DNA from: TM7 phylum sp. oral taxon 348
GTDB taxonomy: Bacteria > Patescibacteriota > Saccharimonadia > Saccharimonadales > Saccharimonadaceae
DNA: 64,000 bases
Reading direction: 5' to 3'
NCBI GenBank assembly: GCA_007845485.1
Contig: SDRW01000002.1
Coordinates: 124,001-188,000, forward strand
In this document: in pieces, positions 1 through 64,000 of the stretch
Numbering within the stretch: position 1 is the stretch's first letter
How the letters are laid out: each line of letters begins with the position of its first letter
Made by a program: the position numbers and the translations under genes
Notes under the pieces: generated by a model
Databases searched by the model: none
Told to the model about the DNA's origin: nothing
Seen by the model: the letters and a program-made list of their open reading frames with translations, nothing else

Positions 1-6
1 TGAACT

Positions 7-189
7 ATGAAGAAAGCTAATAACCACAAAATAGCTGCCGCCATCCGCGCGGGCAACCTTCCCGCTTACCAGCGCCAGCGCTACCCCGCTATTCCAGACG
101 GCGAGATTGTGCGGTTTACCAGCGAAGATTTTTCTAATGTGGATTTTGATAAGTTCGCGAGGCTGAAAACTGTGATTTTCGCGGCATGA
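7..189 (+). CDS. Small hypothetical protein, 60 aa
   Basis: Short basic ORF that starts with ATG two codons after an in-frame TGA, so it is complete inside the window. It ends four bases before the next gene, suggesting co-transcription with the HxxEH protein. I see no signal peptide, membrane segment or recognisable motif. Function unknown; the tight spacing to the downstream gene is the main support for it being real. Confidence 0.45.
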   Translation: MKKANNHKIAAAIRAGNLPAYQRQRYPAIPDGEIVRFTSEDFSNVDFDKFARLKTVIFAA

Positions 190-192
190 AGT

Positions 193-1104
193 ATGACGAT
201 GCAACGAATTCTTATCTGTAAACAAGCTGCTTCGCCCATTGAGGCGCATATTTATGAGCATCTAGCGATGACTAAATTAAAGCAGACCATGCAACAATCT
301 GGATTATTACGGCAAATTGATTATTTTGCACTCGGTACGCACTATTCGGGTACAGGATTTATCACTATTGATATTGATTTATATACGGAAGAAGCAGTTA
401 ATCTGGCGCATGATTTGCGGCAACTTCAAGCACTTACAGATAACGAATCTTTGAACTTAGCCATGAGTCAAATCGCCGCAGGAAATGATTGTACGATTAT
501 TTGCAATAATCTTGATAAACTCCAATATGACATAGCTAAATTAAACAAAAACGATTGGCAACCAATTGAAAAAATCGACCAGCCACTCATTATTAGTCAG
601 CTTGCCGAACACAAATTCCTGTACGAGACCGACGATCCTATTACGTCGATTAGCCACATCTCTTGCGCCCTTAAGCAACCGCTAAATAGCGACATGATGC
701 TGTTAGCTTTATTTTATTATCTGGCTTTTGCCATTCATGGTACAGTATCCGACATAGCCAATGTTCGTTTGGGATATTATAATCTTAGTGAACATGCTGA
801 ACGAATTAATAAAAGTACGTCTTGTATTTGCGAATTTGCCGCACTTAGCAATTTAGCAGACAGAGCCAAACTACTAGACATATACCATGAAGTTATCGGA
901 AAAATGCTAGAAAAAACGGCTCTAGCGCGCATTTCTCGCCGCATTAAATCCTTTTCGTACAACGACGGGAAAATGAACGTTCCAAATATCGATATGTATA
1001 TTTCAGAAATCGGCATTGTTGCTGGTGAAAAAACTTGGCAGAAATTAGCAAAAGAAAAAACAATTGCTAATTTGATAAATAAAATAATCCTTGAAATAGT
1101 GTAA
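193..1104 (+). CDS. M16-like (HxxEH) metallopeptidase-related protein
   Basis: A 303-residue protein with the inverted zinc motif HIYEH at residues 19-23, the HxxEH arrangement of M16 (pitrilysin/insulysin) peptidases. An acidic residue at about position 85 could be the third ligand, but I cannot align it. No signal peptide is visible. An alternative ATG lies two codons in. M16 enzymes have paired domains of about 200-250 residues; this one is short and could be one half of a pair. The next gene carries the same motif at the same place, so the two look like tandem paralogues. Peptidase activity is inferred only from the motif. Confidence 0.5.
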   Translation: MTMQRILICKQAASPIEAHIYEHLAMTKLKQTMQQSGLLRQIDYFALGTHYSGTGFITIDIDLYTEEAVNLAHDLRQLQALTDNESLNLAMSQIAAGNDCTIICNNLDKLQYDIAKLNKNDWQPIEKIDQPLIISQLAEHKFLYETDDPITSISHISCALKQPLNSDMMLLALFYYLAFAIHGTVSDIANVRLGYYNLSEHAERINKSTSCICEFAALSNLADRAKLLDIYHEVIGKMLEKTALARISRRIKSFSYNDGKMNVPNIDMYISEIGIVAGEKTWQKLAKEKTIANLINKIILEIV

Positions 1105-1113
1105 AATCACTTT

Positions 1114-2068
1114 ATGAAGCACTTCACTCTCGTCAAATACCATCCCTGCACACAGCTCGCTCATCTTTACGAGCATTTGTTTGTTACCACGGTCGCCTTA
1201 CCTTTACCGCCACGGGCAATACAAGCTGTTGGATTACGCGCTCAATGGTGCTACTTATGATTCTGGCGTGATCATTATCTCTGCGGAATGTTACGCCAAA
1301 ACGTCAGCAAAATTACTTCAAGAGTTAGCTATGATGAAGACTGATTTTGGCGAAGCTCCTTTTTACTTGCCGATTTCACGAGCTTTATCACATATTATCG
1401 CCGAAGAGCCAGAGGTGATTTTTATTGGTGATGTCGATACGATAATCGGCGAATTGAGATTGCTTGATGACCAGCCTTGGCAAGATTTAGATTCGGTTGA
1501 ATTGTTGCCAAAAGATGTGCACGGAGATAAAAAGTTGCTTGATCTGATGTATACTACCGATCAGCCAGCTGTCAAGCCACGTAAGATCAAGCTGCAATTA
1601 CAGTTTAGTGATCCATCAATTGAGCTGCGTATGTTGTGGCGCGAATTGGTGCGCTTTTTGAATTTATCAATCGGGCAAAAAGTTTGCCAAGAGTTCGGTA
1701 CTTACTTTACTGATGAATCTGTCAAAGATAGCGCAAATTCAACGACAGTAGTTAGTATATTTTTGGTCAATTCTCACATACTGCCGGCAACAAAAATAGA
1801 GGAAATCGCCGCAAGCGTTAAACACACTCTAGAAACGATCACTATGCCAGAAGTTCTACAACGTTTTGCGAATTATCTATCACTAGCTTCTTATTCTGCC
1901 AATCCGCATGCCGCCCCAGACGAGGATCGTCTACTTAGGGAATTTGGAGCCATCTTAGGCTCTGCTGGCTGGAAGAAGATTGCTAGCGTAGAGAATTTGA
2001 CTAAGGTTTTACAAGCAACGCGAATCACTGTAAAAGATTCAGCAACAAAGCAGATTAAAACTATTTGA
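1114..2068 (+). pseudogene. Second M16-like protein, interrupted by a frameshift
   Basis: An ATG at 1114 opens a frame containing HLYEH (codons 17-21), which aligns with the HIYEH motif of the upstream gene. That frame then closes at about 1260. The rest of the protein, with DYALNGATYDSG matching DYFALGTHYSGTG of the upstream paralogue, continues in another frame from about 1181 to 2068. From the His-Glu-His motif to the shared Asp-Tyr the distance is 61 nt here against 63 in the paralogue, which fits a small indel around 1180-1230. It is either a pseudogene or an assembly error. The downstream frame has no plausible start of its own apart from a TTG lacking a good ribosome-binding site. Confidence 0.6.
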
Positions 2069-2087
2069 CTCACTGACGGTTTTATTA

Positions 2088-2525
2088 TTGACCAAACGCT
2101 ACCCTCTACTCTACAATCAAAATGTGATCAAAACAGTTTCAAAAGCCCTTATAAAGAATCGTGCTGGCGCGTATTTACTACTGTATAGAGGAGATTCGCA
2201 TCCAAATTTTCCTGGGCATTTGGACATTCCCGGCGGAGAGGTTGAACCTAATGAATCATACAAAGAGGCAACTGCTCGCGAGATATGGGAAGAAACCGGC
2301 GTACATGTTCAGCCAAATAGTCTAGAAGAATTATTTGCTAAACAGTACAAAAACGTAAAACATATACTTTTTGAAGCGAATATAGACGAGATAGACATTC
2401 CAGTCAAACTAAGTTGGGAACATAAAAATTACTGCTGGATGACGCGAGAAGAACTATTGAACACAGCCGTCCCAAATAATGCAGATCCTTATTATGTTGA
2501 TGTTATTGATTATTTAGGTGTCTAG
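2088..2525 (+). CDS. Nudix hydrolase
   Basis: A 145-residue protein with a complete Nudix box (GGEVEPNESYKEATARE followed by IWEETG), which binds Mg2+ for hydrolysis of nucleoside diphosphates linked to another moiety. The start is uncertain: TTG at 2088 is the longest option and a GTG at 2121 is an alternative. It follows the frameshifted M16-like gene by about 20 nt. Substrate cannot be predicted. It is one of four Nudix-type proteins in this window. Confidence 0.85.
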   Translation: MTKRYPLLYNQNVIKTVSKALIKNRAGAYLLLYRGDSHPNFPGHLDIPGGEVEPNESYKEATAREIWEETGVHVQPNSLEELFAKQYKNVKHILFEANIDEIDIPVKLSWEHKNYCWMTREELLNTAVPNNADPYYVDVIDYLGV

Positions 2526-2672
2526 CTTATCCTACGCCCTCACTTACAACCGAATGCCTCGCATTACGCGTTTTTTGTAATAATAAAGTTTATTTTCTAA
2601 TATATCTTGACCTTCCTATTTAGTATCAACTACTAAGTTTACATAATTTCAACTAAAACCTAAAACTAAAAA

Positions 2673-2948
2673 TCATTCATTTTTAAGCTCTTCTATAAGA
2701 TTTTTTAATTCTCGCCACATATCTTGCAAGTCCAGCTCATCATAGCCATTTGACCACTCTAGATCAATTGCAAGATCAGATATTCTTTGCACTCTTGAAT
2801 CATTTTCTAGTAACTTTTCGTAAACATTGTCATAATCACCTACAAGCTCACCCACTATGTAGGCAGATAGGGTTTCTCTAGATTCAGTTTTCTCTGCTGA
2901 CAATATTTCTTCATCTAGGAATTTGATTAATCTTTGTTTCGGATCCAT
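2673..2948 (-). CDS. Small acidic hypothetical protein
   Basis: A 91-residue, strongly acidic protein with no signal peptide or membrane segment. Its C-terminal third (RVQRISDLAIDL then MWRELKNLIEEL) loosely resembles the end of each repeat in the triplicated protein upstream (RVRKYAIDI then SWAKLLELIDDL), so the two may share a fold. A TATAAT box lies 7 nt before the ATG (2956-2961 on the plus strand, read on minus), predicting a leaderless transcript of its own. Last gene of a minus-strand series that begins with the coiled-coil gene at 5348. Immunity-like role is only a guess from size, charge and position. Confidence 0.6.
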   Translation of the reverse strand: MDPKQRLIKFLDEEILSAEKTESRETLSAYIVGELVGDYDNVYEKLLENDSRVQRISDLAIDLEWSNGYDELDLQDMWRELKNLIEELKNE

Positions 2949-2995
2949 GGGTCGAATTATAGCATGGAATAACCCGGGTAAAAAAAGCTTAATAT

Positions 2996-3271
2996 TTAAC
3001 TCTGTGGTGGTAAGAATTTCTGAATAGATCGCTCACATTGATTAAGCAGTTTGACATTAAGTGGCACTGGATTATTATTGTTTAAAGAATAATACCTCTG
3101 GTCGCATATACTAGCGAGATCATCCCACGATACAACAGACGAGTCCTCGAGACCGCGCGCCAACGAGAACGCAAAGCTATCAAGATATTCAAGGACATCT
3201 GAATTATCAGCATTTTCACGAATCATTTGAATCATATCGCGCGCTAGAATTGCCTGTTCATCTTGCTTCAT
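2996..3271 (-). CDS. Small acidic hypothetical protein
   Basis: A 91-residue helical-looking acidic protein with no recognised domain, signal peptide or membrane segment. It begins 15 nt after the stop of the triplicated-repeat gene, so it is probably in the same transcript. It ends about 50 nt before the start of the next acidic gene. Position and composition suggest the same family of accessory or immunity-like genes, but nothing in the sequence proves it. Confidence 0.6.
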   Translation of the reverse strand: MKQDEQAILARDMIQMIRENADNSDVLEYLDSFAFSLARGLEDSSVVSWDDLASICDQRYYSLNNNNPVPLNVKLLNQCERSIQKFLPPQS

Positions 3272-3286
3272 AATCTTATTCTGGTT

Positions 3287-4174
3287 TTATAATTTATCAA
3301 TTAGCTCTAGCAGCTTTTCCCATGAGGCTCTGTCGGTGTGGTCGCGGTCGACAACGCCAGCATAGTATCGTATTGCATAAATATCTGGATATCTTGGGGC
3401 TGAGATCCACTCCTGCATATCTAGTGGATAAGCTAGCTGATCAGAAACCCCAATAGCTGCACCCCAGTCGGTAGTTAACAAATCAAGCCCATCGGATCGA
3501 ATCTGGTCCGCCCAGTACTTGCAGTGCTTAACTGCTTGTTTGTAGGTCATTTGAGGATATTGATTATTTTTACCGTATTCTTCTGGCAGATCATCAATTA
3601 GTTCCAATAACTTTGCCCACGAAGATCTGTCGGTGTAATTATTGTTAATGTCTATAGCATATGTACGAACTCGATCCAAAGGATAATATTTTTGCGGATC
3701 AATCCAAGTCTGCATATATAGCGGATAAGCTAGCTGATCAGAAACTTCAGTAGCTGCAACATAATCAGTGGTCAATAAATCAAGCCAATCGGCTTGGATC
3801 TGGTCCGCCCAGCATTTGCAGTGGTCAACTGCTTGTTTGTAGGTCATTTGAGGATATTGATTATTTTTACCGTATTCTTCTGGCAGATCATCAATTAGTT
3901 CCAATAACTTTGCCCACGAAGATCTGTCGGTGTAATTATCGTAAATGTCTATAGCATATTTACGAACTCGATACAAAGTATAATATTTTTGCGGATCAAT
4001 CCAAGTCTGCATACATAGTGCATAAGTTAACTGATCAGAAATCCTAACAACTGCACTGTAATTAGTGGTCAATAAATCAAGCCCATCGTCTCGGATCTGG
4101 TCTGCCCAGTACTTGCAGTATTCAACTGCTTGTTTGTAGGTCATCTGAGGGTATTGATTCTTCTTATTCTTCAT
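3287..4174 (-). CDS. Triplicated-repeat protein of unknown function
   Basis: A 295-residue protein made almost entirely of three tandem copies of a roughly 99-residue unit, starting near residues 6, 105 and 204. Each begins NQYPQMTYKQAV, contains CK.WADQI, LDLLTT and a Met-Gln-x-Trp-Ile stretch, and ends with DR.SW.KLLELID. Units differ by scattered substitutions but remain close at the DNA level, indicating recent duplication. No signal peptide or membrane segment. A TATAAT box 7 nt before the ATG (4182-4187) predicts a leaderless start. It lies directly downstream of the coiled-coil gene beyond a terminator. The repeat could be a binding or immunity domain; function unknown. Confidence 0.75.
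   Translation of the reverse strand: MKNKKNQYPQMTYKQAVEYCKYWADQIRDDGLDLLTTNYSAVVRISDQLTYALCMQTWIDPQKYYTLYRVRKYAIDIYDNYTDRSSWAKLLELIDDLPEEYGKNNQYPQMTYKQAVDHCKCWADQIQADWLDLLTTDYVAATEVSDQLAYPLYMQTWIDPQKYYPLDRVRTYAIDINNNYTDRSSWAKLLELIDDLPEEYGKNNQYPQMTYKQAVKHCKYWADQIRSDGLDLLTTDWGAAIGVSDQLAYPLDMQEWISAPRYPDIYAIRYYAGVVDRDHTDRASWEKLLELIDKL
3290..4159 (-). repeat. Three tandem coding repeats of ~297 bp
   Basis: Units occupy roughly 3863-4159, 3566-3862 and 3290-3565. Long stretches of the DNA, for example around TTTGCCCACGAAGATCTGTC, are identical between units. The period is 297 bp (99 codons) and the third copy is slightly shorter. Confidence 0.9.
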
Positions 4175-4192
4175 ATTTGTTATTATATAACA

Positions 4193-4229
4193 TAAAAAGT
4201 CCCAGACTAATATTAATATTAGTCTGGGA
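4193..4229 (-). terminator. Rho-independent terminator of the coiled-coil gene
   Basis: A perfect 28-nt inverted repeat at 4201-4228 (CCCAGACTAATATT and its complement). On the minus strand it is followed by CTTTTT. It lies just after the stop of the coiled-coil gene and before the start of the triplicated-repeat gene. Confidence 0.8.
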
Positions 4230-4247
4230 CGATCGTCTCCTTTCTAT

Positions 4248-5348
4248 CTATCGAGCATCTTCGGGCGGAATGTGACTGTCAGTATGACTAGACGGAAGAC
4301 TCTGGTTTGTCCAGTGATAATTCTTGTTAGATTTTCCGTCAGTGTCCCACGAGACGCGATAGTTATCTTTGTAGTACTGCGTCACATGCAGATCTATCTG
4401 TCGCCTCCGGTCATAGAAGACCCCACTGCGATCCTTGGTGTCATTGTCACGGTTTCTTAAGCCTAGCGGTAGCATATCTCTCCGTATGCGGCGATCATAC
4501 AGTGCCCCACTATTGGTGAAGTTCTGCGTACCATGCGGTTCAGACGGTCCGCGCATATATATCACGGTTCCATACTGATCCATAACGTAGTGCCCATGCC
4601 CAGGACCATCAGGCGTACCAGCCCCACCGAAGTAGATGTTGGTGTTGCCATCTGAATCTTTCGAAATCCAGACGTTGTCTCGATATTGAGACGGAACTCC
4701 AGCCTTTTTAGCGATCGACTTTTTGTCTTCACGCCGTTTTCGACTTGCCGACTTCAGTTCATCGAGCCTATCCTTGAACGCCTTGACACAAGCATCAAAC
4801 TCAGCCTTTGCCTTCTCAAATTCAGCTTGCGCACGTTTATGCTCTGCTTTGGCGGAATTAAAAGTATCTTTAGCAGAACTAAAGTAATCTTTTGCATCCT
4901 GGAAAGCTGGTTTACATTCTTGAAACTTATCACGAGCCGATCGAATTTCTTCAACCAGCCTGCGCCGTTCATGTACGTAAGTCTTAGACTCTTCTTTATA
5001 GCGATGCCCTTCAGCTGCATACATACTAGCAGATGCACCATCTCGGCGTTCATACGCCGAAGATGCATTATCAAATGCCTGCTTCATATTCTGAAAGGCA
5101 GACTCTTGCTGAGAATTTAACCAATCGATCCGCGGACCATTGTGACTTTTTACCGACTGGTAGTATTGCCACGCTTGATCTTGCGTATAATATGCACGTT
5201 GTTTGGCTTCATATGCACGGTTCATTTCATCCCGTGCAGAAGAGAGCTTTTCCCAAGCAGTTTGCTGCGCCTGATACGCATTTTGTTTACGCTGAAACGC
5301 AGCACCTTGCGCTGCTTTCAAGCGATCAAGTTCGGCATCTCGTGCCAT
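4248..5348 (-). CDS. Coiled-coil protein with C-terminal GPGHGH domain, possibly toxin-like
   Basis: About 366 residues. The first 205 or so are Ala/Lys/Glu/Gln-rich and predicted to be long coiled coil. The rest is a globular domain with VWISKDSDGNTNIYFGG, then a Pro-Asp-Gly-Pro-Gly-His-Gly-His stretch and VMDQYGTVIYMRGP. I recall similar GPGHGH segments from uncharacterised actinobacterial proteins but cannot name a family. No signal peptide. The ATG at 5348 is preferred over an upstream in-frame GTG at 5357 because AGGTGAT lies 5 nt before it. Three small genes follow on the same strand, as in toxin-immunity clusters. Catalytic function cannot be shown. Confidence 0.7.
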   Translation of the reverse strand: MARDAELDRLKAAQGAAFQRKQNAYQAQQTAWEKLSSARDEMNRAYEAKQRAYYTQDQAWQYYQSVKSHNGPRIDWLNSQQESAFQNMKQAFDNASSAYERRDGASASMYAAEGHRYKEESKTYVHERRRLVEEIRSARDKFQECKPAFQDAKDYFSSAKDTFNSAKAEHKRAQAEFEKAKAEFDACVKAFKDRLDELKSASRKRREDKKSIAKKAGVPSQYRDNVWISKDSDGNTNIYFGGAGTPDGPGHGHYVMDQYGTVIYMRGPSEPHGTQNFTNSGALYDRRIRRDMLPLGLRNRDNDTKDRSGVFYDRRRQIDLHVTQYYKDNYRVSWDTDGKSNKNYHWTNQSLPSSHTDSHIPPEDAR

Positions 5349-5355
5349 TTGTATC

Positions 5356-5400
5356 ACCTATTTCTGTAAAGGAGCGAAGTTACAGCGGTTGCTGTAACTT
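5356..5400 (-). promoter_or_regulatory. Leader hairpin upstream of the coiled-coil gene
   Basis: A perfect inverted repeat, AGTTACAGC-GGTT-GCTGTAACT (5378-5399), followed on the minus strand by GCTCCTTTA and then the Shine-Dalgarno AGGTGAT. The same order (GTT-rich hairpin, GCTCCTTTA, AGGTGAT) occurs before the coiled-coil gene that starts at 37818, suggesting a shared post-transcriptional control element. Confidence 0.5.
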
Positions 5401-5455
5401 TATCATTTTACAATATAAAAAGTATCTTGACAATAGTTGATAAAATAATATAGCT

Positions 5456-6838
5456 TTATAACTTCACTATAAACCGCATACCCCGCCCGTGTGGCGTGAA
5501 GTCGTAGTCTAGCCCCTTAGCGTCGAGCAGTATTTTCACGGTGTAGAGGCCGATGCCGCTATTGTTAGGGGTCTGCTTGGCTTGGGTATTAGCACGATAA
5601 AACGGGTCAAAGACATGCTGGAGTTGCTGCTTGGTGAGCGGTTTGCAAGCATTTTCGATGGCCAGTTCGTGCTGGTCACAGGTAATTGTTATCATACTCC
5701 CCGCATCGCCGTGGCGCACCGCGTTTGACACCAGGTTCGAGATGACGTGGCGTATCATGTCGCGGTTGGCACGAATGGTCGTTGGGTGTGCGTCAACCGC
5801 AAAAGTCATGCCGCGCGTTTTCGCTAGCAACACATAATCGTCAATCACTTCAGCAACCAGCTTATCGATCCTCAGTCGCTTTTCCTGACGCAAAGCCTGC
5901 TCAGCCACGCTCCCAGAGCGCAAGACATCATTCACCATCGCCGCCAAGCGGTCAACCTGCGCCACCGATTCCGCCAGGTATTGATCGTGATTTTTATATT
6001 CGCCAATGTTGAGCTGCATATTTTCGAGCATGATCCGTAGCGCCGCCAGCGGCGTTTTTAACTCATGCGAAGCCGCTCGCAAAAAAGCGATTTTTTCTTT
6101 CTCCAGTTGGGTGATCCGCTTATTTTCATGCTCCAGCGAACGAATCGTTTGCCACAGATTTTGATACAGCTCATTAATATTTCGCCCCAGTACGCCAATC
6201 TCATCACTGCTATTTACCGGATAATGTGCGTCCTTTTCCAGCCGTTGCATGGTCGTGGTCACCGCCGCCATCTGGCGAATCGGCCGCGTCACAAAACGGC
6301 TGTAGATGTAGGAAAACACGAGCGCCACCAACAGCGAGCCGAGCATAGTATATGGCAATACGTGCAAGGTGGCAAGCTTGGCCTGAGTGACGGGTGCCAC
6401 GTCAGCCAGCAGCTTGACAGCGATCGTTTGGCCTTGGCTATTCGCCACACTGCCCTGCCGCAAAATCACCGAGCGCGGATCAACCGTTTGGCCATCAGCG
6501 ATTTTCACCACGCTAGTATCGACCGATTTGCCGCTATCGGTCACGATGTTGATCGACTGAAAACCTTGAAAATACTGGTCGCGCCCATCAATCGTCAGCG
6601 TGATATTGACATTTTTCACCTGAGCGAACTCCTGGCTGAGACGACGCATCTCCTCAGTCGATTTGCCGCGTAGTTCAGCCACGAGCGCCGTGAGATTTTC
6701 CGCAGCCTCGCGCTCTTTCTGCTGCAAATAAAATTGCGGCATCAAGGTGTAAACCAGCGCATGCACCAGGATGATCAACGCTGCGAACAGGCCAATTGAC
6801 ACCAAAAATGTTTTAGGGAATAATTTAAGATTCTTCAT
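5456..6838 (-). CDS. Two-component sensor histidine kinase
   Basis: A 460-residue membrane kinase. An N-terminal segment at about residues 13-33 and a second at about 160-182 flank an extracytoplasmic sensor region. A HAMP-like linker follows, then the HisKA motif AASHELKTPLAALR with its phospho-accepting His. The ATPase N-box (VISNLVSNAVRHGD) and G-box (SGIGLYTVKILLD) are intact. The start overlaps the end of the response-regulator gene by 14 nt, indicating translational coupling. It would autophosphorylate and pass phosphate to the regulator encoded just upstream. The signal is unknown. Confidence 0.93.
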   Translation of the reverse strand: MKNLKLFPKTFLVSIGLFAALIILVHALVYTLMPQFYLQQKEREAAENLTALVAELRGKSTEEMRRLSQEFAQVKNVNITLTIDGRDQYFQGFQSINIVTDSGKSVDTSVVKIADGQTVDPRSVILRQGSVANSQGQTIAVKLLADVAPVTQAKLATLHVLPYTMLGSLLVALVFSYIYSRFVTRPIRQMAAVTTTMQRLEKDAHYPVNSSDEIGVLGRNINELYQNLWQTIRSLEHENKRITQLEKEKIAFLRAASHELKTPLAALRIMLENMQLNIGEYKNHDQYLAESVAQVDRLAAMVNDVLRSGSVAEQALRQEKRLRIDKLVAEVIDDYVLLAKTRGMTFAVDAHPTTIRANRDMIRHVISNLVSNAVRHGDAGSMITITCDQHELAIENACKPLTKQQLQHVFDPFYRANTQAKQTPNNSGIGLYTVKILLDAKGLDYDFTPHGRGMRFIVKL

Positions 6839-7490
6839 AGCGGTAGCCCACTCCCTTCACTGTGATGATGCAGTTCAGGTGTAATTTTTTGCGTAAGTTT
6901 TTGATATAGACATCAATCACTCGGTCGAACGGCACCTCATCATCACGCCACAATTTATCAATGATAGCCTGGCGGCTCCAGACCATGTTTGGATTATCCA
7001 CTAGCAGCTTGAGCAGCTGCACTTCCTTGGGCTTGAGGTGCGCGTCAGTATCATCATAAAATCCCTGATAGGCCGCGAAATCCACTGATGCCATACCGCA
7101 CTGCCACAAGGTTTTTTTGACAGACTGCTGGCGGCGAAGTAGCGCCTTGATCCGCTTTTCTAAAATCACCAGCGAAAACGGCTTGCTCATATAATCATCC
7201 GCCAGCTCGTCAAAACTAGCAATTTGCGTCGGCTCATCATGCAGTGCCGTCAGCATCAGCACCGGCACGTCGCTGGTCTGGCGAATCTTACGTAGCGTCT
7301 CGATACCACTCATACCTGGTAGCATAATGTCGAGAATAATCACATCCGCCTCAGTAAATTTTTCCAGCGCTTCCTCACCGCTGGTCGCCGTCAGTACCGT
7401 AAAGCCACGCTGGCGGAGGAATTGTTCGGTGCCAGTGCGCAGGACGGGTTCGTCTTCGACTAAAAGAATTTGTGATTTTACGTTATCCAT
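6825..7490 (-). CDS. OmpR/PhoB-family response regulator
   Basis: About 221 residues. The receiver domain has the acidic pair in LLVEDEP, the phospho-acceptor Asp in VIILDIMLPG and the conserved Lys in SKPFS. A winged-helix DNA-binding domain follows (PKEVQLLKLLVDNPNMV to DVYIKNLRKKL). I chose the ATG at 7490 (MDNVKSQ) because the longer frame from 7538 would overlap the upstream gene and adds residues not typical of the family. It is cotranscribed with the kinase, whose start it overlaps. Likely target: the adjacent VanZ-RDD gene or this operon, by analogy only. Confidence 0.92.
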   Translation of the reverse strand: MDNVKSQILLVEDEPVLRTGTEQFLRQRGFTVLTATSGEEALEKFTEADVIILDIMLPGMSGIETLRKIRQTSDVPVLMLTALHDEPTQIASFDELADDYMSKPFSLVILEKRIKALLRRQQSVKKTLWQCGMASVDFAAYQGFYDDTDAHLKPKEVQLLKLLVDNPNMVWSRQAIIDKLWRDDEVPFDRVIDVYIKNLRKKLHLNCIITVKGVGYRYEES

Positions 7491-7507
7491 ATAAGTTAAT
7501 AAACTAA

Positions 7508-8551
7508 TTATATAATAGATTTCTCGTGATTTTTCCAAAAAATATCGATGAGTTTATAAGGGAGATTTTTATACTTTTTCCAGGTGATGATTGTTAAAAT
7601 AATTAATACTAAACTAACTAGTACTGCTACCGCGCTCTGTGCAAATAATTTATCAGCGTAAAAGAATAAACCTATATAAACTAGGCGCGCCAAATAAAAT
7701 GTTAGTCTGTGTAATTGTGTACGCTTTATATCATCAAGTGAGATCCCAGTTAGCATGCCGCCTATTGTGCGTCCCTTGCATATTAGAGGTAGGATAAGTT
7801 GTATTAATATATTTAGGATAGTTAAAATAATTAAAGATTCATACGAAAGATCTTTTGCTAGTTGAGGTGATAAGAAATATAAAGATATGCCAATAATAGT
7901 AATGATTGCTAAAGAAGAAAAAATATCAATCATAAAAGCTACTAACCGTCTGACTAGTCCAGGTTGGGTTGTAATTGCAGAGCCACGTTCAACATTACTG
8001 AGGTTTGGCATGAGAAAACCTAGCCAATATCCTATTAAGCCGCCGCAGGTATTTAGAAGTAGATCATCAACATCAAATAGTCGATAACTGCAAGGGTAGA
8101 TTCCAAAACCTCCAGTGAGTTGAGCCGTTTCTATCGTTAGTGAAATTGCCAAACCAAGGAAAATAACCAAATACCAGCGGGATTTATACATCATTCTGAT
8201 AAATACCCCAAGTGGCATAAAAAATACTACGTTCATAACAACTTGCAGAACAGCACGCAAACCTTCATATCTGAACTCCATAATTGATTCAAGCCATTCA
8301 ATTTGCGGTACGATATTGTGATAAGAACAGAATTGAACTGGATTATCTGGCATTGGATATAATGTAAATGCCAGTAAAGCAAGCGCGTATAGCATAACTA
8401 AATAAACCATAATAATTCTGCCAAAAACTAATCGCCTTAAATGCATATATTGCACAACTAACAATGGGAATGTTAGTACCAAAGCTACAAAAGGCCACAC
8501 TAACAAGGCTACCTTTAAAGATGTAGAAAATGAATTAAAAAACGAAAACAT
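7508..8551 (-). CDS. VanZ-RDD fusion membrane protein
   Basis: About 347 residues. The N-terminal half is a VanZ-like domain with several membrane segments, including LALLAFTLYPMPDN and a Pro-Leu-Gly-Val-Phe stretch. The C-terminal half resembles an RDD domain (LVRRLVAFMIDIFSSLAII, later GRTIGGMLTGI). VanZ proteins are linked in some bacteria to low-level teicoplanin resistance; most have unknown roles. The start at 8551 is chosen because a TG-TATAAT box sits 9 nt upstream (8561-8566). The gene ends 17 nt before the response-regulator start, so the three form one operon and the protein may be sensed or controlled by the kinase. Confidence 0.8.
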   Translation of the reverse strand: MFSFFNSFSTSLKVALLVWPFVALVLTFPLLVVQYMHLRRLVFGRIIMVYLVMLYALALLAFTLYPMPDNPVQFCSYHNIVPQIEWLESIMEFRYEGLRAVLQVVMNVVFFMPLGVFIRMMYKSRWYLVIFLGLAISLTIETAQLTGGFGIYPCSYRLFDVDDLLLNTCGGLIGYWLGFLMPNLSNVERGSAITTQPGLVRRLVAFMIDIFSSLAIITIIGISLYFLSPQLAKDLSYESLIILTILNILIQLILPLICKGRTIGGMLTGISLDDIKRTQLHRLTFYLARLVYIGLFFYADKLFAQSAVAVLVSLVLIILTIITWKKYKNLPYKLIDIFWKNHEKSII

Positions 8552-8618
8552 CGTACTATTATTATACAAATTATATAACTTATCAATATATGTGTATCTG
8601 ATTGGATAATTAAGTAGT

Positions 8619-8646
8619 TTGATTTTGTAAATCCTAAGGGTATAAT
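8619..8646 (+). promoter_or_regulatory. Promoter of tRNA-Pro
   Basis: TTGATT (8619-8624) and TATAAT (8641-8646) with a 16-nt spacer, ending 9 nt before the mature tRNA. Confidence 0.65.
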
Positions 8647-8655
8647 TTATAGAAT

Positions 8656-8732
8656 CGGGGTGTGGCGCAGCCTGGTAGCGCGCACCGTTCGGGACGGTGA
8701 GGTCGCTGGTTCAAATCCAGTCACCCCGACCA
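8656..8732 (+). tRNA. tRNA-Pro (CGG)
   Basis: A 77-nt cloverleaf. The acceptor stem CGGGGTG pairs with CACCCCG, the discriminator is A and CCA is encoded. The anticodon stem CACCG/CGGTG closes a loop TTCGGGA, giving anticodon CGG. The T-arm carries GGTTCAAATCC. The sequence closely resembles the bacterial proK type. Confidence 0.96.
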
Positions 8733-8860
8733 TGTTGGATGTTTATCGTATGTCGATCGCCTAGCCCGCTCTCTTTGATTTTTCTTTGTTTATTGGTGTT
8801 TTATTATGTATAATTATTAAATAATAATATTCGTAATTTGTAATATATCGAAAAAGGCTT

Positions 8861-10651
8861 ATGGACTATACTAAAATAACTAGCAAGATTACCTCTGATA
8901 TTAACGACGCTATTATGCGCCTATATCCTGATATGAATATACCAGATGTAACCGTTACTGTGCCAACCCAACTTGATAAAGCTGACTTTGTTTGTGATGT
9001 GGCTTTTCGTTTATCAAAAATTCTCCATACTGCCCCTTATGAGATAGGAGAATCTATTGCTAAAGAGGTAAATAGTATACAATTGCAAGATGGTGATTAC
9101 ACTCTAGAAGCCGCGAGACCTGGTTTTATTAATGTACATCTTACGGATGCGTCTCTTTCTAAAATCCTTATACATATAAACGATACAAATCAAAACTATG
9201 GACGCAATGATATGCTTGCTGGCCAGCGTTGGGTTATTGAACACACTTCGCCAAATCCAAATAAAGCTATGCATATTGGTCATTTAAGGAATAATTTAAT
9301 TGGTATGGCTGTGGCTAATATAGCTGCTTATTGCGGTGCTTCGGTGGTGCGTGATTGTATAGATAATAATAGAGGTATAGCAATTGCTCGGGCAATGTGG
9401 GGATTTTTAAAATGCAAAAAGCGAGACAGTGCTAAGGATGCGACTTTAGTAGATTGGGTAAATAATCCTTCAGCATGGATAACGCCTGAAGAAGAAGGCA
9501 CTAAGCCAGATCATTTTATTGGCACATGTTATATGTATGGCGCTGAAGCTGCAAAAAAGTCGCCAGAAATTGATCAGGAAATAAGGCAAATTGCTCTTGA
9601 TTGGGAAAATGGAGACGCCAATACCTGGAAGTTGTGGAAATTGGCTATAGGCTATGCCCATGATGGTATTAACCAGACGCTTGCCAGAATAGGTAGCCAT
9701 TGGGATTTAGTTTGGCATGAACATGAACACTATAAAGATGGTCGTGGAATGATTTTGGACAATATATCTAAAGGTATATTTAAGAGATTAGAAAACGGGG
9801 CTATTTTAAGTAATTTAAAGTCATACAATTTACCAGATACGATTGTACTTAAATCCGATGGTACGTCGCTTTACATTACGCAAGACATCGCGCTTACAAA
9901 GTTAAAGAAAGAGCATTTTAACGCAGATAAATTATTCTGGGTGGTTGGTCCAGAGCAATCTTTAGCCATGAAGCAAGTTTTCGCGATATGCGAACAACTG
10001 GGTATTGGCAAACTTAGTGATTTTACACACCTCCCCTATGGATTAATTAGTATTGTTGATAAGCAAACTGGCGCTAAAAAGAAAATGAGTTCCCGCGATG
10101 GCAATACTCTTTATATAGATTCTCTTTTGGATGAAGTAAGAGATTCTCTTTTGAATTCTGGCAGAGATTATGATGAAAAAACAGCTGATTTGATCGCGAT
10201 TGATGCTGTAAAATTTGCCGTGCTAAAGCCTTCGCGCAATTCTGATTCTGTTTTAGATATTCAGGAATCAATTAATTTAAAGGGTGATAGCGGGATTTAT
10301 ATTCTTTATACTTTATCGCGTATAAATAGTTTACTTTCTAAATATACTGGTGATTTAACTTTGCCTCAGAGTGAGGAGCTCGCGCTTTCTTCGGAAGAGC
10401 GCAAAGTTGTAATGTTGATGGCTTATTTCCCTAAAAAAATTACCGATGCGCTGGAGTCTTATGCACCGAATATATTGATTGAGTATATTTTAGACATTGC
10501 TCATGTGTTTAATAGCATCTACGCAAAGGAGCAATTTATTAGCGAAGATGTAGCTAATACAAGGAAAAAGCTGTATCTATCTAAATCAATTGCTATCGTG
10601 ATTACGAATGCGCTTAAGTTGCTTGGTATTAAGCCAGTTGATAGAATTTAG
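8861..10651 (+). CDS. argS: Arginyl-tRNA synthetase
   Basis: A 596-residue class I synthetase that charges tRNA-Arg. The HIGH signature lies in EHTSPNPNKAMHIGHLRN, and the KMSKS equivalent is KKMSSRDGNTLY. The N-terminal region before the catalytic domain matches the Arg-tRNA-synthetase-specific additional domain, and the C-terminal helical region is the anticodon-binding DALR domain (SGIYILYTLSRINSLL). A weak Shine-Dalgarno (AAAAAGG) precedes the ATG. Length is normal for the family. It stands alone downstream of tRNA-Pro. Confidence 0.95.
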   Translation: MDYTKITSKITSDINDAIMRLYPDMNIPDVTVTVPTQLDKADFVCDVAFRLSKILHTAPYEIGESIAKEVNSIQLQDGDYTLEAARPGFINVHLTDASLSKILIHINDTNQNYGRNDMLAGQRWVIEHTSPNPNKAMHIGHLRNNLIGMAVANIAAYCGASVVRDCIDNNRGIAIARAMWGFLKCKKRDSAKDATLVDWVNNPSAWITPEEEGTKPDHFIGTCYMYGAEAAKKSPEIDQEIRQIALDWENGDANTWKLWKLAIGYAHDGINQTLARIGSHWDLVWHEHEHYKDGRGMILDNISKGIFKRLENGAILSNLKSYNLPDTIVLKSDGTSLYITQDIALTKLKKEHFNADKLFWVVGPEQSLAMKQVFAICEQLGIGKLSDFTHLPYGLISIVDKQTGAKKKMSSRDGNTLYIDSLLDEVRDSLLNSGRDYDEKTADLIAIDAVKFAVLKPSRNSDSVLDIQESINLKGDSGIYILYTLSRINSLLSKYTGDLTLPQSEELALSSEERKVVMLMAYFPKKITDALESYAPNILIEYILDIAHVFNSIYAKEQFISEDVANTRKKLYLSKSIAIVITNALKLLGIKPVDRI

Positions 10652-10785
10652 TGACAATCTTTGGAATTAAATTCTACCATAATCTAATTGATATCATATC
10701 AATATGACGAGTGTAATTCATAAATTGAATGTTTGTTTAATGATTTAAACTTTTTCTGGAAGTTGCTACGTGCTACACTTGGGCT

Positions 10786-11283
10786 ATGAAGAAAGCTATT
10801 ATTGTTGCTTATGATAGGAATCGCGCTATTGGTCGGGGTGGTGATTTGCCGTGGGGGCGCAGCTTGCCAGCGGATTTGGTGTATTTCAAGCAGCTGACAA
10901 AGGGCGGTGGTATTATTATGGGGCGCAGGACTTTTGAGTCAATTGGCTCGAGACCTCTGTTGAATCGTAAAAATATCGTCATTTCCTCACGACCGACTGG
11001 TGTTGAAGGTGTGCTAACGGTGATGAATCTGTCTAGTGCCTTGGCGTTGTCGCACTATTCGACATTTATTATTGGTGGCGCTCGCGTTTACGCTGACGCA
11101 CTGGAGACGCCAGAGATTGACACCATCTACGCTACGGAAATTGACGCTTTATTTCCAGGCGCTGACATATTTTTCCCAGAAATCGATATGAGTATTTGGC
11201 AAGAAACTAGCCGTGTTTGTCATCCTGCCGACGCTGACAATGCCTATGATTTTGATTTTGTGATATATAAGCGAGTTTCTTAA
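10786..11283 (+). CDS. folA: Dihydrofolate reductase
   Basis: A 165-residue protein matching the family throughout: IIVAYDRNRAIGRGGDLPW near the N-terminus, MGRRTFESIG for cofactor binding, and the FIIGGARVYADAL motif. It reduces dihydrofolate to tetrahydrofolate with NADPH. It lies convergent to thyA, whose product generates dihydrofolate, so the two complete the thymidylate cycle. TACACT preceded by TG lies 6 nt before the ATG (10774-10779), predicting a leaderless transcript. Confidence 0.94.
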   Translation: MKKAIIVAYDRNRAIGRGGDLPWGRSLPADLVYFKQLTKGGGIIMGRRTFESIGSRPLLNRKNIVISSRPTGVEGVLTVMNLSSALALSHYSTFIIGGARVYADALETPEIDTIYATEIDALFPGADIFFPEIDMSIWQETSRVCHPADADNAYDFDFVIYKRVS

Positions 11284-11340
11284 TCCATTGCCTGTTATTG
11301 ATAAAGAATGGTATTTAGTTTTGTCTCATCGCGCCCAATA

Positions 11341-12273
11341 TCACACTGCAATTGGCGCTTTTATTGGTGAATGGCTCTCGTAACCCTCTAATCGGATATC
11401 CTTAATCGTGAAATCATCAATATTCTTAATGTCAGGATTGAGCCATAATCTTGGCAGCGGTAGCGGATCACGAGATAGTTGCTCGTCGACTTGCTTGTGG
11501 TGATTATTATAAATATGCGCGCTATTCAAGGTATGAATAAACTCACCCGGCTGTTTGCCGGTTACTTGGGCGATCATCGAAAGTAATAGTGCGTAACTAG
11601 CAATGTTAAACGGTACACCTAGGAATATATCTGCCGAGCGCTGTGTCAATGCCAGATCCAGTTTCTCGCCATTCTCATCTGGCCGAACATTAAACTGAAA
11701 CATAGTATGGCACGGCGGCAGCCCGCCCGAACGCACGATTTCGTCAATTTCCGCTACATTCCAGGCGCTGACGATGTTGCGCCGCGACGTTGGATTATTC
11801 TTTATCATATCGATGGCGTTTTGGATCTGGTCAATCGTCCCGCCCTTACCGTCCGGCCATTTGCGCCACTGCACGCCGTACACTGGACCTAAATCGCCCC
11901 ACTCCTCGGCAAACGCATGATCGGTCGCAATCCGCCCGATAAATTGTTTCATGCCAGCGCACCATTCGTCGCCGTTGATTTCTGGAATTCTCTGACCAGT
12001 TTTCTCTAGATAGTTCTTGTACGGCCACTCATCCCAAATATGCACGCCATTTTGTGCCAGGTACTCAATATTGCCTGTTCCTTTTAAGAACCACAAGAGT
12101 TCATGTGCCACGCTATTGAAGTACAATTTCTTGGTGGTCACTGCTGGAAAACCGTCCCCTAAATTGTATCGCGTCTGCGCACCAAACATTTCAGTTGTGC
12201 CGGTGCCAGTGCGGTCGCCTTTCTGGATGCCGTTGTCGCGGACGTATCGTAATATATCTAAGTACTGCCTCAT
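11341..12273 (-). CDS. thyA: Thymidylate synthase
   Basis: About 310 residues. Contains the active-site Cys in [14 protein letters not shown], the [20 protein letters not shown] segment and the phosphate-binding RTGTGT near the N-terminus. It converts dUMP to dTMP using methylene-tetrahydrofolate. The ATG at 12273 (MRQYLDIL) is chosen because AGGAAAGGTGAT precedes it directly; the frame remains open upstream. Convergent with folA across a 57-nt gap with no clear hairpin. Confidence 0.96.
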
Positions 12274-12310
12274 ATCACCTTTCCTAATGTTATCTATTAT
12301 GACGATGTTT

Positions 12311-12632
12311 TTATAAAACCACAAATAGAGATGAAAATAAATAAAAGTTGTCTTTTAGTGCCGTAATCATAGCTTCCTCTTCAAGTACAACCGCCATCCC
12401 CTCTAATATTATGCCATCAAAAATTGTCTCTGCATATTCTGGAACTTTCTCCCAGCGTAAAGAATGTGCCAACTCATGACACATTGTCTCAAAGAGAAAG
12501 TCCTCGTTAACTTAGTATGATGAAACGCGAGTTATATGTTCTTTCTGCAATCCTATCTTCGGTAATGGTTGGTAATAAGAAAGATGGGGCAACCACGACT
12601 ATGTCGACATCGTAATTGAATTGTTGAAACAT
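12311..12632 (-). pseudogene. Frameshifted DUF2268-like zinc protease remnant
   Basis: Minus-strand reading gives VDIVVVAPSFLLP and TYNSRFIILS, then a stop. One frame over, the protein resumes with EDFLFETMCHELAHSLRW and later LEGMAVVLEEEA. HELAH is a zinc motif, and the spacing to the EGMA segment matches the DUF2268 predicted Zn-protease family as I know it. The shift occurs in CTAAGTTAACG at about 12505. The N-terminal half of a normal family member is missing too, so this is decayed. It lies just upstream of thyA. Confidence 0.6.
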
Positions 12633-12660
12633 TTTTGAAATAATTTAAGACATAGTACGG

Positions 12661-12843
12661 CTATGTGGGTCTTTGCGGTTTGACCTCACAAAAGCAGCCC
12701 GCCACCACTTGGATGACGCTTCGTATAAAATTCTCAACATTACTGACACCCGCTGGTGCAGCTAGGGCTACATTCGCCAACACAAATGGCGCTCCAACCA
12801 CGATAAATATTGCCGCCAAACAATATGTTTTTCTTGATACCAT
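12661..12843 (-). CDS. Small signal-peptide protein, possibly truncated TrbC/VirB2-like
   Basis: A 60-residue ORF with a good Shine-Dalgarno (AAAGGGAG) and a clear signal peptide or membrane segment (IFIVVGAPFVLANVALAAPAG). It continues with VENFIRSVIQVVAG, reminiscent of the first helix of VirB2/TrbC pilin-like proteins. A hydrophilic tail without a second membrane helix then ends it, so the 3' end may be replaced or frameshifted. Assignment is weak. The opposite-strand ORF here is judged a shadow. Confidence 0.4.
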   Translation of the reverse strand: MVSRKTYCLAAIFIVVGAPFVLANVALAAPAGVSNVENFIRSVIQVVAGCFCEVKPQRPT

Positions 12844-13092
12844 AAACTCCCTTTCACCAGAGCGTGAACTTTGTGTTTACCTCTGTTATTTTTACGTTAG
12901 CAGGCATCATTTTACTTGGCAAGACGGCACTTAAAAGTCTGCTGCGACAGCAATAGTTTGTTAGTTTCTGAAAGGTTTGCTAGATTTATAGAGGTGTAGC
13001 TAGGTTTTAGTTTTAGTAAATAAACGAACTTGCCAAAAATGATGTTTTCCCGCTAACTTTACACCAATAAAAATTACAAGTAAAATAAAAAC

Positions 13093-13326
13093 ATGAGCAA
13101 ACTAAAATCCGAAAAGGTTGTTATATCTTCGCCGCTATCGTTTAGTGGTTCGGCAAAACGTATTTGGAAAATCACGGACGTAGATAATCCGGCTATGAAA
13201 GTGTTGCTTAGTTTGGTGGCTGCTGCGCTCATTCCGTTTGCTTGGATTTTTGTGGCGTTTTGGTATGTGTTGAAGATTGTTTTTAGTATTGTTTTTGAAT
13301 TTCCGTCCATTATCGGTTACGGTTAA
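13093..13326 (+). CDS. Small membrane protein, 77 aa
   Basis: A 77-residue protein with a hydrophilic N-terminus (about 35 residues) and a long hydrophobic stretch, VLLSLVAAALIPFAWIFVAFWYVLKIVFSIVF, which could span the membrane once or as a hairpin. No known family. It stands alone between remnants. No strong Shine-Dalgarno is visible. Confidence 0.5.
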   Translation: MSKLKSEKVVISSPLSFSGSAKRIWKITDVDNPAMKVLLSLVAAALIPFAWIFVAFWYVLKIVFSIVFEFPSIIGYG

Positions 13327-13406
13327 TGCGGCGGAGTAGTTGTAAGTAAAAATAAGCAAAATTGCGACACCGCGAAGTGCTGGAAGCGATAGAGAAAAAG
13401 CGTAAC

Positions 13407-13697
13407 TTATAATCGCCGCAGTACGGTCACGCGTTTCTTGTCGTAGGTTTTCTGGGACTTGTGCAGAGCTTCAGAATGAGAATCAAACCATGTAGTTATA
13501 TCGCCTGTTAGTTTTAATAATTCGAGACCGGTTTTCGTTAATTCATACTCAACCCGCGGCGGAATCGTCGGATAGAAAAAGCGCCGGACGATGCCGGCGC
13601 GTTCTAGCTGCTTGAGGTGAATAAAGTATGCGCCTCTACCGCTGCGCCTACGTTCGTCTATTATGGCTTTAACTGTCTCTTTGGGTAGTGAGCGTTT
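13407..13697 (-). pseudogene. HxlR-type winged-helix regulator remnant
   Basis: The minus strand encodes HLKQLERAGIVRRFFYPTIP followed by PRVEYELTKTGLELL, which matches the wing and C-terminal part of HxlR-family regulators. The frame opens directly after an in-frame TAA with no plausible start. The usual N-terminal cysteine and GGKW region is absent, so the gene is truncated. Regulators of this type usually control a neighbouring gene, but none nearby is an obvious target. Confidence 0.6.
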
Positions 13698-13712
13698 TTA
13701 ATTGGCGCTGAG

Positions 13713-13793
13713 CTAAAGGTTGGTATATTTGCATTCCATCGCAAATCTAGCCCGTCTAGCTTTGGGCGCATGCGGATTGCTACAATATGACAT
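13713..13793 (-). other. 26-codon ORF, possible transposase N-terminus remnant
   Basis: Short minus-strand frame starting MSYCSNPHAPKARRARFAME and ending at a stop 26 codons in. The Asn-Pro-x-Ala-Pro-x-x-Arg-Arg start recalls short helix-turn-helix proteins of integrases that I have seen in related genomes, but the match is too short to assert. Confidence 0.2.
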
Positions 13794-13844
13794 AGCAGCT
13801 ATTCTCCTGATTATTTTTCCAACTTTCAGTTTAGAATAGCTGCT
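13794..13844. repeat. 11-bp perfect inverted repeat with 29-nt loop
   Basis: AGCAGCTATTC (13794-13804) and its complement GAATAGCTGCT (13834-13844), followed on the plus strand by TTTTTA. It abuts the 26-codon minus-strand ORF. It could be a weak terminator or the end of a lost mobile element. Confidence 0.5.
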
Positions 13845-13944
13845 TTTTATATGCAACATTAGGCGGGAGTGCAGCGAAGGTGTTGAGCTGTTACGTTAAT
13901 ATTGACTAATCACTGTACAGTAGTCTACAATTAGCTCATGGATT

Positions 13945-14121
13945 ATGGATTATCATAAGCTATTTCAATCACAAGAAGTTCAACAACTAGCAAATACTAT
14001 GTGTGACATTGCCGCAGAATGCTGGAATTTGGGACTGTCTGACTCAACAGGGTTTAGTATAAGCGCAAAGATTCCAAACACTCCGGCTATACTGGTCGAT
14101 AAATCTGGCACTTTATCGTGA
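13945..14121 (+). CDS. Short ORF resembling the N-terminus of class II aldolase/adducin proteins
   Basis: A 58-residue ORF starting at the second of two nearby ATGs. The stretch LANTMCDIAAECWNLGL followed by a Ser-Gly-Phe-Ser-Ile-Ser and a Lys-Ser-Gly loosely matches the start of class II aldolase/adducin domains, which normally run to about 200 residues. Here the frame stops. It overlaps the GTG start of the next gene (GTGA), a sign of translational coupling, so it may be a genuine small upstream gene instead of a fragment. Low certainty on identity. Confidence 0.4.
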   Translation: MDYHKLFQSQEVQQLANTMCDIAAECWNLGLSDSTGFSISAKIPNTPAILVDKSGTLS

Positions 14122-14861
14122 TTCTATTCAAACCGACCCGACCAATAAGTCTTTCGAATTTAAATATTCGCTCAGCCTCTAAACTTGCGAGCGAAATTCC
14201 AGACGATGCGCAGAAACAAATTGACAATCTTTGGAATATTGAACTTGATAAAGCCAAGCACGAAGGTAAAATTTTATTTGATAGCAGTGTATGGTCGTTT
14301 CATAATGCTCTGCAAAAAGATGATAAATTAATCTTACAGCTAGGTAAAGTTTCGTATAGCGTGCGCCATATCGCAAAGCAGCATCCGCAAATTGCTACAA
14401 AAATCGGCAAGCAAAAAGCAACCTTCACTCACGTATTTTTAAAGCTTAGCGATGATAATTATGTCTTTTTGCAGCGCTCAAATCATTTTGCGACAGATTT
14501 GAAAGTTTCATTCGTAGGCGGGTCGTTTACCGCTGGGCAGAGTTTGATAGATCATATATCAGAAGAACTTCAAGAAGAAGTTGGCTTGAAATATGAAAGC
14601 TTGAGTAAAAGTAAACTTTTGGGTGTATACGAAAATGAATTTGGCAATTGCGGTATAGTAGTTTTCGCTGAATTATCCATAGATAAGGAGGCTATGAATG
14701 AGCATTTTAATACCTGGGTGCGCTCAATAGATAAGCCAGAAGCCACAGGCTTAATATTCGTGCATAAATCAGAAATGAAAGACTTCTTTGGCAAAGAAAT
14801 GGTGCGATATATAGACGCGTTAAATTTGTTAAATGAGGTATTACAAGACAGTTTCATATAG
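14118..14861 (+). CDS. Nudix-domain protein with extra N-terminal region
   Basis: A 247-residue protein. Residues about 95-240 form a Nudix-like domain with a modified box, GGSFTAGQSLIDHISEE then LQEEVGL: the terminal Glu-Glu metal ligands are kept but the canonical Arg is replaced. Residues 1-95 are a separate alpha/beta region seen in some larger Nudix proteins that act on nucleotide sugars; I do not assign a substrate. The GTG start overlaps the preceding short ORF by four bases. Confidence 0.7.
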   Translation: MILFKPTRPISLSNLNIRSASKLASEIPDDAQKQIDNLWNIELDKAKHEGKILFDSSVWSFHNALQKDDKLILQLGKVSYSVRHIAKQHPQIATKIGKQKATFTHVFLKLSDDNYVFLQRSNHFATDLKVSFVGGSFTAGQSLIDHISEELQEEVGLKYESLSKSKLLGVYENEFGNCGIVVFAELSIDKEAMNEHFNTWVRSIDKPEATGLIFVHKSEMKDFFGKEMVRYIDALNLLNEVLQDSFI

Positions 14862-14870
14862 TGCGACCCT

Positions 14871-15401
14871 CTAGAACATATCAAGCACCTTATTGTGAAT
14901 CACTGTATAAACTTGTGCGTAATCATACCAACTAAATTCCCCCTCCGCTCCTTTATACCAAAGACTAGGGCTTAGTTTCCTGTAGCTGTCTATTAGTCTT
15001 TCTAGGTCTTGGCCTTTATATTTAATTATCTGCTTTACGTCGTCACCCGGGTTTACGGGAGCAGATTCAATATTTGCACATACTAAATATGTGTCATTGT
15101 TGTAAGCATTGCCATCACAGTCGATGGCTCGTATACTAAATTTAGTCTTTATGTGTATTTTATCTTTATGTATAGCAACCCCAGTTTCTTCCAACAACTC
15201 CCGACACGCAGCATCTTTGATATTCTCTCCTTCGTCTACACCCCCTCCAAGTAACCTGACTATTCCGGGTGGATAGAAATCGGGTTTTGCTCCTAGTAGT
15301 AGATTATGACTATCGTCAAAGGCTGCTACTAGTACACATCTGTTGCGATATAAGTTGCCAAAAGGCTTAGATATTTTTATTTTTATGCTTTCTTCGTTCA
15401 T
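14871..15401 (-). CDS. Nudix hydrolase
   Basis: A 176-residue protein with a canonical Nudix box (GGGVDEGENIKDAACRE then LLEETG). AAGGGGGTAG just upstream of the ATG is the ribosome-binding site. Convergent with the preceding Nudix-like gene, with 9 nt between stops. The two are different subtypes, not recent duplicates. Substrate unknown. Confidence 0.88.
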   Translation of the reverse strand: MNEESIKIKISKPFGNLYRNRCVLVAAFDDSHNLLLGAKPDFYPPGIVRLLGGGVDEGENIKDAACRELLEETGVAIHKDKIHIKTKFSIRAIDCDGNAYNNDTYLVCANIESAPVNPGDDVKQIIKYKGQDLERLIDSYRKLSPSLWYKGAEGEFSWYDYAQVYTVIHNKVLDMF

Positions 15402-15536
15402 ACTACCCCCTTATCAAACGACTATTTAATTTCATCACCTAAAGATTGTCTGACTGAACTGATATTTTTACCACATACCTCAGGTTGATAATCGGTTAAT
15501 ATTTGGCTAATTGTATGAGCCAAGAGCTCAAGTTCG

Positions 15537-15743
15537 CTAGAATCTATACCCCTGTTTCACGGTGTCGCCGCCACTTTTCGCCAACAACACCTCGGACAGC
15601 TCAATGTCGGGCGTGTCGAGAGGGGTGAATCCGTAGAGTTCATAAGTCGTCTTGATGATATCAAGTAGCCTATTGAACTCAATCTGGTCTTCTGGTGTGT
15701 ACTCAGGGAATCCGCTAGGAATCCTGGGTTTAACAATGGTCAT
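15537..15743 (-). pseudogene. Truncated histidyl-tRNA synthetase (HisS) N-terminal fragment
   Basis: A 68-codon frame with a good start signal (AAGAAAGGACACCAG before ATG). It reads PEYTPEDQIEFNRLLDIIKT, then ELYGFTPLDTPDIE, LLAKSGGDTVKQGYRF and a stop. This is the HisS/HisZ N-terminus through the first part of motif 1, so about 350 residues are missing. Beyond the stop a shifted frame continues for about 39 codons (to 15422) with LLAHTISQILTDYQPE, which does not look like HisS, indicating a junction with another gene. The presence of a histidine-related remnant beside a histidine-regulated hisG supports a once larger island. Confidence 0.7.
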
Positions 15744-15864
15744 CTGGTGTCCTTTCTTAATCTGCTAGCGACGGAACTCTAAACACTCCATCACTATAAT
15801 ACGGCATTGTAAACTATTCCCAATTATAACACAAGCAAGAGTATTATAATTAGTTATAGATCTA

Positions 15865-15893
15865 TTGACAACACGGTAATCTATTGCTATTGT
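15865..15893 (+). promoter_or_regulatory. Sigma-70-type promoter of the DapF-like gene
   Basis: TTGACA (15865-15870), 17-nt spacer, TATTGT (15888-15893). The transcript would have a leader of about 35 nt carrying the Shine-Dalgarno TTTAGGAGGAGC before the ATG at 15934. Confidence 0.7.
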
Positions 15894-15933
15894 GAAATTG
15901 AAATTGGTCGAAAACTAGAGTTTAGGAGGAGCA

Positions 15934-16695
15934 ATGACCAAAAAGCAAACTCTCATCACCGCTGCAGGAGGCAACGGTACAGCCATTGAGATTCTTGATC
16001 AGGCGCTGACGCGTAAGGAATATGAGTCTCGTGGTAAAGCACTCGAGAGCGACTTTGCTGCTGATGGTGTTGAACAAGCTGGGTTTTTAATCCCGAGCGA
16101 TCGACACTTCGAGATGGCTGGCGGCGAGTTCTGTGGCAACGCTACACGTTCAGCCGCAGTTGCGCTATACAAAGGATACAGAGAGAGCAGCCTGTCTTTC
16201 ACTGTCTCAGGTTTTGCCGGGACAGTGAACGCTTCAGTCAAACCCTTGACTGAAAAGACATTCTTCGTTGAAGCTACCTTCCCTGAAATGGTAGCGAAGA
16301 TGAAGTCAGCAAAACTAAGAGACGGCACGCCCGTCTCGATAGTTGACCTCGGTGGTATCGTGCATGTCGTCATTGAAGGAGAATTCCCCAAAGACGAAAA
16401 AACGTATACTGCCGCACACCGCCAAATTGTTGACCAGTTTGGCTTGCATGAGCGCGACGCTGTTGGTGTCGTGTGGTTCCAGCGAGAGTCTAACGAGGCG
16501 GTCATCATTCACCCTGTAGTATGGGTACGCGCCGTCGATACGTTCTACTATGAGTCGTCCTGCGGCTCGGGAACGATCGCAGTAGGAAGAGTGACGGGTA
16601 GCTCTTCAATCGTCCAGCCGACCGGGAAGCCAATCTCGGCGGAGATCACAGAGAGTGGGATCACTCTCTCGAGCGAGATGGAGGTTGTCTGTTGA
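15934..16695 (+). CDS. DapF-fold amino-acid racemase/epimerase, possibly histidine racemase
   Basis: A 253-residue protein with two diaminopimelate-epimerase-type catalytic cysteines: Cys67 in GGEFCGNATR and Cys210 in YESSCGSGT. The two-base mechanism of this fold uses such a pair, one per domain. Sequence between them is not typical DapF, and no lysine or DAP pathway genes are nearby. A related branch (CntK of staphylopine synthesis) racemises histidine, and a histidine T-box, hisG and a HisS remnant lie within 3 kb, so histidine is a candidate substrate by context only. Base composition is clearly more GC-rich than neighbours, suggesting transfer. Confidence 0.7.
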   Translation: MTKKQTLITAAGGNGTAIEILDQALTRKEYESRGKALESDFAADGVEQAGFLIPSDRHFEMAGGEFCGNATRSAAVALYKGYRESSLSFTVSGFAGTVNASVKPLTEKTFFVEATFPEMVAKMKSAKLRDGTPVSIVDLGGIVHVVIEGEFPKDEKTYTAAHRQIVDQFGLHERDAVGVVWFQRESNEAVIIHPVVWVRAVDTFYYESSCGSGTIAVGRVTGSSSIVQPTGKPISAEITESGITLSSEMEVVC

Positions 16696-17021
16696 GAGAC
16701 AGGCTTCGGTGTGGAATTGCCACGCCGCAAACACTTGACATATCGGGATTCATCAGTACGTACAAAGAGGCCTTCGGGGGTCCTCCGTACTTTGAGGAAT
16801 ACACCGATTGCGAGATCTATGAGGGAGTAATCGCTCCCCGTATGAGGTCTGGCGCGATTCCCGTCAGTCAACAGCAGGACGTATCGTCTACCGAGCAGGC
16901 CACAGAAAACCATACTCAATCTCTATAAAGAATTTATCTTTGGGGAGATTGCATGGCGTCTGCAAGGAAGATCGAAGAGATACGGCACCAGAAGAATTAC
17001 CCGCTCCTCGAAAGTCAATAG
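16692..17021 (+). pseudogene. GNAT acetyltransferase remnant with internal deletion
   Basis: Starts at a TTG overlapping the stop of the DapF-like gene. The first part (ISGFISTYKEAFGGPPYFEE then PRMRSG) matches the N-terminus of a GNAT acetyltransferase subfamily. It then jumps to EQDV-like QQQDVSSTEQATENHTQSL, which looks like the family C-terminus; the acetyl-CoA-binding core is missing. After an in-frame TAA the same frame continues RIYLWGD, again consistent with the C-terminus. So it carries a core deletion plus a nonsense change. GC content matches the upstream racemase, so both arrived together. Confidence 0.5.
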
Positions 17022-17038
17022 GACAGCTTCAGACCCGA

Positions 17039-17128
17039 GACATCTTCTTGCAAGATGTCCAACCAATGCCGGTGAGGTCGGTATCCGGCAAAGCGGGTGG
17101 AGATTGTATAGACATAATCTCCACCCGC
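17039..17128. terminator. Cluster of hairpins between convergent genes
   Basis: Two clear stems: ACATCTT/AAGATGT near 17040-17060, and a perfect 13-bp stem GCGGGTGGAGATT (17093-17105) with its complement (17116-17128). No T-run follows on the plus strand. It lies between the GNAT remnant and the end of the VanX-like gene and may act as a barrier to convergent transcription. Confidence 0.4.
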
Positions 17129-17154
17129 ATGAATCCCTGAAAGAAATGTAATTA

Positions 17155-17838
17155 TTATTTTATCGTAAAGTCAATGATGTCGTAGAGTGCTTCTTTCTCA
17201 TAAAAAGCAGCCCACTCCCTGTCGCCATAAGAAAAGTGCCACCATTCGCCGTAAAATGGCGCAAACCCCTCACTAACCATTGCATCGTGGAGTAGTTTTC
17301 GATTTTTTATCTGCTCAGACGTTAGTCCATCTGCTTGCGTTTTAATGATATCTTCATCACTGTAATCCGCAATAGCAGAACCCATATCAACTTCGTCACC
17401 ATCTAAAGTTGTTAAGGTAGCATCAATAGCCGCACCTGTAGGATGCCCCGCAATATCTGGTACAGCTACGAAATTATGCACATAGCTTTTGAGGTCTTTG
17501 TCGCTAATGCCAGGTTTTTCTTTCGCGATTTCATCTTTTCTTTTGGTAAAATAAGCCATTTGTATGTCAGGGTGTCGATAGCCATACACTACGCGCAAGC
17601 AGTAGCCTTGTTTCCTCAAATAAGCCTCGACGCTAGCCAATTTTCTAGCGACAGAATCCCTCACATAAATAATCTCGCCAGTTATCGGTAGCATATCCCT
17701 CTTAATATATTTTGCCTTAATGGTGGGTTCATAACTAGCTACACTCACGAGAGGCTCGTCACTAGACCCCGCCTTGTATCTCGCAACGTCTTCGTAACTT
17801 AGGATTTTATTAGAATTATTGATCATTCTATACACCAT
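17155..17838 (-). CDS. VanX-like D-alanyl-D-alanine dipeptidase (M15D)
   Basis: A 227-residue protein with the M15 zinc signature: HPTGAAIDATL (His and Asp ligands) and EWWHFSYGD (catalytic Glu and third His). GYRHPDIQ upstream matches the arginine-containing segment of VanX/DdpX enzymes. These hydrolyse D-Ala-D-Ala. No signal peptide is visible, so it would act in the cytoplasm. It starts 3 nt after the hisG stop and so shares the T-box-controlled transcript. No vanH or vanA is nearby; a catabolic role in using cell-wall dipeptide is as likely as resistance. Alternative start: Met5. Confidence 0.85.
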   Translation of the reverse strand: MVYRMINNSNKILSYEDVARYKAGSSDEPLVSVASYEPTIKAKYIKRDMLPITGEIIYVRDSVARKLASVEAYLRKQGYCLRVVYGYRHPDIQMAYFTKRKDEIAKEKPGISDKDLKSYVHNFVAVPDIAGHPTGAAIDATLTTLDGDEVDMGSAIADYSDEDIIKTQADGLTSEQIKNRKLLHDAMVSEGFAPFYGEWWHFSYGDREWAAFYEKEALYDIIDFTIK

Positions 17839-17841
17839 TGA

Positions 17842-18720
17842 CTATACTACTACTTTCTCTATAGGAAGTACAAGAATATCACAAGCCCCAAGTGTCTTTA
17901 ATTCATCCGCTATGCTCCAAAAGGCATTTTCATTCATGACAGCATGAATGGCTATCCAATCAGGTTTCGTTAACTCTGTCACTGTGGGGGCATTTAAGCC
18001 TGGTGCGATTTGCTTGATTTTTCCCAGGCTATCTTTCGGTGCGTTCATCATAACATACTTCATGTTTTTTGCAGCAAGCACCGCTTCAAGACGTGCTATC
18101 ATCTGTAATAGTAAATTCTCTTTGCTGCTTGAGAGTTTTTTACTCCCTCTTATAAGTACTGCTTCAGTTTCCGTAATTATATCAATTTGGCGCAAGTCAT
18201 TGAGCGTTAGAGTACTTCCGCTAGCTACGATATCTACTATTGCATCTGACACACCGAGTGCTGGAGTAATCTCTACTGACCCAGAAATTGTAATGATGTC
18301 AACAGGGATATTCAGTCTACTAAAGTATTGCTGCGCAGTAGATGGAAAGGATGTTGCGATTCTTTTTCCTCGCAGTTCTTCTGCTGTGCTAACTTTTGAT
18401 TCTTTTGGCACGGCTATAGATAGATTACAGTGTCCAAATCCCGGCTTTATTATTTCGGTTACTTTAGATTTAGACTCTTGTATTATATTTTGCCCAACAA
18501 TCCCGATATCCGCCACTCCAGACTCAACATAACCAGGAATATCATCATCTCTACAGAAAAGTATCTCTATGGGAAAATCGCGTGAAATAGCGAACAATTT
18601 TCTATTATATATTTCAAACTCTATCCCCATTGAGCGAAGGGTTTTGATAGATTCATTTGTCAATCTGCCATCTTTTTGAATAGCTATTTTTAGGTTTTCG
18701 TCCTTCAATTTTTTGTCCAT
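17842..18720 (-). CDS. hisG: ATP phosphoribosyltransferase, long form
   Basis: About 292 residues. It catalyses ATP plus PRPP to phosphoribosyl-ATP, the first step of histidine synthesis. The periplasmic-binding-like fold is recognisable (KIAIQKDGRLTNESI, ESGVADIGIVG) and the PRPP site is DAIVDIVASGSTL. The roughly 80-residue C-terminal ACT-like domain (NAPTVTEL onward) marks the long form, which does not need HisZ. The ATG at 18720 is chosen because AAGGAGG lies 7 nt upstream; the frame extends further into the leader. No other his gene is present. It is the first gene after a T-box leader and is followed at once by the VanX-like gene. Confidence 0.9.
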   Translation of the reverse strand: MDKKLKDENLKIAIQKDGRLTNESIKTLRSMGIEFEIYNRKLFAISRDFPIEILFCRDDDIPGYVESGVADIGIVGQNIIQESKSKVTEIIKPGFGHCNLSIAVPKESKVSTAEELRGKRIATSFPSTAQQYFSRLNIPVDIITISGSVEITPALGVSDAIVDIVASGSTLTLNDLRQIDIITETEAVLIRGSKKLSSSKENLLLQMIARLEAVLAAKNMKYVMMNAPKDSLGKIKQIAPGLNAPTVTELTKPDWIAIHAVMNENAFWSIADELKTLGACDILVLPIEKVVV

Positions 18721-18773
18721 ACAGAACCTCCTTAGAATTAAATGATAATTGTATCTAAGGAACGAGAGGTAAA

Positions 18774-18950
18774 CAAAAAGGACCTCCCGCGGTCCCATCC
18801 TTATTCTATAGCTCATTGCTGAACTGTAGCGCTCAGTACCGGCTCTACGATGGATCGCGATTTCGGCTGTGTGACTTTACGGCTTCACTCCCGTGGTGTA
18901 TTTTGACACCCAGCTCGTTCCGGCGTGACTGGAACTCTGACGCTTTATGT
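18774..18950 (-). promoter_or_regulatory. T-box riboswitch controlling hisG, fitting tRNA-His
   Basis: The minus-strand leader contains AAGGATGGGACCGCG (plus 18788-18802), 13 of 14 positions of the T-box consensus AGGGTGGNACCGCG. It overlaps a terminator stem GGACC/GGTCC followed by TTTTTG. The tRNA-end-binding bulge reads TGGG, which pairs with an acceptor end CCCA, that is discriminator C73, a feature of tRNA-His in bacteria. This agrees with hisG downstream. Upstream hairpins (GTTCC/GGAAC, GGTGT/ACACC, ACGG/CCGT) lie where stem I should be, but I could not place the specifier codon with confidence. Uncharged tRNA-His would be expected to prevent termination. Confidence 0.82.
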
Positions 18951-18956
18951 TTTAGG

Positions 18957-18985
18957 ATTATACATAGGAGCTATAGCTGAGTCAA
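18957..18985 (-). promoter_or_regulatory. Promoter of the T-box-hisG operon
   Basis: On the minus strand TTGACT (plus 18980-18985), a 17-nt spacer ending in TG, then TATAAT (plus 18957-18962). Transcription would begin near 18949, just upstream of the leader. Confidence 0.75.
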
Positions 18986-19014
18986 TATTTTTGGAGTTTT
19001 TAGATTTTCTTTTT

Positions 19015-20130
19015 CTATTCATTTGGCGTATCTTTCTCAATACTTTTGCTATTGATATGTTTGTTATCTCCTAATCCTATCTTGGAAGATTGAAGGCTGT
19101 GTTGGGTAGAGAGTATGTTAGATGCTAGCTTTGGAAGTAACCCGTCTATATTTTTAATTGTCGGGCAAGCTTTGTTTAATATTTCGAGATAACTTGGTGT
19201 ACTAAAATTTTTGATTATATTGGATGCTAAAGATTGCTGACATTCTGCTACTTGTCTAATTAATTCGGTGTTGAAATATATATTTATATTCTGTATACCT
19301 TTTAGACTATCTACTATTTGTGCGCCAAGGATCTGTAGTTGGGCTTGTTGTTCTGGAGATAATGACAACTTCGCTGGAAGTTTAATGTCTTTTTTAATTT
19401 CCTCAGCTAGTTTTATAGCACTTTCTTTTTTCTTCTCTATAAAATGATTATGGTGAGCTGCGGCATCTCTATACTCCTTAAGATTATTTAACTTGATTTT
19501 CATATCCTTCCAAGATATATCCTTTTGCAAGATTTCCTTGGCGATCACATCCCAGATAATAATAGCTTTGCATTTTTCGCTAAACTTTGTTTTGAGATCA
19601 TCAAAAGAGCTGCTACTGCTTAATAACTCATTTAGATTGCTAGCAGTTAACTGACGTGAAGACCATGAGAAATCGTATCCTAGAATTTCTATTATCTCGC
19701 CTAGAGTTAAATAAGAAACCAGTGTCTCTAAATTATTTTTGAAAATTAAATTATTTTCAGTATCCTTTGATTTACATTTGTCTAGATATTTTCCGTGCTG
19801 CAATAAAATATCATAATATGCTTCAATTAAATCAGGCAGATACAGCAGCAACTTACGCAATTGAATCTCCACTTCATAGACAGCCTTGAAAACTTCTTCT
19901 GCCCGTTTGCGAGAACTCGAATCGCTCAATATGCCTATTTTAAGATTTTCATTAATTTTAACGTATATTTGAGGATCTATTTGCTTACTGCGTTTTATTG
20001 TTACAAGAAACAGCTGTTCGGATATAGCTTCACATTTATCAGAAGAATCTTTATTGATTCCTATTCTATCTAAAATATTCTGTACTTCACCACTAGTTTG
20101 CGCTTTTATAATTAGGACTATTTGCTGCAT
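19015..20130 (-). CDS. Hypothetical protein with HEPN-like motif
   Basis: A 371-residue helical protein with no membrane segment. LKEYRDAAAHHNHF at about residues 226-239 contains Arg-x4-His, the catalytic signature of HEPN ribonucleases found in toxins, abortive-infection and CRISPR-associated proteins. Residues 75-140 are helical (RKLLLYLPDLIEAYYDILL). The domain boundaries are not clear. It is monocistronic, with a TATAAT box 6 nt before the ATG (20137-20142), and sits next to tRNA-Glu, a common place for accessory genes. RNase function is inferred from a short motif only. Confidence 0.55.
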   Translation of the reverse strand: MQQIVLIIKAQTSGEVQNILDRIGINKDSSDKCEAISEQLFLVTIKRSKQIDPQIYVKINENLKIGILSDSSSRKRAEEVFKAVYEVEIQLRKLLLYLPDLIEAYYDILLQHGKYLDKCKSKDTENNLIFKNNLETLVSYLTLGEIIEILGYDFSWSSRQLTASNLNELLSSSSSFDDLKTKFSEKCKAIIIWDVIAKEILQKDISWKDMKIKLNNLKEYRDAAAHHNHFIEKKKESAIKLAEEIKKDIKLPAKLSLSPEQQAQLQILGAQIVDSLKGIQNINIYFNTELIRQVAECQQSLASNIIKNFSTPSYLEILNKACPTIKNIDGLLPKLASNILSTQHSLQSSKIGLGDNKHINSKSIEKDTPNE

Positions 20131-20205
20131 ACGCTCATTATAACACCGAGGCGATTATTGTAGTATGGGGGGTAATGCAGCGGTCTATTATATTAAATCT
20201 ATATA

Positions 20206-20236
20206 CAAAAAAAGACTCCGAAGAATCTTGTAGTCT
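20206..20236 (-). terminator. Terminator of tRNA-Glu
   Basis: On the minus strand AGACT and AGTCT flank an imperfect stem and are followed by seven T residues, directly after the tRNA gene. Confidence 0.75.
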
Positions 20237-20242
20237 CTTTGA

Positions 20243-20317
20243 TGGTGACCCTACCGGGAATCGAACCCGGGTTGCCAGGATGAGAACCTGGTGTCCTAAC
20301 CGCTAGACGATAGGGCC
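20243..20317 (-). tRNA. tRNA-Glu (CTC)
   Basis: A 75-nt cloverleaf. Acceptor GGCCCTA pairs with TAGGGTC, discriminator A and CCA encoded. Anticodon stem CCAGG/CCTGG closes the loop TTCTCAT, giving CTC. The T-arm carries CCGGGTTCGATTCCCGG. Confidence 0.96.
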
Positions 20318-20367
20318 ATAACTCTGCAATTATACCAAATATAGCTTGAATCGTCTATATAGGATAT

Positions 20368-21501
20368 TTACTGCCAGGTAACTCCTCCATTTTTATTTGC
20401 TGGCACGGCGCTAATCCATAATCTACCTGGCGATAATAGAAAATCCTTACCATCCGCTCCTATAAAAGATAGCTGATCTGCTGTGGTGGGTTTTCGCCAT
20501 GTTACCTCATGTATGGTACCGTTTTGAAATATTATAGCTGTACCCTCGCCATTGCTATTATAATTTTCGCGCCAACCATCCTCTTGAACTAAGTTCATCT
20601 GCATCTTTAATATTACAACAATATCAGAGGTGATTTGTCCAGCTTCACGGTCTAAATGAGGTGCGCCTGCTTGGCTGCGTTGGTAATTATTTGCCTCTGG
20701 ATTATATATCCATGAACTGTTATAAGTTGCTCCGCTCATAGTAACGCTTATATTTGTTGCGTTTGGCTTGGGTGATTTTGTGCTGGTTGGCGCTCGTTTA
20801 ATTGCTGGCGGCGTGGATTCTATGTAGCCCTTTGCGGAATTTAGCGCATCTAATCTTTCAAAATTTGTATAAACATTATGAGGAGCCCATCGGTCTGTAC
20901 TACGCCAGTAACTACCTCCGTTAAAAAACTGATCAATATCTCTATATTTGCCATTTCTAATTTCATCAAGAGAACGCTTACTGCCGCCAACATGCGCCAC
21001 ACTTGCTTGCCATGGTGCTAACCAGTCGACATAATATGGGCGCAAACTTCTTACGGGACCTATTAATCCAGGCTTGCTTTGTTGATATAGATTTAAAAAG
21101 CGCGTAATTCCACCCTCGGCGATAGCTTCATAGGTTATTTCTGCTCCTTGTAGCCCACTTTGTGGGCGTGCTGCTGGGCTATTTTCAATCATAATTGCGG
21201 TGATTGCGCGTTTAGTAGATGCTTCATCGGGAACTTCCCTGCCAGTCAGTGGCGCATAATATTTTTTTGGTGCAGGTGTAGGCTTTGTTTTTGGTTTTTT
21301 TAATACGGATTTTGTAACGGACTTTGTCTCTATCTTTGGTTTGTTTAAAATAATTGCTAGCGTAATCCCACCGCTAACTAACGCCACAACTAGAACAACA
21401 CAAATACTTATAGATAACTTTCTATGATTAAAAACCCATTCTCTTAATTTTAGAATAAAGGATTTTTTTGTGTTTATAAAATTTGGTTGTTTATTTTCCA
21501 T
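20368..21501 (-). CDS. DUF3048 (YerB-like) membrane-anchored protein
   Basis: About 377 residues. A short cytoplasmic N-terminus is followed by a membrane anchor (ISICVVLVVALVSGGITLAII). After a Lys/Pro-rich linker comes the DUF3048 domain: PLTGREVPDE, AIMIENSPAARPQSGL, the GAEITYEAIAEGGITRFL core and RSLRPYYVDW. The C-terminal part contains HNVYTNFERL and TYNSSWIYN. The function of the family is unknown; YerB of Bacillus is a lipoprotein. Start at 21501 is chosen for the AAAGGTAG upstream. It heads a cluster of envelope-associated genes. Confidence 0.85.
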   Translation of the reverse strand: MENKQPNFINTKKSFILKLREWVFNHRKLSISICVVLVVALVSGGITLAIILNKPKIETKSVTKSVLKKPKTKPTPAPKKYYAPLTGREVPDEASTKRAITAIMIENSPAARPQSGLQGAEITYEAIAEGGITRFLNLYQQSKPGLIGPVRSLRPYYVDWLAPWQASVAHVGGSKRSLDEIRNGKYRDIDQFFNGGSYWRSTDRWAPHNVYTNFERLDALNSAKGYIESTPPAIKRAPTSTKSPKPNATNISVTMSGATYNSSWIYNPEANNYQRSQAGAPHLDREAGQITSDIVVILKMQMNLVQEDGWRENYNSNGEGTAIIFQNGTIHEVTWRKPTTADQLSFIGADGKDFLLSPGRLWISAVPANKNGGVTWQ

Positions 21502-21598
21502 TACACTACCTTTTAGGCTTATGCTAATAATTTTAATAGTGTATAGCAAAATCGTCAAGTTGACTTTTGCCTTTATTTATCTATTAGTATGTGCAATT

Positions 21599-23047
21599 TT
21601 ACGCTATATTTTTAATCGCAAGATTTAATCTATCTAGGCTTTTATCTTTACCTAGTAACGCAAGGGTATCATTCAATTGCGGACTAAACTGTGCCCAAGT
21701 CGTAGCAATTCTTATTAAGCTAAATAAAATACCTGGCTTCTGGTTGGTAATTTCCAAAAGCGTATTAAGACAATTTTGAATATTTTCTGAGGTCCAATTA
21801 TTGATTTTATTGAGTTCATCACACGATATTTGTAGTAACTTTTTTTGCTCTTCTGATGTTAATTTTTTGAGCTGTTTGTTGTTTAAAATTAAATCTAAGT
21901 TGATTTTTGGTTCACTAAAGAAATAACTGGTTAAAGCTGGCAGATCTTGTAGAGTTTTAAGCCGATCTTGCGCCAGGGCTAGCACTTGCTTTTTATATAT
22001 TACATCTGCGGAATTTGCTTCTTTGCCCCAAAACATTTGGCAACGTTCATAGAGGTTGTCTAAGTTTAAATTGCGGATAAATTGTCCATTCATCCAAATT
22101 AAACGCTTTTCATCAAAACGAGCACCCGATTTTTGTACTCTATCGAGCTTAAATTTCTTAATTAATTCTTCTTTTGTGAATATTTCTTGCTCTGTGCCAT
22201 CGTTCCAGCCAAGCGATGCCAAAAAGCTCATCATAGCCTCTGGCAATATGCCTTCTTTACGGTATTCGTCAGCAGATTTCGCACCGTCACGTTTACCTAG
22301 CTTTTTGTTGCCGGATGGCGCCATGATGTGAGGCGAACAAGCTAAAACTGGTGGTTTAATTTCGAGTGCATCATATAAAGATAAATACCTTGGTGTAGAT
22401 GCTATATATTCTGCTCCGCGGATAACGTGTGTAATTCCCATTTCAAAATCATCAACAATATGAGCAAAATTGTAAGTTGGTAAGCCGTCAGATTTTATTA
22501 ATATAAAATCATCTAGTGCTTCTGGGCCAGCGCTTAACTCTCCCATAATGGGATCTTGCCAAGTATAACGTTTTATTTCAGGAACTTTAAATCTTAAAGG
22601 CTGGGTTCCATCCCATTTTGGCGGATTCTTTGGACGATAATTTCGGTATAGAAAAGCCTCTTTCTTTGTTTTGGCTTCATCACGAAAAGCTTGAACTTGC
22701 TCGGGTGTATATGGATCAGCATATGCTAAGCCTTTATCTATCAATTTTTTAGCCCATTCTAAATAAATTCCGCGCCGCTCAGTTTGATGATATGGTCCAA
22801 ACTTACCCTTTTCTTTACCATTTGCGGTTGGACCTTCGTCCCAATCTATACCTAGCCATGATAATGTTTCGTAAATCTTTTCTTCTGCGCCCTCTACAAA
22901 TCGGGATCTATCTGTATCTTCTATTCGTAAAATGAATTTACCATTATTTTGCCTAGCTAAAAGCCATGGGAAAAGTGCCGCTCTTAAGCTTCCTACGTGA
23001 ATATAACCAGTTGGGCTGGGTGCAAAACGAGTTCTTATTTGTGTCAT
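21599..23047 (-). CDS. gltX: Glutamyl-tRNA synthetase
   Basis: A 482-residue class I synthetase. The HIGH region is RFAPSPTGYIHVGSLRAALF and the KMSKS equivalent is KKLGKRDGAKS. LPTYNFAHIVDDFEMGITHVIRG is characteristic of GltX. The C-terminal anticodon-binding domain is present. A TGC-TATAAT box sits 7 nt before the ATG (23055-23060), predicting a leaderless mRNA. Whether it is discriminating or also charges tRNA-Gln cannot be read here; tRNA-Gln is present in the window and no gatCAB genes are. Confidence 0.95.
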   Translation of the reverse strand: MTQIRTRFAPSPTGYIHVGSLRAALFPWLLARQNNGKFILRIEDTDRSRFVEGAEEKIYETLSWLGIDWDEGPTANGKEKGKFGPYHQTERRGIYLEWAKKLIDKGLAYADPYTPEQVQAFRDEAKTKKEAFLYRNYRPKNPPKWDGTQPLRFKVPEIKRYTWQDPIMGELSAGPEALDDFILIKSDGLPTYNFAHIVDDFEMGITHVIRGAEYIASTPRYLSLYDALEIKPPVLACSPHIMAPSGNKKLGKRDGAKSADEYRKEGILPEAMMSFLASLGWNDGTEQEIFTKEELIKKFKLDRVQKSGARFDEKRLIWMNGQFIRNLNLDNLYERCQMFWGKEANSADVIYKKQVLALAQDRLKTLQDLPALTSYFFSEPKINLDLILNNKQLKKLTSEEQKKLLQISCDELNKINNWTSENIQNCLNTLLEITNQKPGILFSLIRIATTWAQFSPQLNDTLALLGKDKSLDRLNLAIKNIA

Positions 23048-23073
23048 ATTGCTAATTATAGCATGTTTATAAG

Positions 23074-24411
23074 TTACTTAAGACTTGATGCAATGCGTTT
23101 AATCTGATCTGGGCCAAGTTGGGCTGTTCCATCTATAATATGTAGAATTCCGCCACTCACCCAGGCTCCCCCGTTTTTGTAGCTATAAACGGATATCCCC
23201 CGCTCATTATCTGTTTGATAATGCCCTTTTGATTTATCTTTTACATAATTTGTTAGCAATGATTCAGAGTCCCAATTACTATTTACTTGAACAAGCTTAA
23301 ACTCATCATCATTTGTGGTAGATTTAAAATTAATTTGTACACGGCCCTCTTCACCAAAAATTGGTCCATTAACTTTGAAGCTTCCTGGTATGTAACCTGG
23401 ATAGCTGGCCTGTATGCCAGACTGTGCATTGACAATTCCCATGGAAAATGATGGAATTTGAGAATATGCTGTATATGCGATTGCTGCCGCGCTAATAAGC
23501 CCAGCCGAAAGTCCACCAATCAATTTAGCCTTACCCCAAAGTTTAGGCTGTTTAATCTGATGTCTATCTTGCTTGGGTGCATTCGCCAAGGCTTCTGATA
23601 TAACTTCCTCTTTAATTTGACGCGCTGTTTTTAGAACAGGTTTATTGTTTGTTGCTATATTTTTACGTTCAGCCTGGCGAATTTGCGCAACTTTAGCAAT
23701 TGGATGTTCTGTGTAAATATCTGAATCTTTAGGATTATGAATTGTATTTTGATTTTGTTTAGTTTGGTTCTTTGTGTGCTGGCTAGGCGAATTTTTTGTT
23801 GTATATAGTGGAGTGTTTTTTGGCTTTTGAATAGGCTGAATGATTGGTTTCCCTTGTCTCTGTAGGGAGGCTTGTCGGTGTTTTACTGCCGTGCTATTAA
23901 ATATCATCTTGCGAGATTGAGTTGCATAATTAGTAGCTTTAGGCGCTGTAATTGGATTATTTACGTGATCTATATTACTTAATAGTGTGGGCGCTTTAAG
24001 TCTGGGTGTGGTTTTCTTTATTATGCTTGCTTCGGGTTTTTGTGTTTGCGCAAGCCTTGCCTTATTTGATTCAATTATTTTTTGCGCTTTAACGATTTCG
24101 CTAATTGCGGTATTGATTCTCTCTATATTTTTATTCTGTGGTTTTTGAGTAGATTGGTTTGTTTGCGCCGTTTGGGTGATAGTCTTTGCTTGGGATTGCT
24201 TTATGGCTGCCTCTAATTTTGACTTTGCAATCACTCCATCAAGATTATTATCTTGAGGTGGTGTAAAGTTTGGTTTTTTCACAAATTTACGATTCAGGGT
24301 TCTGGATTTTTGGCGAGATATATGCATACCGCCAGCACTACCAACATTACTTCTTGGACGCAATGGTGTATGAGTGGTTAAAATCTTATTAGTTCCCTTG
24401 TTATTTTCCAT
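23074..24411 (-). CDS. Membrane protein with low-complexity N-terminus and DUF4367-like C-terminus
   Basis: About 445 residues. The first roughly 290 are Lys/Gln/Asn/Thr-rich and likely disordered in the cytoplasm. A single membrane segment follows (LIGGLSAGLISAAAIAYTAY). The external C-terminal domain of about 110 residues has YPGYIPGSFKVNGPIFGEEG, SNWDSESLLTNYV and GTAQLGPDQIKRIASSL; the pattern resembles DUF4367 domains seen at the ends of anti-sigma-like proteins. I prefer the Met at 24411 (MENNKG). It ends 26 nt upstream of gltX on the same strand. Role unknown; probably envelope-associated. Confidence 0.7.
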   Translation of the reverse strand: MENNKGTNKILTTHTPLRPRSNVGSAGGMHISRQKSRTLNRKFVKKPNFTPPQDNNLDGVIAKSKLEAAIKQSQAKTITQTAQTNQSTQKPQNKNIERINTAISEIVKAQKIIESNKARLAQTQKPEASIIKKTTPRLKAPTLLSNIDHVNNPITAPKATNYATQSRKMIFNSTAVKHRQASLQRQGKPIIQPIQKPKNTPLYTTKNSPSQHTKNQTKQNQNTIHNPKDSDIYTEHPIAKVAQIRQAERKNIATNNKPVLKTARQIKEEVISEALANAPKQDRHQIKQPKLWGKAKLIGGLSAGLISAAAIAYTAYSQIPSFSMGIVNAQSGIQASYPGYIPGSFKVNGPIFGEEGRVQINFKSTTNDDEFKLVQVNSNWDSESLLTNYVKDKSKGHYQTDNERGISVYSYKNGGAWVSGGILHIIDGTAQLGPDQIKRIASSLK

Positions 24412-24514
24412 AAATAAACCCATTCGTAAACTCTACCCGCTTACGTATAAATCATAAGCTGATTGTAGCATAAGCACTGTGTTTTTTGCAATATTTTGGT
24501 ATAATACTACTTGT

Positions 24515-26005
24515 ATGTACTATCTTTCTTCTCGCAAGAAAAAGTTAGCCAAGAAATTATTCTTTATGGCATTAACTGCTGTGTCTATTGTGATTGGGGT
24601 TACCGTTCTAACCGCCTTGATGCTTGGATATAGTTTTAATTTTAATGGTACGGAAGGTCATGTAGAGCGCATAGGAATTCTACAGGTTGATAGTAAGCCA
24701 AACGGTGCAGAAGTGTATTTAAATAATCAACGTCATAGTACCAACACTAGGGCACGAATTGCTCCTATAGAAGGAGATTACAACCTCAGGATACAGAAGG
24801 AGAATTATCGAACGTGGCAAAAACAAGTTAAAGTAAAGGGCGGTGAAATCACATGGGTGGCTTATCCTCGATTGATTCCAAATAAACTTTCACCTCAGTC
24901 TGTTTTGGATCTGCCAAAAACTTTAGCTGATGCCCTCCCCTCTGGTAGTAGTAGACGTTACGCGTTACTTGAAAATGCTACAAACCCAACAGTAAATATT
25001 GCGTTTATAGATCGCGATACACCTGAATTTAAATCTGTCTCTATGCCTGATTCAAGTTATGATAAAGCAGGTCTCGGCAATTTTAAACTTTATCTTTGGA
25101 GCGGAAATGAACGTTATGTGGTTTTGAAACATATTCGCGCTAATAATCCTATTGAATGGTTAATTTTAGATACAGAGAAGCCTGAGGAATCTGTAAATAT
25201 AAATCAAGCTTTTGGTATTGATAATATAAATGAAGTTGTATTTGGTGATTATGGAGGATCGCAGCTTTACGCATTGATTGATGGTAAGGTACGTAATTTG
25301 GATATTTCTAATAAAACAATCAGCAGTCCACTTATTGATAATGTTAATAATTTTAGCCTTTATGGCGATGGCTATATTCTATTTGTGCAAGATAATCCAA
25401 CTTCTAAAACTCGTAAATTTGGCTATATTCGAAAAGGGTTTAAAGAGCCTAGGATTATTAAAACTCTGCCACTAGAAGCAGGTAAAAAAGCTTTTATGGA
25501 TGTAGATAAATACTATGATAGATTCTACTTCTTAGTCTCAAATGGTAACCAAGCTTGGCTTTATGGTAGCAAGAGCTTATTTTATGGGCTACCTTCTGAT
25601 AATAAAAATGATCGGCTTGATTTATCTGAAATATCAAAGTTTTCTATGAACCAAGAAATTATTAGCGTTAACGTAACGGAAAACGGTCAATTAGCAACTG
25701 TTCAGGATGGTAAAAGTTTTTCTACGTATAATTTAGAATCTACCTTGCAGAGTTCAACTCAGATAAAGCCCAATGCATCTGGCGAGGCGCAAAAGTTACG
25801 CTATCTTGATACATACATGCTATGGGGTGATAATAATGGTACCTTGCGAACCTATGAATTTGACGGTGAAAATCAGAATGATCTATTACCTGTCATTGCT
25901 AAATTTGATGCAACCATTAGCCCATCTGGCAAATATCTTTATTGTATAAACAAGAACTCCTCTGGCGATTACCAATTTGTGCGAATTCAATTGCTTGATA
26001 TTTAG
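24515..26005 (+). CDS. PEGA-domain membrane protein with beta-rich ectodomain
   Basis: About 496 residues. A basic start (SSRKKKLAKK) and one membrane segment (LFFMALTAVSIVIGVTVLTA) precede a PEGA domain: ILQVDSKPNGAEVYLNNQ, then a repeat ending VKVKGGEITWVAYPRL. The remaining 370 residues are beta-rich with spaced Trp/Tyr and look like a propeller. PEGA domains occur in surface-layer or cell-wall-associated proteins. The start at 24515 follows TGG-TATAAT (24500-24505) by 9 nt; the frame is open upstream to 24479. Confidence 0.78.
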   Translation: MYYLSSRKKKLAKKLFFMALTAVSIVIGVTVLTALMLGYSFNFNGTEGHVERIGILQVDSKPNGAEVYLNNQRHSTNTRARIAPIEGDYNLRIQKENYRTWQKQVKVKGGEITWVAYPRLIPNKLSPQSVLDLPKTLADALPSGSSRRYALLENATNPTVNIAFIDRDTPEFKSVSMPDSSYDKAGLGNFKLYLWSGNERYVVLKHIRANNPIEWLILDTEKPEESVNINQAFGIDNINEVVFGDYGGSQLYALIDGKVRNLDISNKTISSPLIDNVNNFSLYGDGYILFVQDNPTSKTRKFGYIRKGFKEPRIIKTLPLEAGKKAFMDVDKYYDRFYFLVSNGNQAWLYGSKSLFYGLPSDNKNDRLDLSEISKFSMNQEIISVNVTENGQLATVQDGKSFSTYNLESTLQSSTQIKPNASGEAQKLRYLDTYMLWGDNNGTLRTYEFDGENQNDLLPVIAKFDATISPSGKYLYCINKNSSGDYQFVRIQLLDI

Positions 26006-26043
26006 ATTTATTTAGTTAATAATTAATAAGTTTCAATATAGAT

Positions 26044-27351
26044 TTATCTTGCGCCAAATAATTGCTCAATTAGTGTTGGCCGTGTTCCAGTCATTTGGGC
26101 TGTAGTTTGTGTTTGTGATATCTTAGTAGGCTGAGCTTTTTCCGCGTTACTAGGATCTGGGCTTATCTGTTTGGCAAAAACTAGGAATCGCTTTTGTGCG
26201 GTACCTAGTGGAGTACATGTTATCAAGGTAATAATTGGATCGTTACCTTTGTAATTTAAAACATGCGTTTCGGTTGGCAATACAGTTTTGGTATCAAAAA
26301 CTTTATAGGCATAGCGCTTAGAGTTGTAATTTATATAAATAACATCATCATTAGTGAGTCGCTCAAGCTGCACGAAGATAAATTTATACGCCCCACTATC
26401 CGACCAGTCGCTACTAGAATGAGCTGAGAATACTGCATTTCCAATTTGACCAGGCAACGCACTTGCGCCTGGGTATCTAACATGGGCAATACCATTTGAC
26501 ATTGCGTCTAGTTGTTGTTTGGCACTACTTCCGACATTGAGCACAATTGGTGCATCGACATTGATTTTCGGTATAATCATCTTATTTTCTGGGCCGACTG
26601 GAACATCTGCGTTTGGATCAATTATAATACTTTCTGGCTGAGATTCGCTTGGTGACACATATGCTTTAACATTGGCAATTAGAAACTGATTATATTGTAA
26701 AAGAAGACCAATTATACAAGCTGTTAGCATTCCTGCTATTGGTATAAAATGACGACTTTTACGGGCTTTTTTTGCTGAATGTTGTGCTTTAGCTATGATG
26801 TCTCGTCGAATTTTATTTAAAGCTTCAGTTTTTGGGGAATTAGAGATATTATCAGATTGGTCGGTGTTATTTTGCCCAGTAAAGATATTTGCAGCAGCAT
26901 TGCCTAATGAACGATTGCGTAACTGCTCCTTTTGTGCATCAAGATTTTTACGTATTTCATTAACGTAGTATTGTTCGTAATATTTTTGATAATAAGTCTG
27001 CCATGCACTATGATATTTTTTCCATTGCTCGGCATTTAATTGCTGTAGGTAAGCTTGATTTGCGGGCTGGTTATTTGTGGTGTATTGATTTTGGTTATTG
27101 TTATTTGTTGGATTATTTGCCGCCGTGTCGCTATTGTGCGAAATATTCAGAATACCAGACTCGTTATTTTGTATGTTTCCTTGATTAGTTAGCGCAGGTT
27201 GATTTTTGCTTTTATAAAGATTGTTAATTTCGTTGCGCACTAAAGATAAAGCCGCCTCTCGCTGATTTGAATTTGTAGGCGTACCATTATCAGAAGTATT
27301 TTGCACTCCTGAATTAGACTGATTTTGTGAAAAATTATATTTTGGATCCAT
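26044..27351 (-). CDS. Sortase with long Asn/Gln-rich N-terminus
   Basis: About 435 residues. The first 200 are rich in Asn and Gln and cytoplasmic; one membrane segment (IPIAGMLTACIIGLLLQYNQF) leads to a sortase domain. The catalytic His is in FSAHSSS, the Cys in TLITCTPLGT and the Arg in AQKRFLVFA; TLITCTP is typical of class D/E sortases. It would join cell-wall-anchored proteins to peptidoglycan or polymerise pili. No LPXTG substrate is visible in the window. The longest frame runs into tRNA-Leu, so a start at 27351 (MDPKYNF) or 27372 is more likely. Confidence 0.85.
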   Translation of the reverse strand: MDPKYNFSQNQSNSGVQNTSDNGTPTNSNQREAALSLVRNEINNLYKSKNQPALTNQGNIQNNESGILNISHNSDTAANNPTNNNNQNQYTTNNQPANQAYLQQLNAEQWKKYHSAWQTYYQKYYEQYYVNEIRKNLDAQKEQLRNRSLGNAAANIFTGQNNTDQSDNISNSPKTEALNKIRRDIIAKAQHSAKKARKSRHFIPIAGMLTACIIGLLLQYNQFLIANVKAYVSPSESQPESIIIDPNADVPVGPENKMIIPKINVDAPIVLNVGSSAKQQLDAMSNGIAHVRYPGASALPGQIGNAVFSAHSSSDWSDSGAYKFIFVQLERLTNDDVIYINYNSKRYAYKVFDTKTVLPTETHVLNYKGNDPIITLITCTPLGTAQKRFLVFAKQISPDPSNAEKAQPTKISQTQTTAQMTGTRPTLIEQLFGAR

Positions 27352-27424
27352 GAATCTAGTATTTTTTCTCATTCTATTATACAATAGATTACGAGTCATA
27401 CAAAGATTTGTCTTTTGTATTTTT

Positions 27425-27511
27425 GCCGCGGTGGTGGAATTGGTAGACACGCTAGACTCAAAATCTGGTGAGCATTAGCTCGTGCCGGTTCAAGTCCGGC
27501 CCGCGGTACCA
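27425..27511 (+). tRNA. tRNA-Leu (CAA)
   Basis: An 87-nt class II tRNA with a long variable arm (TGAGCATTAGCTCG). The acceptor GCCGCGG pairs with CCGCGGT, discriminator A, CCA encoded. Anticodon loop CTCAAAA gives CAA. The T-arm is GCCGGTTCAAGTCCGGC. Confidence 0.95.
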
Positions 27512-27533
27512 CAAATTTATTGATTATATATAG

Positions 27534-27555
27534 ATTGCCTTTTGGCAATTTTTTA
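27534..27555 (+). terminator. Terminator of tRNA-Leu
   Basis: ATTGCC-TTTT-GGCAAT hairpin (27534-27549) followed by a T-run. It ends exactly at the stop of the convergent YjeF-like gene. Confidence 0.75.
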
Positions 27556-28365
27556 TTACTCTGTAATTCCTGCAGAGATAGCCTCTAGCGGTTTACTTGG
27601 ATTCCATAAGTAGTACACCGCCATTACGCTAGCTGTATTACCGCGCCATATCTTTAAGGGCTGGGTCCACTCCATCGTTATAACTTTGCCTCTGTTGGCT
27701 ATTATTATAGTATCTTTATGTAAAGTAGCAATTGTTACTGGGTATGTTACTGTAAATTTATGTAGAGAATCAACAAATTGCAGAAGCTGCATACTAAATG
27801 TCAGAATTTTAGGATAATATACACTACGGAACAGTTTTTGGACTTGCGCAAAACTAGCTACAAAAAGCGTATTTTTACGTTCTAAAATTTGGTTATGGCT
27901 AGATGAAATCAAGTCAATTGCGTCTCTGGTGAGTATTAGCACCCCCTTGTAATCATGTATAAAATCATCATAAACTATTGCGGTTTCGCTGCTTCTACCA
28001 GCATCGCCAATTAATAGAATGCCATTTGCCCACTCTGCTAAAGCGCGCATATTGGGTAAAGCATCACGGCTTAGACTACCGCTTAAGTTACTTGGTGCAA
28101 AATGTGCCTCTGTAATATTAGTTGGGATGCTCTTTTTTAATACATCGGGCAATAAAATACGAGCCTCGCCTATGCCTGTTTTTAATGCTGTGCTATAACT
28201 TTCAGCTACGCCAGCAAAGCCTAATTTATTTCCACCAATTATACCTAATCTACCTGATTGTTCTCGGCGCTCGGGCTTATTCCATAAAATATCTGTAAAA
28301 ATTGGTTCGCCTGGTTTTTGGATTTGCCAAAAGGGAAATTGTTGCATAATAATCCTAAATATCAA
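27556..28365 (-). CDS. YjeF C-terminal/NAD(P)H-hydrate dehydratase-like protein
   Basis: A 269-residue protein of the ribokinase-like fold used by ADP-dependent NAD(P)HX dehydratases. GRLGIIGGNKLGFAGVAESY matches the family's first Gly-rich strand and ALKTGIGEARI the following helix. The usual C-terminal GTGD motif is not present; the end reads WRGNTASVMAVYYLWNP instead, so catalysis may be altered. The first Met overlaps the stop of the exonuclease gene by 11 nt; Met7 would remove the overlap. Function in metabolite repair is tentative. Confidence 0.5.
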   Translation of the reverse strand: MIFRIIMQQFPFWQIQKPGEPIFTDILWNKPERREQSGRLGIIGGNKLGFAGVAESYSTALKTGIGEARILLPDVLKKSIPTNITEAHFAPSNLSGSLSRDALPNMRALAEWANGILLIGDAGRSSETAIVYDDFIHDYKGVLILTRDAIDLISSSHNQILERKNTLFVASFAQVQKLFRSVYYPKILTFSMQLLQFVDSLHKFTVTYPVTIATLHKDTIIIANRGKVITMEWTQPLKIWRGNTASVMAVYYLWNPSKPLEAISAGITE

Positions 28366-29152
28366 TTGTTATACTGACTGGGCAGTGATCACTCCCCATA
28401 ATATCTGGGTGAATTTGTGCTTCTGTTATTTTATTTGCTAGCTTTTCCGATGCCAGCCAATAGTCTATCCTCCAGCCTATATTTCTGGCTCTGGCATTTG
28501 CCCAGTGTGTCCACCAACTATAATAACCATTACCTTTTGTAAAAATTCTAAAAGTGTCTTTAAATCCTGATTGAATAAAAGCATCAAATCCCGCCCGTTC
28601 TTCATTTGTAAATCCATGTTTACCAATATTTGGTTTGGGGTTTGCTAAGTCATCTTCTGTATGGGCTACATTAAGATCGCCGCAAAAAAGTACTGGTTTT
28701 ATAGATTCAAGTTTTTTCATGTATTCAAGCCAAGCTTTATCCCATTTTTGGTGGCGTAATTGTAAACGACTTAAATCACCTTTGCTATTGGGAGTGTAGA
28801 CCGTTGCCACGATAAAATTATCAAACTCTGCTACAATTATTCTACCCTCATTGTTTGGATTGCCATAATCATCTTGATCTAGATTATATTTTTTAACTAT
28901 ATCTTCAGGGAAATCAAGCCAAATATTAAGCGGTTTAGCTTTGCTAAAGATTGCCGTTCCGCTATATCCTGCTCGTTCGGCGCTATTCCATATTTCAAAA
29001 TAATCTGGTAGATCAATCTCGACTTGATTTTTCTTGGCTTTAGTTTCTTGTAGACACAATATATCTGGTTGATGCTCGCTAATAAAAGGTAAAAAAGTAC
29101 CTTTTTTAATAACAGCACGAATTCCATTTACATTCCAAGAGTATAATCTCAT
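28355..29152 (-). CDS. xth: Exodeoxyribonuclease III / AP endonuclease
   Basis: About 265 residues with the family motifs in order: YSWNVNGIRA, CLQETKAKKNQ (metal-binding Glu), GYSGTAIFSK, CGDLNVAHTEDDL, WRIDYWLASE and the terminal GSDHCPVSITID with catalytic Asp-His. It cleaves abasic sites and degrades DNA 3' ends during base-excision repair. The ATG at 29152 follows TGT-TATAAT by 6 nt (29159-29164), predicting a leaderless mRNA. Confidence 0.94.
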   Translation of the reverse strand: MRLYSWNVNGIRAVIKKGTFLPFISEHQPDILCLQETKAKKNQVEIDLPDYFEIWNSAERAGYSGTAIFSKAKPLNIWLDFPEDIVKKYNLDQDDYGNPNNEGRIIVAEFDNFIVATVYTPNSKGDLSRLQLRHQKWDKAWLEYMKKLESIKPVLFCGDLNVAHTEDDLANPKPNIGKHGFTNEERAGFDAFIQSGFKDTFRIFTKGNGYYSWWTHWANARARNIGWRIDYWLASEKLANKITEAQIHPDIMGSDHCPVSITIDI

Positions 29153-29193
29153 ATCCAAATTATAACAGAACTTCGTAGATTGATACTACATAC

Positions 29194-29307
29194 TTGACTT
29201 ATATGTTATAAAGTTGTAGTATAGAGAATGGGTTTGCAAAAAGCTAGCCCAGTACTTTCCGATTTGAAAGCAATAACTAACTATTGCTTTCCCTGTTGTT
29301 TAAGGAT
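29194..29307 (+). promoter_or_regulatory. Promoter and structured leader, copy 1
   Basis: TTGACT (29194-29199), 17-nt spacer, TAGTAT (29217-29222). The leader begins GGGTTTGCAAAAAGCTA at 29230 and forms a perfect 10-bp hairpin, GAAAGCAATA (29266-29275) with TATTGCTTTC (29282-29291), then CCCTGT and the ribosome-binding AAGGAT. The same arrangement is repeated at 29722-29836. Confidence 0.75.
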
Positions 29308-29313
29308 ATGATC

Positions 29314-29625
29314 ATGTCTGATCTTAAAGTTCATGTTCATAACGTGAACGAACTCCTGAGTCCAAAAGGTGACACTATCTATTTGAAAGTCTCAGATTCT
29401 GAGAATGGAGATTCGGCGATCAAAACAATTATTTGCGAATTTGAATCATCGAATCATCACCAAAAAGATGGTGTAGTAACACTTAAGCCTATTGAGAGCC
29501 CTGAATGGTGGAAACGTCCTCGTTCTCCTCGCGTGCGAGTCAATACGAATGAAGAGTACGCTACCATTGAAGAGTCTCTCTTCACTCACGTCTTTAAGTA
29601 TGAACCTGCATCGGTTCTTGCTTAA
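29314..29625 (+). CDS. Hypothetical protein, member 1 of a leader-linked pair
   Basis: About 103 residues from ATG 29314, 8 nt after AAGGAT. It begins MSDLKVHVHNV and contains LKVSDSENGD and a C-terminal TIEESLFTHVFKYEPAS. The start (KVHVxN), the LKVSD block and the LFxxxFxYEPS end are shared with the following gene, so they are paralogues of different length. No signal peptide, membrane segment or known fold. Strong own promoter, conserved leader hairpin and strong terminator indicate an independently controlled, probably abundant product. Confidence 0.75.
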   Translation: MSDLKVHVHNVNELLSPKGDTIYLKVSDSENGDSAIKTIICEFESSNHHQKDGVVTLKPIESPEWWKRPRSPRVRVNTNEEYATIEESLFTHVFKYEPASVLA

Positions 29626-29647
29626 AGTATAAATCCTAAACCACATA

Positions 29648-29684
29648 CCCCGCTGTTTTTTTGTACAGCGGGGTTTTCTTTTTT
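29648..29684 (+). terminator. Strong Rho-independent terminator, copy 1
   Basis: CCCCGCTGT (29648-29656) pairs with ACAGCGGGG (29665-29673) and is followed by TTTTCTTTTTT. Confidence 0.92.
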
Positions 29685-29721
29685 GTCCCATTATTTCTTG
29701 GAATCTTTATAGATTGGTAGT

Positions 29722-29836
29722 TTGACTTATAAACATAAGTATGCTAATATAAAAAGTGGGTTTGCAAAAAGCTAACCTCGTCCTTTCCAATTTGAAAGCA
29801 ATAAATTTTGCTTTCCCTGTCATGTTAGGATTTGCC
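29722..29836 (+). promoter_or_regulatory. Promoter and structured leader, copy 2
   Basis: TTGACT (29722-29727), 17-nt spacer, TAATAT (29745-29750). The leader repeats GGGTTTGCAAAAAGCTA and has an 8-bp hairpin, GAAAGCAA (29794-29801) with TTGCTTTC (29808-29815), then CCCTGT and TTAGGAT. Loop and flanks differ from copy 1 while the stem and its ends are kept. Confidence 0.75.
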
Positions 29837-30271
29837 ATGTGTAACGGCAAACTTTTCAAGGTCCATGTTCGTAATATGCGTGACTTCAAGAAGGCTTGTG
29901 AGTGGCATCGTAACTATCGGCTCGGCTGTGCTGATGCCAAACCTCTTCCAAGCGAGTGTAAGCGCTTTCGTTTGAAAGTGTCTGATGCTGGGAAAAAGTT
30001 AGATCTTGAAGAAGAAACTATTAATTTAGATTTGCTTCAAGATTTTGGTTCCATGTTTAATCTTAATGAACGTGTTTACCATAATGTTTCCCCTAAAGTA
30101 ACTCGTAATTCCTATGGTTTGAACCAAGGTCATGAGGGTGACTTTCGAGTGAAGGTCTTACCAGAGGATGGTTTTGCCTATATTGGGCGAGATTTGTTCT
30201 CACGTACCTTTTGCTATGAGCCTTCGCTGTCGCAATCGATCGATTCTTTGACCGATATCAACAAATCCTAA
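29837..30271 (+). CDS. Hypothetical protein, member 2 of a leader-linked pair
   Basis: About 144 residues from ATG 29837, 5 nt after TTAGGAT. It contains LFKVHVRNMRDF, FRLKVSDAGKKLDL, FRVKVLPEDG and a C-terminal GRDLFSRTFCYEPS, matching the preceding gene at both ends with an insertion in the middle. No recognised domain or export signal. The frame extends upstream to 29756 but that would cover the conserved leader hairpin, so the shorter form is preferred. Confidence 0.75.
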   Translation: MCNGKLFKVHVRNMRDFKKACEWHRNYRLGCADAKPLPSECKRFRLKVSDAGKKLDLEEETINLDLLQDFGSMFNLNERVYHNVSPKVTRNSYGLNQGHEGDFRVKVLPEDGFAYIGRDLFSRTFCYEPSLSQSIDSLTDINKS

Positions 30272-30279
30272 TCCACATA

Positions 30280-30312
30280 CCCCGCTGTTTTTGTACGGCG
30301 GGGGTTTTCTTT
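30280..30312 (+). terminator. Strong Rho-independent terminator, copy 2
   Basis: CCCCGCTGT (30280-30288) pairs with ACGGCGGGG (30295-30303) with one G-U pair, followed by GTTTTCTTT. Nearly identical to the terminator of the paralogue. Confidence 0.9.
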
Positions 30313-30330
30313 ACTTTAATATTAAATGTA

Positions 30331-30813
30331 TTATCTAAATTTTAAAATTCGCTTAGCGTCGCGTTCAATGTCGCGGCGTTTAATGGTTTCGCGTTTATCA
30401 AATTTCTTTTTTCCCTTACCCAGTGAAATTACTAATTTAATAAATTTGCCGCCAGTTAACATTTTTATCGGTACAATCGTAAAGCCCTGTTGTTTCTGTT
30501 CTATTAGATTGTTTAGCTGTTTCCGCGATACTAATAATTTTTTTGGTTCGGTATCTACAGTTTTTTGATTGGCTTTGCCTCTTTCATTTAGCTTTATACT
30601 AAATGATGCGTTATTTAACCAAAGCTCGCCACCGCGGATTGTGGCAAAAGCGCCTTTTAATTGAACGTGACCGTCACGAGCAGCGCGCACTTCACGGCCG
30701 TTAAGAACCATGCCAGCTACAATCTCCTCTTCAAGGTGATAATCAAACTTAGCCCGCTTATTAACAATCTGCGGGATGATGGGCTTTTTATCTTGCTTAG
30801 ATTTTTTTGCCAT
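30331..30813 (-). CDS. smpB: SsrA-binding protein
   Basis: A 160-residue basic protein. NKRAKFDYHLEEEIVAGMVL, NGREVRAARDGHVQLKGAF and the basic tail KGKKKFDKRETIKRRDIERD are the conserved SmpB blocks. It brings tmRNA to stalled ribosomes in trans-translation. I did not find a convincing tmRNA gene in the window. TATAAT lies 10 nt before the ATG. Convergent with the second leader-linked gene and divergent from pyrH. Confidence 0.95.
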   Translation of the reverse strand: MAKKSKQDKKPIIPQIVNKRAKFDYHLEEEIVAGMVLNGREVRAARDGHVQLKGAFATIRGGELWLNNASFSIKLNERGKANQKTVDTEPKKLLVSRKQLNNLIEQKQQGFTIVPIKMLTGGKFIKLVISLGKGKKKFDKRETIKRRDIERDAKRILKFR

Positions 30814-30884
30814 TATTACGGTAATTATAACATAATTATTAACTTCTCTACGAATGATATTGCGTTTTATGGTATACTATACCT

Positions 30885-31595
30885 ATGTACGATCGTATTC
30901 TTCTAAAGCTTTCGGGCGAACAGTTACAAGGAAAATTTGATAGTGGTTTTGATGCAGAACGAGCAGCCTGGATTGCTAAGGAAACGGCAAAAATAACGGC
31001 TTTAGGATCACAAGTTGTGATTATGATTGGCGGTGGTAATTATGCCCGTGGAGCTCAGCTGGCTCATGGCGGTGTTAAACGCGTTAGTGCGGATAATATC
31101 GGTATGCTTGCAACTATGATGAATGCAATTGCATTGGCTGATGTTTTTAATTTTAGCGGAACGCCAGCACGAGCACTTTCTAATATTAAGGCTGATCAGG
31201 TTTTAGATCAATTTACACATCGTCGAGCGATTAGTCATTTAGTTAAACATCGTGTAGTTATAGTAGCTGGAGGAACTGCTCGCCCCTATCTAACTACAGA
31301 TACGGCAGCAGTAAGTTTGGCACTTGAGCTGGATTGTAATCTAATTATAAAGGCTACTAAAGTTGATGGTGTTTATGATAAAGACCCGGTTAGGTTTTCG
31401 GATGCCAAAAAGTTCAATACACTAAGACTCCAGCAGGCGGTAGAACGTCCAGATATTAAAGTTATGGATAAAGCTTCTATCGCGCTTGCTGCTGACTATA
31501 AATTGCCGTTGGTGGTTTGCAAATTGCTACAAGAAGATAATCTAGTACGCGCTGCCAATGGAGAGCATGTCGGCACAAGAATATCTGCTGAATAA
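30885..31595 (+). CDS. pyrH: Uridylate kinase
   Basis: A 236-residue amino-acid-kinase-fold protein: LLKLSGEQLQG, VVIMIGGGNYARG, the GMLATMMNAIALAD segment, IVAGGTARPYLTTDTAA and IKATKVDGVYDKDP. It phosphorylates UMP to UDP. Length matches the family. TATACT preceded by TGG lies 6 nt before the ATG (30873-30878). Its stop codon directly abuts the stop codon of the convergent glycosyltransferase gene. Confidence 0.95.
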   Translation: MYDRILLKLSGEQLQGKFDSGFDAERAAWIAKETAKITALGSQVVIMIGGGNYARGAQLAHGGVKRVSADNIGMLATMMNAIALADVFNFSGTPARALSNIKADQVLDQFTHRRAISHLVKHRVVIVAGGTARPYLTTDTAAVSLALELDCNLIIKATKVDGVYDKDPVRFSDAKKFNTLRLQQAVERPDIKVMDKASIALAADYKLPLVVCKLLQEDNLVRAANGEHVGTRISAE

Positions 31596-32360
31596 TTATT
31601 TACTTTTTTGCTTCCTTGGATCGGTATCTTTGCCGTTATCTTTATCTTCGCCGCCCATATTATATTCATAAATTGGTTTTGTAATGCGTAGGCCATGTGT
31701 ATAACGATATAATTCACCATATATACCTTGGAATATTTGGCGTAATGAGTTATTTCTGTAGCGTCGGTCTGATGCCAGACATCCCATTTTTATAATGCCA
31801 ATTTTATACCCTGCTCTTTTTGCTTTAAGTATAATATCGTAATTTTCCATAATGTATAGAGATTCATCAAATCCATCTACTGCGTTGAAAGCCTCTTTAG
31901 TAATATATAGACAGCCAAATCCAATTGGCCAAGGAGTATATTGCATTAGGCGCATATAGCCGCTCATAAAGTGTGCGCCTGCACGAATAGCTAGATTATC
32001 TGAATTCATCTTCTGGGTAAAACTACCTGCTTGAAAATGCTTTTCATTAACTCGATTTTCAAAAGATTGTATAAAATATTTAGGAAGAATCGTATCTGCA
32101 TCGATAAATACAAGCATATCCCCCGCTGCCTCACTGGCACCAGAATTACGAGCCTTAGATGAGCCCTTTTCGCTTACTTTTATAATTTTAAGAGGTAATT
32201 TACTCGAATAGGCTTCAGCGCACTCGACTGTATTATCTGTGCTTGCAGAGTCAACAACTATAATTTCATCAGGCTTTTTAGTTTGGATGGTAAGTGATTC
32301 AAGAAGATGATCTACAACCCCAGCTTCATTTCGACAAGGAATAATAACGCTAATCTTCAT
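31596..32360 (-). CDS. Family 2 glycosyltransferase
   Basis: A 254-residue GT-A protein. It starts ISVIIPCRNEAGVVDHLL, has the nucleotide-binding IIVVDSASTDNT and the metal-binding DxD in MLVFIDADT. It transfers a sugar from a nucleotide donor, probably to a lipid or envelope glycan. No membrane segment. Start at 32360 is supported by TATACT 6 nt upstream. The neighbouring GT4 gene suggests a small envelope-glycan group. Confidence 0.9.
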   Translation of the reverse strand: MKISVIIPCRNEAGVVDHLLESLTIQTKKPDEIIVVDSASTDNTVECAEAYSSKLPLKIIKVSEKGSSKARNSGASEAAGDMLVFIDADTILPKYFIQSFENRVNEKHFQAGSFTQKMNSDNLAIRAGAHFMSGYMRLMQYTPWPIGFGCLYITKEAFNAVDGFDESLYIMENYDIILKAKRAGYKIGIIKMGCLASDRRYRNNSLRQIFQGIYGELYRYTHGLRITKPIYEYNMGGEDKDNGKDTDPRKQKSK

Positions 32361-32366
32361 AAATAA

Positions 32367-32375
32367 TAGTATAAT
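32367..32375. promoter_or_regulatory. Overlapping divergent -10 boxes
   Basis: Only 21 bp separate the start codons of the GT2 gene (minus, 32360) and the hydrolase-like gene (plus, 32382). TATACT on the minus strand (32367-32372) and TATAAT on the plus strand (32370-32375) overlap by three bases, each exactly 6 nt from its start codon. Confidence 0.6.
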
Positions 32376-32381
32376 AGTATT

Positions 32382-33212
32382 ATGCCTAAAATTTCAACCC
32401 TAAAGCAAATTTATGAAAGACTCAATTGCCAAGAAAAAACGGTCAATGGTGTTTGTTGGTTTGAATGTAATACTAATGCAGACAAGGCTGTGGTGATTTT
32501 CCATGGTGTTACGGGCGGTAAAATTGACATGGCTCCTTTGGCTGAGCGGTATGTTAATTTTGGTTATGCAGTGTATGCTATTGATCTGCCTGGGCATGGA
32601 GGCTCATTGCGTCCTAAATTTGAGAGCTACGATGATTTAGCTGATTGGCTTAACTATACTTTAGAACAAATAGGTAGATTTCCAGATGTGATTATTAGTA
32701 ATTCATTTTCTTCATCTATACTATACCACGCCTTGCGTACAAATAAGATTCCTGATCATACAAAAATAATAATGGCATGCCCAACACCCGATACTACTAT
32801 TCTAGCGGATGCACTACAAAAAATATCAAATAATCTGCCAGAAAATTTTAGCTGGAGTGTCTATAATAGCAGACCTATTCGTGGAGTGCGTGTTGCTGTT
32901 GCGCTGAAAACTCGCCAAAAAGCGGCTTGGAATTGGCTAATTGAGTCTGAACGTTATAAAAAGGATAACTTGACTTTACGCGATTCTGATATTTTAACAA
33001 CCTTACTCTACGAAAATAACCCTTATGTACATGGTATTGCATTAGAATATCAAAAGAGAATAACCTTAATTATTGGCGGAAAAGATAATGTCGCTCCCCC
33101 GAAAACAGCGTCCATTATGCATGAACTTTTACCCGAGGCACGTATCATCAGTGTGCCAGCTGCAGGTCATATCTTGCATTTTGAAGCTCTAGAGGCGTAT
33201 CCAGAGCCCTAA
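32382..33212 (+). CDS. Alpha/beta hydrolase-like protein
   Basis: A 276-residue protein. VVIFHGVTGGKIDMAPLAER and AVYAIDLPGHGGS match the early strands of alpha/beta hydrolases, and GKDNVAPP with AAGHILHFE match the acid and His of the triad. The nucleophile elbow reads ISNSFSSSI, without the usual Gly-x-Ser-x-Gly, so the catalytic serine is uncertain. No signal peptide. Leaderless-type start (TATAAT 6 nt upstream). Substrate unknown. Confidence 0.75.
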   Translation: MPKISTLKQIYERLNCQEKTVNGVCWFECNTNADKAVVIFHGVTGGKIDMAPLAERYVNFGYAVYAIDLPGHGGSLRPKFESYDDLADWLNYTLEQIGRFPDVIISNSFSSSILYHALRTNKIPDHTKIIMACPTPDTTILADALQKISNNLPENFSWSVYNSRPIRGVRVAVALKTRQKAAWNWLIESERYKKDNLTLRDSDILTTLLYENNPYVHGIALEYQKRITLIIGGKDNVAPPKTASIMHELLPEARIISVPAAGHILHFEALEAYPEP

Positions 33213-33281
33213 AAAGCTTTTATTTTATGGGTGTTATATGTTTAGCCTAAGTGAATTTATAGAATATGGTATAATAACCTT

Positions 33282-34541
33282 ATGAAGATAGCGTTCTTTA
33301 TTGATGATTACCTACCATCAGTACACGGCGTGGCGACATCAACTTTAGTCTACAAGCAGGCGCTTGAATCGCTTGGTCATGAGGTTTTTGTGATTGCCCC
33401 AAAGGTTAAGGGATATGAGGATAATGATGATCATGTGATTCGCCTTTCATCTATGAAAAACTATATTTTTGAAAAGCGCTACACAGCTAGCCTATATCCT
33501 GGATTAGCTAAAAAGCTTGATAAATATGAGTTTGATATTGTTCATAGTCAAACTCAGTTTCAACTAGGAGTTTTGGCTCATCTAGTAGCTAGACGGCAGA
33601 ATATCCCTCACGTAACAACTATACATACACTTTATACTGAACTAATCAATGATTATCCAATGATGATCATTACTGGAATTACGGCTATAACTGTTGCGAT
33701 GCCGATAGTCCTTGGTATTAAGCCAATTTTACCTGAAATCTCAGCAGAAAAGCTTCGAAACTTAAGTAAAGATAGTCTTAAAGAAATGATATCTCGCCAG
33801 GGTTGGCGCTTAACGGCGGCTTTTGCAAATAAATGCGATGCCTGTATATCACCGTCAAAGCACTTAGAACGTATTTTGATTGAAGAGGGCGGTTTGAATG
33901 CGCCTTGCTATAATTTCCCAAACAGTATTGATACTAAAAAATATCGCTCGGCGCGCGCGGAAGATTCTCCTATTGAAAAGAAGCCTGGTGAGAAGTTTAT
34001 TATTTGTGTAGCACGTTTGAGTCCTGAAAAACGCCAGATCACGCTGGTTGATTCAATGGCTCATGTTAGCGATAAAAATATAAAATTAATCTTAGCTGGT
34101 GGCGGTCCTTTTGAAAAGGAGCTACGAGTAAGGATTTCTGAACTTGGTTTGGAGGATCGAGTGATTCTTACAGGAATGCAATCAAGTGATAAAGTAGCCT
34201 CTCTTCTTAAGCAAGCCGATGTTTTTGCTCTTGCTTCCTACCATTTTGATAATCAACCAATGACCTTCCTAGAGGCTTCGGCTGCAGGATTGCCAATAGT
34301 CTACTGTGATGAACAAATGACTGAAGGACTCAGGAAATCTAATTCTATTTTGACTGATGGAATTGAAGGAAAAGACTTTGCTAAGGTATTCAATGATTTA
34401 CTTTCTAATAAGGAGCGTCTAGCAAAAATGTCTCGTGCTGCCCTTAGAGTAGCTAAATCTTTCGATTCATTGACTATGGCTAAAAAGCTACTAGAACTTT
34501 ATAGCAGTTTGATCGAAACTCGGAAAAATCTAGAATCATAA
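33282..34541 (+). CDS. Family 4 glycosyltransferase
   Basis: A 419-residue GT-B protein. The N-terminal domain has IAFFIDDYLPSVHGVATSTL and HSQTQFQLG; the C-terminal domain has FIICVARLSPEKRQ, LILAGGGPFEKEL and the donor-binding PMTFLEASAAGLPIV. Sequence style resembles diacylglycerol glucosyltransferases and mannosyltransferases (TIHTLYTEL, CISPSKHLE), so glycolipid synthesis is plausible. TGG-TATAAT lies 6 nt before the ATG (33270-33275). Confidence 0.9.
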   Translation: MKIAFFIDDYLPSVHGVATSTLVYKQALESLGHEVFVIAPKVKGYEDNDDHVIRLSSMKNYIFEKRYTASLYPGLAKKLDKYEFDIVHSQTQFQLGVLAHLVARRQNIPHVTTIHTLYTELINDYPMMIITGITAITVAMPIVLGIKPILPEISAEKLRNLSKDSLKEMISRQGWRLTAAFANKCDACISPSKHLERILIEEGGLNAPCYNFPNSIDTKKYRSARAEDSPIEKKPGEKFIICVARLSPEKRQITLVDSMAHVSDKNIKLILAGGGPFEKELRVRISELGLEDRVILTGMQSSDKVASLLKQADVFALASYHFDNQPMTFLEASAAGLPIVYCDEQMTEGLRKSNSILTDGIEGKDFAKVFNDLLSNKERLAKMSRAALRVAKSFDSLTMAKKLLELYSSLIETRKNLES

Positions 34542-34622
34542 ATTAGTGTATTGTATTTTTTATTACGCTTGTGTTAAAATCTTCTTAATAATTAATATAG
34601 TTAACGCAGGGAGTGTGGCCAA

Positions 34623-37294
34623 GTGAAGGAAAGTCTTTTAAAAACTAGTAAGGATTTTATTCTTTTTTACATAAAAAGAGACTTGTGCTGACTATTTGCG
34701 CTATTATAACTCTAGTTTTTGGTTTGCTAAATATATTTGTTTTCTCTAATCATAGTGAGGCGCTAGATTCTGATGCTTTCATAACAACCTGGAAGGTCTC
34801 TGGCGATTCAGATGGCAGAACTGTAAAAATACCAGTTTATAAGAATATCTATAAACATAAAATCAACAATGCAGCCTACAATTATACAATAGACTGGGGA
34901 GACGGTTCACCAATTGAAGCTAAATCTGGTTATGTATCACCTTCGCATACTTATGCTAATGATGGTGAGTATGATATTAAGATTGAGGGTGATTTTCCAG
35001 GAATGACATTTTCCGATGAACCTCGTTCTCAGGGTAGGAGGACATACTACTCGGATGCATTCCCCGATAATGACGATCGTGCAAGTGAGTCTATGGGTAG
35101 AAAGATACTATTTATAAAGCAATGGGGTAAAATAAAATGGCAAAGTATGATGGGTATGTTTTTCAATGCCTATGAGATGACTGGACGGTATACTGATTCA
35201 CCAGATACTTCTGAAGTGAAATCTATGAACCATATGTTTCGTAATGCTATGAAATTTAATTCGCCAGTTAACTTCGATACATCTAAGGTAGAAGATATGG
35301 GAGAGATGTTTAAAAATGCTAACTCCTTTAATCAGCCAGTTAACTTTGATACCCAAAATGTAGAAAATATGGGAGAAATGTTTATATATGCCCCCTCCTT
35401 TAATCAGCCATTAAATTTTAACACCTCTAAAGTAACTAATATGTATGGTATGTTGCGTCATGCTAAAGCCTTTAATCACCCTGTCAATTTTGATACGCGG
35501 AATGTGGAGAGTATGAGCATGATGTTCTCTGTTGCTGAAGCTTTTAATCAACCAGTTAACTTCGACACATCTAAGGTGACTAGTATGTATGGTATGTTTG
35601 ATAATGCTATAGCCTTCAATCAACCAGTTAACTTTGATACATCTAAGGTGACTAATATGGGTGGTATGTTTATTGGCGCTACCTCCTTTAATCAGCCGAT
35701 TAATTTTAATACATCATCAATACAGTATATATCTGAGATGTTTAAAAATGCTACATCATTTAATTACCCTGTTAATCTTAGTGATACGTCTAGAGTAAAT
35801 TACTTTAGTAGTATGTTTGAAGGCGCCACCTCCTTTAATCAGCCGATTAATTTTAATACATCAAATGCGACAAATTTTGGTAATATGTTTAAAAATGCTA
35901 CCTCCTTTAATCAAGATATATCTAACCTAGATTTTTCTGTCGCTCTAAAAAGAGGACAATATGATGATGGAATGGGAGACTTCGCTAGCAACTCGGGCTT
36001 AAGTATAAAGAACTATGATAAAATTCTAAAAAACTGGCATGATGCAGTAAAGAATGATCCTAGTATTACTTTTCATCATAAACCCTCCTCTGCAGGTCTC
36101 AAATACTGCGCTGCCACCGCCGAACACGACTTCTTGGTCGGATTAGGTTGGACTTTCAATGACACCCGCGACTGTGGTGTTGCCCCGCAAGATATCAACC
36201 TATCATCAAACATTATCGATGAAAACACTCCGCCAAACACTAAAGTTGCCGATATCACTATGCCGTCTGACCCTAATGACACTCCTGGAGATACCAATAC
36301 AGCTTCTTTAACTTGTGCTACTCCAGGTGCAGATGATAATGCATTCACCATTACAAATAACAAGCTCTACCTTAAAAACCCAGCAGATTATGAAGCTAAA
36401 AATAGCTATAACATCTGTATTCGTGCCACTGATGAATATGGCAACTTCTTAGATAAAAACTTTACTATAAATATCAATAACAATAATGAACTACCGGTAG
36501 TTACATCTACACCAATAACTACAGCTACTCAAGGATCGCCATATTCTTACACTATTACAGCTAGTGATCCAGAAAATGCTCCGCTAACATTTACAGCATC
36601 ACCATCAAACCCTAGCTGGCTACACTTTGACCCATCTACTCATGTAGTTTCTGGTACTCCAAGTCAAGCTGATGCCGGCAGAACCTTCCAAGTATCGTTT
36701 ACTATATCTGATGGAACAAGTACAATTGAGCATAAATACAATATTACAGTCAGAAGCAATGGTAATAACCAAGGCGGTGGTAATAATGGTGGTCATAACG
36801 GCAACCAGGGCGGTGGAAATAACTCTGGCGGTGGCGGAAATTCTGGCTCAGCTGGCGGGCGCGGCGGTAATAATGTAGTTAATAACTATACTCATTACCA
36901 CACTCATATTACTAACCAAAACACAAGAAATAGTTCTAATGGATCAGGTGGTGGTAGCGTAACCGACAGTAATCCAGCTAGACCAGATAGTAATAATGGC
37001 AATCATGTGAATGATTCCAGCTCTGATAGTTCATCAAACAAAGATAATAATAAAAGCTTAACAGATAAAACTATTTCATCTTCATCCCACCGCGGCAATA
37101 ACTCAAGTAACTGCCAATGCCCAGTCGCAGGCTCATCTAAAAAAGAAAAGAGATCCTTCTTTGATATGACTATTGGCGAACTGTGGTGGTTCTGGATATT
37201 AATAATCCTTATCTTGATCGGTATAATAGCTTATCTGGTGCTTAGGAATAGGGATAGGGAAGACGAATTCAAAGAAAAAAGAGTCGGTTTTTAA
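34623..37294 (+). CDS. Large BspA-like (DUF285) surface protein, possibly phase-variable
   Basis: The intact frame runs from a GTG at 34685 (869 codons). It has a hydrophobic leader (TICAIITLVFGLLNIFVF), a PKD-like domain (YTIDWGDGSPIEA), about ten DUF285/BspA repeats of the form MFxxATSFNQPVNFDTSKVTNM, a cadherin-like stretch, a putative Ig domain (TQGSPYSYTITASDPE), a Gly/Asn/Ser-rich linker and a C-terminal membrane anchor (WWFWILIILILIGIIAYLVL). A better start, GTG 34623 with GGGAG upstream, lies in another frame; one extra T in the T6 run at 34663-34668 would join them as LHKKRLVLTICAI. Likely an adhesin on the cell surface. Confidence 0.82.
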
Positions 37295-37386
37295 AGTCTC
37301 GACTCAGGACTTATTAGTAGTTGCTCCAATCTTATAAGTTGTTACTGACGTAGTTATCGGTGTTTAAGGTGTTAGGGGTTAAAACT

Positions 37387-37818
37387 CTATAGAACGCCAC
37401 CTCCTGCAATTGTTTTACAAACAATTCCCTTGATTTGGAAGAAAAGCATAAACTGAATTTGAGTATATTTTCGGTTTTGCTTTACTTCTTGGAGGTGAAG
37501 ATTGGCTTTATTGCTTGCCTTTTGAATCTTCTTAATACGATTCCTGACTTTTTTGATTTTATGCCCCAAAGCAATTGCATCACGACATTTATTGTCTTTT
37601 ATTCGGCAAATGGACTTTTTTAGTTGGGTAATTTCCCGCATTGCGGTCTTTTTGGCTTTTTCATCCCTTTTATTGATCCTCTGATATTTGCTCATGGCGG
37701 ACTTCTCTTTCTGAGCTACGCTATTCAATGATTCATCTAACTGGTTTAGTTTCTTTTGCACTATTTCTAGTAAGATGATATGAAGAGTTAGTTTTGTTAA
37801 TTCATCATTCTTTTCCAC
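37387..37818 (-). CDS. Coiled-coil hypothetical protein
   Basis: About 143 residues, Lys-rich, predicted long helices from residue 20 to 115. The GTG at 37818 follows AGAGGTGAT by 4 nt. No known domain, signal peptide or membrane segment. Its leader shares the hairpin-GCTCCTTTA-AGGTGAT order with the coiled-coil gene at 5348, and both proteins are helical, but their sequences do not obviously align. Function unknown. Confidence 0.6.
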   Translation of the reverse strand: MEKNDELTKLTLHIILLEIVQKKLNQLDESLNSVAQKEKSAMSKYQRINKRDEKAKKTAMREITQLKKSICRIKDNKCRDAIALGHKIKKVRNRIKKIQKASNKANLHLQEVKQNRKYTQIQFMLFFQIKGIVCKTIAGGGVL

Positions 37819-37821
37819 GAT

Positions 37822-37872
37822 AATCACCTCTTTTAAAGGAGCTATGCTGCAACGGATTTGTTACAACTTTTA
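37822..37872 (-). promoter_or_regulatory. Leader element similar to that at 5356-5400
   Basis: On the minus strand AAAAGTTGTAACAAATCCG, then TTGCAGC, GCTCCTTTA and AGAGGTGAT. The CTCCTTT segment could pair with AAAAGAGG over the Shine-Dalgarno region. Confidence 0.4.
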
Positions 37873-37946
37873 TATTATATAATATTAAATATAATTAATC
37901 AAACAATCAATATATTAATATAAAATTATTGTTATATAATAGAAAA

Positions 37947-39629
37947 ATGATTGCCGATATAAATATTAGTGAAAAGAGTTTTGGTGATAAGATTTTAATG
38001 ACTAATGTTAAATTTAGTATTGATGATGGTGAAAAAATCGGCATAGTTGGTAGAAATGGAATTGGTAAAAGTACACTTTTTAATATACTATCAGGAAGCG
38101 ATAAAGATTTTAGTGGAGAAATTGTTTTTCGGCGTGGGGTGAGCGTAGCAAGTACGGCGCAAGAACATCATAATTTGGCAGATATTAGTGTTATTAATTA
38201 TATTTTAAATGGGCTTCCAGAGTATGCTAGCTTATCTAAGATTATCAATGAATACCCTAGTTTTATGGGAGACAATATACGTTTAATTAACGAATATTCA
38301 GAAGCATTGGATAGGTTTAATCAGAAAGATTTTTACCAAATTGAAGAAAAAATTAAACGTGAACTAGGCAATTTTCAGCTTGAAAATGTATACGATCAAC
38401 CTATGGAAAGTTTAAGCGGCGGGCAAAAAAGACTCGTTGAAATTATAAAAATTATGCATTCAAATGTGCACTTAGCGTTGATTGACGAACCTACAAATCA
38501 TATGGATTATGTTGCAAAACAACAATTTACAGATTGGGTCAAAAGTCAGGCAGTAAGTAATGTTTCTATGTTAATTGTTACGCATGATAGAGATGTGCTC
38601 GGCAAGGTTGATAGAATAATTGAACTAAAAAATGGTGGCAGTACAAGTTATTCGGGGAATTACGACTCATATCTCAAACAAAATGCCATGGAAACTTCAA
38701 GCGGAATGATGAATTTTGAACAAGTTGAAAGACGTATTACTAGCTTAAAACAAAAAGTATTGGACTATCAAAGATTGAAAGAAAAGTCTCGTAACCAGAG
38801 TACAATCCAGAGGTTTAAGCGTCTTGAAAACAGTGCGCGAGATGAACTGGCTGAACTTGAAAAGCGTGAAAAACCTAGCTTTTGGATTGATAAAGACTCT
38901 ATTGAAAAGTTAAACTACAAGGCTGTTGCCAGGTATGAGAAATTTAAGTCTAAAAATATTCGGGTCAATTTAAAATCTTCCGAGGCTCGTAGTAAAAGAG
39001 TTGTGGCTAGTGCTAAAAATGCTACGATCGGCTATAGTGATAAGATTCTACTTGAGAATATTAATATAGACTTACGCGAAAACGAAATTTTGGAATTACG
39101 CGGACGTAACGGCGCTGGCAAGACTACTCTAATCAAGGCTTTATTAAATTATGACAGTAATTTACATTTAGGTAACAAAAATAATTTAGGTAGCTTACCT
39201 ACTGTTTATGATGGAGAATTATGGATTAATCCAGATATAAGAATTGGCGTTTATGAACAAGAGATTAGTGATAAATATTTAAATCTTTCATTGAAAAATG
39301 CAATCGAGCAACTTTATTTAGATAAAAACTTACCAATTTCGGATACAAAAATTCGTCAGCTTTGCTCTGACTATTTATTTACTTCCACTGATTTAGATAT
39401 TCCGATTATGCAACTTAGCGGTGGACAAAAAGCTCGTTTTCAAATAATTAGCATTTTGGCAAATGACCCACAGTTGTTAATTTTGGATGAACCCACTAAT
39501 CATCTTGATTTACCTAGCATAGAAGAGCTTGAATCTGCTTTAATGAGGTATAGCGGCGCGATAATTTATGTTAGTCATGATAATTATTTTAGGCAAAAAT
39601 TAAAAGGCGAAGTTTTGGCTCTTGGTTAG
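37947..39629 (+). CDS. ABC-F ATPase (ribosome-protection type)
   Basis: About 560 residues with two ABC domains and no membrane segments. Walker A motifs GRNGIGKST and GRNGAGKTT, signature motifs LSGGQKR and LSGGQKA, Walker B LALIDEPTNH and LLILDEPTNH. The linker has RFKRLENSARDELAEL and KPSFWIDKDSIE, the latter recalling Lsa/Vga-like proteins that displace antibiotics from the ribosome; resistance is inference. The ATG at 37947 follows TATAAT by 6 nt (37935-37940); the frame opens slightly earlier with TTG. Confidence 0.88.
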   Translation: MIADINISEKSFGDKILMTNVKFSIDDGEKIGIVGRNGIGKSTLFNILSGSDKDFSGEIVFRRGVSVASTAQEHHNLADISVINYILNGLPEYASLSKIINEYPSFMGDNIRLINEYSEALDRFNQKDFYQIEEKIKRELGNFQLENVYDQPMESLSGGQKRLVEIIKIMHSNVHLALIDEPTNHMDYVAKQQFTDWVKSQAVSNVSMLIVTHDRDVLGKVDRIIELKNGGSTSYSGNYDSYLKQNAMETSSGMMNFEQVERRITSLKQKVLDYQRLKEKSRNQSTIQRFKRLENSARDELAELEKREKPSFWIDKDSIEKLNYKAVARYEKFKSKNIRVNLKSSEARSKRVVASAKNATIGYSDKILLENINIDLRENEILELRGRNGAGKTTLIKALLNYDSNLHLGNKNNLGSLPTVYDGELWINPDIRIGVYEQEISDKYLNLSLKNAIEQLYLDKNLPISDTKIRQLCSDYLFTSTDLDIPIMQLSGGQKARFQIISILANDPQLLILDEPTNHLDLPSIEELESALMRYSGAIIYVSHDNYFRQKLKGEVLALG

Positions 39630-39646
39630 GATTTTCTTTTTACAAT

Positions 39647-39674
39647 AAAATAGATCCAGGAGCGGATCTATTTT
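39647..39674. terminator. Bidirectional terminator
   Basis: Perfect 11-bp stem: AAAATAGATCC (39647-39657) and GGATCTATTTT (39664-39674). A- and T-runs at its ends serve both the ABC-F gene (plus) and the glutaredoxin gene (minus). Confidence 0.85.
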
Positions 39675-39692
39675 ATCTATTGCAAGGCGAGC

Positions 39693-39953
39693 TTATTTAT
39701 TCTTTAATAAGCCATTTGCTTCTAGAGCTTCTTCTAATCGTGGACGATCGAAACCAAGAATCAAGGTGCCGTTAACATCGGTTACTGGCACTCCTTGAAA
39801 GTTACCGTTAACCTTTTCGAGAAGCTCTTTATTTGCATCTTGATCTTCCTCGATATTTTTAGATTCATATTCAACTCCAAGCTTATCTAGCCATTGCTTT
39901 TCAGTGTTGCAGAAAGCGCACCAGCTTGTACTATAAACTATTACCTTGCTCAT
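39693..39953 (-). CDS. Glutaredoxin-like protein
   Basis: An 86-residue protein: VIVYSTSWCAFCNTEKQWL with a CxxC redox pair, the cis-Pro region GVPVTDVNG and a C-terminal helix. It is closest in style to NrdH/mycoredoxin-type glutaredoxins, which reduce disulfides in ribonucleotide reductase or other proteins. The ATG at 39953 follows AAGGAGGGAT directly. Confidence 0.88.
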   Translation of the reverse strand: MSKVIVYSTSWCAFCNTEKQWLDKLGVEYESKNIEEDQDANKELLEKVNGNFQGVPVTDVNGTLILGFDRPRLEEALEANGLLKNK

Positions 39954-40028
39954 ATCCCTCCTTAATAGTATTGAGATTATTATAGCAAATAACAATTATA
40001 AATGCTAATGATTTATATACTAGATTAT

Positions 40029-40619
40029 TTATACAAGGTATTGACCTAATTTTTTACTTGTAAAATACAGCGATATTATAGAGATTATTAATGATATAAA
40101 TATTGTTCCATAACTAATTGCAGTAGCTATACTGGTTGCAGTTGGTACGCCAAAAGCTAATAAAACAGAACTTGCAATTGATGTGCCACATGCACTACAT
40201 CCCATACTAAATGTTGCCAGCCCGCTTGTTATTCCAATTCCCCCAGCACTTTTAGCTACCACACTAAACTGTCTTTGCTTTTTTATTATAAACATTATTT
40301 CAGAGATTAAAATACCTTGGATTAAGCTAACTATTAAAGTTCCCAATAAAATCCAAGAAATACCAGTACTAAAGATCGACGTAAAAGTACCAGACAGAAG
40401 ATGGATTTTAACATCTAGCGGTATTATTGATGAGCTTAGAATGTAACCTAATAGTTGAAGATTTTGCGCCCAAAACATAATTATATAAACTACCAATCCT
40501 ATTGCTAATGCAATATATAAATATTTGGGGTGTTGACTCAAGAAATTACCTAAAACTCCAAAAGAATGTTTTAAATTTAGTTTAATTCTGTTCAATTTTT
40601 GATTTATAGACTTGTTCAT
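40029..40619 (-). CDS. Polytopic membrane protein with GCSACG motif, possible DsbA partner
   Basis: A 196-residue protein with four or five membrane segments (for example LYIALAIGLVVYIIMFW and a C-terminal FISLIISIISLYF). A CxxC pair lies in MGCSACGTSIASS at the edge of a membrane helix. Its ATG overlaps the stop of the DsbA-like gene (TAATG), so the two are translated together. No DsbB or VKOR is recognisable in the window. Reoxidation of DsbA by this protein is my inference from the cysteine pair and the coupling. Confidence 0.7.
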   Translation of the reverse strand: MNKSINQKLNRIKLNLKHSFGVLGNFLSQHPKYLYIALAIGLVVYIIMFWAQNLQLLGYILSSSIIPLDVKIHLLSGTFTSIFSTGISWILLGTLIVSLIQGILISEIMFIIKKQRQFSVVAKSAGGIGITSGLATFSMGCSACGTSIASSVLLAFGVPTATSIATAISYGTIFISLIISIISLYFTSKKLGQYLV

Positions 40620-41314
40620 TATTTCACTTTCTCGGCTATAGCCGATTCAATTACAGGCACAAATATATCGTAGGGTGGCGCTCCATTATAACCTTTACCT
40701 TCGATTATAAAGTGAGGTGTTCCATATCCGCCCGTATCTAAAACTTCTTGTTTATTCTTATTAATTTTGCTTGTGTATTTTGATTTAGATACACAATCTT
40801 GCCATTCTGGTATTTTTAAAGATGTTTTGCGCGCAATGTTTGTTAGTCCAATATTGCTAAATGGCGATACATTGTTAGATCTTGCGGCTATTTCGTAAGC
40901 GTTCTTTATAAAATCAAGCATCTTACCCTGCTCATCTGCGCAATAAGTTGCATTTCCCGCTGACATAGATTCTGGACCATACGTACCTAAGATCTTATAA
41001 CTAATCTTAGCTTTATTTGTATTTACATAATCTTTTATTATTCTTGGTAAAATTTCGCGGTGTGCTCGTTCGCAATCTGGGCAGAGTAAATCTAAATACA
41101 CAATTATGTTTATAGCTTTTTGATTTGATGCCGAACCTAAGTTGGGATTTTCTTTCGTAATCGAACTGGAAGTCGATTGTATACTAGGTTGATTTCTATT
41201 TTCACCCCTAAAAAAGAAATTATTTAAAATAAGTACGCCCACTGCTACTAAAAATATCAAAATCAACGTTATAAAAACTACTCTGCTTTTTGGCACAACT
41301 ACTAATTGTAGCAT
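40619..41314 (-). CDS. DsbA-like thioredoxin-fold protein
   Basis: A 231-residue protein anchored by an N-terminal membrane segment (VVFITLILIFLVAVGVLILNNF). The external domain has VYLDLLCPDCERAHREI with the CPDC active site, a helical insertion (MLDFIKNAYEIAARSNN) and the cis-Pro stretch GYGTPHFIIEGKGYNG. It would catalyse disulfide formation outside the cytoplasm, for example in surface proteins. Coupled to the CxxC membrane protein downstream. Confidence 0.88.
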   Translation of the reverse strand: MLQLVVVPKSRVVFITLILIFLVAVGVLILNNFFFRGENRNQPSIQSTSSSITKENPNLGSASNQKAINIIVYLDLLCPDCERAHREILPRIIKDYVNTNKAKISYKILGTYGPESMSAGNATYCADEQGKMLDFIKNAYEIAARSNNVSPFSNIGLTNIARKTSLKIPEWQDCVSKSKYTSKINKNKQEVLDTGGYGTPHFIIEGKGYNGAPPYDIFVPVIESAIAEKVK

Positions 41315-41318
41315 AGAA

Positions 41319-41519
41319 TTATTTATTTGGCGAGCGACTCGTTAAATACCAGTCGCCATTGATTTCACGGTAAACGTAAAGCTCCAAACTTGGATTCAAA
41401 AGCATGCTATATTCGGCGGCTTCCTCAGCTTGTTTGCGTGTTGCAAAACGGCGTTTTTGCTTGCTTGCTGCACTCGCTTTGTATGTTTTGTGTGGTATAT
41501 TTCGATTTCTTCTTGGCAT
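41319..41519 (-). CDS. Small basic protein, 66 aa
   Basis: Begins MPRRNRNIPHKTYKA and contains a helical EEAAEYSMLLNPS and a beta hairpin LYVYREINGDWYLTS. TATATT lies 7 nt before the ATG at 41519, predicting a leaderless mRNA. The frame extends upstream to 41606 but that would cover the divergent ATP-synthase promoter. Ends 4 nt before the DsbA-like start. Function unknown. Confidence 0.6.
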   Translation of the reverse strand: MPRRNRNIPHKTYKASAASKQKRRFATRKQAEEAAEYSMLLNPSLELYVYREINGDWYLTSRSPNK

Positions 41520-41561
41520 GTTGGAAAATATATAATTACGTGTTATAGTATATAGTGTATC

Positions 41562-41822
41562 ATGAGTTCTGATGAAAAATCTCTGGACAACCCGCCAGAT
41601 ATGCAAAAAATAGTGATTAGTACATTTTTAGATACTACTTGGCGTATGTTTATTCCGATTCTAGTATCTACATTGGCAGGTTGGCTTATAGATAGATTTA
41701 CAGGTACTCGGCCAGTTGCTACCTTGATAGGGTTAGCTTTTGGTATACTTATAACATCATTTTTAATGTATAAACTTTATAAAAAGGTAACATCTCTAGG
41801 ATATAAGGAGTGTAACAGATGA
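41562..41822 (+). CDS. atpZ: AtpZ/AtpI-like ATP synthase accessory protein
   Basis: An 86-residue protein with two membrane segments (MFIPILVSTLAGWLID and VATLIGLAFGILITSFLMYKL). Size, topology and position before atpB fit the AtpZ/AtpI family, which helps c-ring assembly or Mg2+/Ca2+ transport. Its stop overlaps the atpB start. TATAGT at 41551-41556 lies 5 nt before the ATG. Confidence 0.75.
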   Translation: MSSDEKSLDNPPDMQKIVISTFLDTTWRMFIPILVSTLAGWLIDRFTGTRPVATLIGLAFGILITSFLMYKLYKKVTSLGYKECNR

Positions 41823-42652
41823 TGACAGATATGCCAGTAACTTTTGCTGCGGCTAATCTTCATATTGATATTAAGGCTGAGTCAATTTTTCATATAGGTG
41901 AATTCCCTGTTACAAATTCTATGCTCATGGGGGTGTTTGGCTATGCATTGGTGATTTGGCTGTTTTTTGCTGTCAGAAGATCGATTAAAACTGGCAAAAA
42001 AGGTTATATTACAAGTGCGGTTGCTTGGGTTTTTGAAATGCTTTACGGTACAGTTCGCCAGGTTATTCAGAACGATAAAATAGCCAAGAAAGTTGCGCCG
42101 TTGGCAATTACCATGTTTTTTGTGATTTTAATTAATTATTGGATGGGTATATTGCCCGGTGTCGGAACGATTACTGTTAATGGAGGTACTCCTCTGTTTC
42201 GTGGATTAGTTGCAGATTTAAATGTAACTTTTGGACTAGCTATTATAAGTATGGTTATGGCACAAGTGTATGCAGCTAAAGTTCACGGTTTCTTTGGTAA
42301 TATTGGGCGCTATATTCGTAATCCCCTAAAAGATCCAGTTGGTTCTATGGAAGGTATTTTGGAGCTTATTGCTGAGTTTTCGCGTATGCTTGCGCTAAGT
42401 TTACGTTTGTTTGGTAATGTTTTTGCGGGTGAGGTTTTGCTTGTCTCCGTAAGTTATGTGGCGGCTTATTTCGCATCTATTGCTATGTTGCCGTTTATGA
42501 TTTTTGAATTGTTTATTGGTACAATTCAAGCCTATGTATTCTTTATGCTAACAACGGTGTTTATTTCACTTGGTTTGGCGTCGCATGACGAAAATGATTC
42601 TTCTTCTGATCACTCCCCTGCTGATAATAAAAAATTAGCAGCGGAAGGGTGA
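41819..42652 (+). CDS. atpB: ATP synthase F0 subunit a
   Basis: A 277-residue polytopic protein. The fourth-helix motif LALSLRLFGNVFAGE carries the essential Arg, and the last helices contain ELFIGTIQAYVFFMLTTVFI. Forms the proton half-channels against the c-ring. The ATG overlaps the atpZ stop; AAGGAG lies 8 nt upstream. A charged tail (HDENDSSSDHSPADNKK) extends beyond the usual end. Confidence 0.95.
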   Translation: MMTDMPVTFAAANLHIDIKAESIFHIGEFPVTNSMLMGVFGYALVIWLFFAVRRSIKTGKKGYITSAVAWVFEMLYGTVRQVIQNDKIAKKVAPLAITMFFVILINYWMGILPGVGTITVNGGTPLFRGLVADLNVTFGLAIISMVMAQVYAAKVHGFFGNIGRYIRNPLKDPVGSMEGILELIAEFSRMLALSLRLFGNVFAGEVLLVSVSYVAAYFASIAMLPFMIFELFIGTIQAYVFFMLTTVFISLGLASHDENDSSSDHSPADNKKLAAEG

Positions 42653-42707
42653 TCGAAGACGAGTATATTAAATATAATAAAAGTAATTGAAGGAGAAAAT
42701 TACAAAA

Positions 42708-42920
42708 ATGGAAGCACTCGCATTTGGTTTAACTTACGCTATTTCAGCAGTTGCTGCAGCATTTGGCGCTGGTATGATTGGTACTGCAGCTATGAACGCA
42801 GCTGGTCGTAATCCTGAAAAAATTAACGAAATTCGTACTTTGATGATCCTTGGTATTGCGTTTATCGATGCTTTGGCAATTATAGGTTTCGTTGCTGCTA
42901 TTTTGACAAAGGTGCTTTAA
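42708..42920 (+). CDS. atpE: ATP synthase F0 subunit c
   Basis: A 70-residue hairpin: a glycine/alanine-rich first helix (ISAVAAAFGAGMIGTAAMNA), the polar loop GRNPEK and a second helix with the ion-binding acid in AFIDALAIIGFV. The acid is Asp, as in Escherichia coli, and no Na+-ligand pattern is evident, so proton coupling is likely. ATG 42708 follows AAGGAG. Confidence 0.95.
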   Translation: MEALAFGLTYAISAVAAAFGAGMIGTAAMNAAGRNPEKINEIRTLMILGIAFIDALAIIGFVAAILTKVL

Positions 42921-42932
42921 TTGGAGTTGGAG

Positions 42933-43475
42933 ATGCAGACTTTAACGACTGTCGCAAAAGCCGCTACCGGCGAAAGCTCGGATCTGTTTGCGTCGCTTGG
43001 CATTGATTGGAAGATGCTTTTGTTTCAGATCATTGCATTTGCAATGTTGCTTTGGATTTTAAACAAATATGTTTTTCCAGTTATAGTAAAGTCGATTGAT
43101 GAGCGTGAAAAGAAAATTACTGAAGGCAGGCGCCTTGCAGAAGAAGCTGCAGAGAAAGCTAGCTCCGCCCAGGAAGAAATCGCAAAAATGATGAAGCGTG
43201 CTCAAAAAGATGCAGCTACTATCATTAGTGATGCAAAAGAGACGGCTAATAAAATTGCTGAAGAATCTGACAAGAAGAACAAGGAACGTGCCGAAAGAAT
43301 CATTGCTGGTGCGCATGCCGATATTGCGCGTGAAGTTGCTAGTGCCAAGAAGGATCTTTATAATGAGATGCTCGATTTAGTGACACTTGCAACCGAAAAA
43401 GTTGCTGGGAAAGAAGTTACAAAATCTATTGATGGAAAAACAATTGCTTCAGCAATTGAGAAAGCAAAACAGTAA
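42933..43475 (+). CDS. atpF: ATP synthase F0 subunit b
   Basis: About 180 residues: one membrane segment (LLFQIIAFAMLLWILNKYVF) and a long charged helix (REKKITEGRRLAEEAAEKAS and onward), the peripheral stalk. The ATG at 42933 is preferred over an in-frame TTG at 42921 because GGAG lies 6 nt upstream. The stop overlaps the atpH start (TAATG). Confidence 0.92.
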   Translation: MQTLTTVAKAATGESSDLFASLGIDWKMLLFQIIAFAMLLWILNKYVFPVIVKSIDEREKKITEGRRLAEEAAEKASSAQEEIAKMMKRAQKDAATIISDAKETANKIAEESDKKNKERAERIIAGAHADIAREVASAKKDLYNEMLDLVTLATEKVAGKEVTKSIDGKTIASAIEKAKQ

Positions 43476-43864
43476 TGGTTACTAAGCTATCTCGTCGCAA
43501 GATTGCTACTGTTGTAGCTGAACGCTTGCTTGAAGGAGATAAAACTATCATTAAAGATTTGGCAGGATATTTGTTTTACACAAAACAGACTCGTTCAATT
43601 AATCTACTGATCCGCGATATTGAAAACGCTTTACTAGATAAGGGTGTTTTAGCAGCTAAAGTTGTTAGTGCTCACGATTTGGCGGATAGTGTAAAAAAGC
43701 AAATAGATGCTTTCTTGCTTGATGAATCTGGTGCTAATTCTGTACAGGTCCAGTATAGTATTGACAAGGATCTTATTGGTGGTATTCAAATTTCCACTCC
43801 GCAAGCGATACTTGATACAAGTATTAAAAACAAGCTGCAGCGGCTAAAAGCAGCGAAACAATAA
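43475..43864 (+). CDS. atpH: ATP synthase F1 subunit delta, short form
   Basis: A 129-residue protein in the delta position. The C-terminal part (VQVQYSIDKDLIGGIQI followed by DTSIKNKLQRL) is typical of the family. Normal delta is about 175-180 residues, so the N-terminal helical domain that binds alpha subunits is shortened. Translationally coupled to atpF. Confidence 0.85.
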   Translation: MVTKLSRRKIATVVAERLLEGDKTIIKDLAGYLFYTKQTRSINLLIRDIENALLDKGVLAAKVVSAHDLADSVKKQIDAFLLDESGANSVQVQYSIDKDLIGGIQISTPQAILDTSIKNKLQRLKAAKQ

Positions 43865-43882
43865 TCTAAGAAAGAGGAATTT

Positions 43883-45418
43883 ATGGCTGAAATATCTGTA
43901 AGTGAACTTTCTGCTGATTTACGAAAAGCAATTGCTAACTTAGAAAACCATGAGGGTCTTGAAAAAGCTGGCGTTGTGATTCGGGTTGGCGACGGTGTGG
44001 CTTGGGTTCATGGATTGAAGAACGCGGGCTACAGCGAAGTGCTTGAAATTGAATCAGAGAAAGGTTATGTCGAGGCATTTGCACTTAATCTTATGGAAGA
44101 TGAGATTGGCGCTGTGCTTCTTGGTAATGAAAATTATGTAAAAGCAGGCGCAAAAGTGCGATTGAAGGGTGAACTTTTGACTGTACCTGTTGGTAAAGAA
44201 TTGTTGGGTCGTGTGGTAGATCCGCTTGGACGTCCTTTGGATGGCGGTCCTGAAATAAAAACCCAAAAACGTGGCCTAATTGAGCGCCCAGCGGTTGGCG
44301 TTATGGGGCGAAAGTCTGTCCACGAACCATTAATGACTGGAATTATGTCGATCGATGCTATGTTTCCAATTGGTCGCGGCCAGCGTGAATTGATTATTGG
44401 TGATCGTCAGACTGGTAAAACTTCCATTGCAATTGATACTATGATTAATCAGGCACGTCAAAAAACTGGCGTTATAAATGTCTATGTAGCAATAGGTCAA
44501 AAATTAAGCAAGATAGCTCGTTTGGTAGAACGTCTTAAAGAAGAGGGCGTGATGGATCAGACTATAATAGTCGCAACTAGCCCTAGTGATACTGCATCCC
44601 TGCTCTATTTGGCTCCTTATTCGGGTACAGCTATGGGTGAATTCTTCCGTGATAATGGCGAACATGCTTTGATAATTTATGATGATTTAACTAAACACGC
44701 TGTAGCATATCGCCAAATGAGTTTGCTTTTACGCCGTCCACCAGGGCGCGAGGCTTATCCTGGCGATGTCTTCTATCTCCACTCTCGCTTACTTGAACGC
44801 TCAGCTAAACTTAGTGATGAACTTGGCGCGGGATCACTTACGGCTTTGCCTATTATCGAAACTCAGGCTGGTGATATCTCAGCGTATATTCCTACTAATG
44901 TTATTTCGATTACTGATGGACAGATCTTTATGGAAACTGATCTGTTTTACCAGGGAATTCGCCCAGCAATTAGCGCTGGACTTTCGGTGAGTCGCGTTGG
45001 TGGTGCTGCTCAAACTAAAGCTATTAAAAGTGTGAGTGGCAATCTTAAGCTTGGTCTTTCTCAATTCCGCGAGCTTGCTAGTTTTGCTCAGTTTGGTTCT
45101 GATCTCGATTCCGAAACCAAGGCCCAGATTGAGCGCGGCCAGCGATTAACGGAACTCTTGAAACAAGCGCAGTATCAGCCAATGAGTATTTGGGAACAAG
45201 TAGCAAGTATCGCTGCTGTAAGTGAAGGATACTTTGATGATGTTCCAGCTGCTAAAATCAAAGAAGCTCAAGACGCTCTCTTAACGAATTTATGGTCTAA
45301 TCACAAGACTGAAATGAAACAACTTTCAAAGGGTGATAAAAAATTCGGTGAAGATAAGGCAATCTATGAAATTGTTAAAAATGCTGCTATGAGTGTGGCG
45401 AAAGGATACCGAAATTAG
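43883..45418 (+). CDS. atpA: ATP synthase F1 subunit alpha
   Basis: A 511-residue protein with the P-loop [31 protein letters not shown] and the [20 protein letters not shown] segment of alpha subunits. Non-catalytic nucleotide-binding subunit of the hexamer. AAAGAGGAA precedes the ATG. Confidence 0.97.
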
Positions 45419-45913
45419 ATGAAAGTTTTGTTTGTCTGCTACGCAAATATTGGTCGTTCGCAGATGGCCAAAGCTCTATATAATCACTTTACTGGCACCA
45501 ATGATGCAGATAGTGCTGGCGTTGGGGTTGATGAAAATCTACCTAACGCCACTACTATTGGCCAGTATGATGAAATACGTAATTATTCTAATCGTATACG
45601 CCAAGCTATGCTTAAGTATTATGATATAGATATTTCTAATTTCAGGCGTACCCAACTTCAACCTGATGTTTTATCGCATTACGATTTGGTTGTTAATATT
45701 GCAGAAAAGCAACAAACTCCAATTTGGCTGCGTGGCGATAATGTTATTTGGTGGGACGTGAAAGATCCTGGACTACATAAAGAGGATCAGGTAATTATGG
45801 ATGCTCGTAAGAAAATTGATGCAAAAGTTAAGCGGCTAATTGAGATTAGTAATTCGGATGGCGATTTTAAATCAATCGATGATCAGATTGATAAGGAGGA
45901 TAAAAATGTCTAG
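45419..45913 (+). CDS. Low-molecular-weight phosphatase/arsenate-reductase-like protein inside the atp operon
   Basis: A 164-residue protein. VLFVCYANIGRSQMA is the CX5R phosphate-binding loop of the LMW tyrosine phosphatase and arsenate reductase family, with nucleophile Cys7 and Arg13. WWDVKDPG may provide the general-acid Asp. The extra cysteines of ArsC-type reductases are not evident, favouring phosphatase-like chemistry. It starts immediately after the atpA stop and overlaps atpG by 8 nt, so it is embedded in the operon and made with F1 subunits. Substrate unknown. Confidence 0.8.
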   Translation: MKVLFVCYANIGRSQMAKALYNHFTGTNDADSAGVGVDENLPNATTIGQYDEIRNYSNRIRQAMLKYYDIDISNFRRTQLQPDVLSHYDLVVNIAEKQQTPIWLRGDNVIWWDVKDPGLHKEDQVIMDARKKIDAKVKRLIEISNSDGDFKSIDDQIDKEDKNV

Positions 45914-46772
45914 TATCCGACAATTAAAATCACGTATTCGCTCAGTTAAGAACACTAAGCAGATAACACGCGCTATGGAGATGGTAGCAGCTAGTAAGAT
46001 GCGCCGTGCGCAAGATGCAACGAAAGAAACTAGTGCATATGCACATGCAGCAAATGAGCTACTCACCTATCTGGCGGGGCAAAATGTAACCGATAATCAT
46101 CCATATTTTAATCAGAGACAAGTAAAAAATCGGCTTTTGATAGTAATAGCTAGTGATAAGGGTTTGGCTGGTGCGTATAATAGCAATATTTTACGCCGAT
46201 TAGCTCAGGAGCTTAAAGAAGATAAAAATATGGGTATTGGAACGCAGATTGTAACGATTGGACGGCGTGTAACTCGATTTGTAGCTAAGCTCAAAGACGC
46301 TGAACTTATTGGAGCTTATGATGATATGTCCGATAAGCCTACTGGTCATGAGTTGAGAACTATTGTAAATACTGCTATTAACTCATTCACTTCAAAGCAA
46401 GTTGATGCAGTTGATATTGTATTCACAAAATTCCATAATGCAGTTAAACAAGAAGCTTATATGCAGCGAATTTTGCCCGCTGGTTATACATATACGCCAA
46501 CTTGTGATTATGCTTGCGATGCTAAATATGAACCAAGTCCAGCAGTTGTGCTAGATGCAGTTGCATATAGGTTAATTGAATCTCAAGTATTTCAAACATT
46601 GCTTGATGCTCGCGCTAGTGAACATAGTATGCGTATGGTGGCGATGAAGAGCGCAACTGATAATGCTTCTGATTTGGTTGATGATCTAACTCTCGAAATG
46701 AACAAAGCCCGCCAAGGCGCGATCACCCAAGAACTCGCTGAAATTTCTGGCGGCGTGGAGGCTATGGAGTGA
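45906..46772 (+). CDS. atpG: ATP synthase F1 subunit gamma
   Basis: About 288 residues. SIRQLKSRIRSVKNTKQITR is the N-terminal shaft helix, ASDKGLAGAYNSNILRR the middle domain and ASEHSMRMVAMKSATDNA the C-terminal helix that rotates within alpha3beta3. The ATG at 45906 follows AAGGAGG; the frame opens earlier at 45840. Confidence 0.95.
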   Translation: MSSIRQLKSRIRSVKNTKQITRAMEMVAASKMRRAQDATKETSAYAHAANELLTYLAGQNVTDNHPYFNQRQVKNRLLIVIASDKGLAGAYNSNILRRLAQELKEDKNMGIGTQIVTIGRRVTRFVAKLKDAELIGAYDDMSDKPTGHELRTIVNTAINSFTSKQVDAVDIVFTKFHNAVKQEAYMQRILPAGYTYTPTCDYACDAKYEPSPAVVLDAVAYRLIESQVFQTLLDARASEHSMRMVAMKSATDNASDLVDDLTLEMNKARQGAITQELAEISGGVEAME

Positions 46773-46796
46773 ACCCTTTAGAGTTAGGAGAATCTA

Positions 46797-47243
46797 ATGC
46801 CTAAAGTTACTATTTTTGTTAGTACTATAGTTTTACATAATGACAAATTTTTAGTTGTTAAAGAGGGAAAGAATAATCATAATCAGCTAGATACTTGGAA
46901 TTTCCCGGCGGGACATGTTGAAGCTGGTGAAGGTCTAATCGAGGCGGCAATACGTGAAGCTAAAGAAGAGTCTGGCTATGATATAAATATTGACGGTGTT
47001 TTATCTGTTTTATTTAAAAATACTAAAGACGGTATGGATTTAATAGTATTCTTTAATGGTCATATAATTAATAACTCGCCCACCAATTATGAAAGCGGAA
47101 TAAAGAAGGTAGATTTTGTATCTTTCGAATCTCTTAAAAAATTAGACTTACGTTTCCATGATGATATTTTAATACAGGCAAACCGTGCTTTGTTAAATAA
47201 AATTTACCCGTTGGATATAATTATGGATTACCAGGAGAGTTAA
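46797..47243 (+). CDS. Nudix hydrolase inside the atp operon
   Basis: A 148-residue protein with a full Nudix box ([20 protein letters not shown] followed by SGY). ATG 46797 follows TTAGGAG. It lies 24 nt after atpG and 50 nt before atpD, on the same strand, so it should be co-transcribed with F1 genes. A house-cleaning role on oxidised or non-canonical nucleotides would be typical of the family; a link to ATP synthesis is speculative. Confidence 0.88.
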
Positions 47244-47251
47244 TATGATAA

Positions 47252-48679
<1,428 letters not shown>

Positions 48680-48682
48680 AAT

Positions 48683-49108
48683 ATGATGCAATTTCGATTA
48701 GTAACTATGCTCGGAACTAAAGTATCTGAGGATGTCTACTCAGTTACATTACCGACTGTTACTGGTGAAATATCGGTTTTCCCTAGCCATGAGCAATTAG
48801 TTACAATCGCAACTAGCGGTATAATTACTGTGCGATTTAACAAAGAAGATGCTGATTCTAAATTAGAATATTATGCAATTTCTGGCGGTGTGATTGAAAT
48901 AAATCAACGTGGATTAAAAGTTCTGGTTGATGAAGCTGACCATAGTGATGATATCATAGAAGCGGAAAGCAAGGCAGCTCTTGAGCGTGCTTTGAAGATG
49001 CAAGATGAAGCAACTGATCAAGTTGAGCTTGAAAAAGCACATCAATTGGTTGATCGTCATATGGTTCGCCTAAAGGTAGCCAGCTTGCGCCGCCGCCATC
49101 GTCGCTAA
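48683..49108 (+). CDS. atpC: ATP synthase F1 subunit epsilon
   Basis: A 141-residue protein: beta-sandwich (VYSVTLPTVTGEISVFPSHEQL, YYAISGGVIEINQRGLKVLVDEA) and a C-terminal two-helix domain ending RLKVASLRRRHRR. AAAAGGAG precedes ATG 48683; a second ATG follows at once. Last gene of the operon. Confidence 0.93.
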   Translation: MMQFRLVTMLGTKVSEDVYSVTLPTVTGEISVFPSHEQLVTIATSGIITVRFNKEDADSKLEYYAISGGVIEINQRGLKVLVDEADHSDDIIEAESKAALERALKMQDEATDQVELEKAHQLVDRHMVRLKVASLRRRHRR

Positions 49109-49135
49109 TTATTTGCTGGTTGAAGAATAATTTAG

Positions 49136-49212
49136 CCGCGTATTTATTAAACGAATTGTTTTGTGTGGACTTTATAAATCCATCTGAACTAGTTCGCGAA
49201 GAAAATACGCGG
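49136..49212 (+). repeat. Long-range inverted repeat after the atp operon
   Basis: CCGCGTATTT (49136-49145) and AAATACGCGG (49203-49212) form a perfect 10-bp stem around a 57-nt loop, followed by a T-rich stretch. It may terminate or stabilise the atp transcript. Confidence 0.5.
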
Positions 49213-49247
49213 TTGATTCTTTCTGTTTTAAATTATATAGCTAGACT

Positions 49248-50201
49248 CTATAAACTATCTATAATTTTACGCGCTTCATCTGTTGATTTACATTGCATGA
49301 GTAACTCTCGCGCCTCTTTTGCGCCATCAAAGCCTTTTATGTAAATTTTAAAGAAGCGTTTGAGCGTTTCAAACGGACGTCCAGTTTGTGGCTGCCATTG
49401 GTCAAATAAACCTAAATGGATTCTTAGTAGATTAACTAAATCATTTTGTGTTTTTTCTGTATTTTTAGGATTATTTCTAAAGCAGAATGGGTCGGTAAAA
49501 ATGCCACGCCCAATCATTATGCCGTTTACGCCTGGATGATTTTTGACTATTTCTTCCCCGTGGGCACGGTTTTTTATATCACCATTAATAGTTAATAAAG
49601 TTTGCGGCGATATTTCGTTGCGTAGCTTTACAATTTCATCAATTAATTCAAAATGGGCTGGTACTTTACTCATTTCCTTTTTGGTGCGCAAATGTACAGT
49701 AAGATTCACAATATCTTGCTTTAAAAGTGTGCTTATCCAGTTTTTATATTCAGATATATTACTATAACCTAGCCGTGTTTTTACGCTCACTGGCAAATTT
49801 GCGGCTTTTGCGGCTTTTATAGATTCTATTGCTAGTTCTGGATTACGAATTAATGCAGCACCTCCGCTTTTTATTGCACTTTTTGCGGGGCATCCCATAT
49901 TTATATCAATACCATAAAAGCCCAGTTCGCGGCAATAGCTTGCTAAATTTTGCATATCATTAGGGTTACCACCCCAAATTTGCGCCACGATTGGGTCTTC
50001 GTCAATACTTTTTACTAGACGTCCGCCTATCGCCTTCTGTCCAGCATGTGTCCATCCAGTTGCATTAGTAAATTCACTAAACCATATATCTGGCGAACCC
50101 GCCTCGGCTACTACATGCCTAAAGATGATATCAGTAACGGCTTCCATTGGAGCCAAAATAAAAAAAGGCTGCGGTAGTTTTTGCCAAAAGGAATCTTGCA
50201 T
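49248..50201 (-). CDS. dusB: tRNA-dihydrouridine synthase
   Basis: A 317-residue FMN TIM-barrel: LAPMEAVTDIIFRHV, GIDINMGCPAKSAIKSGGAALI with the catalytic Cys, PVSVKTRLGY and the phosphate-binding GVNGIMIGRGIFTDP. It reduces uridines in tRNA. DusB subtype is the best general match but specificity is not provable. TGT-TATAAT lies 7 nt before the ATG (50209-50214). Confidence 0.92.
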   Translation of the reverse strand: MQDSFWQKLPQPFFILAPMEAVTDIIFRHVVAEAGSPDIWFSEFTNATGWTHAGQKAIGGRLVKSIDEDPIVAQIWGGNPNDMQNLASYCRELGFYGIDINMGCPAKSAIKSGGAALIRNPELAIESIKAAKAANLPVSVKTRLGYSNISEYKNWISTLLKQDIVNLTVHLRTKKEMSKVPAHFELIDEIVKLRNEISPQTLLTINGDIKNRAHGEEIVKNHPGVNGIMIGRGIFTDPFCFRNNPKNTEKTQNDLVNLLRIHLGLFDQWQPQTGRPFETLKRFFKIYIKGFDGAKEARELLMQCKSTDEARKIIDSL

Positions 50202-50218
50202 AGAAGATATTATAACAT

Positions 50219-50250
50219 AAAGAAAAGTCCCCCGCTATTTTAGCGAGGGA
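50219..50250 (-). terminator. Terminator of the RNA locus
   Basis: On the minus strand TCCCTCGCTA-AAA-TAGCGGGGGA followed by CTTTTCTTT. It ends the transcript that starts near 51126, just before the dusB promoter. Confidence 0.85.
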
Positions 50251-50390
50251 ATAATTTAAAGAGAAAGCCAAGTGAGGCGCACATCTCAGTATAAACTGAG
50301 AGCTTTCTCTCGATGGAATCAAATGAGCAATAAATATATTATGATTCCATACCGCCTGATAGAACAATGAAAAATCAGACGCCTAGCGGT

Positions 50391-50460
50391 TGGCGGATAG
50401 TGCGGGAGTCGAACCCGCATCTTTAGTCTGCAGACTCAAAGCTCCCCTAGGAAACTATCC
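50391..50460 (-). ncRNA. tRNA-like element with canonical T-arm and acceptor but no normal anticodon arm
   Basis: A 70-nt fold. GGATAGT pairs perfectly with ACTATCC, followed by G and an encoded CCA. The T-arm GCGGGTTCGACTCCCGC is canonical. Between them lie only 35 nt (about 41 are usual): a short remnant in the D-arm position and a hairpin CTTTGAGTC-TGCA-GACTAAAG with one bulged G and a four-base loop, where a seven-base anticodon loop should be. TGCA could mimic a Cys anticodon GCA, but discriminator G argues against tRNA-Cys. Confidence 0.55.
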
Positions 50461-50573
50461 TTACCCGCTCTAGAGCAGGATTTAAACCAAAGCATATGCT
50501 AGTCAAAGATCTTTTCTATCCGATGGACTAACGTAGATGTATCTTCAGTAACTTAATAAGCTTCGTACATTAT

Positions 50574-50738
50574 CTACGCGATTGCCGCATTGGCAATAAT
50601 GGCTCCACGGATTCGAGATGTGCGTCGATTCTTGTCGCGTTTGTCTTCGCGCTCTTGGGTTTTAATAATATTCTCGCGCACTTTCTGATTGAGCTTGCAA
50701 ACTTCATCAAGCTCTTGCTGAAGTTCTTCGAGATTCAT
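50574..50738 (-). CDS. Small charged protein, 54 aa
   Basis: ATG at 50738 after GGAAAGGTGCC. It begins MNLEELQQELDEV, has a strongly charged helix (KTQEREDKRDKNRR) and ends in the alanine-rich IIANAAIA. It lies within the structured transcript, between the first small ORF and the tRNA-like fold. No known family. The clear ribosome-binding site supports translation. Confidence 0.45.
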   Translation of the reverse strand: MNLEELQQELDEVCKLNQKVRENIIKTQEREDKRDKNRRTSRIRGAIIANAAIA

Positions 50739-50784
50739 ATTAGGCACCTTTCCAGAATTAAATAATCAAAAACCAAAGTATGTG

Positions 50785-50955
50785 CTAGCCAAAAATCTTT
50801 TTCGCCCGACGGGCTTCAAAGTCAGCATTGCGTACACTTTGCATGGTTGAACCTTTGTCTACAAGACGCTGTTCTTCGGCCGTCCGATCTTTCGGCGACT
50901 TACGAGCAGCGGCAATATAGTCATCTTCGTTCCTTGATGGACCAAAAATTCCCAA
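50785..50955 (-). CDS. Small protein with TTG start, 56 aa
   Basis: TTG at 50955 preceded by GGAAGGTGAT; an in-frame stop lies just upstream. The product contains PSRNEDDYIAAARKSPKD and ends FEARRAKKIFG. The DNA around its stop is repeated in degenerate form near 50490-50540, suggesting a partial duplication. Unknown function. Confidence 0.4.
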   Translation of the reverse strand: MGIFGPSRNEDDYIAAARKSPKDRTAEEQRLVDKGSTMQSVRNADFEARRAKKIFG

Positions 50956-51132
50956 AAGATCACCTTCCTACTTACTAGTGAACGGTTTGTTAAGTGGGGC
51001 ATACTCAATAATATAGAGCACAAGTTATCACTGAGTATGCCCCAAGAACCAAATTGTACGCTTCCCCACATACAAAATGGTTCTTGCGAAATTACTTCCA
51101 GCTGCAAGGCTTTAAGTAACTCACGGTTATTA

Positions 51133-51161
51133 ATTATATATAGCTTATACGGCGGTGTCAA
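51133..51161 (-). promoter_or_regulatory. Consensus sigma-70 promoter of the RNA locus
   Basis: On the minus strand TTGACA (plus 51156-51161), exactly 17 nt, TATAAT (plus 51133-51138). It overlaps the last codons of the helicase gene. It is the best match to consensus in the window, which suggests strong transcription. Confidence 0.8.
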
Positions 51162-54100
51162 TGCTATTTTTGAATTTTCCCCGCTTTAAGTCATCTTCAA
51201 ATTCTAAAACGCCAGCATAATCTTTAGAATAGTTACTTGTATCTGGAAAATTTAAATTTTGTATATGGTGCCAGATTGCCTCAAGTAAAGTGGTAAAATT
51301 AGTTAGCTCCTCTTCAGAAACTTCTTGTAAGCGAATATCAATAATATCACCCGCTTTATCTGGTTCAACGAACTGTAAAATCCCGTCAATAAATTTATAA
51401 TTTTTCCAATCCCTCGAATTTTCGGCTAAAAGCTTATAAAACAGTAATTGTTGCCTATATTTATGAGCTTTAATCCTGTCATAATCAGCGCCTTTGTTCC
51501 AGGCATGAAGTGGTGAACCAGTTTTGTAATCTGTTACAGTTATAGTTTTATTCTTTTCATCTATAGATGCCACATCAATTTTACCTGTTAAATGCACATT
51601 TTTAAATGTAGCTTGCTGGTTTGAAAAATTTAATTCAGCACGTTGGTCTCTTGTAAATGAGTGCAATTTATTTTGTAAGAATATATTTAGGGCATCAATT
51701 CCTTTTTGTGTAAAATGATTTAATTCTTCTGCTGTGAGGGGCTCATTTTCTAATTTACTTTTAAATTTGTCGATAATTTGCTCTGGCGGCGGTGTTTTAC
51801 CATCTGCTAACATACTATCATGTGCAAACTGTAATGCGGTATGAATAGCGGTTCCATAACTAGCGTATGGGCTACGCGCGGATGGAAAATGCAAAATATT
51901 ATTTAACAAAAATGATTGAGGTCCGCCACGTGTTATGTCAATAAAAGCATTTACATGAGTAGCGCTTAACTTATAGCGTGCTAAATCTTCATCTAATAAA
52001 TCTTTCATTGTAGCTTGTGGTAAACCAATTATTGGAGCATACCATTCTATTTCGATAATTTCATTTTTATGATTCTCCTGGAAATCATCTCCTAAGTTAG
52101 TCGCCTTTAAGCTTAATTCCCCTGCCAAAAAGTTTGCTAGCATTAGTTCTTTACCAGATTCTGATTGCAGGGCTCGACTGATTATCAATTGCCTTTTGGC
52201 GCGCGTCATTCCTACAAAGAACAAGCGTAGACGTTCTTCTGGGAAATCGTTATTATTACGTAATCGCAAGTTTTCAGGATAGGCAATCTTGTTGCCACCG
52301 CGGCTAGCCTTGCTCCCCCAATTCGTATCAGTAGCACCTATTAGATAAACTGTATCAAACTCTAAGCCTTTACTAGCATGGGCACTCATTAGTTTTATAC
52401 TCTGGCTATCTTGCCCTATGTGTCGCCTGATCGTTATCGTGGTATTTGTTTGTTGACATATTTTTACAAACTCAAGTAAATCGCTTAATCTGGCTTTACG
52501 TAAATCTGGTTTATGTTCGCGTAATTTTGTTCGTAAGGCTATTAGGTTTTGTAAATGGGAAATTCTTTCGGCGTTATTTTCTGCTAAGAAATATGATTTT
52601 AGTGGTGAAGTGTAATTTTCATCAAAGATTTCTATGCCAGATAAAAGATCTAACATGCGTTCCATAGGCAACACTTTACTAGCTCTAGCGCAACTAATTA
52701 ACCAATTGGCAAAAGGTTTAGTTTCGGGCTTAGATTGTAATACCTCTAGCCATTGCAAGCGATTTTTATATGCTTTTAAGCTTATTTGCCATAAAATCTC
52801 TGGATTAAAGTTCCATGCTGGGTGTGCCATCATCTGCGGTAAAAGCTCGTTAGCGTGACCTAAATCATTATTTGCTAAAGCATTTACAATATTTGATAGA
52901 TATAAAATCTGAGAAACAAGATCATTATCTAAAACATTATCATTTTGATCATAACTAACTGGAATCTGAGCTTTAGCTAAATAAGGTAGTAGTGAAACTA
53001 AATCAGCGTGGCGACGTGCCAATATTGCAATATCACCTGGATTTTGACCATTTTTAAGCTTGTCTTTAATATCGCGAGCAATCCATTCACGCTCGCTACC
53101 TTCGCTTGGTAGTGTTACAATCTCTGCGTTAGGTTTTTCAGGAAGCACATGCGGACTTAGATTTTTATCTAATTCATCTATTCGATTTTCTAATCTTTCG
53201 TTACCTTGCGTGATTACCTCGCGCGCGGCAGTTAAAATGCATTCGGCGCTGCGGTAATTATCAATTAAAGTTATCAATTTGGCATTTTTGTAATGCTTTT
53301 TAAAATCTAAAATATTGCCGATATCTGCACCTTGAAAACTATATATTGCTTGATCATCATCACCCACAACCATTAAATTAGGATTACCTTCATTAGCTGG
53401 ATTATTTGTGAGCGCATGCAGAATTCGCATTTGAGCGTGATTTGTATCTTGAAATTCATCAACCATTATGTATTGATATTTTTCTTGCAGTTCTGCTTGA
53501 AGGCTCGGATTTTGTTCAATAGCATGTACGACTTGAGAAATCATGTCGTCAAAATCATAAAGCTTGGCAGATTGCATGTTTTCTAAATATTTTTCATAAA
53601 TATCAACCAGTGCTCGCAATTTAATCTGCTGTTTTCTTGCTGTCATAATAGGCTTTTTTGCTTCACTTTTAGTCATCCAATCAGTGCGCCATTTTGTTAG
53701 CGGAGGTGTTATTTTTGGATGTTCACTAGCTTCTTCCAGGGAACGTTTTAGGCTTGCGCGCAAGATATCACTAAGTCGTGAAATGGTAGGAATCGGTTGT
53801 GGTTCATTAATTTTCGCTAAACTTTCGGATACAGAAGCAAGTTTATCAAATGTATTTTTATTCACTCTTGTACCAAAAGCTTCAATCAGTAGGGGTTCGG
53901 CAATATCTATGACTTCATCATTGGCGTCTAAAATTGCTGTTAATTCCTTTGGCTCTAATCCAGCGCGCTTGATATCGGATATTGCAGAAATTATCATTCC
54001 TACAGATGTAAATTCGCCGTTCATCATAGTTTTAAGTGGATTTTTTGGCGGTAACTCTTGCAAGATATCGGTAATAATTTTATGTCTAGTAAGTTCATCT

Positions 54101-54441
54101 GCAGGATTAAAATCAGCTCCATTATAGAAATATTCTCGGTAGCGGGATATTATTTCACTACCAAAAGCATGGAATGTAAATACGCTTACTCCATAAGCTT
54201 CGCGACCTATAATATCAACTAAACGCTTTTGCATAGCTATAGATCCGCTCTCGGTAAAGGTTAAGCATAAAATATTTTCTGGCAGCATATCTGTTCTGCG
54301 CAGAATGTTTGCTGCTCGCATGCTTAAAAGCTCGGTTTTACCTGTTCCAGGACCAGCGACAACCATAACAGGTCCTTCTATCGTGTTAACTGCTTGTTTT
54401 TGTCGTTCGTTGAGCTTGCTGTAGCGTATTTCGTAATTCAT
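51145..54441 (-). CDS. UvrD-family helicase fused to RecB-like nuclease
   Basis: A 1098-residue protein. SF1 helicase motifs in order: Walker A VVAGPGTGKTEL, motif II VDEFQDTN, motif III VVGDDDQAIYSFQGAD, motif V SAHASKGLEFDTVYLIG and motif VI LFFVGMTRAKRQLI. A C-terminal PD-(D/E)XK nuclease follows (LTGKIDVASID, TVTDYKTGSP, and the RQQLLFYK motif). This layout is that of AddA/AdnB-like recombinational-repair enzymes; the partner subunit is not in the window. Starts 8 nt after the RlmD-like gene stop and is probably co-transcribed with it. Confidence 0.9.
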   Translation of the reverse strand: MNYEIRYSKLNERQKQAVNTIEGPVMVVAGPGTGKTELLSMRAANILRRTDMLPENILCLTFTESGSIAMQKRLVDIIGREAYGVSVFTFHAFGSEIISRYREYFYNGADFNPADELTRHKIITDILQELPPKNPLKTMMNGEFTSVGMIISAISDIKRAGLEPKELTAILDANDEVIDIAEPLLIEAFGTRVNKNTFDKLASVSESLAKINEPQPIPTISRLSDILRASLKRSLEEASEHPKITPPLTKWRTDWMTKSEAKKPIMTARKQQIKLRALVDIYEKYLENMQSAKLYDFDDMISQVVHAIEQNPSLQAELQEKYQYIMVDEFQDTNHAQMRILHALTNNPANEGNPNLMVVGDDDQAIYSFQGADIGNILDFKKHYKNAKLITLIDNYRSAECILTAAREVITQGNERLENRIDELDKNLSPHVLPEKPNAEIVTLPSEGSEREWIARDIKDKLKNGQNPGDIAILARRHADLVSLLPYLAKAQIPVSYDQNDNVLDNDLVSQILYLSNIVNALANNDLGHANELLPQMMAHPAWNFNPEILWQISLKAYKNRLQWLEVLQSKPETKPFANWLISCARASKVLPMERMLDLLSGIEIFDENYTSPLKSYFLAENNAERISHLQNLIALRTKLREHKPDLRKARLSDLLEFVKICQQTNTTITIRRHIGQDSQSIKLMSAHASKGLEFDTVYLIGATDTNWGSKASRGGNKIAYPENLRLRNNNDFPEERLRLFFVGMTRAKRQLIISRALQSESGKELMLANFLAGELSLKATNLGDDFQENHKNEIIEIEWYAPIIGLPQATMKDLLDEDLARYKLSATHVNAFIDITRGGPQSFLLNNILHFPSARSPYASYGTAIHTALQFAHDSMLADGKTPPPEQIIDKFKSKLENEPLTAEELNHFTQKGIDALNIFLQNKLHSFTRDQRAELNFSNQQATFKNVHLTGKIDVASIDEKNKTITVTDYKTGSPLHAWNKGADYDRIKAHKYRQQLLFYKLLAENSRDWKNYKFIDGILQFVEPDKAGDIIDIRLQEVSEEELTNFTTLLEAIWHHIQNLNFPDTSNYSKDYAGVLEFEDDLKRGKFKNSIDTAV

Positions 54442-54448
54442 ATATTAT

Positions 54449-55741
54449 TTAGTATAAATCAAGAATGGCTAAGTGCTCAATATGTGGCGTTTTTGGGAAG
54501 AAATTATAACCGCGATGTGCTTTGATTCCATATTTTTCAGATAGTTTTGCTATATCACGGGCTTGCGTAACAGGGTTACAGCTTAAGTAGATTATGCGTT
54601 TCGGTTTTTCGGATATTAATTTATCTATAACATCATTATGTAGACCTGCGCGCGGTGGATCTACTATAATTAGTGAATCTTTAGAAATATATTCTAAGGC
54701 TTTTTCGCTTGGAGCTAGAATTGCTTTGGCATTTTTACCTAGAATTTTTATATTTTTCTGCATTTCGCGGACAGCATTTTCATTAATTTCTACTAATGTC
54801 ACATTATTGCCACCGATTGTCAAGCCTATAGAGCCAACTCCAGAATATAAGTCTACTACGTTTATATCGTGATTTATCCACGACTTCATATCTAGCAAAG
54901 CTTGTTCATAGACTGGAAGATTTATTTGAAAAAATCCTTCAGTTGCATAGTTAAATGGAGTATTTAAAATTTCATCTTGTAATGCCTTTATTCCCCATTT
55001 TTGTAATCTTTTGGTGATTATACTGGCGGGACTTTTAGGGTTTGAATAAATTATCTCCAGGCTATCAAGTTCAGATTTTTTAAACTCATCTTCACTAAAT
55101 TTGGGAAAATCTTCAGTTTTCACATAGAGCTGTGCTGCCGTTTGCCTATGGCGACTACATCTAATCAAGAGGGTTTTTAAATCTCTGCCACTAGTTCCTC
55201 GGTTTCTCAAAATATTGCGTACGTTTATAGCTTTTTGGTTGATTGCATTAGGCGCCAGGCTTGTTTTGGTTACTGGTATTTTACCTTTGGTTGATCGTCT
55301 AAAAAAAGCTAAATCCAGCTGATTTAGATCAGTATCCCACCACCAGCTAAATTCTATTTTATTGCGATAGCCGTACTCATTATTGTCTGTAAAAACTTCT
55401 ATGGGATTAGGTAGAACTATATTATGCATCTCAAAAGCTTCTTCTATTAAAGCTGCTTTATAGTGTTGTTCAGATGCAAAATCTAAAATTTGCCAGGGGC
55501 TAGTGCTTAGGTAGCTATCTTCATCTTGTGGATTGACCCTTTCAGAACAAGATTGTTTAATATTGGTGGCGACGCCTTCTATAAAACCAGATTTATTTTT
55601 GATTTGTTTTATATCGGCAATCTCACCTGGTAGAACCCCCCAGGCTAATACTTTTTTGCCATTTTCTAACTCGCCTAGTGCCCGTCCGCCGCCTATTATT
55701 TTGGTGAATTTAATATCTTTATATATGACTGGTTTTTTCAT
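54449..55741 (-). CDS. RlmD/TrmA-family RNA uracil-5-methyltransferase, lacking Fe-S cysteines
   Basis: A 430-residue protein. An N-terminal TRAM-like domain (GGGRALGELENGKKVLAWG) is followed by a Rossmann SAM domain (VDLYSGVGSIGLTIGG, IIVDPPRAGLHNDVI) and the catalytic Cys in IYLSCNPVTQARDI. The 4Fe-4S region is reduced to a single Cys (QSCSERVNPQDED), so the cluster seen in RlmD is absent, as in RlmCD-type enzymes. It methylates uridine in rRNA or tRNA; target not determinable. Confidence 0.85.
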   Translation of the reverse strand: MKKPVIYKDIKFTKIIGGGRALGELENGKKVLAWGVLPGEIADIKQIKNKSGFIEGVATNIKQSCSERVNPQDEDSYLSTSPWQILDFASEQHYKAALIEEAFEMHNIVLPNPIEVFTDNNEYGYRNKIEFSWWWDTDLNQLDLAFFRRSTKGKIPVTKTSLAPNAINQKAINVRNILRNRGTSGRDLKTLLIRCSRHRQTAAQLYVKTEDFPKFSEDEFKKSELDSLEIIYSNPKSPASIITKRLQKWGIKALQDEILNTPFNYATEGFFQINLPVYEQALLDMKSWINHDINVVDLYSGVGSIGLTIGGNNVTLVEINENAVREMQKNIKILGKNAKAILAPSEKALEYISKDSLIIVDPPRAGLHNDVIDKLISEKPKRIIYLSCNPVTQARDIAKLSEKYGIKAHRGYNFFPKTPHIEHLAILDLY

Positions 55742-55829
55742 CTGAATTTGATTATATCATAGTAAAATATGGGATGAATTATGTAATAATCACTTTGTTC
55801 TAGACTGTAAAATTGGTATAATTACGCTA

Positions 55830-57800
55830 ATGCATAATGAAAAAACTGTGCTAGATTTTGATGAATGGTTATATCCATTTAAAGATGATATTTTGGCTCA
55901 GCAAAACTATCTTTTACATGCTAGAAACCATATTTTAGATGGTAAAAGCCCTAGTGAATTTGCTCTTGGTTGGCATTATTTTGGGTTGCATAAAAAACCA
56001 GACGGGTGGATTATGCGCGAGTGGGCACCAAATGCTACTGCTATATATTTGGTTTGTGAAAATAATAATTGGCAAGATTCGCCTGATTATGAGTTTGAAC
56101 CGAAAAAGGATGGTCAATGGCAATTAAAGCTACCTTTAAAATTACTAAATCATGGTGATAAATATAAACTCCATGTTTATTGGAATCACGGTCATAATGA
56201 TGGCTATAGATTACCTGCTTACGCAAATTATGTTTTACAAAATGAAGAAACCAAAGGATTTGATGCTGTAGTTTGGCAACCGAAGGATCAATATATTTGG
56301 CGCTATAAAACTCCACCACTACCAGAAATACCACTGATTTATGAGGCACATATTGGTATGGCATCTACTGACGAGAAAGTCGCAAGTTATAGTGAATTTA
56401 CAAAAAATGTATTGCCTAGGATAAAAGATCTTGGCTATAATACTGTTCAACTAATGGCTATAGCGGAGCATCCTTATTATGGGAGCTTTGGTTATCATGT
56501 GGCGAATTTTTTCGCACCGAGTTCACGCTTTGGAACTCCTGATGATCTAAAACAGTTAATAGACACGGCTCATTCTCTCGGCCTTAGGGTTATTATGGAT
56601 ATCGTACACGCCCATTCTGTGAGCAATGAAAATGAAGGTTTGGGTAATTTTGCGGGCGATAAGTCTCAGTATTTTTGCGCTGGAGAGCGAGGTCGCCATA
56701 GCCAATGGGATTCGTTGGTATTTGATTATGGTAAGCCAGAAGTTGTTCATTTTTTGCTTAGTAATGTTCGGTATTGGCTTGATGAATTTAGATTTGACGG
56801 ATTCAGATTTGATGGCGTAACAAGTATGATTTATAGCCATCATGGATTAGATAAATCATTTACAAATTATAATGATTATTATAATAATACATTGCAACTT
56901 GATGCATTAGCTTATCTACAAATGGCGAACGATGTTGCGCATTCTGTTGGTAAATCAATCTTAACAATAGCTGAAGATACTAGTGCTTTGCCAGGTTTGG
57001 CATTATCAAGCAAAAATGGCGGAATAGGTTTTGACTATAGATTAAGCATGGGAGTTCCAGATCTATGGATTAAAATATTAAAAGAGAAAAAAGATGAAGA
57101 CTGGGATCTGGTTCATCTCTTTTATGAATTAACAGCCCGCCGTCCTGAAGAAAAAGTCATTAGCTATGCCGAAAGTCATGATCAAGCTATGGTTGGCGAT
57201 AAAACTATCATGTTTCGCTTGGCGGATAAGGCTATGTATTGGCATATGCAAAAAAGTGATAATAATATAGAAATTGAGCGAGCTATTGCACTACATAAGA
57301 TGATTCGCCTAATTACCGCTAGCACTAATGGCGGTGGATATCTAAACTTTATGGGTAATGAATTTGGACATCCAGAATGGATTGATTTTCCGCGTGAAGG
57401 CAATAAGTGGTCATTTGCACATGCTCGTCGCCGCTGGGATCTGGTTGATAATGGATTCTTAAAATATGAATGGCTATATAATTTTGATAAGGCTATGATA
57501 AAAATTATCTCAGATTCTAGCAGATATACAGTACAAAATACCTATATTAGTCAAAATGACGGTGTAATTAGTTTTGTGCGTGGTGAATATTTATTTATAT
57601 TTAATTTCTCACCCAGCAAATCACATGAAGACTACGGCATACCCACTAAAGATGGTGATTATAACCTAATTCTATCTAGTGATGATGATACTTTTGGCGG
57701 TCTAAATAGAATTCAAGACAATGGTAATTACATCGCAAAAGATAATCTTATAAAGATATATACTCCAGCTAGAACTGCATGCGTTTTTAAGTTGAAGTGA
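55830..57800 (+). CDS. glgB: 1,4-alpha-glucan branching enzyme
   Basis: A 656-residue GH13 protein. An N-terminal CBM48 region (ALGWHYFGLHKKPDGW, REWAPNATAIYL) precedes the barrel. Catalytic motifs: VIMDIVHAHSV, FRFDGVTSMIY (nucleophile Asp), LTIAEDTSALPG (acid Glu) and ISYAESHDQAM. YLNFMGNEFGHPEWIDFPR is typical of branching enzymes. It forms alpha-1,6 branches in glycogen. TGG-TATAAT lies 7 nt before the ATG (55817-55822). Convergent with the phosphorylase gene. Confidence 0.94.
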   Translation: MHNEKTVLDFDEWLYPFKDDILAQQNYLLHARNHILDGKSPSEFALGWHYFGLHKKPDGWIMREWAPNATAIYLVCENNNWQDSPDYEFEPKKDGQWQLKLPLKLLNHGDKYKLHVYWNHGHNDGYRLPAYANYVLQNEETKGFDAVVWQPKDQYIWRYKTPPLPEIPLIYEAHIGMASTDEKVASYSEFTKNVLPRIKDLGYNTVQLMAIAEHPYYGSFGYHVANFFAPSSRFGTPDDLKQLIDTAHSLGLRVIMDIVHAHSVSNENEGLGNFAGDKSQYFCAGERGRHSQWDSLVFDYGKPEVVHFLLSNVRYWLDEFRFDGFRFDGVTSMIYSHHGLDKSFTNYNDYYNNTLQLDALAYLQMANDVAHSVGKSILTIAEDTSALPGLALSSKNGGIGFDYRLSMGVPDLWIKILKEKKDEDWDLVHLFYELTARRPEEKVISYAESHDQAMVGDKTIMFRLADKAMYWHMQKSDNNIEIERAIALHKMIRLITASTNGGGYLNFMGNEFGHPEWIDFPREGNKWSFAHARRRWDLVDNGFLKYEWLYNFDKAMIKIISDSSRYTVQNTYISQNDGVISFVRGEYLFIFNFSPSKSHEDYGIPTKDGDYNLILSSDDDTFGGLNRIQDNGNYIAKDNLIKIYTPARTACVFKLK

Positions 57801-57848
57801 TTTAATTATCTCTACAAGGCTACTGTTTGATTAAGTTTTAAGCTCGGA

Positions 57849-59579
57849 CTATTTATTTGCAAAAAGTTGCAGATATTTTGCCATCATTCTTGGACCAGAT
57901 ATAATCGGTAAATAAGCTCCAAGCGAGCGTATAAGTTCACGGCGATAAGCGCTATCACAACGTAAAATTGCTGAGGCCTGTTCCATGTTGTAGTATAGCG
58001 ATTCTGCTTCATTTTTACCTGAAACCTCTAAGCAAGCGATTGGTTGGACGTCTGCAACTCCACCATCTGGTGTTGAAATAAGTAGCTTGAGATTGGCGAT
58101 GTCTTTCATCCAGGAGGTTCCACAAGCCTCCTCGCCCACTACTGGGACGTTTAATGCACAATCAGCTCCAAATGCCAGAGCCTGACCAATTTCTTCATCG
58201 TAATCTTGTAGATAATGTACACGCTGGCGAAGTATTGGGTCGTTATGGGTTAGTGTTAACATGCGCTGGAGTTCATGTTTCATAGGTTCGTCATTGGGAT
58301 GTGGTTTGCCAGTTAAAATAAGGTGGGCATTGTGGGATTGTAAGATGTTAGACAAGCGGTTTGTATCTGTAAAAAGTAGATCTGGCCTCTTGTAGCTAGC
58401 AAATCTGCGTTTAAAATCAAAAATTATGGCATCATGAGGTATTGTAGTTGGGCAATTGTACTGGTTTTTACGGCGGCGCAAGACATGATTTAGATGTGCC
58501 CGACCTATCTTTTTTAATTGACGCACAGTGTTCATATCGAGTGTATTTAGGCGTGATTTATAATCATTTGAAGGAAGATCTGTTTCGTTTAAGATTCCAT
58601 TTTTGTGGTAGAAATTTTCTATTCCAGGCAAAATCCATTTACGCGAAATTCCATTTGTAATAGCATCAAATTTTACTTTATTACCGCTGTGATCATAAAA
58701 ATCAGAAACACGTGCATGTAGCTTACTAACGCCACTTTTCTTTCCTGCTAATTCCACAGCTAAAAGACTAAGTTTAATCTTACTTTCGCTATTAAATAGG
58801 CTATTTAACCATTCTTTTAATTCATTATTTAAGATATTTGGGTAGGCAAAATGCTCAAATTGTGCTCGTGTGAATTCACCTTCTACTGCTGGGACTAAAG
58901 TGTGGTTTGTATATAATAACTGGCTACGTAAAGCTTTTAAGGCATCTTCAAAAGATTGTCCGCTGCGTAATAAATCATCAAGTCTAGCTATGGCAGCAAA
59001 AACTGTTGGAGCTTCATTTAGCTGCATATAAAGGGCTTCAATCCCCTCCATTCGTAGGGCTTTATATCCGCCAAAGCCGAGCGCGACCTCTTGGTAAAGA
59101 CGGTGGTCGCTACTATTGCTACCTGGGTAAAGTTCGCCAAAGTTTTTTTCTGTTATGGTAACGATTCTAGTTGAACCAAGGGTTCTATCGTAAATATCAA
59201 GTGGCACGACATTATGAATCAATGTACTAATACTTGTATTGCAATACTGGCGATATTCTGGGCCTGGTTTAACTGAAATTGATTCTTCTTGTTGCCAAAA
59301 ATTATCTAACCTCTGATGAGTTTCGCGTGTATAAAATGGTGTAACTACGACGAGTGGTATCCCTAATTGCTGGGCAGTTCGCCGTGTGTCTGCTGCTAAA
59401 ATACCCAAACCACCCCCGCCTTTTATCTCATTTTCTTCCTTGTCGTAGAGCTCCATTGTCCAGTAAAGTAGCGGGCGTGATGGGCTTAGCATGTCAACTA
59501 TAGAATCAATATCTTTTACTTCTCCATCATAAAAAATATTAGCCTTTTTTGCTTGCTCTATAAATTTTTGCAAATTCAC
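57849..59579 (-). CDS. glgP: Alpha-glucan phosphorylase
   Basis: About 576 residues. GGGGLGILAADTRRTAQQLG, LYQEVALGFGGYKALR and EEACGTSWMKDIANLKLLIS match the short-form phosphorylases; the Lys in GTSWMK corresponds to the pyridoxal-phosphate pocket motif GTSGMK. It releases glucose-1-phosphate from glycogen. The GTG at 59579 is preferred because AAGGAG lies 6 nt upstream; the open frame extends to 59750 and overlaps the divergent lipoprotein gene. With glgB it indicates glycogen use, though no glgA or glgC is in view. Confidence 0.85.
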   Translation of the reverse strand: MNLQKFIEQAKKANIFYDGEVKDIDSIVDMLSPSRPLLYWTMELYDKEENEIKGGGGLGILAADTRRTAQQLGIPLVVVTPFYTRETHQRLDNFWQQEESISVKPGPEYRQYCNTSISTLIHNVVPLDIYDRTLGSTRIVTITEKNFGELYPGSNSSDHRLYQEVALGFGGYKALRMEGIEALYMQLNEAPTVFAAIARLDDLLRSGQSFEDALKALRSQLLYTNHTLVPAVEGEFTRAQFEHFAYPNILNNELKEWLNSLFNSESKIKLSLLAVELAGKKSGVSKLHARVSDFYDHSGNKVKFDAITNGISRKWILPGIENFYHKNGILNETDLPSNDYKSRLNTLDMNTVRQLKKIGRAHLNHVLRRRKNQYNCPTTIPHDAIIFDFKRRFASYKRPDLLFTDTNRLSNILQSHNAHLILTGKPHPNDEPMKHELQRMLTLTHNDPILRQRVHYLQDYDEEIGQALAFGADCALNVPVVGEEACGTSWMKDIANLKLLISTPDGGVADVQPIACLEVSGKNEAESLYYNMEQASAILRCDSAYRRELIRSLGAYLPIISGPRMMAKYLQLFANK

Positions 59580-59729
59580 CCCTCGCTCCTTTTTGTTTTC
59601 TATAACCTTTATGCTAATTATAGGATTTATAAAATTAAAAATCAATATTAGTAGACCTGGGGCGTCTTCTTGCTTGATTAGCCAAACTGAATTAAACTTA
59701 CTATAGTAATAAGGAGTAATATATTTTAT

Positions 59730-60464
59730 ATGAATACTAAAAAGAGTCATACAAGTGAATTTAAGTATTTTTCTATTGAAAGTGAATCTCGCGAACAGTA
59801 TTTTAAGCGCGCAGTAACTATGCTTTCTGGTCTTGTGTTAACCCTTAGTGGTGTAAGTGGATGTACTAGTACGAATAATGAATCAAAACCAATAAGCGCA
59901 CCTTCATCTGCCTTATCTCCAGAGCCTACGCCAGCAATCGACCCTTCAAGAGTGGTTGATCAGGGTGAACTACCTACAGCTGATCAAATAGTAGACATTA
60001 TGAATACGCCCGGTGAATGCGTTATGATGGCAGCTGCTTCTGTGCCTGTTAATTATAAAACCAGTGATGGTAATATGAATAGTGGAGAGGCTGTCAGACC
60101 TTTAGTATCGATTGATGGTAGATTATCTGCATCTGGAGGTATTTGTGAAGGTTTAAATATTACTTCAGATCAAGAGCTGGATAAAGAAAATTATTATCGC
60201 TACTTTACATATGATCGCATGGACGGTAAGTTTGTTGAAGTCTTTCCAGTGGATGGTTTACAAACAGAAGCTTATACGCGATTGAACGGTGGTTCTAGTA
60301 CGAAACTTTCCAGTGCTATACAAGGTGTTGCCTATGAATCAAAATACGACAGTAAAGATAAACGAGGTGTTATAACTGGAGTGTTTTCACATACAGATAA
60401 TACTATAAGGGCTGCCGCCTGCTTAAACAAGGAAGATGGGAGTCTCCCAGGATGTAACCTGTAG
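59730..60464 (+). CDS. Putative lipoprotein
   Basis: A 244-residue protein. A charged N-terminus of about 30 residues precedes a hydrophobic segment ending in the lipobox LSGVSGC. A Ser/Pro-rich linker and a beta-rich domain with four or five further cysteines (for example GECVMMAAAS, ASGGICEGLNI, RAAACLNKEDGSLPGC) follow. The cysteines could form disulfides. AAGGAG lies 13 nt before the ATG. Family unknown. Confidence 0.7.
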   Translation: MNTKKSHTSEFKYFSIESESREQYFKRAVTMLSGLVLTLSGVSGCTSTNNESKPISAPSSALSPEPTPAIDPSRVVDQGELPTADQIVDIMNTPGECVMMAAASVPVNYKTSDGNMNSGEAVRPLVSIDGRLSASGGICEGLNITSDQELDKENYYRYFTYDRMDGKFVEVFPVDGLQTEAYTRLNGGSSTKLSSAIQGVAYESKYDSKDKRGVITGVFSHTDNTIRAAACLNKEDGSLPGCNL

Positions 60465-60564
60465 TATTTTAAATAAAACCTAGTAATTTAGTAATGTTTT
60501 TGCTAAAATGATTTATGTGAGTTTGTTTATGTTTATAAATGAACATGTTAATTCACTCGCATAA

Positions 60565-60640
60565 TGGGGTGTGGCCAAGTTGGTAAGGCACCAGGTTTTG
60601 GTCCTGGCATGCGGGGGTTCGAGTCCCTCCACCCCAGCCA
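60565..60640 (+). tRNA. tRNA-Gln (TTG)
   Basis: A 76-nt cloverleaf. Acceptor TGGGGTG pairs with CACCCCA, discriminator G, CCA encoded. Anticodon loop TTTTGGT gives TTG. The T-arm is GGGGGTTCGAGTCCCTC. A decayed serine recombinase ends against its 3' side, as at an integration site. Confidence 0.95.
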
Positions 60641-61887
60641 AATTAGAGAAAGACTTCGAGAGGTCGCCCGCACGGGCGGCTTTTGGGTTGGCGGCGCGCA
60701 GCGCCGACCAAGCGGTTTCAGGGGGTGATTTGATTTTACCGTCGCTGAAAGCGACGACGTTTTTATCTTTTAACAATAGGTTCGACCCGAATATGTCCAG
60801 CAATAGCACTTTTTGCGCGTCAAAATCCCGATTTTCAACGATTTTACAGATTGAACCTACTGTTAAAACCCAACGGCGCATGGGTTCGACCCACGCCGTA
60901 CCGCCACGCTCCAAACGAGCTAATTGCTCGTCAAAAGTTACTTACTGGCTCATCAACTCGGCTTTCTTTTCAGTGAATGTCTGTCGGTCAATCACTTGGT
61001 CGAGGTAACCATCTAGAAGTAACTTTTGTTTGGCGGTCAAATCGGCGACAAGTCGCCGTAAATCTTCACCATCAGACAGATTATGGCTACTTTCGGTGCG
61101 CTCGTCCGCGCCGTTCCATGACGTGCTGGCATTTGTCGCACAAAGATTTTGAGATAATCGTTGTATGTTCGCCTTTGTGCAGCTCGTCGTTATACATAAA
61201 ATAGCCGTAGTAAAAAGGATTTTTCAAGATCTTTTTTATACGATCATCTTTTATCTTATTGCCGCCGCGCTTGATCGCGCCCTTGCGCTTATTGTAGCGA
61301 CCGTCCGTCTTAACTCCATTGTCATACAGATATTGCGATATTTCGCTCATTGTCTTGTCACCCTGCGCGTACAGCTTAAAAGCCTCGGTAATTTTAGGCG
61401 CAACGCGCCTATCAAGCACAATCCGCTTGGTATTTTTGTTATTAATATAGCCAATCGGCGCAATGCCTGGCATTTCGCCGCGCCGAACCTTTGTCCGCAG
61501 CCCACGCTTGACATTTTCCGAGAGATTATCGACAAAGTGCTTGCTCTGGCTAAACTCCAGTGACAGCATATACTTGCCTTGCGGCGTGTTCTCAAACCAA
61601 AAGTGCGGGAACTTGAGATCGACAAGTATACCCTCATCAAGTAGATATAACAGCAAGCCGCTATCAACAGGGTTGCGCGACAATCGATCAGGTAGCCATG
61701 AAATTATACCGTCCGCCTCGCCGTATACTGTCAATAATTTGTTAAACTCCGCGCGACCTGGGCTAGCTGAGTCGTGTAGGCTCAGTCCCAACGACTGCCC
61801 GGGCAAGCCCGTGCTCGCCCCCCACCAGAAACACCCTTTGCGACTAAAAAGAAATTCGGCGGGGGGAAATCTCAAAAAATAAGGCAA
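60641..61887 (-). pseudogene. Decayed large serine recombinase
   Basis: Minus-strand pieces of one gene. The first (61887-61087) has the end of the resolvase domain (PGRAEFNKLL, DGIISWLPDRLSRNPVD), the recombinase domain (RRGEMPGIAPIGYINNKNTK, LKNPFYYGYFMYNDELHKGE) and the start of a zinc ribbon (CDKCQHVMERR). The catalytic-Ser N-terminus is missing. After a frameshift, LTAKQKLLLDGYLDQVIDR and a coiled-coil tail follow, with an in-frame TAA near 60950 before FDEQLARLERGG. The reading frame runs on into the antisense of tRNA-Gln. Recombination activity is lost. Confidence 0.8.
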
Positions 61888-61993
61888 AGGGTTTTTTCTG
61901 GTGGTTCGGCTGCCATTTCATGGCATGGGTGTTGATATTTTGAGAGTTCAGGAAAGTTGCCTAACAGTAAAGAATAATCTATAATATGTTAGC

Positions 61994-63610
61994 ATGATTG
62001 ACCTCAATCGCGTCAACTACGCTACCGGTAGCAAAGAAATACTTCACGATGTGTCGTTCTCTATTAACACTGGTGATAAGGTCGGCCTCGTCGGTTCAAA
62101 CGGCGCAGGCAAGACAACCCTCTTAAGACTTATTAATGGTGACCTAACTCCAACCTCTGGAGAAATCATTAAAACCAACGAAGAAATCGGGATATTGCCA
62201 CAGGACATGCGTGATTGGCTAGATCATAGTGTGTATGAATTTATCGAGGAAGTGACCGGTGTCAAGGATGCGCGCGAGCAGTTTGATGAGCAATGTGCGA
62301 ATCTTGAGCATGACTCGAGTGAACGAACTCTCCTGCTATATGCTGATGCGCTTGAGAAATATGACAAGTTTGAGGTGGCGTCATTTGATGCGAATCTAGA
62401 AAAAGCACTTAAACGCGCCGATATATCATCTATAGATACAGGTAAAGAAATTGGTAATTTTTCTGGTGGTCAGCGAACACGTATTGCACTTGCAGCGGTA
62501 TTTGCTTCACGCTACGATGTTGTCTTATTGGATGAGCCGACTAACAACCTCGATGACAGAGGTGTCGTTGTATTGGAAAAATTTATTGAGGGCTCAAATG
62601 CGGCTTTCTTGATGGTCTCGCATGACCGCCGTTTCCTAAGAAATGCAACAAGCCGTATTATTGAGCTTATGGGCGGTGATCAAGGTATGCGGCAATATGG
62701 ACTCGGTTATGATGAATATGTTGAAGCCCGTGAAAGGGCAAAGCAAGCAACGTTTAATCGCTACGAACAGTATGAAAAAGAAAAGAAGCGACTTGATCGT
62801 GCTGCGAGGGCAGCACGGATTAAGGCAAATTCCGCTGGGTCAAACCGCTCAAATTCTGACAACGATAAGCTCACGGCTCATTTTCGTAAAGAAAAAGCCG
62901 CAAGTGGACTGGCAAGCGCAGCCAGCGGCATGAGTAGTCGGCTCGGACAACTCGAGGAACCGGAGCGACCGGAAGAAGATGTGTCGCTAAAGTTTCTTTT
63001 CAAGGAAGAAGCGGGCAAGAAACTAAATCTGCTTTCCGTATCTAATCTGGAAATTGACTATGGCAATGGACACACGATCGGTCCCGTGTCATTCTCGATT
63101 CGCACTGGCGATAAGATTTTATTGAAGGGTAAGAATGGCTCAGGAAAGACCTCTGTGATACGCGGCATAATGGGTGACGCTCCTGTTTCGTCTGGCGATG
63201 TTCATGCCAGCAAGCAAGCAAATGTTATCTACGTCGATCAAAATCAAACATTGCCGTTACCTGACGACTCTGCGCTCAATAACCTTCGTCACCTTGCGCC
63301 ATCACTTGAATTGCATGACGCAATTAATTTACTTATTCGGTTCAATCTCAAGAAAGATATTATTCAAGTAACACCAGGCAGCGAGTTGAGCGGAGGTGAA
63401 CGCGCCAAGGTGCTCTTGGCAGGAATAGCCGCCAATAATGTTGGTTTATTGATTCTTGATGAGCCGACCAATAATCTTGATATACCGACAATCGAAGCGC
63501 TAGAACACGCGTTAAAAAACTATAATGGAGGCGTCCTGATTGTATCCCACGACCGAGATTTTGTGCAGAATATCGGTATAACAAATACCATAAGTATACC
63601 TACTAGGTAG
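61994..63610 (+). CDS. ABC-F ATPase, second copy
   Basis: A 538-residue protein with two ABC domains: Walker A GSNGAGKTT and GKNGSGKTS, signatures FSGGQRTR and LSGGERAK, Walker B VVLLDEPTNN and LLILDEPTNN. The linker includes YEQYEKEKKRLDRAARAARI and KLTAHFRKEKA. Sequence is quite unlike the ABC-F gene at 37947 and more GC-rich than the surroundings, suggesting later acquisition; ribosome protection against antibiotics is possible. TATAAT lies 8 nt before the ATG (61980-61985). Confidence 0.87.
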   Translation: MIDLNRVNYATGSKEILHDVSFSINTGDKVGLVGSNGAGKTTLLRLINGDLTPTSGEIIKTNEEIGILPQDMRDWLDHSVYEFIEEVTGVKDAREQFDEQCANLEHDSSERTLLLYADALEKYDKFEVASFDANLEKALKRADISSIDTGKEIGNFSGGQRTRIALAAVFASRYDVVLLDEPTNNLDDRGVVVLEKFIEGSNAAFLMVSHDRRFLRNATSRIIELMGGDQGMRQYGLGYDEYVEARERAKQATFNRYEQYEKEKKRLDRAARAARIKANSAGSNRSNSDNDKLTAHFRKEKAASGLASAASGMSSRLGQLEEPERPEEDVSLKFLFKEEAGKKLNLLSVSNLEIDYGNGHTIGPVSFSIRTGDKILLKGKNGSGKTSVIRGIMGDAPVSSGDVHASKQANVIYVDQNQTLPLPDDSALNNLRHLAPSLELHDAINLLIRFNLKKDIIQVTPGSELSGGERAKVLLAGIAANNVGLLILDEPTNNLDIPTIEALEHALKNYNGGVLIVSHDRDFVQNIGITNTISIPTR

Positions 63611-63617
63611 AATATAT

Positions 63618-63646
63618 TTGAGAAATGTGTTTTCTCGTGCTATAAT
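63618..63646 (+). promoter_or_regulatory. Promoter of the last gene
   Basis: TTGAGA (63618-63623), 17-nt spacer ending in TGC, TATAAT (63641-63646). The leader is about 60 nt. Confidence 0.7.
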
Positions 63647-63709
63647 ACGACTAAATTTGGGAGATTTTCCCTTATCGTACCTGCTATCCCGCCCAAGGAG
63701 GTGATTACC

Positions 63710-64000
63710 ATGGGAGGAATCAACTGCGGAGGAGGTGGCGGCGGCAACGTCAGCCTTGAGTTCTCCACTGAGTACATTGAGCAGCTGGCAAGCTACTGTA
63801 AGTCGCTGTTCGATGGGTCTGCCAAGTTCTTCGAGGCGAACGTTGCCATCGAAGATGCGGTCATGACTGGCGGTGACCTTGTTACTGCCATGCAGTTGCT
63901 GAGCAGCAGCGAGGACGCTCTGACGAGCGCCCGAGCAACACTCGGCACGGTCGCGGCGCTCTGGTCGTCTGTTCGTACGCCTGAGGTCGATTTCGGTGAA
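63710..64000 (+). CDS. Partial hypothetical protein, runs off the window
   Basis: 97 codons are visible from ATG 63710. An unusually complete Shine-Dalgarno, AAGGAGGTGATTACC, precedes the start. The product opens with a Gly-rich segment (MGGINCGGGGGG) and continues as an amphipathic helical protein (EYIEQLASYCKSLFDGSAKF, SSSEDALTSARATLG). GC content is well above the average of the window. Helical size and style recall small WXG100-like or secreted helical proteins, but no WXG is visible and the end is missing. Confidence 0.6.
   Translation, partial: MGGINCGGGGGGNVSLEFSTEYIEQLASYCKSLFDGSAKFFEANVAIEDAVMTGGDLVTAMQLLSSSEDALTSARATLGTVAALWSSVRTPEVDFGE

Follow-up and report, generated by a model that had tools for sequence, protein, structure and literature searches.

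Bacteria with small genomes are rich in genes that lack relatives, and whether such genes are real and expressed is often unclear. The window analysed here, a stretch of 64,000 nucleotides from TM7 phylum sp. oral taxon 348, contains two neighbouring orphan genes with divergent coding sequences and closely similar non-coding ends. What keeps these ends alike, and what does that say about the genes between them? The original prediction, made from the sequence alone, took the retention of the whole non-coding frame as a sign of selection on an RNA control element. We examined the locus, its counterparts in related genomes and other orphan genes on the same contig.

Results

Two self-contained cassettes in the gap between xth and smpB

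Within 29194-30312, two monocistronic cassettes on the + strand (29194-29674 and 29722-30303) have promoter, leader, ribosome site and terminator in common. They occupy the gap between smpB and xth, on the opposite strand to both flanking genes, whose names come from reading of the sequence. The features are as follows.

27556-28365: carbohydrate-kinase-like gene
28355-29158, - strand: xth, exodeoxyribonuclease III-like flanking gene
29194-29222, + strand: promoter of gene 1, TTGACT-17-TAGTAT
29230-29250, + strand: P1 of leader 1, 5'-terminal hairpin GGGUUUGC-AAAAA-GCUAGCCC (MFE and centroid folds)
29255-29260, + strand: conserved CUUUCC of leader 1 (leader alignment)
29266-29291, + strand: P2 of leader 1, hairpin GAAAGCAAUA-ACUAAC-UAUUGCUUUC, 10 bp
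29302-29307, + strand: Shine-Dalgarno sequence AAGGAT of gene 1
29314-29625, + strand: gene 1, 103 aa orphan protein, ATG at 29314
29647-29674, + strand: intrinsic terminator of gene 1, CCCCGCTGT..CAGCGGGG
29722-29750, + strand: promoter of gene 2, TTGACT-17-TAATAT
29758-29778, + strand: P1 of leader 2, 5'-terminal hairpin GGGUUUGC-AAAAA-GCUAACCU
29783-29788, + strand: CUUUCC of leader 2 (leader alignment)
29794-29815, + strand: P2 of leader 2, hairpin, 8 bp
29825-29830, + strand: Shine-Dalgarno sequence TTAGGA (TTAGGAT) of gene 2
29837-30271, + strand: gene 2, 144 aa orphan protein, diverged paralogue of gene 1, ATG at 29837
30280-30303, + strand: intrinsic terminator of gene 2, CCCCGCTGT..CGGCGGGG
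30331-30813, - strand: smpB, flanking gene

All elements named in the original prediction (promoters, leader start, hairpin, CCCTGT, ribosome sites and terminators) were found where it had placed them. Each leader is about 80 nt long and starts with GGGTTTGCAAAAAGCTA, 7 nt past the -10 box, at the predicted 5' end. At this position, equally distant from the -10 box in both copies and set by a predicted start site, begins a hairpin that the original prediction had overlooked. This hairpin, P1, has the consensus GGGUUUGC-AAAAA-GCUA(G/A)CC(C/U) with 7/8 pairs in each copy, and is present in the MFE and centroid folds of both leaders. The second hairpin, P2, has the arms GAAAGCAA..TTGCTTTC in both leaders and is followed by CCCTGT, the ribosome site and the ATG. 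The cassettes close with strong terminators, and only seven of comparable strength exist across the 64-kb window. In a whole-genome search leader 2 matched leader 1 with E = 1.3e-16, and both leaders folded more stably than shuffled sequences (z = -3.6 and -2.8); these features are not due to chance.

The stem of P2 is retained and its loop differs, as had been claimed. By itself this observation is weak evidence, because a comparison of just two leaders shows almost no variation in P2 and only two changes in P1, both one-sided and both compatible with pairing.

Conservation follows the ends of the transcript

The two leaders agree at 66/79 positions, the promoter spacers at 6/17, the DNA upstream of the promoters at 15/60 and the third positions of identical residues at 17/29. 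On these counts, which are small and come from one gene pair, identity is higher in the leader than in the promoter spacer (p = 1.4e-4) and higher than at the third positions of codons for unchanged residues (p = 0.01). The 3' ends are alike again from just before or at the stop codon through the terminator, the terminator region being about 90% identical, and the conserved blocks are bounded by the transcript ends and the coding borders. A recent copy or conversion tract would ignore such borders, and selection on the transcript ends is therefore the simplest reading. These results support the view that the untranslated mRNA ends are under selection and that the proteins diverge fast.

We also considered that the leader has no function and that recent recombination or gene conversion between the copies homogenised the flanks, leaving differences only in the coding parts. 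The similarity of the terminator regions is what such an event would produce, and recent copying does occur in this genome, as indicated by another pair of cassettes (cluster I, below) that is alike over 158 bp at 90%, promoter included. However, homogenised flanks should not leave the twins' promoter spacer and upstream DNA unconserved, nor are conversion tracts expected to end at functional borders, and we regard this explanation as very improbable. A very recent duplication is likewise contradicted by a protein identity of 29% and by the unconserved promoter spacer.

The twin genes encode real, paralogous orphan proteins

In agreement with the strong divergence originally noticed, the two proteins are about 29% identical, and their similarity exceeds that of shuffled sequences (local alignment z = 5.5, p = 0.002). 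Residues common to both include KVHV.N towards the start, LKVSD midway along the alignment and RV.V......A.I...LF...F.YEP towards the end. Different codons are used at 12/29 aligned identical residues (Met and Trp excluded), which indicates that the proteins are constrained. These results indicate that gene 1 and gene 2 are real and paralogous. The codons AGA, AGG, CTA and ATA are absent from both genes, a weak sign of good expression.

That neither protein matches a known family was supported by searches of Pfam, NCBIfam, PHROGs, PADLOC and PDB chains, none of which gave a match. Viral contigs contained no match to either protein, nor did plasmid and phage records searched with gene 2. No convincing relative was detected for gene 1 among 197 family genomes or for gene 2 among 100 relatives, where the best protein matches (E about 0.004-0.09 per genome) were mostly frames inside much larger ORFs. 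AlphaFold models of the two proteins had pLDDT values of 40 and 48, too poor for interpretation; the protein of gene 1 was beta-rich in its low-confidence model.

No other genome searched contains the leader

A covariance model was built from both leader copies, which scored 113 and 103 bits against it. The best score elsewhere was 22 bits among 294 further family genomes and 26 bits among 392 further class-level genomes; the two sets overlap and contain an estimated 650 or so distinct genomes. The search that had been proposed for the leader across Saccharibacteria thus recovered only the two known loci when run over 295 family genomes and 393 class-level genomes, and the leader is confined to this species. 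Restriction to two loci, with no covariation and explained by a very recent duplication, had been named as refuting the prediction; the restriction was found, and the duplication is contradicted as described above.

Weaker candidates were rejected. The six best weak family-level matches to the model lie inside or beside unrelated genes, the sole class-level match (G410) lies within an EamA-type transporter gene, and a two-mismatch leader match on contig C11 lies within a groEL-like gene. When the genome collection was searched with an exact 15-mer, more than 100 matches were scattered across phyla, as chance would produce. Chance was also taken to explain eight exact 17-mer matches in viral contigs, of which only one (L244) reached even E = 2.2 with the model.

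The smpB-xth gap harbours unrelated orphans in related genomes

In many relatives smpB and xth adjoin in the same direction, 9-55 bp apart. In G001, the sister species and the only other genus genome compared, the gap contains two orphan ORFs with their own promoters and terminators, which have no detectable similarity to the twins and no leader in common with each other. One further unrelated orphan is present in the gap of G014; its protein showed no detectable similarity to the twins and had no match in the congener of G014. Neighbouring genes of the syntenic block are 46-85% identical between the two species, whereas the cassettes that occupy this gap are not related to each other; the cassettes therefore turn over much faster. 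The G001 genome has more terminator-closed ORFs in the same 20 kb, between the carbohydrate-kinase-like gene and xth and after pyrH.

A gap that is empty in many relatives invites the idea of acquired cargo, in which single foreign genes, each bringing a promoter and a terminator, settle in intergenic sites like phage morons or integron gene cassettes. Phage morons are orphan genes that stand singly where they are not expected, equipped with a promoter and a terminator, and the twins have this layout. The sites differ between the two species, and the GC3 of the cassette genes (0.35-0.40) lies above that of most neighbours (about 0.30), as this idea would have it. On the other hand, the phage, plasmid and viral collections gave no match, no integrase or attachment repeats were seen at the twins, and the members of an array are paralogous, which indicates local duplication. 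Unlike phage morons, the twins also stand outside any recognised prophage, as tandem paralogues for which no phage relatives were found. We therefore consider an origin as acquired cargo improbable.

Similar packages recur in other orphan arrays

Contig C7 (257 kb), which includes the window, was surveyed in stretches, and a 339-kb sample of the sister species was added; the survey covered about 30% of the source genome, a draft of 19 contigs with 7.7% estimated contamination. Many strong terminators on C7 follow orphan-type ORFs. Two further arrays of orphan-type genes were found on C7, each with its own leader common to its members.

C7:53159-65000 (L207:14159 to L208:6400): cluster I, eleven orphan-type ORFs
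C7:206.2-211.3 kb (L213:1-4800): cluster III, at least six ORFs

Cluster I leaders start with GAACCTTAAAA or a sequence close to it, roughly ten nt past the -10 box. Some form very long hairpins (-44 to -56 kcal/mol), and a 5' hairpin is not present in every one. No cluster I leader was detected in 197 other genomes with an exact pattern that recovers just 3/11 of its own copies. One gene of this array (C7:58134-59000; L207:19134-20000, L208:78-476) is seemingly split by an in-frame TAA after 135 codons, and the same frame stays open for about 150 codons beyond the TAA. Cluster I also encloses a 525 aa ORF (L208:579-2156) with a RelA/SpoT region above the Pfam cut-off, and an RNase H-like ORF follows it.

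The leaders of cluster III have the layout hairpin, CTTGTACATTTC, AAGGAG. Several of its ORFs are membrane-like, with segments assigned by eye, and the terminators are near-identical. This array also encloses a gene for an AI-2E-type transporter, so named from reading of the sequence. Among six cluster I and three cluster III ORFs scanned, none passed the curated Pfam cut-off. Five cluster III leader hairpins have quite different stems, and nevertheless 39/40 cells are paired, with both-sided changes at 6/8 pairs; swapping arms between leaders cut pairing to 5.1/8 on average. The pairing count is biased towards pairing because the arms were chosen by eye as hairpins, but both-sided changes among leaders with a common linker remain telling. 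These results indicate that the hairpin of this array is kept through compensatory changes. Such stem maintenance in sibling families supports the general idea of the original prediction.

Paralogues were detectable within arrays (z = 10.5, 8.0, 7.3, 5.2 and 4.0), and none was clear between arrays. The sister species has its own diverged twin pair, with proteins of 170 and 206 aa that are 46% identical over 78 aa. Their leader hairpins, GUCGCCCC-GACU-GGGGUGGC and GUCACCCC-GGCU-GGGGUGAC, are fully paired; this shared hairpin does not stand at the very start of the leader. Those array ORFs of C7 that were compared locally had no match in the G001 sample. The package of the twins is therefore found again, with different leaders, in further orphan-type arrays both here and in the sister species. 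No literature on such arrays in Saccharibacteria was found within a limited library.

Some other sequences of the contig were recorded during the survey. Two ORFs of 56 and 57 aa in cassette-like style lie at 50574-51080 (- strand) of the window and are preceded by a 12-bp leader hairpin, GGGGCATACTCA..TGAGTATGCCCC. A tRNA-like stretch at 50387-50462 (- strand), with the end GCGGGTTCGACTCCCGCACTATCCGCCA and the closing GGATAGT, received no ARAGORN call and matched the 3' end of tmRNA weakly; it could represent either a degenerate tRNA or the end of a tmRNA. An inverted dispersed repeat links 61762-61960 of the window with C7:189107-189303 (83 bp at 98.8% within about 200 bp); it begins CCACCAGAAA and ends TTTCTGGTGG.

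The leader as a possible control element

The conserved CUUUCC could pair alternatively with the GAAAG of P2 and replace P2 in both leaders. The leader might accordingly be a control element that co-regulates the twins, for example in host attachment or stress, either by way of an RNA or protein acting in trans or by switching from P2 to the CUUUC-GAAAG helix and back; the leader of each array would then be a private regulatory tag. The block CUUUCCRAUUUGAAAG is near-invariant though the best fold leaves its first part unpaired, and members of each array have a common leader (GAACCTTAAAA in cluster I, the hairpin plus CTTGTACATTTC in cluster III), as co-regulation predicts. The erp operons of Borrelia likewise have conserved 5' DNA in common, which serves their joint control (PMC9112904). 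Against this, the alternative helix has just 5 bp and P2 has 8-10 bp. No attenuator-type terminator is present in the leader, where P2 is followed by CCCUGU and no U-run. Masking of the ribosome site is not conserved, appearing in the fold of one copy only, and no Rfam covariance model came near its gathering score in 29150-30330. Of the original reading, selection on the untranslated RNA was supported by the identity differences and the block borders. Control by the leader is the main rival to our preferred reading, and we think it possible but rather unlikely.

Discussion

Our preferred reading, held with moderate confidence, is that the twins are cassettes for the expression of lineage-specific genes that evolve fast, and that their leader hairpins keep the mRNA stable and aid translation. 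The two self-contained cassettes would go back to an old tandem duplication in the smpB-xth gap. Each comprises one gene under a vegetative-type promoter, with a structured leader of some 80 nt and a ribosome site before it and a strong terminator behind it. P1 would shield the 5' end from 5'-end-dependent decay, P2 would hold the region before the ribosome site open independently of the coding sequence, and the terminator would seal the cassette against opposing smpB-xth transcription. Small lineage-specific proteins would thereby be produced strongly and steadily, possibly under common regulation, no matter how the coding sequence changes. The twins, one instance of a broader pattern of individually packaged genes that change fast in this genus, are probably built for strong, steady expression.

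A 5' hairpin, a good ribosome site and a strong terminator together make a design suited to a long-lived and well-translated message, independent of the coding part. RNase J, whose action is 5'-end dependent, is encoded in the genome. Hairpins at the 5' end are known to stabilise mRNA in E. coli and B. subtilis, especially in bacilli (PMC3997798), and the hairpins of the twins may do likewise. The twins resemble the leaders of E. coli ompA and papA and of B. subtilis aprE in having a hairpin at the extreme 5' end, here a predicted one, and then a good ribosome site (PMC3997798). Unlike those stabilisers, the twins have a second hairpin near the ribosome site and an unrelated sequence. The idea does not extend to every array, since some cluster I leaders are without a 5' hairpin, and the conserved unpaired CUUUCCRAUUU block is unexplained by stabilisation alone.

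In Borrelia burgdorferi, the erp loci comprise several family members per cell, which have highly conserved 5' DNA and polymorphic coding sequences and are co-expressed (PMC9112904). Like the erp operons, which encode Erp surface lipoproteins, the twins are paralogues with a conserved 5' region and a divergent coding sequence, a pattern that clusters I and III show as well, as does the pair of the sister species. The two systems differ in that erp operons reside on cp32 prophage episomes, whereas the twins are tandem and chromosomal. The erp genes carry an operator of some 145 bp that lies upstream of their start site, whereas the conserved part of the twins is the transcribed leader and the 3' end. 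Erp proteins are lipoproteins with conserved N-termini, and no lipoprotein signal was noticed in the twins.

A wider proposal, which we advance as speculation with the chances against it, is that the genus keeps arrays of fast-diversifying orphan genes, individually packaged and with a private, RNA-conserved leader per array. Such arrays would form a diversity-generating system, for example in host contact or conflict, with the leader as a shared handle. A role in contact or conflict with the host would fit the fast protein change.

The twins provide a testable case in which the mRNA ends are held by selection and the protein is free to vary. Their conserved ends reveal orphan genes as real, individually packaged transcription units in a recurring pattern, and untranslated regions offer a way to find further orphan genes where protein comparison fails.
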